NCBI GenBank assembly: GCA_037893245.1
Contig: JBAIAA010000396.1
Coordinates: forward strand, 1,240,001 to 1,304,000
Direction: 5' to 3'
From: Crossaster papposus
Taxonomy: Eukaryota; Echinodermata; Asteroidea; Velatida; Solasteridae
DNA: 64,000 nt
Below, one piece after another: positions 1 to 64,000 of this stretch. The position numbers and the translations under genes were made by a program. Within the stretch, counting starts at the first letter, position 1; each line of letters begins with the position of its first letter. The notes under the pieces were generated by a model. The model did not search any database. It saw only the letters and a program-made list of their open reading frames with translations, and was not told where the DNA came from.

Positions 1-21
1 ACACTCACCAGTCCAACATCA

Positions 22-264
22 GTGTGAAATTTGGCAATATTTTGGCTCGGATGTCAAGCTGGTGAGTGTATCTTCATTCTCGAACAACGTTGAGGCTCGC
101 AGCTCAGATATATGTCGAGAAAATTATCCTCATTCGCAGCCATGTTTTCTGATGTGTATTTATGTACACGTGTATTGCCACAAAGGCCTATGCCGCCAGT
201 ATCCTACGCAATATTTTGGCTCGGATGTCAAGCTGGTGAGTGTATCTTCATTCTCGAACAAAAT
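22..264 (-). repeat. inverted satellite monomer island
   Basis: This stretch reads as the reverse complement of the rest of the array. It contains GAAATTTGGCAATATTTTGG, GCTGGTGAGTG, CATTCTCGAACAACGTTGAG, CATTCGCAGCCATGTTTTC and GGCCTATGCCGCCAGTATCC in the order expected from the minus strand. It covers slightly more than one monomer: the phrase AATATTTTGGCTCGGATGTC occurs at both ends. The orientation flips back to plus at about 265-290 through a scrambled AT-rich junction. The first ~20 bases of the window look plus-oriented, so this is probably an internal inversion rather than an array end, but the left side is cut by the window. Confidence 0.85.
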
Positions 265-1810
265 ATTCTCTGAGCTAAAATATATCTGAGCTGCGAGCCT
301 CAACGTTGTTCGAGAATGAAGATACACTCACCAGCTCGACATCCGAGCAAACATATTGCCAAATTTCTCACTAAAAAACAAACAAATGAGAGAGTAGGAT
401 ACTGGCGGCATAGGCCTTTGTGGCAATACACGTGTACATAAATACACATCAGAAAACATGGCTGCGAATGAGGATAATTTTCTCGACATATATCTCAGCT
501 GCTAACCTCAACGTTGTTCGAGAATAAAGAGACATTCACCACCTCCACATCTGATCTAACATATCGCCAAATGTATCACTGTGAAAAACCCAAGCTGAGA
601 GACTTATGCGTCAGGATACTGGCGGCATAGGCCTATGTGGCAATACACGTGTACATACATACACATCAGAAAACATGGCTGCGAATGAGGATAATGTTCT
701 CGACATATATCTGAGCTGCGAACCTCAACGTTGTTCGAGAATGAAGAGACACTCACCAGCTCGACATCCGAGCCACAATATTGCCAAATTTCTCACTAAA
801 AAACAAACAAATGAGAGACTCATGCGTCAGGATACTGGCGGCATAGGCCTTTGTGGCAATACACGTGTACATAAATACACATCAGAAAACATGGCTGCGA
901 ATGAGGATAATTTTCTCGACATATATCTGAGCTGCGAACCTCAACGTTGTTCGAGAATGAAGAGACACTCACCAGCTCGACATCCGAGCCACAATATTGC
1001 CAAATTTCTCACTAAAAAACAAACAAATGAGAGACTCATGCGTCAGGATACTGGCGGCATAGGCCTTTGTGGCAATACACGTGTACATACAAACACATCA
1101 GAAAACATGGCTGCGAATGAGGATATTTTTCTCGACATATATCTGAGCTGCGAACCTCAACGTTGTTGGAGAATGAAGAGACATTCACCACCTCCACATC
1201 TGAGCTAACATATCGCCAAAATTCTCACCGGAAGAGACCAAAACTTTGAGACTCATGCGTCAGGACACTGGCGGCATAGGCCTATGTGCCAATACACGTG
1301 TACATACAAACACATCAGAAAACATGGCTGCGAATGAGGATAATGTTCTCGACATATATCTGAGCTGCGAACCTCAACGTTGTTCGAGAATGAAGAGACA
1401 CTCACCAGCTCGACATCCGAGCCAAAATATTGCCAAATTTCTCACTGGAACAAACCTAAACTGAGAGACTCATGCGTCAGGATACTGGCGGCATATGCCT
1501 ATGTGGCAATAGAAGTGTACATACAAACACATCAGAAAACATGGCGGCGAATGAGGATATTTTTCTCGACATATATCTGAGCTGCGAGCCTCAACGTTGT
1601 TCGAGAATGAAGATACACTTACCAGCTCGACATCCGAGCCAAAATATTGCCAAATTTCTCACTGGAACAAACCTAAACTGAGAGACTCATGCGTCATGAT
1701 ACTGGCGGCATAAGCCTATGTGGCAATACACGTGTATATACATACAGATCAGAAAACATGGCGGCGAATGAGGATAATGTTCTCGACATATATCTGAGCT
1801 GCAAACCTCA

Positions 1811-1946
1811 CTCAAAATATTCTCGTTTAGTTAAATTTAATTGTTTTGTTACATCTGATTTGATATAATTTTTGTTTGCGCCATGAGCGTCATTTATGGC
1901 GGATAAGGGCGCGGTATAAATTTCCGTTATTATTATTATTATTATT
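1811..1946 (+). mobile_element. captured SINE/LINE 3' tail with (ATT)n, copy 1
   Basis: A 136-bp sequence unrelated to the satellite interrupts a monomer between CCTCA and GTTCGAG, replacing about 5 bp. It starts CTCAAAATATTCTCG, contains GCGCCATGAGCG, a complementary-looking GGCGGATAAGGGCGCGG and TATAAATTTCC, and ends in an (ATT)n run. A GC-rich stem followed by TATAAAT and a trinucleotide tail is the usual form of the 3' end of CR1/L2-like LINEs and the SINEs they mobilise. No tRNA-like head is present, so it is 5' truncated. The family assignment comes from general form only. Confidence 0.6.
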
Positions 1947-3677
1947 GTTCGAGAATGAAGAGACACTCACCAGCTCGACATCCGAGCCAAAATATTGCTA
2001 AATTGTGCACTGGAACAAACCGAAACTGAGAGACTCATGCGTCAGGACACTGGCGGCATATGCCTATGTGGCAATACAAGTGTAAATACAAACACATCAG
2101 AAAACATGGCGGCGAATGAGGATATTTTTCTCGACATATATCTGAGCTGCGAGCCTCAATGTTGTTCGAGAATGAAGATACACTCACCAGCTCGACATCC
2201 GAGCAAAAATATTGCCAAATTTCTCACTAAAAAACAAACAAATGAGAGACTCATGCGTCAGGATACTGGCGGCATAGGCCTTTGTGGCAATACACGTGTA
2301 CATAAATACACATCAGAAAACATGGCTGCGAATGAGGATAATTTTCTCGACATATATCTCAGCTGCTAACCTCAACGTTGTTCGAGAATAAAGAGACATT
2401 CACCACCTCCACATCTGATCTAACATATCGCCAAATTTCTCACTGGGAAAAACCCAAGCTGAGAGACTTATGCGTCAGGATACTGGCGGCATAGGCCTAT
2501 GTGGCAATACACGTGTACATACATACACATCAGAAAACATGGCTGCGAATGAGGATAATGTTCTTGACATATATCTGAGCTGCGAACCTCAACGTTGTTC
2601 GAGAATGAAGAGACACTCACCAGCTCAACATCTGAGCCAAAATATTGCCAAATTTCTCACTGGAACAAACCTAAACTGAGAGACTCATGCGTCAGGACAC
2701 TGGCGGCATAAGCCTATGTGGCAATACACGTGTACATACAAACACATCAGAAAACATGTCTGCGAATGAGGATATTTTTCTCGACATATATCTGAGCTGC
2801 GAACCTCAACGTTGTTGGAGAATGAAGAGACATTCACCACCTCCACATCTGAGCTAACATATCGCCAAAATTCTCACCGGAAGAGACCAAAACCTTGAGA
2901 CTCATGGGTCAGTACACTGGCGGCATATGCCTATGTGGCGATACACATGTACATACATACACATCAGAAAACATGGCTGCGAATGTGGATAATTTTCTCG
3001 ACATATATCTGAGCTGCGAGCCTCAACGTTGTTCGAGAATGAAGAGACACTCACCAGCTCAACATCTGAGCCAAAATATTGCCAAATTTCTCACTGGAAC
3101 AAACCTAAAGTGAGAGACTCACGCGTCAGGATACTGGCGGCATAGGCCTATGTGGCAATACACGTGTACATACATACACATCAGAAAACATGGCGGCGAA
3201 TGAGGATAATGTTCTCGACATATATCTGAGCTGCGAACCTCAACGTTGTTCGAGAATGAAGAGACACTCACCAGCTCGACATCCGAGCCAAAATATTGCC
3301 AAATTTCGCACTGGAACAAACCAAAACTGAGAGACTCATGCGTCAGGATACTGGCGGCATATGCCTATGTGGCAATACAAGTGTACATACAAACACATCA
3401 GAAAACATGGCGGCGAATGAGGATATTTTTCTCGACATATATCTGAGCTGCGAGCCTCAACGTTGTTCGAGAATGAAGATACACTTACCAGCTCGACATC
3501 CGAGCCAAAATATTGCCAAATTTCTCACTGGAAAAAAACCCAAATTGAGAGACTCATGCGTCATGATACTGGCGGCATAGGCCTATGTGGCAATACACGT
3601 GTATATACATACAGATCAGAAAACATGGTGGCGAATGAAGATAATGTTCTCGACATATATCTGAGCTGCAAACCTCA

Positions 3678-3813
3678 CTCAAAATATTCTCGTTTAGTTA
3701 AATTTAATTGTTTTGTTACATCTGATTTGATATAATTTTTGTTTGCGCCATGAGCGTCATTTATGGCGGATAAGGGCGCGGTATAAATTTCCGTTATTAT
3801 TATTATTATTATT
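3678..3813 (+). mobile_element. captured SINE/LINE 3' tail with (ATT)n, copy 2
   Basis: Essentially identical to the copy at 1811-1946, 1,867 bp downstream, with the same junctions (CCTCA on the left, GTTCGAG on the right) and the same 136-bp length. Identical junctions mean this is not an independent insertion; the tail was copied together with its host monomer by satellite amplification. Confidence 0.7.
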
Positions 3814-5977
3814 GTTCGAGAATGAAGAGACACTCACCAGCTCGACATCCGAGCCAAAATATTGCCAAATTGTGCACTGGAACAAACCGAAACTGAGAGA
3901 CTCATGCGTCAGGACACTGGCGGCATATGCCTATGTGGCAATACAAGTGTACATACAAGCACATCAGAAAACATGGCGGCGAATGAGGATATTTTTCTCG
4001 ACATATATCTGAGCTGCGAGCCTCAATGTTGTTCGAGAATGAAGATACACTCACCAGCTCGACATCCGAGCAAACATATTGCCAAATTTCTCACTAAAAA
4101 ACAAACAAATGAGAGACTCATGCGTCAGGATACTGGCGGCATAGGCCTTTGTGGCAATACACGTGTACATAAATACACATCAGAAAACATGGCTGCGAAT
4201 GAGGATAATTTTCTCGACATATATCTCAGCTGCTAACCTCAACGTTGTTCGAGAATAAAGAGACATTCACCACCTCCACATCTGATCTAACATATCGCCA
4301 AATGTATCACTGGGAAAAACCCAAGCTGAGAGACTTATGCGTCAGGATACTGGCGGCATAGGCCTATGTGGCAATACACGTGTACATACATACACATCAG
4401 AAAACATGGCTGCGAATGAGGATAATGTTCTCGACATATATCTGAGCTGCGAACCTCAACGTTGTTCGAGAATGAAGAGACACTCACCAGCTCGACATCT
4501 GAGCCAAAATATTGCCAAATTTCTCACTGGAACAAACCTAAACTGAGAGACTCATGCGTCAGGACACTGGCGGCATAAGCCTATGTGGCAATACACGTGT
4601 ACATACAAACACATCAGAAAACATGGCTGCGAATGAGGATATTTTTCTCGACATATATCTGAGCTGCGAACCTCAACGTTGTTGGAGAATGAAGAGACAT
4701 TCACCACCTCCACATCTGAGCTAACATATCGCCAAAATTCTCACCGGAAGAGACCAAAACTTTGAGACTCATGCGTCAGGACACTGGCGGCATAGGCCTA
4801 TGTGCCAATACACGTGTACATACAAACACATCAGAAAACATGGCTGCGAATGAGGATAATGTTCTCGACATATATCTGAGCTGCGAACCTCAACGTTGTT
4901 CGAGAATGAAGAGACACTCACCAGCTCGACATCCGAGCCACAATATTGCCAAATTTCTCACTAAAAAACAAACAAATGAGAGACTCATGCGTCAGGATAC
5001 TGGCGGCATAGGCCTTTGTGGCAATACACGTGTACATAAATACACATCAGAAAAACATGGCTGCGAATGAGGATAATTTTCTCGACATATATCTCAGCTG
5101 CTAACCTCAACGTTGTTCGAGAATAAAGAGACATTCACCACCTCCACATCTGATCTAACATATTGCCAAATTTCTCACTGGGAAAAACCCAAGCTGAGAG
5201 ACTTATGCGTCAGGATACTGGCGGCATAGGCCTATGTGGCAATACACGTGTACATACATACACATCAGAAAACATGGCTGCGAATGAGGATAATGTTCTC
5301 GACATATATCTGAGCTGCGAACCTCAACGTTGTTCGAGAATGAAGAGACACTCACCAGCTCGACATCTGAGCCAAAATATTGCCAAATTTCTCACTGGAA
5401 CAAACCTAAACTGAGAGACTCATGCGTCAGGACACTGGCGGCATAAGCCTATGTGGCAAAACACGTGTACATACAAACACATCAGAAAACATGGCTGCGA
5501 ATGAGGATATTTTTCTCGACATATATCTGAGCTGCGAACCTCAACGTTGTTCGAGAATGAAGAGACACTCACCAGCTCGACATCCGAGCCAAAATATTGC
5601 CAAATTTCTCACTGGAACAAACCTAAACTGAGAGACTCATGCGTCAGGATACTGGCGGCATATGCCTATGTGGCAATAGAAGTGTACATACAAACACATC
5701 AGAAAACATGGCGGCGAATGAGGATATTTTTCTCAACATATATCTGAGCTGCGAGCCTCAACGTTGTTCGAGAATGAAGATACACTTACCAGCTCGACAT
5801 CCGAGCCAAAATATTGCCAAATTTCTCACTGGAACAAACCTAAACTGAGAGACTCATGCGTCATGATACTGGCGGCATAAGCCTATGTGGCAATACACGT
5901 GTATATACATACAGATCAGAAAACATGGCGGCGAATGAGGATAATGTTCTCGACATATATCTGAGCTGCAAACCTCA

Positions 5978-6113
5978 CTCAAAATATTCTCGTTTAGTTA
6001 AATTTAATTGTTTTGTTACATCTGATTTGATATAATTTTTGTTTGCGCCATGAGCGTAATTTATGGCGGATAAGGGCGCGGTATAAATTTCCGTTATTAT
6101 TATTATTATTATT
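5978..6113 (+). mobile_element. captured SINE/LINE 3' tail with (ATT)n, copy 3
   Basis: Third copy, 2,300 bp after the second, with the same junctions and length. One substitution is visible (GAGCGTAATT instead of GAGCGTCATT). The 1,867 and 2,300 bp spacings differ by 433 bp, about two monomers, so the higher-order unit carrying the tail has gained or lost a dimer. Confidence 0.7.
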
Positions 6114-9096
6114 GTTCGAGAATGAAGAGACACTCACCAGCTCGACATCCGAGCCAAAATATTGCCAAATTGTGCACTGGAACAAACCGAAACTGAGAGA
6201 CTCATGCGTCAGGACACTGGCGGCATATGCCTATGTGGCAATACAAGTGTAAATACAAACACATCAGAAAACATGGCGGCGAATGAGGATATTTTTCTCG
6301 ACATATATCTGAGCTGCGAGCCTCAATGTTGTTCGAGAATGAAGATACACTCACCAGCTCGACATCCGAGCAAAAATATTGCCAAATTTCTCACTAAAAA
6401 ACAAACAAATGAGAGACTCATGCGTCAGGATACTGGCGGCATAGGCCTTTGTGGCAATACACGTGTACATAAATACACATCAGAAAACATGGCTGCGAAT
6501 GAGGATAATTTTCTCGACATATATCTCAGCTGCTAACCTCAACGTTGTTCGAGAATAAAGAGACATTCACCACCTCCACATCTGATCTAACATATCGCCA
6601 AATTTCTCACTGGGAAAAACCCAAGCTGAGAGACTTATGCGTCAGGATACTGGCGGCATAGGCCTATGTGGCAATACACGTGTACATACATACACATCAG
6701 AAAACATGGCTGCGAATGAGGATAATGTTCTTGACATATATCTGAGCTGCAAACCTCAACGTTGTTCGAGAATGAAGAGACACTCACCAGCTCAACATCT
6801 GAGCCAAAATATTGCCAAATTTCTCACTGGAACAAACCTAAACTGAGAGACTCATGCGTCAGGACACTGGCGGCATAAGCCTATGTGGCAATACACGTGT
6901 ACATACAAACACATCAGAAAACATGGCTGCGAATGAGGATATTTTTCTCGACATATATCTGAGCTGCGAACCTCAACGTTGTTGGAGAATGAAGAGACAT
7001 TCACCACCTCCACATCTGAGCTAACATATCGCCAAAATTCTCACCGGAAGAGACCAAAACTTTGAGACTCATGGGTCAGTACCCTGGCGGCATATGCCTA
7101 TGTGGCGATACACATGTACATACATACACATCAGAAAACATGGCTGCGAATGTGGATAATTTTCTCGACATATATCTGAGCTGCGAGCCTCAACGTTGTT
7201 CGAGAATGAAGAGACACTCACCAGCTCAACATCTGAGCCAAAATATTGCCAAATTTCTCACTGGAACAAACCTAAACTGAGAGACTCATGCGTCAGGACA
7301 CTGGCGGCATAAGCCTATGTGGCAATACACGTGTACATACAAACACATCAGAAAACATGGCTGCGAATGAGGATATTTTTCTCGACATATATCTGAGCTG
7401 CGAACCTCAACGTTGTTGGAGAATGAAGAGACATTCACCACCTCCACATCTGAGCTAACATATCGCCAAAATTCTCACCGGAAGAGACCAAAACTTTGAG
7501 ACTCATGGGTCAGTACCCTGGCGGCATATGCCTATGTGGCGATACACATGTACATACATACACATCAGAAAACATGGCTGCGAATGTGGATAATTTTCTC
7601 GACATATATCTGAGCTGCGAGCCTCAACGTTGTTCAAGAATGAAAAGACACTCACCAGCTCAACATCTGAGCCAAAATATTGCCAAATTTCTCACTGGAA
7701 CAAACCTAAAGTGAGAGACTCACGCGTCAGGACACTGGCGGCATATGCCTATGTGGCAATACACGTGTACATACATACACATCAGAAAACATGGCTGCGA
7801 ATGAGGATAATTTTGTCTACTTATATTTGAGCTGCGAGCCTCAACGTTGTTCGAGAATGAAGAGACACTCACCAGCTCGACATCTGAGCCAAAATATTGC
7901 CAAATTTCTCACTGGAACAAACCTAAACTGAGAGACTCATGCGTCAGGACACTGGCGGCATATGCCTATGTGGCAATACACGTGTACATACAAACACATC
8001 AGAAAACATGGCTGCGAATGAGGATAATGTTCTCGACATATATCTGAGCTGCGAACCTCAACGTTGTTCGAGAATGAAGAGACACTCACCAGCTCGACAT
8101 CCGAGCCAAAATATTGCCAAATTTCGCACTGGAACAAACCTAAACTGAGAGACTCATGCGTCAGGACACTGGCGGCATATGCCTATGTGGCAATACACGT
8201 GTACATACAAACACATCAGAAAACATGGCTGCGAATGAGGATATTTTTCTCAACATATATTTGAGATGCTAACCTCAACGTTGTTGGAGAATGAAGAGAC
8301 ATTCACCACCTCCACATCTGAGCTAACATATCGCCAAAATTCTCACCGGAAGAGACCAAAACTTTGAGACTCATGCGTCAGGACAATGGCGGCATAGGCC
8401 TATGCGGCAATACAAGTGTACATTGATACACATAAGAAAACATTGCTGCGAATGAGGATAATTTTCTCGACTTACATCTGAGCTGCGAACCTGAACGTTG
8501 TTGGAGAATGAAGAGACACTCACCAGCTCGACATCTGAGCCAAAATATTGCCAAATTTCTCACTCGAAAGAAACCCAAACTGTGAGACTCACGCGACAGG
8601 TCGCTGGCGGCGGCATAGGCCTATGCGACAATACACGTGTACATACATACACATAAGAAAACATGGCTGCGAATGCGGATAATTTTTTGAACTTATATCT
8701 GAGATGCGAACCTCAACGTTGTTCGAGAATGAAGGGACACTCACCAGCTCGACATCTGTGCCAAAATATTGCAACATTTCTCACTGGAAAGAACCCAAAC
8801 TGTGAGACTCATGCGTCAGGACCCTGCGGCATAGGCATATGCAGTAATACATGTGTACATACATACACATAAGAAAACATGGCTGCGAATAAAGATAATT
8901 TTATGGACTTGTATCTGAGCTGCGAACCTCAACGTTGTTCGAGAATGAAGAGACACTCACCAGCTCGACATCTGAGCCACAATATTGCAAAATGTCTCAC
9001 TGAAAAAGCAAACAAACCGAAAGACTCATGCGTCAGGACACTGGCGGCATATGCCTATGTGGCAATACACGTGTACATGCATACACATAAGAAAAC

Positions 9097-11570
9097 ATGG
9101 CTGCGAATGAGGATAATTTTCTCGACATATATCTGAGCTGCGAACCTCAACGTTGTTGGAGAATGAAGAGACATTCACCACTTCCACATCTGAGCTCACA
9201 TGTCGCCAGAATTCTCACCGGAAGAGACCAAAACCTTGAGACTCATGCGTCAGGACACTGGCGGGATAGGCCTAAGCGACAATACACGTGTACATACATA
9301 CACATAAGAAAACATGGCTGCGAATGAGGATAATTTTATGAACTTATATCTGAGCTGCGAACCTCAACGTTGTTCGAGAATGAAGAGACACTCACCAGCT
9401 CGACATCTGAGCCAAAATATTGCAAAATTTCTCAATGGAAAGAACCCAAACTGTGAGACTCATGGGTCAGGACCCGGACGGCATAGGCATATGGGGTAAT
9501 ACACGTGTACATAAATACACATAATAAAACTTGGCTGCGAATGAGGATAATTTTCTCGACATATATCAGAGCTGCGAACCTCAACGTAGTTCGAGAATGA
9601 AGAGACACTCGCCAGCTCAACATCTGAGCCAAAATATTGCCAAATTTCTCACTGGAAAAAACCCAAACTCTGAGACCCATGAGTCAGGACACTGGCGGCA
9701 TAGGCCTATGCGGTAATACGCGTGTACATACATACACATAAGAAAACATGGATGCGAATGAGGATAATATTCTCGACTTATATTTGAGCTGCAAACCTCA
9801 ACGTTGTTCGAGAATGAAACGACACTCACCAGCTCGACATCTGAGCTAACATATCGCCACAATTCTCACAGGAAGAGACCAAAACTGTGAGACTCATGCT
9901 TCAGGACACTGGCGGCATAGGCCTATGAGGCAATACACGTGTACATACATACACATAAGAAAACATGGCTGCGAATGAGGATAATTTTCTCGACATATAT
10001 CTGAGCTGCGAGCCTCAACGTTGTTCGAGAATGAAGAGACACTCACCAGCTCGACATCTGAGCCAAAATATTGCAAAATTTCTCACTGGAAAGAACCCAA
10101 ACTGTGAGACTCATGCGCCAGGACCCTGCGGCATAGGCATATGCAGTAATACATGTGTACATACATACACATAAGAAAACATGGCTGCGAATGAAGATAA
10201 TTTTATGGACTTATATCTGAGCTGCGAACCTCAACGTTGTTCGAGAATGAAGAGACACTCACCAGCTCGACATCTGAGCCACAATATTGCAAAATGTCTC
10301 ACTGAAAAAGCAAATAAACCGAAAGACTCATGCGTCAGGACACTGGCGGCATATGCCTATGTGGCAATACACGTGTAAATACATACACATCAGGAAAATA
10401 TTGCTGCGAATGAGAATAATTTTCTCGACTTAAATCTGAGCTGCGAACCTCAAAGTTGTTGGAGAATGATGAGACACTGACCAGCTCCACATCTGAGCTA
10501 ACATATCGCCACAATTCTCACCGGAAGAGACCCAAACTTTGAGACTCATGCTTCAGGTCACTGGCGGCATAGGCCTATGCAGCAATACACGTGTACATGC
10601 ATACACATAAGAAAACATGGCTGCGAATGAGGATAATGTTCTCGACATATATCTGAGCTGCGAACCTCAACGTTGTTGGAGAATGAAGAGACATTCACCA
10701 CCTCCACATCTGAGCTCACATGTCGCCAGAATTCTCACCGGAAGAGACCAAAACCTTGAGACTCATGCGTCAGGACACTGGCGGGATAGGCCTAAGCGAC
10801 AATACACGTGTACATACATACACATAAGAAAACATGGCTGCGAATGAGGATAATTTTATGAACTTATATCTGAGCTGCGAACCTCAACGTTGTTCGAGAA
10901 TGAAGAGACACTCACCAGCTCGACATCTGAGCCAAAATATTGCAAAATTTCTCACTGGAAAGAACCCAAACTGTGAGACTCATGGGTCAGGACCCGGACG
11001 GCATAGGCATATGGGGTAATACACGTGTACATAAATACACATAATAAAACTTGGCTGCGAATGAGGATAATTTTCTCGACATATATCAGAGCTGCGAACC
11101 TCAACGTAGTTCGAGAATGAAGAGACACTCGCCAGCTCAACATCTGAGCCAAAATATTGCCAAATTTCTCACTGGAAGAAACCCAAACTCTGAGACCCAT
11201 GAGTCAGGACACTGGCGGCATAGGCCTATGCGGTAATACGCGTGTACATACATACACATAAGAAAACATGGATGCGAATGAGGATAATATTCTCGACTTA
11301 TATTTGAGCTGCGAACCTCAACGTTGTTCGAGAATGAAACGACACTCACCAGCTCGACATCTGAGCTAACATATCGCCACAATTCTCACAGGAAGAGACC
11401 AAAACTGTGAGACTCATGCTTCAGGACACTGGCGGCATAGGCCTATGAGGCAATACACGTGTACATACATACACATAAGAAAACATGGCTGCGAATGAGG
11501 ATAATTTTCTCGACATATATCTGAGCTGCGAGCCTCAACGTTGTTCGAGAATGAAGAGACACTTACCAGC
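9097..11570 (+). repeat. 1,520-bp (7-monomer) duplication
   Basis: The block 9097-10050 is repeated at 10617-11570 with an offset of 1,520 bp, close to 7 x 217. Diagnostic monomers shared at this offset include one with AACTTGGCTGCG (9531 and 11051) and one with CATGGATGCGAATG followed by AATATTCTCGAC (about 9748 and 11268). The copies diverge near 10,045/11,565, where CACTCACCAGC in the first becomes CACTTACCAGC in the second. Confidence 0.8.
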
Positions 11571-12281
11571 TCGACATCCGAGCCAAAATATTGCCAAATT
11601 TCTCACTGGAAAAAACCCAAGCTGAGAGACTTATGCGTCAGGATACTGGCGGCATAGGCCTATGTGGCAATACACGTGTACATACATACACATCAGAAAA
11701 CATGGCTGCGAATGAGGATAATGTTCTCGACATATATCTGAGCTGCGAACCTCAACGTTGTTCGAGAATGAAGAGACACTCACCAGCTCAACATCTGAGC
11801 CAAAATATTGCCAAATTTCTCACTGGAACAAACCTAAACTGAGAGACTCATGCGTCAGGACACTGGCGGCATAAGCCTATGTGGCAATACACGTGTACAT
11901 ACAAACACATCAGAAAACATGGCTGCGAATAAGGATATTTTTCTCGACATATATCTGAGCTGCGAACCTCAACGTTGTTGGAGAATGAAGAGACATTCAC
12001 CACCTCCACATCTGAGCTAACATATCGCCAAAATTCTCACCGGAAGAGACCAAAACTTTGAGACTCATGCGTCAGTACACTGGCGGCATATGCCTATGTG
12101 GCGATACACATGTACATACATACACATCAGAAAACATGGCTGCGAATGAGGATAATTTTCTCGACATATATCTGAGCTGCGAGCCTCAACGTTGTTCGAG
12201 AATGAAGATACACTCACCAGCTCAACATCTGAGCCAAAATATTGCCAAATTTCTCACTGGAACAAACCTAAAGTGAGAGAC

Positions 12282-15200
12282 TCATGCGTCAGGACACTGG
12301 CGGCATATGCCTATGTGGCAATACACGTGTACATACATACACATCAGAAAACATGGCTGCGAATGAGGATAATTTTGTCTACTTATATTTGAGCTGCGAG
12401 CCTCAACGTTGTTCGAAAATGAAGAGACACTCACCAGTCCGACATCTGAGCAAAATATTGCCAAATTTCTCACTGAAAAAAACAAAAAAACTGAGAGACT
12501 CATGCGTCAGGACACTGGCGGCATATGCCTATGTGGCGATACACATGTACATACATACACATCAGAAAACATGGCTGCGAATGAGGATAATTCTTTCGAC
12601 TTATATTTGAGCTGCGAACCTCAACGTTGTTCGAGAATGAAGAGACACTCACCAGCTCGACATCTGAGCCAAAATATTGCCAAATTTCTCACTGGAACAA
12701 ACCTAAACTGAGAGACTCATGCGTCAGGACACTGGTGGCATATGCCTATGTGGCAATACACGTGTACATACAAACACATCAGAAAACATGGCTGCGAATG
12801 AGGATAATGTTCTCGACATATATCTGAGCTGCGAACCTCAACGTTGTTCGAGAATGAAGAGACACTCACCAGCTCGACATCCGAGCCAAAATATTGCCAA
12901 ATTTCGCACTGGAACAAACCTAAACTGAGAGACTCATGCGTCAGGACACTGGCGGCATATGCCTATGTGGCAATACACGTGTACATACAAACACATCAGA
13001 AAACATGGCTGCGAATGAGGATATTTTTCTCAACATATATTTGAGATGCTAACCTCAACGTTGTTGGAGAATGAAGAGACATTCACCACCTCCACATCTG
13101 AGCTAACATATCGCCAAAATTCTCACCGGAAGAGACCAAAACTTTGAGACTCATGCGTCAGGACAATGGCGGCATAGGCCTATGCGGCAATACAAGTGTA
13201 CATTGATACACATAAGAAAACATTGCTGCGAATGAGGATAATTTTCTCGACTTACATCTGAGCTGCGAATCTGAACGTTGTTTGAGAATGAAGAGACACT
13301 CACCAGCTCGACATCTGAGCCAAAATATTGCAAAATTTCTCACTGGAAAGAACCCAAACTGTGAGACTCATGCGTCAGGACCCTGCGGCATAGGCATATG
13401 CAGTAATACATGTGTACATACATACACATAAGAAAACATGGCTGCGAATGAAGATAATTTTATGGACTTATATCTGAGCTGCGAACCTCAACGTTGTTCG
13501 AGAATGAAGAGACACTCACCAGCTCGACATCTGAGCCACAATATTGCAAAATGTCTCACTGAAAAAGCAAATAAACCGAAAGACTCATGCGTCAGGACAC
13601 TGGCGGCATATGCCTATGTGGCAATACACGTGTAAATACATACACATCAGGAAAACATTGCTGCGAATGAGAATAATTTTCTCGACTTATATCTGAGCTG
13701 CGAACCTCAAAGTTGTTGGAGAATGATGAGACACTGACCAGCTCCACATCTGAGCTAACATATCGCCACAATTCTCACCGGAAGAGACCCAAACTTTGAG
13801 ACTCATGCTTCATGTCACTGGCGGCATAGGCCTATGCGGCAATACACGTGTACATGCATACACATAAGAAAACATGGCTGCGAATGAGGATAATTTTCTC
13901 GACATATATCTGAGCTGCGAACCTCAACGTTGTTGGAGAATGAAGAGACATTCACCACCTCCACATCTGAGCTCACATGTCGCCAGAATTCTCACCGGAA
14001 GAGACCACAACCTTGAGACTCATGCGTCAGGACACTGGCGGGATAGGCCTAAGCGACAATACACGTGTACATACATACACATAAGAAAACATGGCTGCGA
14101 ATGAGGATAATTTTCTCGACATATATCAGAGCTGCGAACTTCAACGTAGTTCGAGAATGAAGAGACACTCGCCAGCTCAACATCTGAGCCAAAATATTGC
14201 CAAATTTCTCACTGGAAAAAAACCAAACTCTGAGACCCATGAGTCAGGACACTGGCGGCATAGGCCTATGCGGTAATACGCGTGTACATACATACACATA
14301 AGAAAACATGGATGCGAATGAGGATAATATTCTCGACTTATATTTGAGCTGCGAACCTCAACGTTGTTCGAGAATGAAACGACACTCACCAGCTCGACAT
14401 CTGAGCTAACATATCGCCACAATTCTCACAGGAAGAGACCAAAACTGTGAGACTCATGCTTCAGGACACTGGCGGCATAGGCCTATGAGGCAATACACGT
14501 GTACATACATACACATAAGAAAACATGGCTGCGAATGAGGATAATTTTCTCGACATATATCTGAGCTGCGAGCCTCAACGTTGTTCGAGAATGAAGAGAC
14601 ACTTACCAGCTCGACATCCGAGCCAAAATATTGCCAAATTTCTCACTGGAAAAAACCCAAGCTGAGAGACTTATGCGTCAGGATACTGGCGGCATAGGCC
14701 TATGTGGCAATACACGTGTACATACATACACATCAGAAAACATGGCTGCGAATGAGGATAATTTTCTCGACATATATCTGAGCTGCGAACCTCAACGTTG
14801 TTGGAGAATGAAGAGACATTCACCACTTCCACATCTGAGCTCACATGTCGCCAGAATTCTCACCGGAAGAGACCAAAACCTTGAGACTCATGCGTCAGGA
14901 CACTGGCGGGATAGGCCTAAGCGACAATACACGTGTACATACATACACATAAGAAAACATGGCTGCGAATGAGGATAATTTTATGAACTTATATCTGAGC
15001 TGCCAACCTCAACGTTGTTCGAGAATGAAGAGACACTCACCAGCTCGACATCTGAGCCAAAATATTGCAAAATTTCTCACTGGAAAGAACCCAAACTGTG
15101 AGACTCATGGGTCAGGACCCGGACGGCATATGCATATGGGGTAATACACGTGTACATAAATACACATAATAAAACTTGGCTGCGAATGAGGATAATTTTC

Positions 15201-15973
15201 TCGACATATATCAGAGCTGCGAACCTCAACGTAGTTCGAGAATGAAGAGACACTCGCCAGCTCAACATCTGAGCCAAAATATTGCCAAATTTCTCACTGG
15301 AAAAAAACCCAAACTCTGAGACCCATGAGTCAGGACACTGGCGGCATAGGCCTATGCGGTAATACGCGTGTACATACATACACATAAGAAAACATGGATG
15401 CGAATGAGGATAATATTCTCGACTTATATTTGAGCTGCGAACCTCAACGTTGTTCGAGAATGAAACGACACTCACCAGCTCGACATCTGAGCTAACATAT
15501 CGCCACAATTCTCACAGGAAGAGACCAAAACTGTGAGACTCATGCTTCAGGACACTGGCGGCATAGGCCTATGAGGCAATACACGTGTACATACATACAC
15601 ATAAGAAAACATGGCTGCGAATGAGGATAATTTTCTCGACATATATCTGAGCTGCGAGCCTCAACGTTGTTCGAGAATGAAGAGACACTCACCAGCTCGA
15701 CATCTGAGCCAAAATATTGCAAAATTTCTCACTGGAAAGAACCCAAACTGTGAGACTCATGCGTCAGGACCCTGCGGCATAGGCATATGCAGTAATACAT
15801 GTGTACATACATACACATAAGAAAACATGGCTGCGAATGAAGATAATTTTATGGACTTATATCTGAGCTGCGAACCTCAACGTTGTTCGAGAATGAAGAG
15901 ACACTCACCAGCTTGACATCTGAGCCACAATATTGCAAAATGTCTCACTGAAAAAGCAAATAAACCGAAAGAC
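12282..15973 (+). repeat. 17-monomer higher-order repeat, 3,692 bp, copy 1
   Basis: Begins with a monomer carrying AATTTTGTCTACTTATATTTG and CACCAGTCCGACATCTGAGC. The whole stretch recurs at an offset of exactly 3,692 bp (17 x 217 plus 3). Rare variants match one for one, for example GAATCTGAACGTTGTTTGAG at 13267 and 16959, and CATGTCACTGG at 13811 and 17503. The units look almost identical by eye, which suggests recent unequal exchange or segmental duplication. Confidence 0.9.
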
Positions 15974-18900
15974 TCATGCGTCAGGACACTGGCGGCATAT
16001 GCCTATGTGGCAATACACGTGTACATACATACACATCAGAAAACATGGCTGCGAATGAGGATAATTTTGTCTACTTATATTTGAGCTGCGAGCCTCAACG
16101 TTGTTCGAAAATGAAGAGACACTCACCAGTCCGACATCTGAGCAAAATATTGCCAAATTTCTCACTGAAAAAAACAAAAAAACTGAGAGACTCATGCGTC
16201 AGGACACTGGCGGCATATGCCTATGTGGCGATACACATGTACATACATACACATCAGAAAACATGGCTGCGAATGAGGATAATTCTTTCGACTTATATTT
16301 GAGCTGCGAACCTCAACGTTGTTCGAGAATGAAGAGACACTCACCAGCTCGACATCTGAGCCAAAATATTGCCAAATTTCTCACTGGAACAAACCTAAAC
16401 TGAGAGACTCATGCGTCAGGACACTGGTGGCATATGCCTATGTGGCAATACACGTGTACATACAAACACATCAGAAAACATGGCTGCGAATGAGGATAAT
16501 GTTCTCGACATATATCTGAGCTGCGAACCTCAACGTTGTTCGAGAATGAAGAGACACTCACCAGCTCGACATCCGAGCCAAAATATTGCCAAATTTCGCA
16601 CTGGAACAAACCTAAACTGAGAGACTCATGCGTCAGGACACTGGCGGCATATGCCTATGTGGCAATACACGTGTACATACAAACACATCAGAAAACATGG
16701 CTGCGAATGAGGATATTTTTCTCAACATATATTTGAGATGCTAACCTCAACGTTGTTGGAGAATGAAGAGACATTCACCACCTCCACATCTGAGCTAACA
16801 TATCGCCAAAATTCTCACCGGAAGAGACCAAAACTTTGAGACTCATGCGTCAGGACAATGGCGGCATAGGCCTATGCGGCAATACAAGTGTACATTGATA
16901 CACATAAGAAAACATTGCTGCGAATGAGGATAATTTTCTCGACTTACATCTGAGCTGCGAATCTGAACGTTGTTTGAGAATGAAGAGACACTCACCAGCT
17001 CGACATCTGAGCCAAAATATTGCAAAATTTCTCACTGGAAAGAACCCAAACTGTGAGACTCATGCGTCAGGACCCTGCGGCATAGGCATATGCAGTAATA
17101 CATGTGTACATACATACACATAAGAAAACATGGCTGCGAATGAAGATAATTTTATGGACTTATATCTGAGCTGCGAACCTCAACGTTGTTCGAGAATGAA
17201 GAGACACTCACCAGCTCGACATCTGAGCCACAATATTGCAAAATGTCTCACTGAAAAAGCAAATAAACCGAAAGACTCATGCGTCAGGACACTGGCGGCA
17301 TATGCCTATGTGGCAATACACGTGTAAATACATACACATCAGGAAAACATTGCTGCGAATGAGAATAATTTTCTCGACTTATATCTGAGCTGCGAACCTC
17401 AAAGTTGTTGGAGAATGATGAGACACTGACCAGCTCCACATCTGAGCTAACATATCGCCACAATTCTCACCGGAAGAGACCCAAACTTTGAGACTCATGC
17501 TTCATGTCACTGGCGGCATAGGCCTATGCGGCAATACACGTGTACATGCATACACATAAGAAAACATGGCTGCGAATGAGGATAATTTTCTCGACATATA
17601 TCTGAGCTGCGAACCTCAACGTTGTTGGAGAATGAAGAGACATTCACCACCTCCACATCTGAGCTCACATGTCGCCAGAATTCTCACCGGAAGAGACCAC
17701 AACCTTGAGACTCATGCGTCAGGACACTGGCGGGATAGGCCTAAGCGACAATACACGTGTACATACATACACATAAGAAAACATGGCTGCGAATGAGGAT
17801 AATTTTCTCGACATATATCAGAGCTGCGAACTTCAACGTAGTTCGAGAATGAAGAGACACTCGCCAGCTCAACATCTGAGCCAAAATATTGCCAAATTTC
17901 TCACTGGAAAAAAACCAAACTCTGAGACCCATGAGTCAGGACACTGGCGGCATAGGCCTATGCGGTAATACGCGTGTACATACATACACATAAGAAAACA
18001 TGGATGCGAATGAGGATAATATTCTCGACTTATATTTGAGCTGCGAACCTCAACGTTGTTCGAGAATGAAACGACACTCACCAGCTCGACATCTGAGCTA
18101 ACATATCGCCACAATTCTCACAGGAAGAGACCAAAACTGTGAGACTCATGCTTCAGGACACTGGCGGCATAGGCCTATGAGGCAATACACGTGTACATAC
18201 ATACACATAAGAAAACATGGCTGCGAATGAGGATAATTTTCTCGACATATATCTGAGCTGCGAGCCTCAACGTTGTTCGAGAATGAAGAGACACTTACCA
18301 GCTCGACATCCGAGCCAAAATATTGCCAAATTTCTCACTGGAAAAAACCCAAGCTGAGAGACTTATGCGTCAGGATACTGGCGGCATAGGCCTATGTGGC
18401 AATACACGTGTACATACATACACATCAGAAAACATGGCTGCGAATGAGGATAATTTTCTCGACATATATCTGAGCTGCGAACCTCAACGTTGTTGGAGAA
18501 TGAAGAGACATTCACCACTTCCACATCTGAGCTCACATGTCGCCAGAATTCTCACCGGAAGAGACCAAAACCTTGAGACTCATGCGTCAGGACACTGGCG
18601 GGATAGGCCTAAGCGACAATACACGTGTACATACATACACATAAGAAAACATGGCTGCGAATGAGGATAATTTTATGAACTTATATCTGAGCTGCCAACC
18701 TCAACGTTGTTCGAGAATGAAGAGACACTCACCAGCTCGACATCTGAGCCAAAATATTGCAAAATTTCTCACTGGAAAGAACCCAAACTGTGAGACTCAT
18801 GGGTCAGGACCCGGACGGCATATGCATATGGGGTAATACACGTGTACATAAATACACATAATAAAACTTGGCTGCGAATGAGGATAATTTTCTCGACATA

Positions 18901-19665
18901 TATCAGAGCTGCGAACCTCAACGTAGTTCGAGAATGAAGAGACACTCGCCAGCTCAACATCTGAGCCAAAATATTGCCAAATTTCTCACTGAAAAAAAAC
19001 CCAAACTCTGAGACCCATGAGTCAGGACACTGGCGGCATAGGCCTATGCGGTAATACGCGTGTACATACATACACATAAGAAAACATGGATGCGAATGAG
19101 GATAATATTCTCGACTTATATTTGAGCTGCGAACCTCAACGTTGTTCGAGAATGAAACGACACTCACCAGCTCGACATCTGAGCTAACATATCGCCACAA
19201 TTCTCACAGGAAGAGACCAAAACTGTGAGACTCATGCTTCAGGACACTGGCGGCATAGGCCTATGAGGCAATACACGTGTACATACATACACATAAGAAA
19301 ACATGGCTGCGAATGAGGATAATTTTCTCGACATATATCTGAGCTGCGAGCCTCAACGTTGTTCGAGAATGAAGAGACACTCACCAGCTCGACATCTGAG
19401 CCAAAATATTGCAAAATTTCTCACTGGAAAGAACCCAAACTGTGAGACTCATGCGCCAGGACCCTGCGGCATAGGCATATGCAGTAATACATGTGTACAT
19501 ACATACACATAAGAAAACATGGCTGCGAATGAAGATAATTTTATGGACTTATATCTGAGCTGCGAACCTCAACGTTGTTCGAGAATGAAGAGACACTCAC
19601 CAGCTCGACATCTGAGCCACAATATTGCAAAATGTCTCACTGAAAAAGCAAATAAACCGAAAGAC
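15974..19665 (+). repeat. 17-monomer higher-order repeat, 3,692 bp, copy 2
   Basis: Direct tandem neighbour of the copy at 12282-15973, colinear over its full length. Small length changes are visible, such as CACTGAAAAAAAACCC near 18,987 where copy 1 has CACTGGAAAAAAACCC near 15,295. After about 19,665 the array continues with different monomers (GTGTAAATACATACAC) instead of starting a third unit. Confidence 0.9.
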
Positions 19666-21180
19666 TCATGCGTCAGGACACTGGCGGCATATGCCTATGT
19701 GGCAATACACGTGTAAATACATACACATCAGAAAAATATTGCTGCGAATGAGAATAATTTTCTCGACTTAAATCTGAGCTGCGAACCTCAAAGTTGTTGG
19801 AGAATGATGAGACACTGACCAGCTCCACATCTGAGCTAACATATCGCCACAATTCTCACCGGAAGAGACCCAAACTTTGAGACTCATGCTTCAGGTCACT
19901 GGCGGCATAGGCCTATGCAGCAATACACGTGTACATGCATACACATAAGAAAACATGGCTGCGAATGAGTATAATGTTCTCGACATATATCTGAGCTGCG
20001 AACCTCAACGTTGTTGGAGAATGAAGAGACATTCACCACCTCCACATCTGAGCTCACATGTCGCCAGAATTCTCACCGGAAGAGACCAAAACCTTGAGAC
20101 TCATGCGTCAGGACACTGGCGGGATAGGCCTAAGCGACAATACACGTGTACATACATACACATAAGAAAACATGGCTGCGAATGAAGATAATTTTATGAA
20201 CTTATATCTGAGCTGCGAACCTCAACGTTGTTCGAGAATGAAGAGACACTCACCAGCTCGACATCTGAGCCAAAATATTGCAAAATTTCTCACTGGAAAG
20301 AACCCAAACTGTGAGACTCATGGGTCAGGACCCGGACGGCATAGGCATATGGGGTAATACACGTGTACATAAATACACATAATAAAACTTGGCTGCGAAT
20401 GAGGATAATTTTCTCGACATATATCAGAGCTGCGAACCTCAACGTAGTTCGAGAATGAAGAGACACTCGCCAGCTCAACATCTGAGCCAAAATATTGCCA
20501 AATTTCTCACTGGAAAAAACCCAAACTCTGAGACCCATGAGTCAGGACACTGGCGGCATAGGCCTATGCGGTAATACGCGTGTACATACATACACATAAG
20601 AAAACATGGATGCGAATGAGGATAATATTCTCGACTTATATTTGAGCTGCGAACCTCAACGTTGTTCGAGAATGAAACGACACTCACCAGCTCGACATGT
20701 GAGCTAACATATCGCCACAATTCTCACAGGAAGAGACCAAAACTGTGAGACTCATGCTTCAGGACACTGGCGGCATAGGCCTATGAGGCAATACACGTGT
20801 ACATACATACACATAAGAAAACATGGCTGCGAATGAGGATAATTTTCTCGACATATATCTGAGCTGCGAGCCTCAACGTTGTTCGAGAATGAAGAGACAC
20901 TTACCAGCTCGACATCCGAGCCAAAATATTGCAAAATTTCTCACTGGAAAAAACCCAAGCTGAGAGACTTATGCGTCAGGGTACTGGCGGCATAGGCCTA
21001 TGTGGCAATACACGTGTACATACATACACATCAGAAAACATGGCTGCGAATGAGGATAATGTTCTCGACATATATCTGAGCTGCGAACCTCAACGTTGTT
21101 CGAGAATGAAGAGACACTCACCAGCTCAACATCTGAGCCAAAATATTGCCAAAATTCTCACCGGAAGAGACCAAAACTTT
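19232..21180 (+). repeat. copy of 9,894-11,842 at an offset of 9,338 bp
   Basis: Monomers at 19232, 19519, 19955, 20172, 20389 and 20475 correspond one for one with 9894, 10181, 10617, 10834, 11051 and 11137, all at 9,338 bp (43 monomers). Near 21,150 one monomer is lost through a junction that joins the CCAAAATATTGCC class to the AAAATTCTCACCGG class. The offset is 9,121 bp from there on. This is a second, larger layer of duplication over the 3,692-bp repeat. Confidence 0.8.
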
Positions 21181-21402
21181 GAGACTCATGCGTCAGTACA
21201 CTGGCGGCATATGCCTATGTGGCGATACACATGTACATACATACACATCAGAAAACATGGCTGCGAATGAGGATAATTTTCTCGACATATATCTGAGCTG
21301 CGAGCATCAACGTTGTTCGAGAATGAAGATACACTCACCAGCTCAACATCTGAGCCAAAATATTGCCAAATTTCTTACTGGAACAAACCTAAAGTGAGAG
21401 AC

Positions 21403-23880
21403 TCATGCGTCAGGACACTGGCGGCATATGCCTATGTGGCAATACACGTGTACATACATACACATCAGAAAACATGGCTGCGAATGAGGATAATTTTGTC
21501 TACTTATATTTGAGCTGCGAGCCTCAACGTTGTTCGAGAATGAAGAGACACTCACCAGTCCGACATCTGAGCAAAATATTGCCAAATTTCTCACTGAAAA
21601 AAACAAAAAAACTGAGAGACTCATGCGTCAGGACACTGGCGGCATATGCCTATGTGGCGATACACATGTACATACATACACATCAGAAAACATGGCTGCG
21701 AATGAGGATAATTCTTTCGACTTATATTTGAGCTGCGAACCTCAACGTTGTTCGAGAATGAAGAGACACTCACCAGCTCGACATCTGAGCCAAAATATTG
21801 CCAAATTTCTCACTGGAACAAACCTAAACTGAGAGACTCATGCGTCAGGACACTGGCGGCATATGCCTATGTGGCAATACACGTGTACATACAAACACAT
21901 CAGAAAACATGGCTGCGAATGAGGATAATGTTCTCGACATATATCTGAGCTGCGAACCTCAACGTTGTTCGAGAATGAAGAGACACTCACCAGCTCGACA
22001 TCCGAGCCAAAATATTGCCAAATTTCGCACTGGAACAAACCTAAACTGAGAGACTCATGCGTCAGGACACTGGCGGCATATGCCTATGTGGCAATACACG
22101 TGTACATACAAACACATCAGAAAACATGGCTGCGAATGAGGATATTTTTCTCAACATATATTTGAGATGCTAACCTCAACGTTGTTGGAGAATGAAGAGA
22201 CATTCACCACCTCCACATCTGAGCTAACATATCGCCAAAATTCTCACCGGAAGAGACCAAAACTTTGAGACTCATGCGTCAGGACAATGGCGGCATAGGC
22301 CTATGCGGCAATACAAGTGTACATTGATACACATAAGAAAACATTGCTGCGAATGAGGATAATTTTCTCGACTTACATCTGAGCTGCGAATCTGAACGTT
22401 GTTTGAGAATGAAGAGACACTCACCAGCTCGACATCTGAGCCAAAATATTGCAAAATTTCTCACTGGAAAGAACCCAAACTGTGAGACTCATGCGTCAGG
22501 ACCCTGCGGCATAGGCATATGCAGTAATACATGTGTACATACATACACATAAGAAAACATGGCTGCGAATGAAGATAATTTTATGGACTTATATCTGAGC
22601 TGCGAACCTCAACGTTGTTCGAGAATGAAGAGACACTCACCAGCTCGACATCTGAGCCACAATATTGCAAAATGTCTCACTGAAAAAGCAAATAAACCGA
22701 AAGACTCATGCGTCAGGACACTGGCGGCATATGCCTATGTGGCAATACACGTGTAAATACATACACATCAGGAAAACATTGCTGCGAATGAGAATAATTT
22801 TCTCGACTTATATCTGAGCTGCGAACCTCAAAGTTGTTGGAGAATGATGAGACACTGACCAGCTCCACATCTGAGCTAACATATCGCCACAATTCTCACC
22901 GGAAGAGACCCAAACTTTGAGACTCATGCTTCATGTCACTGGCGGCATAGGCCTATGCGGCAATACACGTGTACATGCATACACATAAGAAAACATGGCT
23001 GCGAATGAGGATAATTTTCTCGACATATATCTGAGCTGCGAACCTCAACGTTGTTGGAGAATGAAGAGACATTCACCACCTCCACATCTGAGCTCACATG
23101 TCGCCAGAATTCTCACCGGAAGAGACCACAACCTTGAGACTCATGCGTCAGGACACTGGCGGGATAGGCCTAAGCGACAATACACGTGTACATACATACA
23201 CATAAGAAAACATGGCTGCGAATGAGGATAATTTTCTCGACATATATCAGAGCTGCGAACTTCAACGTAGTTCGAGAATGAAGAGACACTCGCCAGCTCA
23301 ACATCTGAGCCAAAATATTGCCAAATTTCTCACTGGAAAAAAACCAAACTCTGAGACCCATGAGTCAGGACACTGGCGGCATAGGCCTATGCGGTAATAC
23401 GCGTGTACATACATACACATAAGAAAACATGGATGCGAATGAGGATAATATTCTCGACTTATATTTGAGCTGCGAACCTCAACGTTGTTCGAGAATGAAA
23501 CGACACTCACCAGCTCGACATCTGAGCTAACATATCGCCACAATTCTCACAGGAAGAGACCAAAACTGTGAGACTCATGCTTCAGGACACTGGCGGCATA
23601 GGCCTATGAGGCAATACACGTGTACATACATACACATAAGAAAACATGGCTGCGAATGAGGATAATTTTCTCGACATATATCTGAGCTGCGAGCCTCAAC
23701 GTTGTTCGAGAATGAAGAGACACTTACCAGCTCGACATCCGAGCCAAAATATTGCCAAATTTCTCACTGTAAAAAACCCAAGCTGAGAGACTTATGCGTC
23801 AGGATACTGGCGGCATAGGCCTATGTGGCAATACACGTGTACATACATACACATCAGAAAACATGGCTGCGAATGAGGAT
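21403..23880 (+). repeat. partial third copy of the 3,692-bp higher-order repeat
   Basis: Matches 12282-14759 at an offset of 9,121 bp, including the GAATCTGAACG monomer (22388) and the CATGTCACTGG monomer (22932). The match ends near 23,880, where copy 1 has AATTTTCTCGAC and TTGTTGGAGA but this copy has AATGTTCTCGAC and TTGTTCGAGA. It is truncated at about 2.5 kb of 3.7 kb. Confidence 0.8.
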
Positions 23881-25099
23881 AATGTTCTCGACATATATCT
23901 GAGCTGCGAACCTCAACGTTGTTCGAGAATGAAGAGACACTCACCAGCTCAACATCTGAGCCAAAATATTGCCAAATTTCTCACTGGAACAAACCTAAAC
24001 TGAGAGACTCATGCGTCAGGACACTGGCGGCATAAGCCTATGTGGCAATACACGTGTACATACAAACACATCAGAAAACATGGCTGCGAACGAGGATAAT
24101 TTTCTCGACATATATCTGAGCTGCGAGCCTCAACGTTGTTCGAGAATGAAGAGACACTCACCAGCTCAACATCTGAGCCAAAATATTGCCAAATTTCTCA
24201 CTGGAACAAACCTAAAGTGAGAGACTCATGCGTCAGGACACTGGCGGCATATGCCTATGTGGCAATACACGTGTACATACATACACATCAGAAAACATGG
24301 CTGCAAATAAGGATAATTTTGTCTACTTATATTTGAGCTGCGAGCCTCAACGTTGTTCGAGAATGAAGAGACACTCACCAGTCCGACATCTGAGCAAAAT
24401 ATTGCCATATTTCTCACTGAAAAAAACCAAAAAACTGAGAGACTCATGCGTCAGGACACTGGCGGCATATGCCTATGTGGCGATACACATGTACATACAT
24501 ACACATCAGAAAACATGGCTGCGAATGAGGATAATTCTTTCGACTTATATTTGAGCTGCGAACCTCAACGTTGTTCGAGAATGAAGAGACACTCACCAGC
24601 TCGACATCTGAGCCAAAATATTGCCAAATTTCTCACTGGAACAAACCTAAACTGAGAGACTCATGCGTCAGGACACTGGCGGCATATGCCTATGTTGCAA
24701 TACACGTGTACATACAAACACATCAGAAAACATGGCTGCGAATGAGGATAATGTTCTCGACATATATCTGAGCTGCGAACCTCAACGTTGTTCGAGAATG
24801 AAGAGACACTCACCAGCTCGACATCCGAGCCAAAATATTGCCAAATTTCGCACTGGAACAAACCTAAACTGAGATACTCATGCGTCAGGACACTGGCGGC
24901 ATATGCCTATGTGGCAATACACGTGTACATACAAACACATCAGAAAACATGGCTGCGAATGAGGATATTTTTCTCAACATATATTTGAGATGCTAACCTC
25001 AACGTTGTTGGAGAATGAAGAGACATTCACCACCTCCACATCTGAGCTAACATATCGCCAAAATTCTCACCGGAAGAGACCAAAACTTTGAGACTCATG

Positions 25100-27660
25100 C
25101 GTCAGGACAATGGCGGCATAGGCCTATGCGGCAATACAAGTGTACATTGATACACATAAGAAAACATTGCTGCGAATGAGGAAAATGTTCTCGACTTACA
25201 TCTGAGCTGCGAACCTGAACGTTGTTGGAGAATGAAGAGACACTCACCAGCTCGACATCTGAGCCAAAATATTGCCAAATTTCTCACTCGAAAGAAACCC
25301 AAACTGTGAGACTCACGCGACAGGTCGCTGGCGGCGGCATAGGCCTATGCGACAATACACGTGTAAATACATACACATCAGAAAACATGGCTGCGAATGA
25401 GAATAATTTTCTCGACTTATATCTGAGCTGCGAACCTTAACGTTGTTGGAGAATGAAGAGACACTGACCAGCTCCACATCTGAGCTAACATATCGCCACA
25501 ATTCTCACCGGAAGAGACCCAAACTTTGAGACTCATGCGCCAGGACACTGGCGGCATAGGCCTATGCGGCAATACACATGTACACACATAAACAGAAGTA
25601 AACATGGCTGCGATTGAGGACAATTTTTTTCGACTTATGTCTGAGCTGCGAACTTCAACGTTGTTCGAGAATGAAGAAACACTCACCAGCTTGACATTTG
25701 AGCAAAAATATTGCCAAATTTCTCACTGGAAAAAAACCAAACTGTGACACTCATGCGTCAGGACACTGGCTGCGTAGGCCTATGCGGTAATACATGTGTA
25801 CATACATAAACATAATAAAACAGGGCTAAGAATGAGGATAATTTTCTCGACATATATCTAAGCTGCGAACCTTAACGTTTTTCGAGAATGAAGAGACACT
25901 GACCAGCTCGACATATGAGCCAAAATATTGCCAAATTTCCCACCGGAAGAGACCCAAACTTTGAGACTCATGCGTGAGGACACTGGCGGCGGCATAGGCC
26001 TATGCGACAATACACATGTACATACATACACATAAGAAAACATGGCAGCGAATGAGGATAATTTTCTGAACTTATATCTGAACTGCGAACCTCAACGTTG
26101 TTCGAGAATAAAGAGACACTGACCAGCTCGACATCTGAGCCAAAATATTGCCAAATTTCTCACTGGAAAGAACTCAAACTGTGAGACGCATGCGTCTGGA
26201 CACTGGCGGCATATGCCTATGCCGCAATACACGTGTACACACATCAACATAAGTAAACATGGCTGCTAATGCGGATAACTTTCTCGACTTATATCTGAGC
26301 TGCAAACCTTAACGTTGTTCGAGAATGAAGAGACACTCACCAGCTCGACATCTGAGCCCAAATATTGCCAAATGTCTAACCGGAAGAGTCCCAAACTTGG
26401 AGACTCATGCGTCAGGTCACTGGCGGCATAGGCCTATGCCGCAATACACGTGTACACACATCAACATATTAAGTAAACATGGCTGCGAATGAGGACAACT
26501 ATCTCAAATTATGTATTAGCTGCGAACTTCAACGTTGTTCGAGAACGAAGAGACACTCACCAAATTGACATTTGAGCCAAAATATTACCAAATTTCTCAC
26601 TGGAAAAAACCCAAACTGTGACACTCATGCGTCAGGACACTGGCGGCGTAGGCCTATGCGGTAATACAAGTGTAAATACATACACATAAGAAACCATGGA
26701 TGCGAATGAGGATGATTTTCTCGACTTATATTTGAGCTGCGAACCTCAACGTTGTTCGAGAATGAAAAGACACTCACCAGCTCGACATCTGAGCTAACAT
26801 ATCGCCAAAATTCTCACCGGAAGAGACCCAAACTTTGAGACTCGTCGTGAGGACACTGGCGGCGGCATAGGCCTATGCGGCAATACACGTGTACATACAT
26901 AAACAGAAGTAAACATGGCTGCGAATGAGGACATCTTTCTCTACTTATGTATGAGCTGCGAACTTCAACGTTGTTCGAGAATGAAGAGACACTCACCAGC
27001 TTGTCATTTGAGCCACAATATTTCCAAATTTCTCACTGGACAAATCCAAACTGTGACACTCATGCGTCAGGACACTGGCGGCGTAGGCCTATGCGGTAAT
27101 ACATGTGTACATACATAAACATAATAAAACAGGGCTAAGAATGAGGATAATTTTCTCGACATATATCTAAGCTGCGAACCTCAACGTTTTTCGAGAATGA
27201 AATGACACTCACCAGCTCGACATCTGAGCTAACATATCGCCAACATTCTCACCGGAAGAGACCCAAACTTTGAGACTCGTCGTGAGGACACTGGCGCCGG
27301 CATAGGCCTATGCGGCAATACACATGTACATACATAAACAGAAGTAAACATGGCTGCAAATGAGGATAATTTTATAAACTTATATCTGAGCTGCGAACCT
27401 CAACGTTGTTCGAGAATGACGAGACACTCACCAGCTCGACATCTGAGCCAAAATATTGCCAAATTTATCACTGGAACAAAACCAAACTGAAAGACTCATG
27501 CGTCAGGACACTGGCGGCATATGCCTATTCCGCAATACACATGTACACACATCAACATAAGTAAACATGGCTGCGAATGAGGATAATTTTCTCGACATAT
27601 ATCTCAGCTGCGAACCTCAACGTTGTTGGAGAATGAAGAGACATTCACTACCTCCACATC
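25100..27660 (+). repeat. diverged edge of the left satellite block
   Basis: Monomers here remain about 217 bp and colinear but differ from each other at many more sites than elsewhere in the block. Examples are AACAGGGCTAAGAATGAGG (about 25,818 and 27,130), ACACACATCAACATAAG (about 26,235), GGCGGCGGCATAGG insertions and CTCGTCGTGAGG. No long higher-order repeat is evident. The satellite stops at 27,660 within CCACATCTG. Reduced homogeneity next to the 13.5-kb island fits weaker exchange there. Confidence 0.75.
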
Positions 27661-27851
27661 TGGAGGATCCGAACTTCATGATCCGTCCAAAATTAATGTT
27701 AAATTAAAACAAAGAAAATCAACAAGTTTCCTAATCAAATAACGAAATCCTCAATTATTAGATATACATGTAATGGAATACAATCATACAGATATTGAAT
27801 AAATACTTGGCTTAATAATAACATTTAAACAAGAAATAGCAACTGTCATAC
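27661..27851. other. unassigned AT-rich flank, left end of the island
   Basis: 191 bp of AT-rich sequence between the satellite and the 3' LTR remnant. It starts GGAGGATCCGAAC and ends AACTGTCATAC. It resembles neither the satellite nor the visible parts of either LTR, and I see no coding potential or inverted repeats. It could be the remnant of the original insertion site or part of another old element. Confidence 0.5.
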
Positions 27852-28062
27852 CTGTAAAATGGCGAAGAGAGAAAATAGAACATGTTGTTACGTCTTCAGC
27901 CATGAACAGAATGACGTGGCGGGCGAAGCCCGCGAAATTTAAAGAAAGTAGAGGGCGCAACGCAAGTGATTTGAATAACAATACATGCATCAAAGTAGAC
28001 AGGCCAATACCGAAATAAAAAGTGGGGGGTTAATATATGACTCCTTTGTTATACTTGTCACA
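27852..28062 (-). repeat. 3' LTR remnant (5' portion of the LTR)
   Basis: On the minus strand it starts TGTGACAAGTATAAC directly after a polypurine tract and runs 211 bp to TTTTACAG. The last 61 bp (27852-27912) are identical to 40957-41017 in the other LTR. Beyond them the sequence switches to the unassigned flank, so the 3' part of this LTR (its AATAAA and GTCACA end) is missing. The GGCGGGCGAAGCCCGC inverted repeat at about 27,917-27,932 lies inside it. Confidence 0.85.
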
Positions 28063-28074
28063 TTCTCCTCCCGT
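28063..28074 (-). promoter_or_regulatory. polypurine tract
   Basis: Minus-strand ACGGGAGGAGAA lies immediately before the TGTGAC start of the 3' LTR. This is the position and composition expected for the plus-strand primer of reverse transcription in LTR retrotransposons. Confidence 0.8.
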
Positions 28075-28508
28075 TTGAGGAAATGTCGTCCTCGACATTT
28101 AAGAAGATTAAATTTGTTTTTGTTCACAATTATAAGATACGTGTACACGAAATCATTAAGTTAATCAATACTGGTCTGAATGGGAAAAAACAAATAGAAT
28201 TGTACTTTCAAGATATAATGTACAACAAAATTACTCTGAGACGTTTATCATTACCGAACCGGGCCCTGGTTTTGTAATGAATGTCTCTAAGTCAAACCTT
28301 TTGTAATTAAAAGGAAATAAATCAACAACCAATTATAAACACAACATGCAATAATCAATGGTTCACAAACCAAGATATACCAACAGATTTGCATGTATAG
28401 CAATTAAACATATTAAAACAACTGTTGAATTTTTACAACGGTTCTAATCAAAACATTTACTTGGGATTTGTTAACTATTTACAATGAAAATTAATTACAT
28501 GCACAAGG
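28075..28508 (-). other. 3' untranslated stretch of the Gypsy element, with hairpin
   Basis: 434 bp of AT-rich sequence between the integrase stop and the polypurine tract. I see no coding potential. A perfect 8-bp stem with a 4-nt loop (AAATGTCG TCCT CGACATTT) sits at 28081-28100, just before the polypurine tract. On the element's sense strand it includes TCGAGGACGAC. Confidence 0.6.
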
Positions 28509-29781
28509 TCATGGGTTACCGTGTTTTTGGGACAGTATTTTTAGTGCTGCCTTTTTCCTGAACGATGCCATTTTTGGACTTCTCCACTTTGCCCACAACC
28601 GTTTTCCAGCAGCCAGCTTCAATGTATATGCTAGCGATGATCTCTCATCCTGGACACCTTGCTGTCTGGTTTGCCCGAACTTTGTGTACGTGAGCCTGTC
28701 TATCGGTTTCGAATCTCTTTTTGGTCTGAGCCTGGGAAGATAATCTTCTTCCACTTCAGACGGAGACTCCAAAACTTCAGTTGCGACAGAATCGGTAAAT
28801 TGTACACTTGGCTCATTCAGCTGCGATGGTGTCTCTGGAAAGCCATGTTGGTCCCGTTGATTGTTTTCAGGAGTTACTTCAGTCGAGACAGAATCAGCAA
28901 ACTGTACTATTGGCTCATTCAGCTGCGATGGTGTCTCTGGAAAGCTATTTTGGTCCCGTTGGTTTTTTTCAGGAGGGTATCCGGTCACTTCGGCAGCTTG
29001 CCATCTCGAATGCTCGTTGGCAGAGTCATGTTTATTATTGGTTAATTCTTCAGTTCTTTGTAGCGCCGGAAGAAAGATCAAATCTGGATCTTCATCGCTA
29101 GAGTTTTCTTGCTCTGTCGTCTCCTTTTCTGTGAGCTGGATTTTCTCTGGTTGGGAAAGGTCTTGCTGTGCAACCTCTTTTGGACCAGTAGCCCGTTTGT
29201 TGTCCGGAGTTTCAATTGGTAGAAACATACATGGTGTAAGGAGGTTGCGGTGCAGAGTTCGTTGCTTGCCGCTATTGGCTGAAGAGACAACATAGACTGG
29301 TAGGTTTGGTCGTTTGGAGATGGTTGGGATTCCCATCTATCGGCGAGTTTCTGGGTTCCTTTGAGGTGCTTATTTTGCTTAACTAGTACTCTATCACCTG
29401 GATGTAGAGGAGATGGTTTTGTGCCTCTGTCGTACAGACGCTTTTGCTTAGCCTGTTCTCTGGAAGTGTATTCTTTTGCTTTCTCGTACGCTGAGGAAAG
29501 ACCTTCAGGGAATGTTTCCACAAATGCTTCGTACGACGGTGTTTCGGTGGAATTATCTTTCAAGCCAAACATCAGGTCAACAGGAAGGTTAGGATGCCGT
29601 CCAAACATTAAGTAGAATGGGGCAAAGCCGGTCGATTCATGGCGAGTTGCATTATATGCGTGCGCCATCTGGCCAACATATTCTTTCAAATTCTTCTTCT
29701 TGCTGGGATCCATAGAGCCTAACATGTTTAGCAGGGTATGATTAAATCTTTCGGTTTGTCCATTTCCCAGAGGGTGGTATG
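28509..29781 (-). pseudogene. Gypsy integrase, C-terminal part (end of core, GPY/F-like region, tail)
   Basis: Continues the integrase after the transposon insertion. It begins with TPYHPLGNGQTERFN, which carries the third catalytic acid (Glu, codon about 29750-29752). Next comes NATRHESTGFAPFYLMFGR, typical of the end of the Gypsy integrase core, and then GDRVLVKQNKHLKG, which opens the GPY/F-like module. A frameshift near 29,320 moves the reading frame; the rest (NLPVYVVSS onward) lies in the second frame to a stop at 28509. The hydrophilic tail contains a direct duplication of 34 codons (28770-28973, FPETPSQLNEP in both copies) and ends with KILSQKHGNP. It cannot make a working protein as it stands. 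Confidence 0.88.
28770..28973 (-). repeat. 102-bp tandem duplication inside the integrase tail
   Basis: Two adjacent 34-codon units share FPETPSQLNEP, VQF.DSV and TEV. They differ at several residues (QRDQNS/QRDQHG, PIVQFA/PSVQFT). The unit stays in frame and was probably tolerated in an active ancestor, because this acidic Gln/Glu/Pro-rich tail is poorly conserved among Gypsy elements. Confidence 0.85.
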
Positions 29782-29789
29782 GTGTGATG
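29782..29789. repeat. target site duplication of outer W, left
   Basis: GTGTGATG abuts the W end TAGTCTTGG. Compared with the right copy GGGTGGTG it has two substitutions, and the right copy preserves the expected integrase codons, so the left copy has mutated since insertion. Confidence 0.7.
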
Positions 29790-29791
29790 TA

Positions 29792-29807
29792 GTCTTGGTT
29801 CCAAGAC
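29792..29807. repeat. terminal hairpin of outer W (A end)
   Basis: GTCTTGG TT CCAAGAC: a perfect 7-bp stem around a 2-nt centre, starting 2 bp inside the transposon. The same hairpin ends the inner copy at 35076-35091. Confidence 0.8.
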
Positions 29808-30275
29808 CTTCGTGTTGTTTATTCCGCGATGACACAAACCACCGATGTTATAGAGGGCGCTATCTACAGACGAATCGCACCCGCGAACTCAGTGGACTCA
29901 CTCGAAGGTCTTGGACAAGTTGGCACACAGGGGGCGTGGTCAGACTATTGTAATATATGCATTATTCATATCACGTGATAATGATGGACGGTTATAGGCA
30001 AATTCGTGCGAGGGTTACGCAAAACGTTACACGTACACGCCGCGATTGACCCGGCCGTGATGTGCATGTACTATACTGTACATGTATTCGCATGTTTGTA
30101 TCACTGTGGACGGAGACATGGCTTCCCTTACCGAACATGACATGTTCTCGTGTACAAAATGGTTAGAAAGTCGAGCACTTTTTTCAAAATGCTCCCATTT
30201 TAACCACAATTATTTTCCTGGGTTGAAATTTCCAACCAATATACCCTATATTATACCCTAACCCAAACACTAACC

Positions 30276-31328
30276 TTATTTCTCCATGCCATTACGAGTT
30301 TCTCCCATTTAAAACTCTCTCAAAATTCCACATCCTTTTCAGAGAGAAGATTAATGGGAACGTGTCTCCTTTGGGGATAAGTATCAGTCTAATCACTCAA
30401 TGCCTCCTAAAACATGCCAGTTGTGATATGACAACAGTCAACCAACGTCACCAACAGGTGGTCAGTAGGGAAATGCCCAACTGACCAAGCTCGGACTGGG
30501 TCAGCTAAGGTCAAGCTATAAGTACTCCTCCGAGAGTTTCTGCAGAAACTAGAGGGCAATTATTATAATAAGTATAGCCCACACTGTACACATGTACATG
30601 TACTGTATATGTATGTAGGTCATAACATGATATGGTATGAGATACAGGTAGGATTTGTGCACACACTTTTTGTTCATAGTTAAATGATGCAGGTTTCCCT
30701 CCAGTGTACATGTAGTAGGCCTACTGAGTCTATATTCAGTATATTTAATTATGCAAGCACATGTAACACATTAAGCAGTTTTGCTTACATGTACAACGAT
30801 ATTTTAGCAACATTTGGCAAAATGTTAAGTTTGAAGGGCTGTGAGGCAATTTCATAGGTATTTGAAACAGGAACCTGGGTCACTGATGAAAGTTAAGAAA
30901 TTGTAGCTTCACGTGTTGTTTATTTGCACTCAACTAAGTTAACCAATAAAAGCAAACACTAACACAAGTTTATTAACAGAAGGCCTAATGGTGGAGTTTA
31001 AAAAAAAAGCAGCCTAAACACGGAAAACATCAAAGCATATGCAAATAAAATGTTCAATGTTGAAGTGGAAACTTTAAATAAATTATTACTACATGCAATT
31101 GTACAAAGATGCTCTGAATTCCCAATTTCAAACATTTTTCTAAGATTGTGTTTTTTTCTTAAACGATTAAATTAACTTGTTTGCATTTTGAATTTGTAAA
31201 AATCACATACATGTACGTCTGGCTGTGCATTAATTGGAGCTGGATGTGCCAGTTAATATGCACTAATCCATGTTATAATATCCGAAATGAATTCCTACAA
31301 AAAAAGCAATTCGGCAAACTGTTAACAT
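30276..31328. other. ~1.05-kb segment present in outer W, absent from inner W
   Basis: Outer W reads CCAAACACTAACC, then this segment, then CCTAACCCTAGC. Inner W (reverse complement, about 34,608-34,634) has only about 12 bp (CTAAACCCACAT) between the same words. The segment is AT-rich, with no open frame I recognise and no terminal inverted repeats or clear duplicated flank. Its borders lie in CTAACCC-like direct repeats, so deletion from the inner copy is at least as likely as insertion into the outer one. Confidence 0.65.
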
Positions 31329-31624
31329 CCTAACCCTAGCTTTTGAGTAATTTAAGTACAATCCAAAAATCTAATTCGTGAAATTCCTAATGGAGACCTA
31401 AATATAAATCACCCTTTGGAGACATTTTTACTCCCATTGTCCCCATTGTGTTCACGTCTCCAGAGGTACCGTATTTCGCACCATACAGTACATGTACATA
31501 TGTACATGTACATGTACTTTACATGTACATTGACACAGCAAATCATAGCTGCCCCGGCGTTTATTTGTGACTGCGGGTGAATTTGTTGATTGAAACAACT
31601 TTGCTCTATGGTGAAAACCTCCAA

Positions 31625-32206
31625 AGCCCCAGTCCCACCGAAAGCCGGATACGCTACGGATCAACCCGGATGCACTACGGTTCATATCCGGGGTCATCCG
31701 GAGTGGAACCTTAGTCAAACCGTGATAATCCGGGACTATCCGGGACTATCCGGGGCCATGCATCCGGGACCATCCGGGGACATCCGTAGTGAGTCCGGGA
31801 AGTCGAGCGTCACCCTGGATCAGCATCTAGCATCCGGAGTGATCCGGGGCCATCCGGGAAGGGAGAGGGGGGCGGCGAAGAAACGTAGTGAAACCGTAGT
31901 GCGATCGTGATGATCCCTAGTGTATCCGGGATAAACCGTAGCGTAACCGTAGTGTAACCGTGTTTATCCGGGATGAAACGGGAGTTGGTTCCACTACGGT
32001 TCCACTACGGATCACCACGGATTCACTACGGTGTCACCACGGTATTTCCGGGATGAACCGTAGTGTATCCGGGGTCATCCGGGGTGAACCGTGGCACATC
32101 CAGGATGAACCGTGGCGCATATCCGTAGTGAAACCGTGGCGGAACCGTAGTGAATCCGTGACCATCCGGGGTCATGGGGGAAAAACAGGCTTGAACCGGG
32201 GTGATC
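31625..32206 (-). mobile_element. element E in outer W, first part (interrupted)
   Basis: Starts with the terminal inverted repeat AGCCCCAGTCCCACCGAAAG and continues with dense CCGTAGTG and TCCGGG motifs. The inner W transposon interrupts it after 32206; the remainder resumes at 35102-35284. It lacks the 92-bp MITE found in the inner copy of E: around 31706-31721 it reads GGAACCTTAGTCAAAC without interruption. Confidence 0.75.
32199..32206. repeat. target site duplication of inner W, left
   Basis: GGGTGATC, repeated without change at 35094-35101 on the other side of the inner W element. Confidence 0.85.
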
Positions 32207-32209
32207 CTA

Positions 32210-32223
32210 GTCTAGTCCTAGAC
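32210..32223. repeat. terminal hairpin of inner W (C end)
   Basis: GTCTAG TC CTAGAC: a perfect 6-bp stem with a 2-nt centre, 3 bp inside the transposon end. Its counterpart in the outer copy is at 36466-36479. Confidence 0.8.
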
Positions 32224-32920
32224 CCTTGTGTTATTTCGGCGCCCACGTACGCGCGCAGCGCAGATTCGTTAACGCTGTCTCTTTTTCAAATCCCGACTTC
32301 GTGTGCGTTGGTGTCTCACGCATGCGTAGTTTACATAATGCAGCTGGATCCATATTCGCACTGGAGCCGACGTTTGACAAACGTACATGATTTTGGATTC
32401 CCCAATGGGTCTAGCACTAGTTGGCAATCAATTGTTAACTTTAACCTTAGTTTTCGACGAATCTCCCTCGCTTTTCCGAGGGATCCAATCAGCGACCGAG
32501 TTTGAGCCTCATCATGAATTATTCATTATACACAAATATAAGATACTGTGTGTGTGTACACAAGACAGTGTACATGTACGTACAACATTGTACATGTACA
32601 ATGTACATGTATGTGATGGTGACTGTATGCACGTGCATTGCGCGAAATGTGCAGACTTTTAATAGCATTGTATATGTACGTGAGTCCGATCTTCCGGGGC
32701 ATGGCAGTGCAAGCTAGCTACAGCCACCGGTACCGTACCGCGGGTCTGCCCGCTGCAGCATCGCTATGTTATGGTGCTTCAGCGCGGTGCGTTTTTTTGT
32801 ATTCCAGTGTATCGAACGTACAGTACGTCAGTATTAGCCTCAAATCTAGTGAGGTCGTGCTTCATTTTGGCAAACAGTTAATTACCTGCAAAAACTACCT
32901 TTCCCTGAAATAAAAGGGGA
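32224..32920. other. unique C segment of inner W
   Basis: Matches 35781-36465 in reverse complement with scattered substitutions. It holds CATGTACA-rich palindromic simple sequence around 32,560-32,615. Short frames exist here, but none resembles a known protein and none is conserved in length between the two W copies. Confidence 0.6.
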
Positions 32921-33458
32921 AATTTATGGTGGCTCTGCATGGAGGGACATAAAAGTCGTGAATTTGTTTGCGAGTAGTTGTGAAACTATTCGCGACTTGT
33001 CGTGAATTTATTCGCGACTGGTTGTTAATATTTTTGCGACTGTTCGTGAATATTTTTGCGACTAGTCGTATAATTCGTGATTATTAGTGAATATTTTCGC
33101 TACTAGTCGCGAATTTTTTTCGCGACTATTGAAAATATTGACGACTAGTCGCGAAAAAATATTTACGACTAGTCGCAAAAAACAAGTCGTAACAAATTCA
33201 GGACTCAAATTTGCGACTTGTCGTTAATTTATTTGCAACTGGTCGTAAATATTTTTGCAACTAGTCGCAAATAATTTCACAACTAGTCGTGACAAAATTC
33301 GCGACTAGTCGCACATTTTGTCACGACTAGTTGTGGAATTATTTGCGACTAGTTGCACAAATATTTACGACCAGTCGCAAATAAATTAACGACAAGTCGC
33401 AAATTTGTCGCGAAAATGTTCACGACTTTTGATATCCCTCAGGGCCACCATATAAATT
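32921..33458. mobile_element. palindromic CGACTAGTCG MITE in inner W
   Basis: A 538-bp foldback with imperfect terminal inverted repeats. The left end reads AATTTATGGTGGC and AAAGTCGTGAA; the right end reads TTCACGACTTTT and GCCACCATATAAATT. The interior is a run of variants of GCGACTAGTCG spaced about 16 bp apart with AT-rich spacers. A near-perfect internal palindrome is centred at about 33,305 on GCGACTAGTCGC. It has no coding potential. The matching copy in outer W (35288-35780) is about 45 bp shorter because it lacks the palindrome centre. Confidence 0.8.
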
Positions 33459-33461
33459 AGT

Positions 33462-34309
33462 AGCCCCAGTCCCACTGAAGCCGCGGATATGCTACGGATC
33501 GCCCCGGATCGCCCCGGATGAAACTACGTTTGATCCGGGGTGGTCTGGGAAGGCAATCAAAAACAAAGTGACATGTTCCCCGATCCTACTACGGTTCTAC
33601 TACGGTTTGACTACGGTTCTGCCACGAATGGGCCCGGATCACCCCGGTTCAAGCCTGTTTTTCCCCCATGACCCCGGATGGTCACGGATTCACTACGGTT
33701 CCGCCACGTTTCACTACGGATGCGCCACGGTTCACCCCGGATGACCCCGGATACACTACGGTTCATCCCGGTTCATCCGGGAAATACCGTGGTGACACCG
33801 TAGTGAATCCGTGGTGATCCGTAGTGGAACCGTAGTGGAACCGTAGTGGAACCAACTCCCGTTTCATCCCGGATAAACACGGTTACACTACGGTTACGCT
33901 ACGGTTTATCCCGGATACACTAGGGATCATCACGATCGCACTACGGTTTCACTACGGTTCTTCGCCGCCCCCTTCTCCCTTCCCGGATGGCCCCGGATCA
34001 CTCCGGATGCTAGATGCTGATCCAGGGTGACGCTCGACTTCCCGGACTCACTACGGATGTCCCCGGATGGTCCCGGATGCATGGCCCCGGATAGTCCCGG
34101 ATAGTCCCGGATTATCACGGTTTGACTAACCCAGCTAACACGTTTTAGGAACGTTCCAAGAACGTTAAAGCGTTTTGGGAACGTTCTTAAAACGTTCCTA
34201 AAGCGTTATGTGTTAGCTGGGAAGGTTCCACTCCGAATGACCCCGGATATGAACCGTAGTGCATCCGGGTTGATCCGTAGCGTATCCGGCTTTCGGTGGG
34301 ACTGGGGCT
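33462..34309. mobile_element. element E in inner W, complete, with terminal inverted repeats
   Basis: An 848-bp element with ends AGCCCCAGTCCCACTGAAGCC and the reverse complement of AGCCCCAGTCCCACCGAAAG; inverted identity extends about 40 bp into GGATANGCTACGGATC. The body is a degenerate minisatellite of CCGTAGTG / CACTACGG and TCCGGG / CCCGGA words, with no reading frame of interest. The 92-bp MITE at 34130-34221 sits inside. I found no convincing target duplication at its outer ends. Because E lies at the same place in both W copies, it was in W before the copies separated. Confidence 0.75.
34130..34221. mobile_element. 92-bp palindromic MITE (CCCAGCTAACAC ends) inside E
   Basis: Ends CCCAGCTAACAC and GTGTTAGCTGGG are perfect 12-bp inverted repeats. 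The interior is built of AACGTTCC / GGAACGTT and AAAGCGTT words and folds back almost completely. It is flanked by AA on both sides. The homologous site in outer W (31706-31721) is empty and carries a single AA, which supports a 2-bp duplication and insertion after the W copies diverged. It is far too small to be autonomous. Confidence 0.85.
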
Positions 34310-35075
34310 TTGGAGGTTTTCACCATAGAGCAAAGTTGTTTCAATCAACAAATTCACCCGCAGTCACAAATAAACGCCGGGGCAGCTATGATTTGCTGTG
34401 TCAATGTACATGTAAAGTACATGTACATGTACATGTGTACATGTACTGTATGGTGCGAAATACGGTACCTCTGGAGACGTGAACACAATGGGGGCAATGG
34501 GAGTAAAAAGGTCTCCAACGGGTGATTTATATTTAGGTCTCCATTAGGAATTTCACGAATTAGATTTGTGGATTGTACTTAAATTACTCAAAAGCTAGGG
34601 TTAGGATGTGGGTTTAGGGTTAGTGTTTGGGTTAGGTATATTATACTGGTTGGAAATTTCAACCCAGGAAAATAATTGTGGTTAAAATGGGAGCATTTTG
34701 AAAAAAGTGCTCGACTTTCTAACCATTTTGTACACGAGAACATGTCATGTTCGGTAAGGGAAGCCATGTCTCCGTCCACAGTGATACAAAAATGCGAATA
34801 CATGTACAGTATAGTACATGCACATCACGGCCGGGTCAATCGCGGCGTGTAACGTTTTGCGTAACCCTCGCACGAATTTGCCTATAACCGTCTATCATTA
34901 TCACGTGATATGAATAATGCATATATTACAATAGTCTGACCACGCCCCCTGTGTGCCAACTTGTCCAAGACCTTCGAGTGAGTCCACTGAGTTCGCGGGT
35001 GCGATTCGTCTGTAGATAGCGCCCTCTATAACATCGGTGGTTTGTGTCAGTGATCGCGGAATAAACAACACGAAG
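34310..35075. other. unique A segment of inner W
   Basis: Reverse complement of most of 29,808-31,624 in outer W, minus the 1.05-kb segment. It contains ACATGTAC-rich simple sequence (about 34,404-34,446) and a short GGTTTAGGGTTAGTG stretch near 34,611. No gene is recognised. Confidence 0.6.
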
Positions 35076-35091
35076 GTCTTGGAACCAAGAC
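35076..35091. repeat. terminal hairpin of inner W (A end)
   Basis: GTCTTGG AA CCAAGAC: a perfect 7-bp stem, 2 bp inside the transposon end and the counterpart of 29792-29807. Confidence 0.8.
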
Positions 35092-35093
35092 TA

Positions 35094-35101
35094 GGGTGAT
35101 C
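35094..35101. repeat. target site duplication of inner W, right
   Basis: GGGTGATC, identical to 32199-32206. The interrupted element E continues directly after it. Confidence 0.85.
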
Positions 35102-35284
35102 CGGGCCCATTCGTGGCAGAACCGTAGTCAAACCGTAGTAGAACCGTAGTAGGATCGGGGAACATGTCACTTTGTTTTTGATTGCCTTCCCGGACCACCC
35201 CGGATCAAACGTAGTTTCATCCGGGGTCATCCGGGGCGATCCGGGGCGATCCGTAGCATATCCGGCTTCAGTGGGACTGGGGCT
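35102..35284 (-). mobile_element. element E in outer W, second part
   Basis: Resumes the split E and ends with GTGGGACTGGGGCT, the inverted partner of the terminus at 31625. The two parts together are about 765 bp, against about 754 bp for the inner E once its small MITE is discounted. Confidence 0.75.
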
Positions 35285-35287
35285 ACT

Positions 35288-35780
35288 AATTTATATGGTG
35301 GCCCTGAGGGATATCAAAAGTCGTGAACATTTTCGCGACAAATTTGCGACTTGTCGTTAATTTATTTGCGACTGGTCGTAAATATTTTTGCAACTAGTCG
35401 CAAATAATTTCACAACTAGTTGTGAAATTATTTGCGACTAGTTGCAAAAATATTTACGACCAGTCGCAAATAAATTAACGACAAGTCGCAAATTTGAGTC
35501 CTAAATTGTTTACGACTTGTTTTTTGAGACTAGTCGTAAATATTTTTTCGCGAATAGTCGTCAATATTTTCAATAGTCGCGAAAAGAATTCGCGACTAGT
35601 AGCGAAAATATTCACTAATAATCACGAATTATACGACTAGTCGCAAAAATATTCACGAACAGTCGCAAAAATATTAACAACCAGTCGCGAATAAATTCAC
35701 GACAAGTCGCGAATAGTTTCACAACTACTCGCAAACAAATTCACGACTTTTATGTCCATCCATGCAGAGCCACCATAAAT
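35288..35780. mobile_element. palindromic CGACTAGTCG MITE in outer W
   Basis: A 493-bp reverse-complement copy of 32921-33458. At the palindrome centre it reads CACAACTAGTTGTG, where the inner copy has an additional ~45 bp made of further CGACTAGTCG words. The ends are AATTTATATGGTGGC and the complement of ATTTATGGTGGC. Confidence 0.8.
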
Positions 35781-36465
35781 GTCCCCTTTTATTTCAGGGA
35801 AAGGTACTTTTTGCAGGTAATTAACTGTTTGCCAAAATGAAGCACGACCTCACTAGATTTGAGGCTAATACTGACGTACTGTACGTTCGATACACTGGAA
35901 TACAAAAAAACGCACCGCGCTGAAGCACCATAACATAGCGATGCTGCAGCGGGCAGACCCGCGGTACGGTACCGGTGGCTGTAGCTAGCTTGCACTGCCA
36001 TGCCCCGGAAGATCGGACACACGTACATGTACAATGCTTTTAAAAGTCTGCACATTTCGCGCAATGCACGTGCATACAGTCACCATCACATACATGTACA
36101 TTGTACATGTACAATGTTGTACATGTACACTGTCTTGTGTACACACACACAGTATCTTATATTTGTGTATAATGAATAATTCATGATGAGGCTCAAACTC
36201 GGTCGCTGATTGGATCCCTCGGAAAAGCGAGGGAGATTCGTCGGAAACTAAGGTTAAAGTTAACAATTGATTGCCAACTAGTGCTAGACCCATTGGGGAA
36301 TCCAAAATCATGTACGTTTGTCAAACGTCGGCTCCAGTGCGAGTATGGATCCAGCTGCATTATGTAAACTACGCATGCGTGAGACACCAACGCACACGAA
36401 GTCGGGATTTGAAAAAGAGACAGCGTTAACGAATCTGCGCGCGTGGGCGCCGAAATAACACAAGG

Positions 36466-36479
36466 GTCTAGGACTAGAC
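36466..36479. repeat. terminal hairpin of outer W (C end)
   Basis: GTCTAG GA CTAGAC: a perfect 6-bp stem located 3 bp inside the right end of the outer transposon. Confidence 0.8.
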
Positions 36480-36482
36480 TAG

Positions 36483-36490
36483 GGGTGGTG
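36483..36490. repeat. target site duplication of outer W, right
   Basis: GGGTGGTG; it retains the coding sense of the integrase (minus-strand frame SHTTP). Its partner is 29782-29789. Confidence 0.7.
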
Positions 36491-36909
36491 TGGCTCCTTT
36501 TAATTCCAGATACTTGGCACAGCTCTCTGATTAGTTGACTTTCAAAATTGCGGCCTTGATCGGCATGGATCCTCACAGGAAACCCATAATGTTGGATGAA
36601 ATTCTTCCATAAGATTTTGGCGACTGTCTCAGCTTTCTGGTCGAGAGATCGAAATGCCTGGGCGTACTTTGTAAAATGGTCAGTGACTACCAGGATGTTT
36701 TCAAAACCACCTTTGGATCTTTCAAGCTTGAGAAAATCGATGCACACCAACTCTAATGGTTCACTAGTGGAGATGTTGACAAGTGGGACCCTTGTTTTCG
36801 TGGGTTGCGTCTTTCTTAGGCAACATCTCTTGCAGCTGAGGCAGTACTGCTTGACGTCAGCAGACATTTTTGGCCAGTAAAACCTGCTCCTCACCATTTC
36901 AAGGGTTCT
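36483..36909 (-). pseudogene. Gypsy integrase, core part with first two catalytic Asp
   Basis: Minus-strand frame. The CxxC half of the HHCC zinc finger (CLSC) is followed by the RNase-H-fold core. CIDFLKL carries the first Asp (codon about 36736-36738) and HADQGRNFES the second (about 36559-36561). The frame runs into the outer W transposon at 36482, between the second Asp and the catalytic Glu. The Glu lies on the far side at about 29,750, at the spacing expected for a D,D-35-E integrase. The HxxxxH half of the finger lies upstream, separated by an in-frame TAA at 36910-36912. Confidence 0.9.
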
Positions 36910-37683
36910 TTAGAACCCGAGGTGACCGATCTCATCATGTAGACCGTACATGGCTGTTGCTCTGTATTGTTCAGGAAGTACTAGTTGGTGAGATGGTTGT
37001 CCATCAGATGCAGTTCTAGTTCGGTAAAGGGTGTCATCTTGCAAACATAGTCGGTCCCACTGTCGGAAATATAGTGTGCAAACACGTGGCTCTCGTTTCC
37101 TCTCATTGTTGTTTAGTCTCTTGTTTTGTTGGACGTAGAATATAACTCTGGATATGACGGAGTCATCACGTTGAGCTATAACAATCTCCTTTCTAGAGAT
37201 TCTTGGTATTTCATCATCGCTTGACTGAAGTTTGAGACCTTGATTTGTCTTTGTACCCTGTCGAGTTGTCATCTGACACTGCACAGTAGTTGGTTCAATG
37301 TAGGGGTTTAAAGTAGCTGGATGGCCGCTGCATACGCCGTAAAGATCTTCTGGCTCGATGGTAATAGCCTCGTTCTGGAATGACGTGCAGGTTCTGGTTG
37401 TCTCGGGATGTGGGAGTCTGGACAAGGCATCTGCAGCAGTGTTGTTCTTCCCTGGTTTGTACTTGATGGGGAAGTTAAATTGTGAGAGTGATGCAACCCA
37501 CCTTTGCCCTGTGGCATCTAATTTTGCAGAAGTGGTGACGTAGACTAAAGGGTTGTTGTCTGTGAAGACGGTGAAGTTATTACCGATGAGGTATTCTCTG
37601 AATTTGTCAGTGACGGCCCATTTTAATGCTAAGAATTCCAACTTGTGTGCTGGATATCTTGATTCGGCTGGGTTCAGGCTTCT
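36910..37683 (-). pseudogene. Gypsy RNase H (3' part), linker and start of the integrase zinc finger
   Basis: Resumes RNase H at SLNPAESRYPAHKLEFLAL, which holds the conserved Glu, and continues through FTDNNPLVY with a catalytic Asp and ALSRLPHP at the domain end. A linker of about 130 residues follows, then LHDEIGHLGF, the His-His half of the integrase finger, ending at TAA 36910-36912. The segment between the first RNase H Asp (TDASGTG) and SLNPAE is missing about 20-25 residues and the frame is shifted, so the domain is broken. Confidence 0.88.
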
Positions 37684-38701
37684 ACCCTGTTCCTGATGCG
37701 TCTGTTTGCAAGATGAAAGGGAGAAAGTAGTCAGCATATGCCAAGATGGAAGATGTCGTCATTTGATACTTGAGGGTGTCCATTGCCTTCTGACACTCTT
37801 CGGTCCAAACAAAAGGAGGTGGAGATATGTGTCTCTTGCTGCCCCTCTTCTTGCGTCTCGGGTCTCCTGAGGTGAGTTTGAATAGGGGTGCAACGATGTC
37901 TGAATACCCTTTGATGAAACGGCGATGATAGCCCGTAAAACCCAGAAATCGCTGCAATTCCTTCCTGTTGGTAGGGACAGGCCAGTCAGTCACCTTCGAC
38001 GTCTTTTCTGGATCTGTTGAGACACCTTGAGACGACACTATGTGCCCTAAGTATTTCACTTCTGTCTTCAATAGGTCACATTTGGAGGGCTTCAGCTTGA
38101 GGCCATGATGACGTAGGCAGGAAAAAACCTTACCAAGGCGCTTAATGTGTTCGTCAAATGTGTCAGAGAAGACGATTATATCATCAAGGTACAGCAGGAC
38201 TGCAGAGTAATTGAGATCTCCTAAGCAGGTCATCATCAGTCGCTGGAAGGTGGCTGGAGCATTTTGTAAACCAAAGGGCATTATGTTGCATTCAAACAAA
38301 CCCATCGGAGTCGTAAATGCTGTCTTTGGCTTATCTTTCTCTTCTACCTCCACTTGCCATGATCCAGATGTTAGGTCCAGCGTACTGAAGAGAGATGCCT
38401 TACCAAGAGCGTCTAAGGCTTCTTCAATACGCGGTAGAGGGTAGGCATCACGCACTGTCTTAGTATTAAGCTTTCTGTAGTCCACGCAGATTCGAAGTGA
38501 ACCATCTTTTTTGTATACGATAACCATGGGAGATGCATAAGGACTATTGCTACGCCGAATCGCTTCTGCATCCACCATTCCCTTCAGATGGTCTTTGACA
38601 GCTTGGTATTGTGAAGGCGGTATACGTCTATACGGGATCCGGAAAGGTTGGTTGTCGATCAATGGAATATGATGCTTGATGGTGGTTGTGCCGTGTGGCC
38701 T
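37682..38701 (-). pseudogene. Gypsy reverse transcriptase with start of RNase H
   Basis: One open minus-strand frame of about 340 codons. The start of the RT domain is PFRIPYRRIPPSQYQ. The catalytic motifs are present: LFSTLDL (first Asp), MPFGLQNAPATFQ and YLDD at 38180-38191, followed by the thumb-connection words LGHIVS and RFLGFTGYHRRFIKGY. The frame ends at TDASGTG, the first RNase H catalytic motif, with a stop at 37682-37684 caused by a frameshifting deletion. The RT itself looks complete. It belongs to a polyprotein, so no own start codon is expected. The protease that should precede it is absent. Confidence 0.93.
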
Positions 38702-38709
38702 GGGAGTTT

Positions 38710-39927
38710 ACCGGCCCAGACCAGCACCCTCTCGCGATGTGACCTTCTTGGCCACATTTGTGGCAGGTATAGACCCGCTGGCTGTCTTGTGGCTGTCTCC
38801 GAACTCTTGGTGGGTTCACTGATAGTTGCTCAAGCTTTTGAGAAAGCTGCTTCACTGTTGCTACAAGATCTTGCAGGACATCGTGGTCAGTCTTCTGTTG
38901 AGTATGGTGCTCGTCAAGAGGTTGGCTGGTTTGTCTGGCTATCTTAGGTGAAAGTTGCTGTTGTGGTCTAGCTTGAACAGGTTGTTTGGGCTCGGTGTTG
39001 GCATTTGGCTTCGAAGTAGAACACATTTTCTTTTTCTCTTTCAAGTTGTCGCAACTCCACTTGAAGTTCATGAAAGTCCATGTCCCGTGGTCTATGGGCA
39101 AGTCTCTGGGTCACTCTTTCGTCTTTAACACCTCTCATGAATTGTTGGGCGAGCATGCTGTTTCGCTGATGCAGTTGGCGTTTGCCCATCCTTTCTTCGA
39201 CATATTTCAGGGTAGCCTCCAACTCCAAAGCATAGATGCTAGATGACTCATTATGAAGTCTTTCCCGTTGGTAAAAATCAGAAAGAGGGTCGCCCACTGT
39301 ATAAAGTTCTCCAAACAGTGACCGTTACTCATCAAAAGCAAAGTCAGCTGTTTGTCGCCCTGGGGGCAAATTCAGGACCAGTTTACGTGCAGCTCCTCCA
39401 AGATATCGCACAATGGTTGAAAATTGCATCGCTGGTGGTATTGCTGTGGTGTCAAGCAAGTACCTGGTGTCTCTAATCCAGTCATCGATGGATACATTGG
39501 AGCCCTCTCCTCCGGAGAAGACGGAAATATTCTTCACTTGGTAGGACGGCATGAGATTTAGTCGAGGCAGAGAAGAAGACAGACTTATAGGTGTAGTTCC
39601 CATTTGACGAAGAGGTGCAGCTCCAGTTTGACGAATAGGTGTGGCACCACGGTGGTTATAAGGGGTGGAGCGGTGGTGTGACTGTTGCTCTGGTGGCTGA
39701 TGGTATGTCACATTTCTGGACAGTCTCTGTTCCAAATTCCATATCTCCGAAAGGATCTCTTTTTCCAGAGAGGTTGTATCGGGTAGCCTGCTTGAAGATG
39801 TTTTCAGTGGTGTTTGTGTTCGACGTTCTTCATGCGGAAGAGACCTCTGTGGTGTAAGTGTTGGTGGATGTGTGGTTCTGGCAGGACGTTCATGTGTAGA
39901 TGGTAGTTTTCTTCTAACACTGTCCAT
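38710..39927 (-). pseudogene. Gypsy gag with CCHC zinc knuckle
   Basis: Likely ATG at 39927 (MDSVRRKL). The capsid-like region holds ISVFSGGEGSNVSIDDWI and FYQRERLHNESS, and the carboxy part has a CX2CX4HX4C knuckle (CHKCGQEGHIARGC, 38724-38765), the nucleic-acid-binding motif of gag nucleocapsid. Total length to the knuckle is about 400 codons. An in-frame TAA at 39325-39327 and a frameshift near 39,025 in an A-rich stretch inactivate it. About 10-20 bp after the knuckle the sequence jumps to the RT region, so the protease and its DTG/DSG motif are missing. Confidence 0.87.
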
Positions 39928-40861
39928 GACGAAAGATGAAGTAGACTCCACAGAGTGGACGGGGTAAAGAAATAATTGGGAACGGGAAGCAGGCTAGATA
40001 AAGCGGCAATCTGGTGGAGGGAGGTTTCACCCACAATAACACAGTAACAAAGTATCAACAGATGCAACTCATGCAACAAAAAAAGTAAGGATCAATCAAT
40101 CAAATAATTGAAAATGCTCCCAATAAATGCAAGCAAGTATTATAAACCAATATCGTGCAATATCGTGCAATATCATGCAATATCATGCAATGCAAAACTA
40201 TAACAAGGCTTCAATGCAAGCAACAATTTAAACAAAATCAATTAATTGGCAGCAATGACAAACCAAAAATGCACTGTAGCAGTGTTAGCGTATAATAATA
40301 GGTTAAACAGAATAGCAGTGAATGGAATTGTAATGAATTGTAATTGGTTTCAGCGGTGAGTGTTGAAGCTGGTACTATGGAACTTACTGCGTTCTTGAGA
40401 AACGTCTTGCCTTGGATATTGTTTTGTCCTGGATCTTGCTTTGTCTTGGATGCGTAGCTCCCTTTGGTGTGATATGAAGCGTTTCAAGGCGTGTGTGTTC
40501 CAGGGAGTGAGAAGGCGAAAGGACTATTCTTCAACGGTCGTTAAGTCTCATCCACACGGTGATCTGTGTTTCGGTAATTAAAGTTCCAGCAAGCTGAAAC
40601 ACAATTGATGACTCGACCGACAAAACAGAACACCGGAAACAATATGGTACCTGTAGTCCATGGGTACCGTACCTCGCCAACAGTTCAGCGGTGGTAGACT
40701 GGCACGCCTCGAGCGTACAAGGGAACCTCTGGTAGATCAACAGCGAGATACTGCACTCGGCACTGTGGCTAGCAGGGTTTGCGGACCAATCGCTTCTGGG
40801 TTTCGGCACCGGTACAGGTAAAAATGTTGACGAAATCGACAGGCGTAGAACATCCCCGTAA
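39928..40861 (-). other. Gypsy 5' leader between primer binding site and gag
   Basis: About 930 bp, unusually long for a leader, with many short frames and no recognisable domain. It holds a small tandem repeat at 40151-40190. The part next to the primer binding site is GC-richer than the rest. I see no promoter or splice signal I would defend. Confidence 0.6.
40151..40190. repeat. 10-bp tandem repeat, 4 units
   Basis: TATCGTGCAA occurs twice, then TATCATGCAA twice, in perfect register, within the Gypsy leader. Confidence 0.9.
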
Positions 40862-40877
40862 GCGGAACTTCCACCAA
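40862..40877 (-). promoter_or_regulatory. primer binding site
   Basis: On the minus strand TTGGTGGAAGTTCCGC follows directly after the GTCACA end of the 5' LTR. After a one-base spacer it starts TGG, the complement of a tRNA CCA end. The tRNA identity was not determined. Confidence 0.7.
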
Positions 40878-41017
40878 TGTGACCCTTGTTTGTTTATCGG
40901 GCCAAGAAGGAAATGGGGATTTTGCCTGACTTGCCTTTTGGAATGTGGTTTATTGTCTGTAAAATGGCGAAGAGAGAAAATAGAACATGTTGTTACGTCT
41001 TCAGCCATGAACAGAAT
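40878..41017 (-). repeat. 5' LTR remnant (3' portion of the LTR)
   Basis: 140 bp on the minus strand, ending CAAGGGTCACA immediately before the primer binding site and containing AATAAA after TTTTACAG. It shares only 40957-41017 (61 bp) with the 3' LTR remnant; upstream of that the sequence becomes unassigned flank. The first ~150 bp of the LTR, including TGTGAC, is missing here. Confidence 0.85.
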
Positions 41018-41148
41018 TATTTAAATCGAAAATGTACAAACAATAAATAAAACAGATAAACGCCAGATAAATTAAGAATCTCAAAATGACAACTGGCAAA
41101 TCTACACGATTGTATTTACAACTAATGGAAGAATTTTCAAAGGAAAGG
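41018..41148. other. unassigned AT-rich flank, right end of the island
   Basis: 131 bp between the 5' LTR remnant and the satellite, starting TATTTAAATCG and ending AAAGGAAAGG. It is unlike the LTR and the satellite. No gene or repeat is visible. Confidence 0.5.
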
Positions 41149-42060
41149 ACACTGGCAGCATAGGCGTCAGGACACTGGCGGCATAGGCATATGCGGCAAT
41201 ACACGTGTACATACATACACATAAGAAAACATGGCTGCGAATGAGGATAATTTTCTGAACTTATATCTGAGCTGCGAACCTCAACGTTGTTCGAGAATGA
41301 AGAGACAATAACCAGCTCGACATCTGAGCCAAAATATTGCCAAATTTCTCACTGGAAAAAAACCCAAAGTGTGAGACTCATGCGTCAGGACACTGGCGGC
41401 ATAGGCCTATGCGGTAATACATGTGTATTCATTCAACGAGAATGAATAGACCTCACCAGCTCAACAACTAAGCCAAAATATTGCCAAATTGTTCACTGGA
41501 ATGAACCCAAACTGTGAGACTCATGCGTGAGGACTCTGGCGGCGGCATAGGCCTGTGCGACAATACACGTGTACATACATAAAAAGAAAACATGTCGACA
41601 ATTTTGTCGACTTATATCTGAGCTGCGAACCTCAACGTTGTTCGAGAATGAAGAGACATTCACCACCTCAACATCTGAGCTAACACATCGCCAAAATTCT
41701 CACCGGAAGAGACAAAAACTTTGAGACTCATGCGTCAGGACACTGGCGGCATAGGCCTATGAGGCAATACACGTATACATACATACACATAAGAAAACAT
41801 GGCTGCGAATGAGGATAATTTTCTCGACTTATATTTGAGATGCGAGCCTCAACGTTGTTTGAGAATGAAGGGACACTCACCAGCTCGACATCTGAGCCAA
41901 AATATTGCCAAATGTCTCACTGGAACAAACCTAAACTGAGAGACTCATGCGTTAGGACACTGGCGGCATATGCCTGTGTGGCACTACACGTGTACATACA
42001 AACACATCGGAAAACATGGCTGCCAATGAGGATAATGTTCTCGACATATATCTGAGCTGC
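41149..42060 (+). repeat. diverged edge of the right satellite block
   Basis: Irregular monomers next to the island. A ~22-bp tandem duplication of GACACTGGCGGCATAGGC lies at about 41,148-41,185. A monomer with ~100 bp missing (GTGTATTCATTCAACGAG) is at about 41,425. Another reads AACATGTCGACAATTTTGTC at about 41,589. Many substitutions separate these from the homogeneous monomers after 42,060. Confidence 0.75.
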
Positions 42061-42168
42061 GAGCCTCAACGTTGTTCGAGAATGAAGAGACACTTACCAG
42101 CTCGACATCCGAGCCAACATATTGCCAAATTTCTCACTGAAAAAAACACCAAACTGTGAGACTCATGC

Positions 42169-45100
42169 TTCTGGACACTGGTGACATGATAATGTTCTCA
42201 ACATGTATCTGAGCTGCGAACCTCAACGTTGTTCGAGAATGAAGAGACACTCACCAGCTCGACATCCGAGCCTAAATATTACCAAATTTCTCACTGGAAA
42301 AACCCCAAACTGAGAGACTCATGCGTCAGGACACTGGCGGCATATGCCTATGTGGCAATACACGTGTACATACAAACACATCAGAAAACATGGCTGCGAA
42401 TGAGGATATTTTTCTCGACATATATCTGAGCTGCGAGCCTCAACGTTGTTCGAGATTATAGAGACACTCACCAGCTCGACATCCGAGCCAAAATATTGCC
42501 AAATTTCTCACTGAAAAAAAACCAAACTGAGAGACTCATGCGTCAGAATACTGGCGGCATAGGCCTATGTGGCAATACACGTGTACATACATACACATCA
42601 GAAAACATGGCTGCGAATGAGGATAATGTTTTCGACATATATCTGAGCTGCAAACCTCAACGTTGTTCGAGAATGAAGAGACACTCACCAGCTCGACATC
42701 TGAGCCAAAATATTGCCAAATTTCTCACTGGAACAAACCTAAACTGAGAGACTCATGCGTCAGGACACTGGCGGCATATGCCTATGTGGCACTACACGTG
42801 TACATGAAAACATGGCTGCGAATGAGGATATTTTTTCGACATATATCTGAGCTGCGAGCCTCAACGTTGTTCGAGAATGAAGAGACACTCACAAGCTCGA
42901 CATCCGAGCCAAAATATTGCCAAATTTCTCACTGGAAAAAAACCAAACTGAGAGACTCATGCGTCAGGATACTGATGGCATAGGCCTATGTGGCAATACA
43001 CGTGTACATACATACACATCAGAAAACATGACTGCGAATGAGGATAATGTTCTCGACATATATCTGAGCTGCGAACCTCAACGTTGTTCGAGAATGAAGA
43101 GACACTCACCAGCTCGACATCTGAGCCAAAATATTGCCAAATTTCTCACTGGAAAAACAAACAAACTGTGAGACTCATGCTTCTGGACACTGGTGACATG
43201 ATAATGTTCTCGACATGTATCTGAGCTGCGAACCTCAACGTTGTTCGAGAATAAAGAGACACTCATCAGCTCGACATCTGAGCCAAAATATTACCAAATT
43301 TTTCACTGAATAAAACCCAAACTGAGAGACTCATGCGTCAGGATACTGGTGGCATAGTCCTATGTGGCAATACACGTGTACATACATACACATCAGAAAA
43401 CATGGCTGCGAATGAGGATAATGTTCTCGACATATATCTGAGCTGCGAACCTCAACGTTGTTCGAGAATGAAGAGACACTCACCAGCTCGACATCTGAGC
43501 CAAAATATTGCCAAATTTCTCACTGGAACAAACCTAAACTGAGAGACTCATGCGTCAGGACACTGGCGGCATATGCCTATGTGGCACTACACGTGTACAT
43601 GCAAATACATCAGAAAACATGGCTGCGAATGAGGATATTTTTCTCGACATATATCTGAGCTGCGAGCCTCAACGTTGTTCGAGAATGAAGAGACACTCAC
43701 AAGCTCGACATCCGAGCCAAAATATTGCCAAATTTCTCACTGGAAAAAAAACCAAACTGTGAGACTCATGATTCTGGACACTGGTGACATGATAATGTTC
43801 TCGACATGTATCTGAGCTGCGAACCTCAACGTTGTTCGAGAATGAAGAGACACTCACCAGCTCGACATCCGAGCCAAAATATTGCCAAATTTCTCACTGG
43901 AACAAACCTAAACTGAGAGACTCATGCGTCAGGACACTGGCGGCATATGCCTATGTGGCACTACACGTGTACATGCAAACACATCAGAAAACATGGCTGC
44001 GAATGAGGGTATTTTTCTCGACATATATCTGAGCTGCGAGCCTCAACGTTGTTCGAGAATGAAGAAACACTCACCAGCTCGACATCCGAGCCAAAATATT
44101 GCCCGATTTCTCACTGGAAAAACAAACAAACTGAGAAGCTCATGCGTCAGTATACTGGCGGCATAGGCCTATGTGGCAATACACGTGTACACACATACAC
44201 ATCAGAAAACATGGCTGCGAATGAGGATAATGTTCTCGACATATATCTGAGCTGCGAACCTCAACATGTTCGAGAATGAAGAGACACACCCACCAGCTCG
44301 ACATCTGAGCTAACATATCGCCAAAATTCTCACCGGAATAGACCAAAACTTTAAGACACATGCGTCAGGACACTGGCGGCATAGTCCTATGCGGCAATAC
44401 ACGTGTACACGCATAAACATAAGAAAACATGGCTGCGAATGAGGATAATTTTATGAACTTATATCTGAGCTGCGAACCTCAACGTTGTTCGAGAATGAAG
44501 AGACACTCACCAGCTCGACATCTGAGCCAAAATATTGCCAAATTTCTCACTGGAAAAAAAACCAAACTGTGAGACTCATGCTTCTGGACACTGGTGACAT
44601 GATAATGTTCTCGACATGTATCTGAGCTGCGAACCTCAATGTTGTTCGATAATAAAGAGACACTCATCAGCTCGACATCTGAGCCAAAATATTGCCAAAT
44701 TTCTCACTGGAACAAACCTAAACTGAGAGACTCATGCGTCAGGACACTGGCGGCATATGCCTATGTGGCACTACACGTGTACATACAAACACATCAGAAA
44801 ACATGGCTGCGAATGAGGATATTTTTCTCGACATATATCTGAGCTGCAAGCCTCAACGTTGTTCGAGATTATAGAGACACTCACCAGCTCGACATCCGAG
44901 CCAAAATATTGCCAAATTTCTCACTGGAACAAACCTAAACTGAGAGACTCATGCGTCAGTATACTGGCGGCATAGGCCTATGTGGCAATACACGTGTACA
45001 TACATACACATCAGAAAACATGGCTGCGAATGAGGATAATGTTCACCACATATATCTGAGCTGCGAACCTCAACGTTGTTCGAGAATTAAAAGACATTCA

Positions 45101-45850
45101 CCACCTCCATATCTGAGCTAACACATCGCCAAAATTCTCACCGGAAGAGACCAACACTTTGAGACTCATGCGTCAGTATACTGGCGGCATAGGCCTATGT
45201 GGCACTACACGTGTACATACATACACATAAGAAAACATGGCTGCGAATGAGGATAATGTTCTCGACATATATCTGAGCTGCGAACCTCAACGTTGTTCGA
45301 GAATGAAGAGACATTCACCACCTCCACATCTGAGCTAACATATCGCCAAAATTCTCACCGGAAGAGACCAACACTTTAAGACACATGCGTCAGGACACTG
45401 GCGGCATAGGCCTATGCGGCAATACACGTGTACACGCATAAACATAAGAAAACATGGCTGCGAATGAGGATAATTTTATGAACTTATATCTGAGCTGCGA
45501 ACCTCAACGTTGTTCGAGAATGAAGAGACACTCACCAGCTCGACATCCGAGCCAAAATATTACCAAATTTCTCACTGAAAAAAAACCAAACTGAGAGACT
45601 CATGCGTCAGGATACTGGCGGCATAGGCCTATGTGGCAATACACGTGTACATACATACACATCAGAAAACATGGCTGCGAATGAGGATAATGTTCTCGAC
45701 ATATATCTGAGCTGCGAACCTCAACGTTGTTCGAGAATGAAGAGACACTCACCAGCTCGACATCTGAGCCAAAATATTGCCAAATTTTTCACTGGAAAAC
45801 AAACCAAACTGTGAGACTCATGCTTCTGGACACTGGTGACATGATAATGT
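42169..45850 (+). repeat. cluster of five shortened (157-bp) monomers
   Basis: Shortened monomers carry the junction GGACACTGGTGACATGATAATG at about 42169, 43181, 43772, 44582 and 45824. The junction removes about 60 bp of the usual monomer, including the GCATAGGCCTATG and TACACGTGTA dyads. The spacing 43458 to 43832 (374 = 217 + 157) shows a full-plus-short dimer. Confidence 0.85.
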
Positions 45851-48790
45851 TCTCGGCATGTATCTGAGCTGCGAACCTCAACGTTGTTCGAGAATGAAGA
45901 GACACTCACCAGCTCGTCATCCGAGCCAAAATATTGCCAAATTTCTCACTGGAACAAACCTAAACTGAGAGACTCATGCGTCAGGACACTGGCGGCATAT
46001 GCCTATGTGGCACTACACGTGTACATGCAAACACATCAGAAAACATGGCTGCGAATGAGGATATTTTTCTCGACATATATCTGAGCTGCGAGCCTCAACG
46101 TTGTTCGAGAATGAAGAAACACTCACCAGCTCGACATCCGAGCCAAAATATTGCCAGATTTCCCACTGGAAAAACAAACAAACTGAGAGGCTCATGCGTC
46201 AGTATACTGGCGGCATAGGCCTATGTGGCAATACACGTGTACATACATACACATCAGAAAACATGGCTGCGAATGAGAATAATGTTCTCGACATATATCT
46301 GAGCTGCGAACCTCAACGTTGTTCGAGAATGAAAAGACATTCACCACCTCCACATCTGAGCTAACACATCGCCAACATTCTCACCGGAAGAGACCAACAC
46401 TTTGAGACTCATGCGTCAGGACACTGGCGGCATAGGCCTATGCGGCAATACACGTGTACACGCATCAACATAAGAAAACATGGCTGCGAATGAGGATAAT
46501 TTTATGAACTTATATCTGAGCTGCGAACCTCAACGTTGTTCCAGAATGAAGAGACACTCACCAGCTCGACATCCGAGCCAAACTATTGCCAGATTTCTCA
46601 CTGAAAAAACAAACAAACTGAGAGGCTCATGCGTCAGTATACTGGCGGCATAGGCCTATGTGGCAATACACGTGTACATACATACACATCAGAAAACATG
46701 GCTGCGAATGAGGATAATGTTCACCACATATATCTGAGCTGCGAACCTCAACGTTGTTCAAGAATTAAAAGACATTCACCACCTCCACATCTGAGCTAAC
46801 ACATCGCCAACATTCTCACCGGAAGAAACCAAAACTTTGAGACTCATGCGTCAGTCACTGGCGGCATAGGCCTATGCGGCAATACACGGGTACATACATA
46901 CTCATAATAAAACATGGCTGCGAATGATGATAATTTAATGAACTTATATCTGAGCTGCGAACATCAACGTAGTTAGAGAATGAAGAGACACTCGCCAGCT
47001 CAACATCTGAGCCAAAATATTGCCAAATTTCTCACTGGAAAAAATCCAAACTCTGAGACCCATGAGTCAGGACACTGGCGGCATAGGCCTATGAGGCAAT
47101 ACACGTGTACATACATACACATAAAAAAACATGGCTGCGAATAAGGATAATTTTCTCGACATATATCTGAGCTGCTAACCTCAACGTTGTTCGAGAATGA
47201 AGAGACATTCACCACCTCCACATCTGAGCTAACATATCGCCAAAATTCTCACCGGAAGAGACCAAAACTTTGAGACTCATGCGTCAGGACAATGGCGGCA
47301 TATGCCTATGTGGCGATACACATGTACATACATACACATCAGAAAACATGGCTGCGAATGAGGATAATTCCTTCGACTTATATTTGAACTGCGAGCCTCA
47401 ACGCTGTTCGAGAATGAGGAGACACTCGCCAGCCTGACATCTGAGCAAAAATATTGCCAAATTTCTCACTGGAAAAAATAACAAACTGAGAGACTCATGC
47501 GTCAGGATACTGGCGGCATAGGCCTATGCTGCGATACACGGGTACATACAAACACATCAGAAAACATGGCTGCGAATGATGATAATTTAATGAACTTATA
47601 TCTGAGCTGCGAACATCAACGTAGTTAGAGAATGAAGAGACACTCGCCAGCTCAACATCTGAGCCAAAATATTGTCAAATTCCTCACTGGAAAAAATCCA
47701 AACTCTGAGACCCATGAGTCAGGACACTGCCGGCATAGGCATATGAGGCAATACACGTGTACATACATACACATAAGAAAACATGGCTGCGAATGAGGAT
47801 AATTTTCTCGACATATATCTGAGCTGCGAGCCTCAACGTTGTTCGAGAATGAAGAGACACTCACCAGCTCGACATCCGAGCCAAAATATTGCCAAATTTC
47901 TCACTGGAAAAAACCCAAACTGAGAGACTTATGCGTCAGGACACTGGCGGCATAGGCCTATGAGGCAATACACGTGTACATACATAAACATAAGAAAACA
48001 TGGCTGCGAATGAGGACAATTTTCACGACATATATCTGAGCTGCGAACTTCAACGTTGTTCGAGAATGAAGGGACACTCACAAGCTCGACATCTGAGCCA
48101 AAATATTGCCAAATTGCTCACTGGAACAAACCTAAACTGAGAAACTCATGCGTCAGGACACTGGCGGCATATGCCTATGTGGCAATACACGTGTACATAC
48201 AAACACATCAGAAAACATGGCTGCGAATGAGGATATTTTTCTCGACATATATCTGAGCTGCGAACCTCAACGTTGTTGGAGAATGAAGAGATACTCACCA
48301 GCTCAACATCCGAGCCAAAATATTGCCAAATTTCTCACTGGAAAAACAAACAAACTGAGAGACTCATGCGTCAGGATACTGGCGGCATATGCCTATGTGG
48401 CAATACACGTGTACATACACACACATCAGAAAACATGGCTGCGAATGAGGATAATGTTCTCGCCATATATCTGAGCTGCGAACCTCAACGTTGTTCGAGA
48501 ATGAAAAGACACTCACCAGCTCGCCATCCGAGCCAAAATATTGCCAAATTTCGCACCGGAAAAAATAACAAACTGAGAGACTCATGCGTCAGGATACTGG
48601 CGGCATAGGCTTATGCGGCAATACACGGGTACATACATAATCATAAGAAAACATGGCTGCGAATGAGGATAATTTTTCGACATATATCTGAGCTGCGAAC
48701 CTCAACGTTGTTCGATAATGAAGAGACATTCACCACCTGCACATCTGAGCTAACATATCGCCAAAATTCTCACCGGAAGAGACCAAAACT

Positions 48791-49693
48791 TTGAGACTCA
48801 TGCATCAGGACACTGGCGGCATATGCCTATGTGGCGATACACATGTACATACATACACATCAGAAAACATGGCTGCGAATGAGGATAATTCTTTCGACTT
48901 ATATTTTAACTGCGAGCCTCAACGCTGTTCGAGAATGAGGAGACACTCATCAGCCCGACATCTGAGCAAAAATATTGCCAAATTTCTCACTGGAAAAAAT
49001 AACAAACTGATAAACTCATGCGTTAGGATACTGGCGGCATAGGCCTATGCTGCAATACACGGGTACATACATACTCATAATAAAACATGGCTGCGAATGA
49101 GAATAATGTTTCGACATATATCTGAGCTGCGAGCCTCAACGTTGTTCGAGAATGAAGAAACACTCACCAGCTCGCCATCCGAGCCAAAATATTGCCAAAT
49201 TTCTCACCGGAAATAATAACAAACTGAGAGACTCATGCGTCAGGATACTGGCGGCATAGGCCTATGCGGCAATACACGGGTACATACATAATCATAAGAA
49301 AACATGGCTGCGAATGAGGATAATTTTTCGACATATATCTGAGCTGCGAACCTCAACGTTGTTCGAGAATGAATAGACATTCACCACCTCCACATCTGAG
49401 CTAACATATCGCCAAAATTCTCACCGGAAGAGACCAAAACTTTGAGACTCATGCGTCAGGACACTGGCGGCATATGCCTATGTGGCGATACACTTGTACA
49501 TACATACACATCAGAAAACATGGCTGCGAATGAGAATAATTCTTTCGACTTATATTTGAACTGCGAGCCTCAACGCTGTTCGAGAATGAGGAGACACTCA
49601 CCAGCCCGACATCTAAGCAAAAATATTGCCAAATTTCTCACTGGAAAAAATAACAAACTGAGAAACTCATGCGTCAGGATACTGGCGGCATAG
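48791..49693 (+). repeat. 651-bp (3-monomer) higher-order repeat
   Basis: Monomers with GATAATTCTTTCGAC, CGCTGTTCGAGAATGAGGAG and AAAAAATAACAAACTG recur at 48,791 and 49,442, an offset of 651 bp (3 x 217). The monomers between them carry CACGGGTACATACAT in place of the usual CACGTGTACATACAT. Confidence 0.7.
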
Positions 49694-49859
49694 GCCTATG
49701 CTGCAATACACGGGTACATACATACTCATAATAAAACATGGCTGCGAATGATGATAATTTAATGAACTTATATCTGAGCTGCGAACATCAACGTAGTTAG
49801 AGAATGAAGAGACACTCGCCAGCTCAACATCTGAGCCAAAATATTGCCAAATTTCTCAC

Positions 49860-51593
49860 TGGAAAAAACCCAAACTGAGAGACTTATGCGTCAGGACACT
49901 GGCGGCATAGGCCTATGATGCAATACACGTGTACATACATACACATCAGAAAACATGGCTGCGAATGAGGATAATGTTCTCGACATATATCTGAGCTGCG
50001 AACCTCAACGCTGTTCGAGAATGAAGAGACACTCACCAGCTCGACATCCGAGCCAAAATATTGCCAAATTTCTCACTGGAAAAAACCCAACTGAGAGACT
50101 CATGCGTCAGGATACTGGCGGCATAGGCCTATGAGGCAATACACGTGTACATACATAAACATAAGAAAACATGGCTGCGAATGAGGACAATTTTCACGAC
50201 ATATATCTGAGCTGCGAACCTCAACGTTGTTCGAGAATGAAGGGACACTCACCAGCTCGACATCTGAGCCAAAATATTGCCAAATTGCTCACTGGAACAA
50301 ACCTAAACTGAGAGACTCATGCGTCAGGACACTGGCGGCATATGCCTATATGGCAATACACGTGTACATACAAACACATCAGAAAACATGGCTGCGAATG
50401 AGGATATTTTTTCGACATATATCTGAGCTGCGAACCTCAACGTTGTTGGAGAATGAAGAGACATTCACCACCTCCACATCTGAGCTAACATATCGCCAAC
50501 AATTCTCACCGGAAGAGACCAAAACTTTGAGACTCATGCGTCGGGACACTGGCGGCATAGGACTATGCGGCAATACACGTGTACACGCACGCACATAAGA
50601 AAACATGGCTGCGAATGAGGATAATTTTATGAACTTATATCTGAGCTGCGAACCTCAACGTAGTTCGAGAATGAAGAGACACTCGCCAGCTCGACATCCG
50701 AGCCAAAATATTTCCAAATTTCTCACTGGAAAAAACCCAAACTGAGAGACTTATGCGTCAGGACACTGGCGGCATAGGCCTATGAGGCAATACACGTGTA
50801 CATACATACACATCAGAAAACATGGCTGCGAATGAGGATAATGTTCTCGACATATATCTGAGCTGCAAACCTCAACGCTGTTCGAGAATGAAGAGACACT
50901 CACCAGCTCGACATCCGAGCCAAAATATTGCCAAATTTCTCACTGGAAAAAACCCAACTGAGAGACTCATGCGTCAGGATACTGGCGGCATAGGCCTATG
51001 AGGCAATACACGTGTACATACATAAACATAAGAAAACATGGCTGCGAATGAGGACAATTTTCACGACATATATCTGAGCTGCGAACCTCAACGTTGTTCG
51101 AGAATGAAGGGACACTCACCAGCTCGACATCTGAGCCAAAATATTGCCAAATTGCTCACTGGAACAAACCTAAACTGAGAGACTCATGCGTCAGGACACT
51201 GGCGTCATATGCCTATATGGCAATACACGTGTACATACAAACACATCAGAAAACATGGCTGCGAATGAGGATATTTTTTCGACATATATCTGAGCTGCGA
51301 ACCTCAACGTTGTTGGAGAATGAAGAGACATTCACCACCTCCACATCTGAGCTAACATATCGCCAACAATTCTCACCGGAAGAGACCAAAACTTTGAGAC
51401 TCATGCGTCGGGACACTGGCGGCATAGGCCTATGCGGCAATACACGTGTACACGCACGCACATAAGAAAACATGGCTGCGAATGAGGACAATTTCCACGA
51501 CATATATCTGAGCTGCGAACCTCAACGTTGTTCGAGAATGAAGGGACACTCACCAGCTCGACATCCGAGCCAAAATATTTCCAAATTTCTCAC
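49860..51593 (+). repeat. 867-bp (4-monomer) higher-order repeat, two copies
   Basis: 49860-50726 and 50727-51593 match at an offset of 867 bp (4 x 217 minus 1). Shared rarities include CACGCACGCACATAAG (50583, 51450), CGCCAACAATTCTCACC (50501, 51368) and ATATTTTTTCGAC. The second copy diverges in its last monomer. Confidence 0.8.
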
Positions 51594-52339
51594 TGGAAAA
51601 AAAACAAAACTGTGAGACTCATGCGTCAGGACACTGGCGGCATGGGCCTATGAGGCAATACACGTGTACATCCATACACATAAGAAAACATGGCTGCGAA
51701 TGAGGACCATTTTCTCGACATATATCTGAGCTGTGAGCCTCAACGTTGTTCGAGAATGAAGAGACACTCACCAGCTCAACATCCGAGCCAAAATATTGCC
51801 AAATTTCTCACTGGAAAAAAAACAAACTGTGAGACCCATGCTTTAGGACACTGGCGGCATCAGCCTATGCGGCAATACACGTGTACACGCATAAACATAA
51901 GAAAACATGGCTGCGAATGATGATAATTTAATGAACTTATATCTGAGCTGCGAACCTCAACGTAGTTAGAGAATGAAGAGACACTCGCCAGCTCAACATC
52001 TGAGCCAAAATATTGCCAAATTTCTCACTGAAAAAAATCCAAACTCTGAGACCCATGAGTCAGGACACTGGCGGCATAGGCCTATGAGGCAATACACGTG
52101 TACATACATACACATAAGAAAACATGGCTGCGAATGAGGATAATTTTCTCGACATATATCTGAGCTGCGAGCCTCAACGTTGTTCGAGAATGAAGAGACA
52201 CTCACCAGCTCGACATCCGAGCCAAAATATTGCCAAATTTCTCACTGGAAAAAACCCAAACTGAGAGACACATGCGTCAGGATACTGGCGGCATAGGCCT
52301 ATGTGGCAATACACGTGTACATACATACACATCAGAAAA

Positions 52340-54941
52340 CATGGCTGCGAATGAGGATAATGTTCTCGACATATATCTGAGCTGCGAACCTCAACGTTGT
52401 TCGAAAATGAAGAGACACTCACCAGCTCGCCATTCGAGCCAAAATATTGCCAAATTTCTCACCGGAAAAAATAACAAACTGAGAGACTCATGCGTCAGGA
52501 TACTGGCGGCATAGGCCTATGCGGCAATACACGGGTACATACATAATCATAAGAAAACATGGCTGCGAATGAAGATAATTTTTCGACATATATCTGAGCT
52601 GCGAACCTCAACGTTGTTCGAGAATGAAGAGACATTCACCACCTCCACATTTGAGCTAACATATCGCCAAAATTCTCACCGAAAGAGACCTAAACTGAGA
52701 GACTCATGCGTCGGGACACTGGCGGCATATGCCTATGTGGCATTACACGTGTACATACAAACACATCAGAAAACATGGCTGCGAATGAGGATAATTTTCT
52801 CCACTTATATCTGAGCTGCGTGCCTCAACGTTGTTTGATAAAGAAGGGACACTCACCAGCCCGACATCTGAGCAAAAATAATGCCACATTTCTCACTGGA
52901 AAACAAACAAACTTAGAGACTCATGCGTCAGGATACTGGCGGCATAGGCCTATGCGGCAATACACGTGTACATACATACACATCATAAAACATGGCTGCG
53001 AATGAGGATAATGTTCTCGACATATATCTGAGCTGCGAACCTCAACGTTGTTCGAGAATGAAGAGACACTCACCAGCACGACATCTGAGCCAAAATATTG
53101 CCAAATTTCTCAATGGAACAAACCTAAACTGAGAGACTCATGCGTCAGGACACTAGCGGCATATGCCTATGTGGCAATACACGTGTACATACAAACACAT
53201 CAGAAAACATGGCTGCGAATGAGGATATTTTTCTCGACATATATCTGAGATGCGAACCTCAACGTTATTGGAGAATGAAGAGACATTCACCACCTCCACA
53301 TCTGAGCTAACATATCGCCAAAATTTCACCGCAAGAGACCAAAACTTTGAGACTCATGCGTCAGGACACTGGCGGCATAGGCCTATGCGACAATACACGT
53401 GTACACGCATAAACATAAGAAAACATGGCTGCGAATGAGGATAATGTTATGAACTTATATCTGAGCTGCAAACCTCAACGTTGTTCGAGAATGAAGAGAC
53501 CCTCGCCTGCTCGACATCTGAGCCAAACTATTTCCAAATTTCCAACTGGAAAAAAACCAAACTGTGAGACTCATACGTCAGGACACGGGCGGCATAGGCC
53601 TATGAGGCAATACACGTGTACATACAAACACATCAGAAAACATGGCTGCGAATGAGGATACTGTTCTCGACATATATCTGAGCTGCGAACCTCAACGTTG
53701 TTCGAAAATGAAGAGACACTCACCAGCTCGCCATTCGAGCCAAAATATTGCCAAATTTCTCACCGGAAAAAATAACAAACTGAGAGACTCATGCGTCAGG
53801 ATACTGGCGGCATAGGCCTATGCGGCAATACACGGGTACATACATAATCATAAGAAAACATGGCTGCGAATGAAGATAATTTTTCGACATATATCTGAGC
53901 TGCGAACCTCAACGTTGTTCGAGAATGAAGAGACATTCACCACCTCCACATTTGAGCTAACATATCACCAACATTCTCACCGAAAGAGACCTAAACTGAG
54001 AGACTCATGCGTCGGGACACTGGCGGCATATGCCTATGTGGCATTACACGTGTACATACAAACACATCAGAAAACATGGCTGCGAATGAGGATAATTTTC
54101 TCCACTTATATCTGAGCTGCGTGCCTCAACGTTGTTTGATAAAGAAGGGACACTCACCAGCCCGACATCTGAGCAAAAATAATGCCACATTTCTCACTGG
54201 AAAACAAACAAACTTAGAGACTCATGCGTCAGGATACTTGCGGCATAGGCCTATGCGGCAATACACGTGTACATACATACACATCAGAAAACATGGCTGC
54301 GAATGAGGATAATGTTCTCGACATATATCTGAGCTGCGAACCTCAACGTTGTTCGAGAATGAAGAGACACTCACCAGCACGACATCTGAGCCAAAATATT
54401 GCCAAATTTCTCAATGGAACAAACCTAAACTGAGAGACTCATGCGTCAGGACACTAGCGGCATATGCCTATGTGGCAATACACGTGTACATACAAACAGA
54501 TCAGAAAACGTGGCTGCGAATGAGGATATTTTTCTCGACATATATCTGAGATGCGAAACTCAACGTTATTGGAGAATGAAGAGACATTCACCACCTCCAC
54601 ATCTGAGATAACATATCGCCAAAATTTCACCGCAAGAGACCAAAACTTTGAGACTCATGCGTCAGGACACTGGCAGCATAGGCCTATGCGGCAATACACG
54701 TGTACACGCATAAACATACGAAAACATGGCTGCGAATGAGGATAATGTTATGAACTTATATCTGAGCTGCAAACCTCAACGTTGTTCGAGAATGAAGAGA
54801 CCCTCGCCTGCTCGACATCTGAGCCAAAATATTTCCAAATTTCCCACTGGAAAAAAAACAAACTGTGAGACTCATACGTCAGGACACGGGCGGCATAGGC
54901 CTATGAGGCAATACACGTGTACATACAAACACATCAGAAAA
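52340..54941 (+). repeat. 1,301-bp (6-monomer) higher-order repeat, two copies
   Basis: 52340-53640 and 53641-54941 match at an offset of 1,301 bp. Shared diagnostic words include GCTCGCCATTCGAGCC, GTTTGATAAAGAAGGGAC, AGCACGACATCTGAGCC and GACACGGGCGGC. Parts of the same set recur later at 56878, 58831, 59916 and 60826. Confidence 0.85.
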
Positions 54942-55964
54942 CATGGCTGCGAATGAGGATATTTTTCTCGACATATATCTGAGCTGCGAGCCTCAACGTT
55001 GTTCGAGAATGAAGAGACACTCACCAGCTCGACATCCAAGCCAAAATATTGCCAAATTTCTCACTGAAAAAAACCCAAACTGTGAGACTCATGCGTCAGG
55101 ACACTGGCGGCATAGGCCTATGAGGCAATACACGTGTACATCCATACACATAAGAAAACATGGCTGCGAATGAGGACAATTTTCTCGACATATATCTGAG
55201 CTGCGAGCCTCAACGTTGTTCGAGAATGAAGAGACACTCACCAGCTCGACATCCGAGCCAAAATATTGCCAATTTTTTTACTGGAAAAACAAACAAACTG
55301 AGAGACTCATGCGTCAGTATACTGGCGGCATAGGCCTATGTGGCAATACACGTGTACATACATACACATCAGAAAACATGGCTGCGAATGAGGATAATGT
55401 TCTCGACATATATCTGAGCTGCGAACCTCAATGTTGTTCGAGAATGAAGAGACACTCACCAGCTCAACATCTGAGCCAAAATATTGCCAAATTTCTCACT
55501 GGAAAAAACCCAAACTGAGAGACTCATGCGTCAAAAAACTGGCGGCATAGGCCTATGTGGCAATACACGTGTACATACATACACATCAGAAAACATGGCT
55601 GCGAATGAGTATAATGTTCTCGACATATATCTGAGCTGCGAACCTCAACGTTGTTCGAGAATGAGGAGACACTCACCAGCTCGACATCTGAGCCAAAATA
55701 TTGCCAAATTTCTCACTGGAACAAACCTAAACTGAGAGACTCATGCGTCTGGACACTGGCGGCATATGCCTATGTGGCACTACACGTGTACATGCAAACA
55801 CATCAGAAAACATGGCTGCGAATGAGGATATTTGTCTCGACATATATCTGAGCTGCGCGCCTCAACGTTGTTCGAGAATGAAGAGACACTCACAAGCTCG
55901 ACATCCGAGCCAAAATATTGCCAAATTTCTCACTGGAAAAAAACCCAAACTGTGAGACTCATGC

Positions 55965-56024
55965 TTCTGGACACTGGTGACATGATAATGTTCTCGACAT
56001 GTATCTGAGCTGCGAAGCTCAACG
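55965..56024 (+). repeat. isolated shortened (157-bp) monomer junction
   Basis: Same TTCTGGACACTGGTGACATG junction as the other short monomers; the monomers on either side start 374 bp apart (55651 and 56025). Confidence 0.8.
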
Positions 56025-56672
56025 TTGTTCGAGAATGAAGAGACACTCACCAGCTTGACATCTGAGCCAAAATATTGCCAAATTTCTCACTGGAACAAAC
56101 CTAAACTGAGAGACTCATGCGTCAGGACACTGGCGGCATATGCCTATGTGGCACTACACGTGTACATACAAACACATCAGAAAACATGGCTGCGAATGAA
56201 GATATTTTTCTCGACATATATCTGAGCTGCGAGCCTCAACGTTGTTCGAAAATATAGAGACACTCACCAGCTCGACATCCGAGCCAAAATATTGCCAAAT
56301 TTCTCACTGGAAAAAACCCAAACTGAGAGACTCATGCGTCAGGATACTGGCGGCATAGGCCTATGTGGCAATACACGTGTACATACATACACATCAGAAA
56401 ACATGGCTGCGAATGAGGATAATGTTCTCGACATATATCTGAGCTGCGAACCTCAACGTTGTTCGAGAATGAAGAGACACTCACCAGCACGACATCTGAG
56501 CCAACATATTGCCAAATTTCTCAATGGAACAAACCTAAACTGAGAGACTCATGCGTCAGGACACTAGCGGCATATGCCTATGTGGCAATACACGTGTACA
56601 TACAAACACATCAGAAAACATGGCTGCGAATGAGGATATTTTTCTCGACATATATCTGAGCTGCGAACCTCA

Positions 56673-56756
56673 ACGTTGTTCGAAAATGAAAAGACATTCA
56701 CCACCTCCACATCTACGTTGTTCGAAAATGAAAAGCCATTCACCACCTCCACATCT
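56673..56756 (+). repeat. 42-bp internal tandem duplication in a monomer, copy 1
   Basis: The segment beginning ACGTTGTTCGAAAATG and ending CCACCTCCACATCT occurs twice in a row (56673-56714 and 56715-56756), differing by one base (AAGACATT versus AAGCCATT). Confidence 0.9.
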
Positions 56757-59700
56757 GAGATAACATATCGCCAAAATTTCACCGCAAGAGACCAAAACTT
56801 TGAGACTCATGCGTCAGGACACTGGCGGCATAGGCCTATGCGGCAATACACGTGTACACGCATAAACATAAGAAAACATGGCTGCGAATGAGGATAATGT
56901 TATGAACTTATATCTGAGCTGCAAACCTCAACGTTGTTCGAGAATGAAGAGACCCTCGCCTGCTCGACATCTGAGCCAAAATATTTCCAAATTTCCCACT
57001 GGAAAAAAAACAAACTGTGAGACTCATACGTCAGGACACGGGCGGCATAGGCCTATGAGGCAATACACGTGTACATACAAACACATCAGAAAACATGGCT
57101 GCGAATGAGGATATTTTTCTCGACATATATCTGAGCTGCGAGCCTCAACGTTGTTCGAGAATGAAGAGACACTCACCAGCTCGACATCCGAGCCAAAATA
57201 TTGCCAAATTTCTCACTGAAAAAAACCCAAACTGTGAGACTCATGCGTCAGGACACTGGCGGCATAGGCCTATGAGGCAATACACGTGTACATCCATACA
57301 CATAAGAAAACATGGCTGCGAATGAGGACAATTTTCTCGACATATATCTGAGCTGCGAGCCTCAACGTTGTTCGAGAATGAAGAGACACTCACCAGCTCG
57401 ACATCCGAGCCAAAATATTGCCAAATTTGTCACTGGAAAAACAAACAAACTGAGAGACTCATGCGTCAGGATACTGGCGGCATAGGCCTATGTGGCAATA
57501 CACGTGTACATACATACACATCAGAAAACATGGCTGCGAATGAGGATAATGTTCTCAACATATATCTGAGCTGCGAACCTCAACGTTGTTCGAAAATGAA
57601 AAGACATTCACCACCTCCACATCTGAGCTAACACATCGCCAAAATTCTCACCGGAAGAGACCAAAACTTTGAGACTCATGCGTCAGGACACTGGCGGCAT
57701 AGGCCTATGAGGCAATACACGTGTACATACATACACATAAGAAAACATGGCTGCGAATGAGGATAATTTTATGAACTTATATCTGAGCTGCGAACCTCAA
57801 CGTTGTTCGAGAATAAAGAGACACTCACCAGCTCGACATCCGAGCCAAAATATTATCAAATTTCTCACTGGAAAAAAACCAAACTGAGGGACTCATGCGT
57901 CAGGATACTGGCGGCATAGGCCTATGTGGCAATACACGTGTAAATACATACACATCAGAAAACATGGCTGCGAATGAGGATAATGTTCTCGACATATATC
58001 TGAGATGCGAACATCAACGTTGTTCGAGAATGAAGAGACACTCACCAGCTCGACATTTGAGCCAAAATATTGCCAAATTTCTCAATGGAACAAACCCAAA
58101 CTGAGCAACTCATGCGTCAGGATACTGGCGGCATAGGCCTATGTGGCAATACACGTGTACATACATACACATCAGAAAAAATGGCTGCGAATGAGGATAA
58201 TGTTCTCGACATATATCTGAGCTGCGAACCTCAACGTTGTTCGAGAATGAAGAGACACTCACCAGCTCGACATCTGAGCCAAAATATTTCCAAATTTCTC
58301 ACTGGAACAAACCTAAACTGAGAGACTCATGCGTCAGGACACTGGCGGCATATGCCTATGTGGCAATACACGTGTACATACATACACATCAGAAAACATG
58401 GCTGCGAATGAGTATAATGTTCTCGACATATATCTGAGCTGCGAACCTCAACGTTGTTCGAGAATGAGGAGACACTCACCAGCTCGACATCTGAGCCAAA
58501 ATATTGCCAAATTTCTCAATGGAACAAACCTAAACTGAGAGACTCATGCGTCAGGACACTAGCGGTATATGCCTATGTGGCAATACACGTGTACATACAA
58601 ACAGATCAGAAAACGTGGCTGCGAATGAGGATATTTTTCTCGACATATATCTGAGATGCGAAACTCAACGTTATTGGAGAATGAAGAGACATTCACCACC
58701 TCCACATCTGAGATAACATATCGCCAAAATTTCACCGCAAGAGACCAAAACTTTGAGACTCATGCGTCAGGACACTGGCGGCATAGGCCTATGCGGCAAT
58801 ACACGTGTACACGCATAAACATAAGAAAACATGGCTGCGAATGAGGATAATGTTATGAACTTATATCTGAGCTGCAAACCTCAACGTTGTTCGAGAATGA
58901 AGAGACCCTCGCCTGCTCGACATCTGAGCCAAAATATTTCCAAATTTCCCACTGGAAAAAAAACAAACTGTGAGACTCATACGTCAGGACACGGGCGGCA
59001 TAGGCCTATGAGGCAATACACGTGTACATACAAACACATCAGAAAACATGGCTGCGAATGAGGATATTTTTCTCGACATATATCTGAGCTGCGAGCCTCA
59101 ACGTTGTTCGAGAATGAAGAGACACTCACCAGCTCGACATCCAAGCCAAAATATTGCCAAATTTCTCACTGAAAAAAAACCCAAACTGTGAGACTCATGC
59201 GTCAGGACATTGGCGGCATAGGCCTATGAGGCAATACACGTGTACATCCATACACATAAGAAAACATGGCTGCGAATGAGGACAATTTTCTCGACATATA
59301 TCTGAGCTGCGAGCCTCAACGTTGTTCGAGAATGAAGAGACACTCACCAGCTCGACATCCGAGCCAAAATATTGCCAATTTTCTCACTGGAACAAACCTA
59401 AACTGAGAGACTCATGCGTCAGGACACTGGCGGCATATGCCTATGTGGCAATACACGTGTACATACATACACATCAGAAAACATGGCTGCGAATGAGTAT
59501 AATGTTCTCGACATATATCTGAGCTGCGAACCTCAACGTTGTTCGAGAATGAGGAGACACTCACCAGCTCGACATCTGAGCCAAAATATTGCCAAATTTC
59601 TCAATGGAACAAACCTAAACTGAGAGACTCATGCGTCAGGACACTAGCGGTATATGCCTATGTGGCAATACACGTGTACATACAAACAGATCAGAAAACG

Positions 59701-60620
59701 TGGCTGCGAATGAGGATATTTTTCTCGACATATATCTGAGATGCGAAACTCAACGTTATTGGAGAATGAAGAGACATTCACCACCTCCACATCTGAGATA
59801 ACATATCGCCAAAATTTCACCGCAAGAGACCAAAACTTTGAGACTCATGCGTCAGGACACTGGCGGCATAGGCCTATGCGGCAATACACGTGTACACGCA
59901 TAAACATAAGAAAACATGGCTGCGAATGAGGATAATGTTATGAACTTATATCTGAGCTGCAAACCTCAACGTTGTTCGAGAATGAAGAGACCCTCGACTG
60001 CTCGACATCTGAGCCAAAATATTTCCAAATTTCCCACTGTAAAAAAAACAAACTGTGAGACTCATACGTCAGGACACGGGCGGCATAGGCCTATGAGGCA
60101 ATACACGTGTACATACAAACACATCAGAAAACATGGCTGCGAATGAGGATATTTTTCTCGACATATATCTGAGCTGCGAGCCCCAACGTTGTTTGAGAAT
60201 GAAGAGACACTCACCAGCTCGACATCCAAGGCAAAATATTGCCAAATTTTTTACTGGAAAAACAAACAAACTGAGAGACTCATGCGTCAGTATACTGGCG
60301 GCATAGGCCTATGTGGCAATACACGTGTACATACATACACATCAGAAAACATGGCTGCGAATGAGGATAATGTTCTCGACATATATCTGAGCTGCGAACC
60401 TCAACGTTGTTCGAGAATGAAGAGACACTCACCAGCACGACATCTGAGCCAACATATTGCCAAATTTCTCAATGGAACAAACCTAAACTGAGAGACTCAT
60501 GCGTCAGGACACTAGCGGCATATGCCTATGTGGCAATACACGTGTACATACAAACACATCAGAAAACATGGCTGCGAATGAGGATATTTTTCTCGACATA
60601 TATCTGAGCTGCGAACCTCA

Positions 60621-60704
60621 ACGTTGTTCGAAAATGAAAAGACATTCACCACCTCCACATCTACGTTGTTCGAAAATGAAAAGACATTCACCACCTCCAC
60701 ATCT
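60621..60704 (+). repeat. 42-bp internal tandem duplication in a monomer, copy 2
   Basis: Same duplication as at 56673-56756 with the same breakpoints; both units here read AAGACATT. It rode along with a higher-order copy, as the neighbouring monomers also match at 3,948 bp. Confidence 0.9.
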
Positions 60705-61530
60705 GAGATAACATATCGCCAAAATTTCACCGCAAGAGACCAAAACTTTGAGACTCATGCGTCAGGACACTGGCGGCATAGGCCTATGCGGCAATACACG
60801 TGTACACGCATAAACATAAGAAAACATGGCTGCGAATGAGGATAATGTTATGAACTTATATCTGAGCTGCAAACCTCAACGTTGTTCGAGAATGAAGAGA
60901 CCCTCGCCTGCTCGACATCTGAGCCAAAATATTTCCAAATTTCCCACTGGAAAAAAAACAAACTGTGAGACTCATACGTCAGGACACGGGCGGCATAGGC
61001 CTATGAGGCAATACACGTGTACATACAAACACATCAGAAAACATGGCTGCGAATGAGGATATTTTTCTCGACATATATCTGAGCTGCGAGCCTCAACGTT
61101 GTTCAAGAATGAAGAGACACTCACCAGCTCGACATCCGAGCCAAAATATTGCCAAATTTCTCACTGAAAAAAAACCAAACTGTGAGACTCATGCGTCAGG
61201 ACACTGGCGGCATAGGCCTATGAGGCAATACACGTGTACATCCATACACATAATAAAACATGGCTGCGAATGAGGACAATTTTCTCGACATATATCTGAG
61301 CTGCGAGCCTCAACGTTGTTCGAGAATGAAGCGACACTCACCAGCTCGACATCCGAGCCAAAATATTGCCAAATTTTTCACTGGAAAAACAAACAAACTG
61401 AGAGACTCATGCGTCAGGATACTGGCGGCATAGGCCTATGTGGCAATACACGTGTACATACATACACATCAGAAAACATGGCTGCGAATGAGGATAATGT
61501 TCTCAACATATATCAGAGCTGCGAACCTCA

Positions 61531-61614
61531 ACGTTGTTCGAAAATGAAAAGACATTCACCACCTCCACATCTACGTTGTTCGAAAATGAAAAGACATTCA
61601 CCACCTCCACATCT
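61531..61614 (+). repeat. 42-bp internal tandem duplication in a monomer, copy 3
   Basis: Same breakpoints, but in a different monomer context (AACATATATCAGAGC upstream, CTGAGCTAACACATCG downstream, where the other two have CTGAGATAACATATCG). The duplication has moved between monomer contexts by exchange or conversion. Confidence 0.85.
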
Positions 61615-62225
61615 GAGCTAACACATCGCCAAAATTCTCACCGGAAGAGACCAAAACTTTGAGACTCATGCGTCAGGACACTGGCGGCATAGGCCTATGA
61701 GGCAATACACGTGTACATACATACACATAAGAAAACATGGCTGCGAATGAGGATAATTTTATGAACTTATATCTGAGCTGCGAACCTCAACGTTGTTCGA
61801 GAATGAAGAGACACTCACCAGCTCGACATCCGAGCCAAAATATTACCAAATTTCAACCTGGAAAAACCCAAACTGAGAGACTCATGCGTCAGGATACTGG
61901 CGGCATAGGCCTATGTGGCAATACACGTGTACATACATACAAATCAGAAAACATTGCTGCGAATGAGGATAATGTTCTCGACATATATCTGAGCTGCGAA
62001 CCTCAACGTTGTTCGAGAATGAAGAGACACTCACCAGCTCGAGATTGGAGCCAAAATATTGCCAAATTTCTTAATGGAACAAACCTAAACTGAGAGACTC
62101 ATGCGTCAGTATACAGGCGGCATAGGCCTATGTGGCAATACACGTGTACATACATACACATCAGAAAACATGGCTGCGAATGAGGATAATGTTCTCGACA
62201 TATATCTGAGCTGCGAACCTCAACG

Positions 62226-64000
62226 TTGTTCGAGAATGAAGAGACACTCACCAGCTCGACATCTGAGCCAAAATATTGCCAAATTTCTCACTGGAACAAA
62301 CCTAAACTGAGAGACTCATGCGTCAGGACACTGGCGGCATATGCCTATGTGGCACTACACGTGTACATGCAAACACATCAGAAAACATGGCTGCGAATGA
62401 GGATATTTTTCTCGACATATATCTGAGCTGCGAGCCTCAACGTTGTTCGAGAATGAAGAGACACTCACAAGCTCGACATCCGAGCCAAAATATTGCAAAA
62501 TTTCTCACTGGAAAAAAACCCAAACTGTGAGACTCATGCTTCTGGACACTGGTGACATGATAATGTTCTCGACATGTATCTGAGCTGCGAAGCTCAACGT
62601 TGTTCGAGAATGAAGAGACACTCACCAGCTCGACATCTGAGCCAAAATATTGCCAAATTTCTCACTGGAACAAACCTAAACTGAGAGACTCATGCGTCAG
62701 GACACTGGCGGCATATGCCTATGTGGCACTACACGTGTACATACAAACACATCAGAAAACATGGCTGCGAATGAGGATATTTTTCTCGACATATATCTGA
62801 GCTGCGAGCCTCAACGTTGTTCCAGAATGAAGAGACACTCACAAGCTCGACATCCGAGCCAAAATATTGCCAAATTTCTCACTGGAAAAAAACCCAAACT
62901 GTGAGACTCATGCTTCTGGACACTGGTGACATGATAATGTTCTCGACATGTATCTGAGCTGCGAAGCTCAACGTTGTTCGAGAATGAAGAGACACTAACC
63001 AGCTCGACATCTGAGCCAAAATATTGCCAAATTTCTCACTGGAACAAACCTAAACTGAGAGACTCATGCGTCAGGACACTGGCGGCATATGCCTATGTGG
63101 CACTACACGTGTACATACAAACACATCAGAAAACATGGCTGCGAATGAGGATATTTTTCTCGACATATATCTGAGCTGCGAGCCTCAACGTTGTTCGAGA
63201 ATATAGAGACACTCACCAGCTCGACATCCGAGCCAAAATATTGCCAAATTTCTCACTGGAAAAAACCCAAACTGAGAGACTCATGCGTCAGGATACTGGC
63301 GGCATAGGCCTATGTGGCAATACACGTGTACATACATACACATCAGAAAACATGGCTGCGAATGAGGATATTTTTCTCGACATATATCTGAGCTGCGAGC
63401 CTCAACGTTGTTCGAGAATATAGATACACTCACCAGCTCGACATCCGAGCCAAAATATTGCCAAATTTCTCACTGGAAAAAACCCAAACTGAGAGACTCA
63501 TGCGTCAGGATACTGGCGGCATAGGCCTATGTGGCAATACACGTGTACGTACATACACATCAGAAAACATGGCTGCGAATGAGGATAATGTTCTCGACAT
63601 ATATCTGAGCTGCGAACCTCAACGTTGTTCGAGAATGAAGAGACACTCACCAGCTCAACATCTGAGCCAAAATATTGCCAAATTTCTCACTGGAAAAAAC
63701 CCAAACTGAGAGACTCATGCGTCAGGATACTGGCGGCATAGGCCTATGTGGCACTACACGTGTACATGCAAACACATCAGAAAACATGGCTGCGAATGAG
63801 GATATTTTTCTCGACATATATCGGAGCTGCGAGCCTCAACGTTGTTCGAGAATGAAGAGACACTCACAGGCTCGACATCCGAGCCAAAATATTGCCAAAT
63901 TTCGCACTGGAAAAAAAACCCAAACTGTGAGACTCATGCTTCTGGACACTGGTGACATGATAATGTTCTCGATATGTATCTGAGCTGCGAAGCTCAACGT
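62226..64000 (+). repeat. 374-bp dimer repeats (217 + 157 bp) near the window end
   Basis: Full and short monomers alternate: units start at 62226, 62600 and 62974 (374 bp each), with short-monomer junctions at about 62540, 62924 and 63950. Here the short form is part of a regular dimer, not a one-off deletion. Confidence 0.85.

Follow-up and report, generated by a model that had tools for sequence, protein, structure and literature searches.

The stretch of DNA that we analysed (the window, 64,000 nucleotides) consists mostly of a 217-bp satellite with 374-bp variants, which occupies positions 1-27662 and 41437-64000 and is interrupted by a minus-strand Gypsy-type element whose reverse transcriptase, RNase H and integrase domains are all recognisable. 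One anchor in the satellite that contains an ATG (MAANED...) occurs at 130 places, and a frame of 46 aa from that ATG is the commonest length, being found at 42 of the 130. A perfect 61-bp direct repeat flanks the coding region of the Gypsy element (27852-27912 and 40957-41017), and no longer terminal repeat at these sites was reported at E 1e-4; in addition, an open frame downstream of the integrase carries a tandem duplication of ~102 bp at 28774-28975 (89% identity). Within the integrase itself lies a block, at 29790-36482, made up of two copies of a non-coding DNA transposon, here called W: one is split by the other, which lies in the reverse orientation. The features of this block and of its target are collected in Table 1.

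Table 1. Features of the nested W block and of the integrase around it, in window coordinates.
Feature	Position	Strand	Evidence and remarks
Outer (older) W, interrupted	29790..36481	-	TAGTCT/AGACTA ends; alignment to inner copy
Inner (younger) W, 2886 bp, opposite orientation	32208..35093	+	Alignment, end scan
Inner target duplication GGGTGATCC, left copy	32199..32207	+	Exact 9/9
Inner target duplication GGGTGATCC, right copy	35094..35102	+	Exact 9/9
Unoccupied equivalent of inner target, within X module of inner copy	33636..33644	-	Alignment, motif search
X module, inner W	33462..34309	+	Inverted ends AGCCCCAGTCCCAC..., arrays of 10-11 bp units
X module, outer W, interrupted	31625-35284		Contains inner W
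Y module, inner W	32927..33450	+	Inverted ends TGGTGGC..., 22-bp palindromic array, TA on either side
Z, 92-bp palindromic MITE-like insertion CCCAGCTAACAC...	34130..34221	+	AA on either side; inner copy only
Outer-only segment, ~1.04 kb	30275..31324	+	Inner copy has ~10 bp there; longest frame 73 aa
Outer target duplication, copy 1	29781..29789	+	7/9 with copy 2; end scan; integrase register
Outer target duplication, copy 2	36482..36490	+	End scan; integrase register
Gypsy integrase, first half (H2C2 zinc finger and rve)	36484..36909	-	Pfam rve 4.1e-12, Integrase_H2C2 2.4e-10, from a frame that runs on into W; Ty3 7q5b 1118-1258
Gypsy integrase, second half	29081..29788	-	rve_3 1.3e-5 (25.3 bits, below the cut-off of 26.5; frame starts in W); Ty3 7q5b residues 1263-1396

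An earlier note on this DNA had proposed that a transposon was inserted into an inverted copy of itself, and had called for a self-comparison of the region. That comparison yields 102 inverted pairs; among the best 25 of the 102 are arms of 778 nt (95% identity), 388 nt (98%), 333 nt (96%), 322 nt (99%), 210 nt (99%) and 204 nt (100%). When the inner copy is reverse-complemented and each half of the outer copy is aligned to it separately, the two copies are collinear throughout, from the TAGTCT terminus up to the break and from there to the opposite terminus, and the outer W measures 3797 bp once the inner copy and one copy of its target have been subtracted. Taking both pieces together, the copies are 98.8% identical, with 33 mismatches (16 transitions and 17 transversions) in 2708 aligned columns. 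The alignment also has 16 gap rows, two of which (738 and 303 nt) look like a single event divided by the aligner, while those of 10, 10, 11 and 44 nt fall in arrays and correspond to approximately whole units; one gap of 23 nt is likewise in an array. Both termini of W carry TAGTCT as part of an imperfect inverted repeat, which scores 37 against a mean of 18 (sd 3.3, max 31) in 200 single-base shuffles, and each end folds into a small hairpin when RNA parameters are used.

We turn first to the inner insertion. On the plus strand of 29790-36482, GGGTGATCC is found at 32199 and 35094 only, directly bordering the inner copy, and its complement occurs just once, at 33636, which is the matching place in the inner copy, where the X module reads GAACCGGGGTGATCCGGGCCC and is uninterrupted. 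Since the target is present once at the empty site and twice around the insert, the sequence gives a direct view of an insertion that duplicated its target, and the X module of the outer W is what the inner copy entered. A scan of 64 combinations of ends for the inner copy found its longest exact duplication, 9 bp, at 32208/35093, and the chance of a given 9/9 match is 3.8e-6. The earlier note had placed this insertion in an 'element E' of W, and the location stands, with the amendment that E looks like an inverted-repeat module in its own right (our X) within W. It could of course be asked whether an inverted duplication or a fold-back rearrangement might have built the block instead, given its large inverted arms, but against it stand the completeness of the element, whose two ends fall at the junctions, the exact duplication of the target, and the second copy, in which the site is unoccupied; we regard it as very improbable.

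At the outer insertion the duplication reads, in the orientation of W, CACCACCCC/CATCACACC, with 7/9 matches (6/8 if 8 bp are counted), and of 24 combinations of ends compared at length 9 none exceeded 7, a value that was equalled by 29789/36485 and 29791/36482; a 10-bp reading at 29791/36481 gives 8 matches. Taken alone, this duplication is weak, lying as it does in a G/T-rich site. The integrase register, however, furnishes independent support for it, because the two halves of the protein adjoin in Ty3 coordinates, and the earlier note's identification of the Gypsy integrase as the outer target is upheld. Residue 139 of the first half is the last to be aligned to Ty3 1118-1258 and is followed by three residues (HTT), the second half starts with ITP and its residue 4 aligns at Ty3 1263, and the number of residues missing between the halves, counted on from the edges of the Ty3 alignments, is 0. 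The overlap TT(P)/ITP represents the duplicated target.

How long is the duplication that W makes? The earlier note gave 8 bp, and while target duplications are indeed found at both insertions, their size is probably 9 bp. In the 9-bp reading W has TAGTCT...AGACTA at its two ends and the inner duplication remains exact, whereas the 8-bp reading leaves an unpaired C at one end. The base before TAGTCTAG is C in both copies, and so is the ninth base across; if that C belonged to W, the matches at the ninth base of both insertions would be due to chance (1 in 16). Our own estimate from the flanking bases, with the element's base taken as unknown beforehand, is a likelihood ratio of ~4 for 9 bp. 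The boundary of W accordingly moves one base inward on the TAGTCTAG side, so that 29790 and 35093 are retained from the earlier description and 32207 and 36482 become 32208 and 36481. We also considered, and rejected, a duplication of 7 bp in which each end would be CTAGTCT, since the outer copy, in the orientation of W, has C and not G after AGACTA. The same nesting history can also be told with W as an element that makes 8-bp duplications, its 5' end being CTAGTCT and its 3' end AGACTA. Duplications of 8 bp are typical of hAT- or P-like elements, and hAT requires them. The matches are then 8/8 at the inner site and 6/8 at the outer, and the C before TAGTCTAG in both copies is consistent with such an end, but the unequal ends and the coincidence at the ninth base count against this version, which we think unlikely and which in any case bears on the family of W and not on the nesting. 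For hAT in particular, 8 bp would fit W only with unequal ends, and 9 bp fits better.

As for what W contains, it has inverted ends, a target duplication and no transposase, in keeping with a non-autonomous inverted-repeat DNA transposon. The coding frames of the inner W do not exceed what chance would give, its longest open frame being 118 aa as against a median of 122 in 200 approximately dinucleotide-preserving shuffles. The absence of a recognisable transposase, already remarked upon in the earlier note, was borne out by a Pfam scan of all 18 inner-W frames of at least 60 aa, which found no transposase (Mutator or hAT) in any of them and no match at E 1 in 17; the exception, the frame at 32334-32522, has three weak and unrelated matches, the best with E 0.089 and all below the cut-off. 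In the outer halves the scan covered one of the nine listed frames of the outer-only segment, and the frame at 31942-32502, which passes from the outer copy into the inner. The hexamer TACATG, counted on a single strand, occurs 3.8 times per kb in the inner W and 0.83 times per kb over the whole window, a difference of between 4- and 5-fold.

W is also composite, in that two further inverted-repeat modules with arrays of short units, X and Y, lie inside it. Against 200 single-base shuffles, the end alignment of X scores 79 (mean 19, sd 3.6, max 38) and that of Y scores 78 (mean 21, sd 3.9, max 39), scores that are raised by the extension of both alignments into the arrays. No duplication was seen flanking X. 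Near 31711 the outer copy shows the site of Z without the insertion, and because this site is intact and lacks the AA duplication, a gain in the inner lineage is favoured over a loss. The outer-only segment has no direct repeat and no inverted ends, its one internal inverted pair being of 14 nt, and because inverted ends are lacking, the 1-kb difference in length seems likelier to have arisen when the lineage of the inner copy lost internal sequence and acquired a short filler. These differences are also relevant to the question of whether the assembly has joined two haplotypes or loci, which two near-identical copies lying together where satellite is abundant, known from assembly sequence only, might bring to mind. 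Copies that differ by 33 substitutions, by array lengths, by a 92-bp insertion and by a 1-kb segment, and that meet in a precise target duplication at the inner junctions, speak against an artefact, and we consider it very improbable.

Within the window there are two copies of W with the same ends, one inside the other, and no third copy was found at E 1 when the inner W, and likewise the outer-only segment, was compared with the remainder of the window. A self-comparison of the entire window gave 1374 matches, of which the 250 listed all start in the satellite. Further afield, the terminal 19-mer of W had no match in prokaryote genomes and was found at two places in viral contigs (L001 and L002), where the flanks are unlike W and show a single stretch read from its two strands; both places were set aside as chance. 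A pattern for the X ends, which itself covers two of the four X ends of the window, had no match in viral contigs. No paper could be tied to W in a search of the literature, a form of searching that suits sequence poorly. With no transposase or third copy found, the size of the duplication, at two insertions, is the sole guide to the superfamily of W. A duplication of 9 bp makes us lean, with no claim to proof, towards a Mutator-like element rather than hAT, and a Mutator-like transposase is thus our leading, if tentative, candidate for the mover of W, at somewhat short of even odds.

Several described systems are instructive here. The available text on Tetris presents a foldback element with duplications of 8-10 bp and no transposase, which its authors assign to the Mutator superfamily, and W resembles it in being non-autonomous and modular, in having no conserved frame, in its internal tandem repeats and in a duplication size within 8-10 bp (PMC4079207). 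The likeness is one of description only, however, since the terminal inverted repeat of W is short and imperfect with no long foldback arm, and its arrays, unlike those of Tetris, sit in the internal modules X and Y (PMC4079207). For the MULEs of maize and rice, the portion of the study at hand uses a duplication of 8-11 bp as a criterion, together with homology to transposase and an inverted-repeat identity of >75%, and analyses the nested insertions inside these elements (PMC3903597). The duplications of W (9 bp and exact at the inner site, 7/9 at the outer) lie within that range, but W differs from the MULE set in having no transposase, and that portion of the account of nested insertions makes no mention of self-nesting (PMC3903597). 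Merlin elements, as far as the relevant extract describes them, combine 8- or 9-bp duplications with conserved 5'-GG termini; the size is shared by W, whereas its TAGTCT ends start with TA (PMC8101967).

Putting this together, we consider nested transposition to be the explanation of the block, with a probability of about 90%. That there were two insertions, in which order and orientation they took place, and what the inner site looks like when unoccupied can all be seen in the DNA, which bears out the earlier note on the nesting, its orientation and its sequence of events, and the layers were laid down in the order satellite, Gypsy, outer W, inner W. As to mechanism, W would be a non-autonomous DNA transposon with inverted repeats, mobilised by cut-and-paste, presumably in trans by a transposase encoded elsewhere. 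A first copy entered the integrase gene of the Gypsy element that lies in the 217-bp satellite, duplicating its target, and later a second, near-identical copy entered X of the first in reverse orientation, duplicating GGGTGATCC. A bolder proposal, that W represents an undescribed family (TAGTCT ends, 9-bp duplications) which gathers array modules such as X and Y, whose G-rich units then become preferred targets of W, strikes us as a long shot.

That transposons can nest within their own copies is generally known, and such events are everyday in repeat-rich, eukaryote-like DNA. The nesting of W in W is an event of an ordinary kind, and what is unusual is the clarity with which it has been preserved: all four layers, from the satellite through the Gypsy element to the two copies of W, can be resolved in time, and the empty site is kept in the inserted copy itself. 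The locus also provides the likely ends of W and the size of its duplication, which are precisely what a hunt for the autonomous partner needs.
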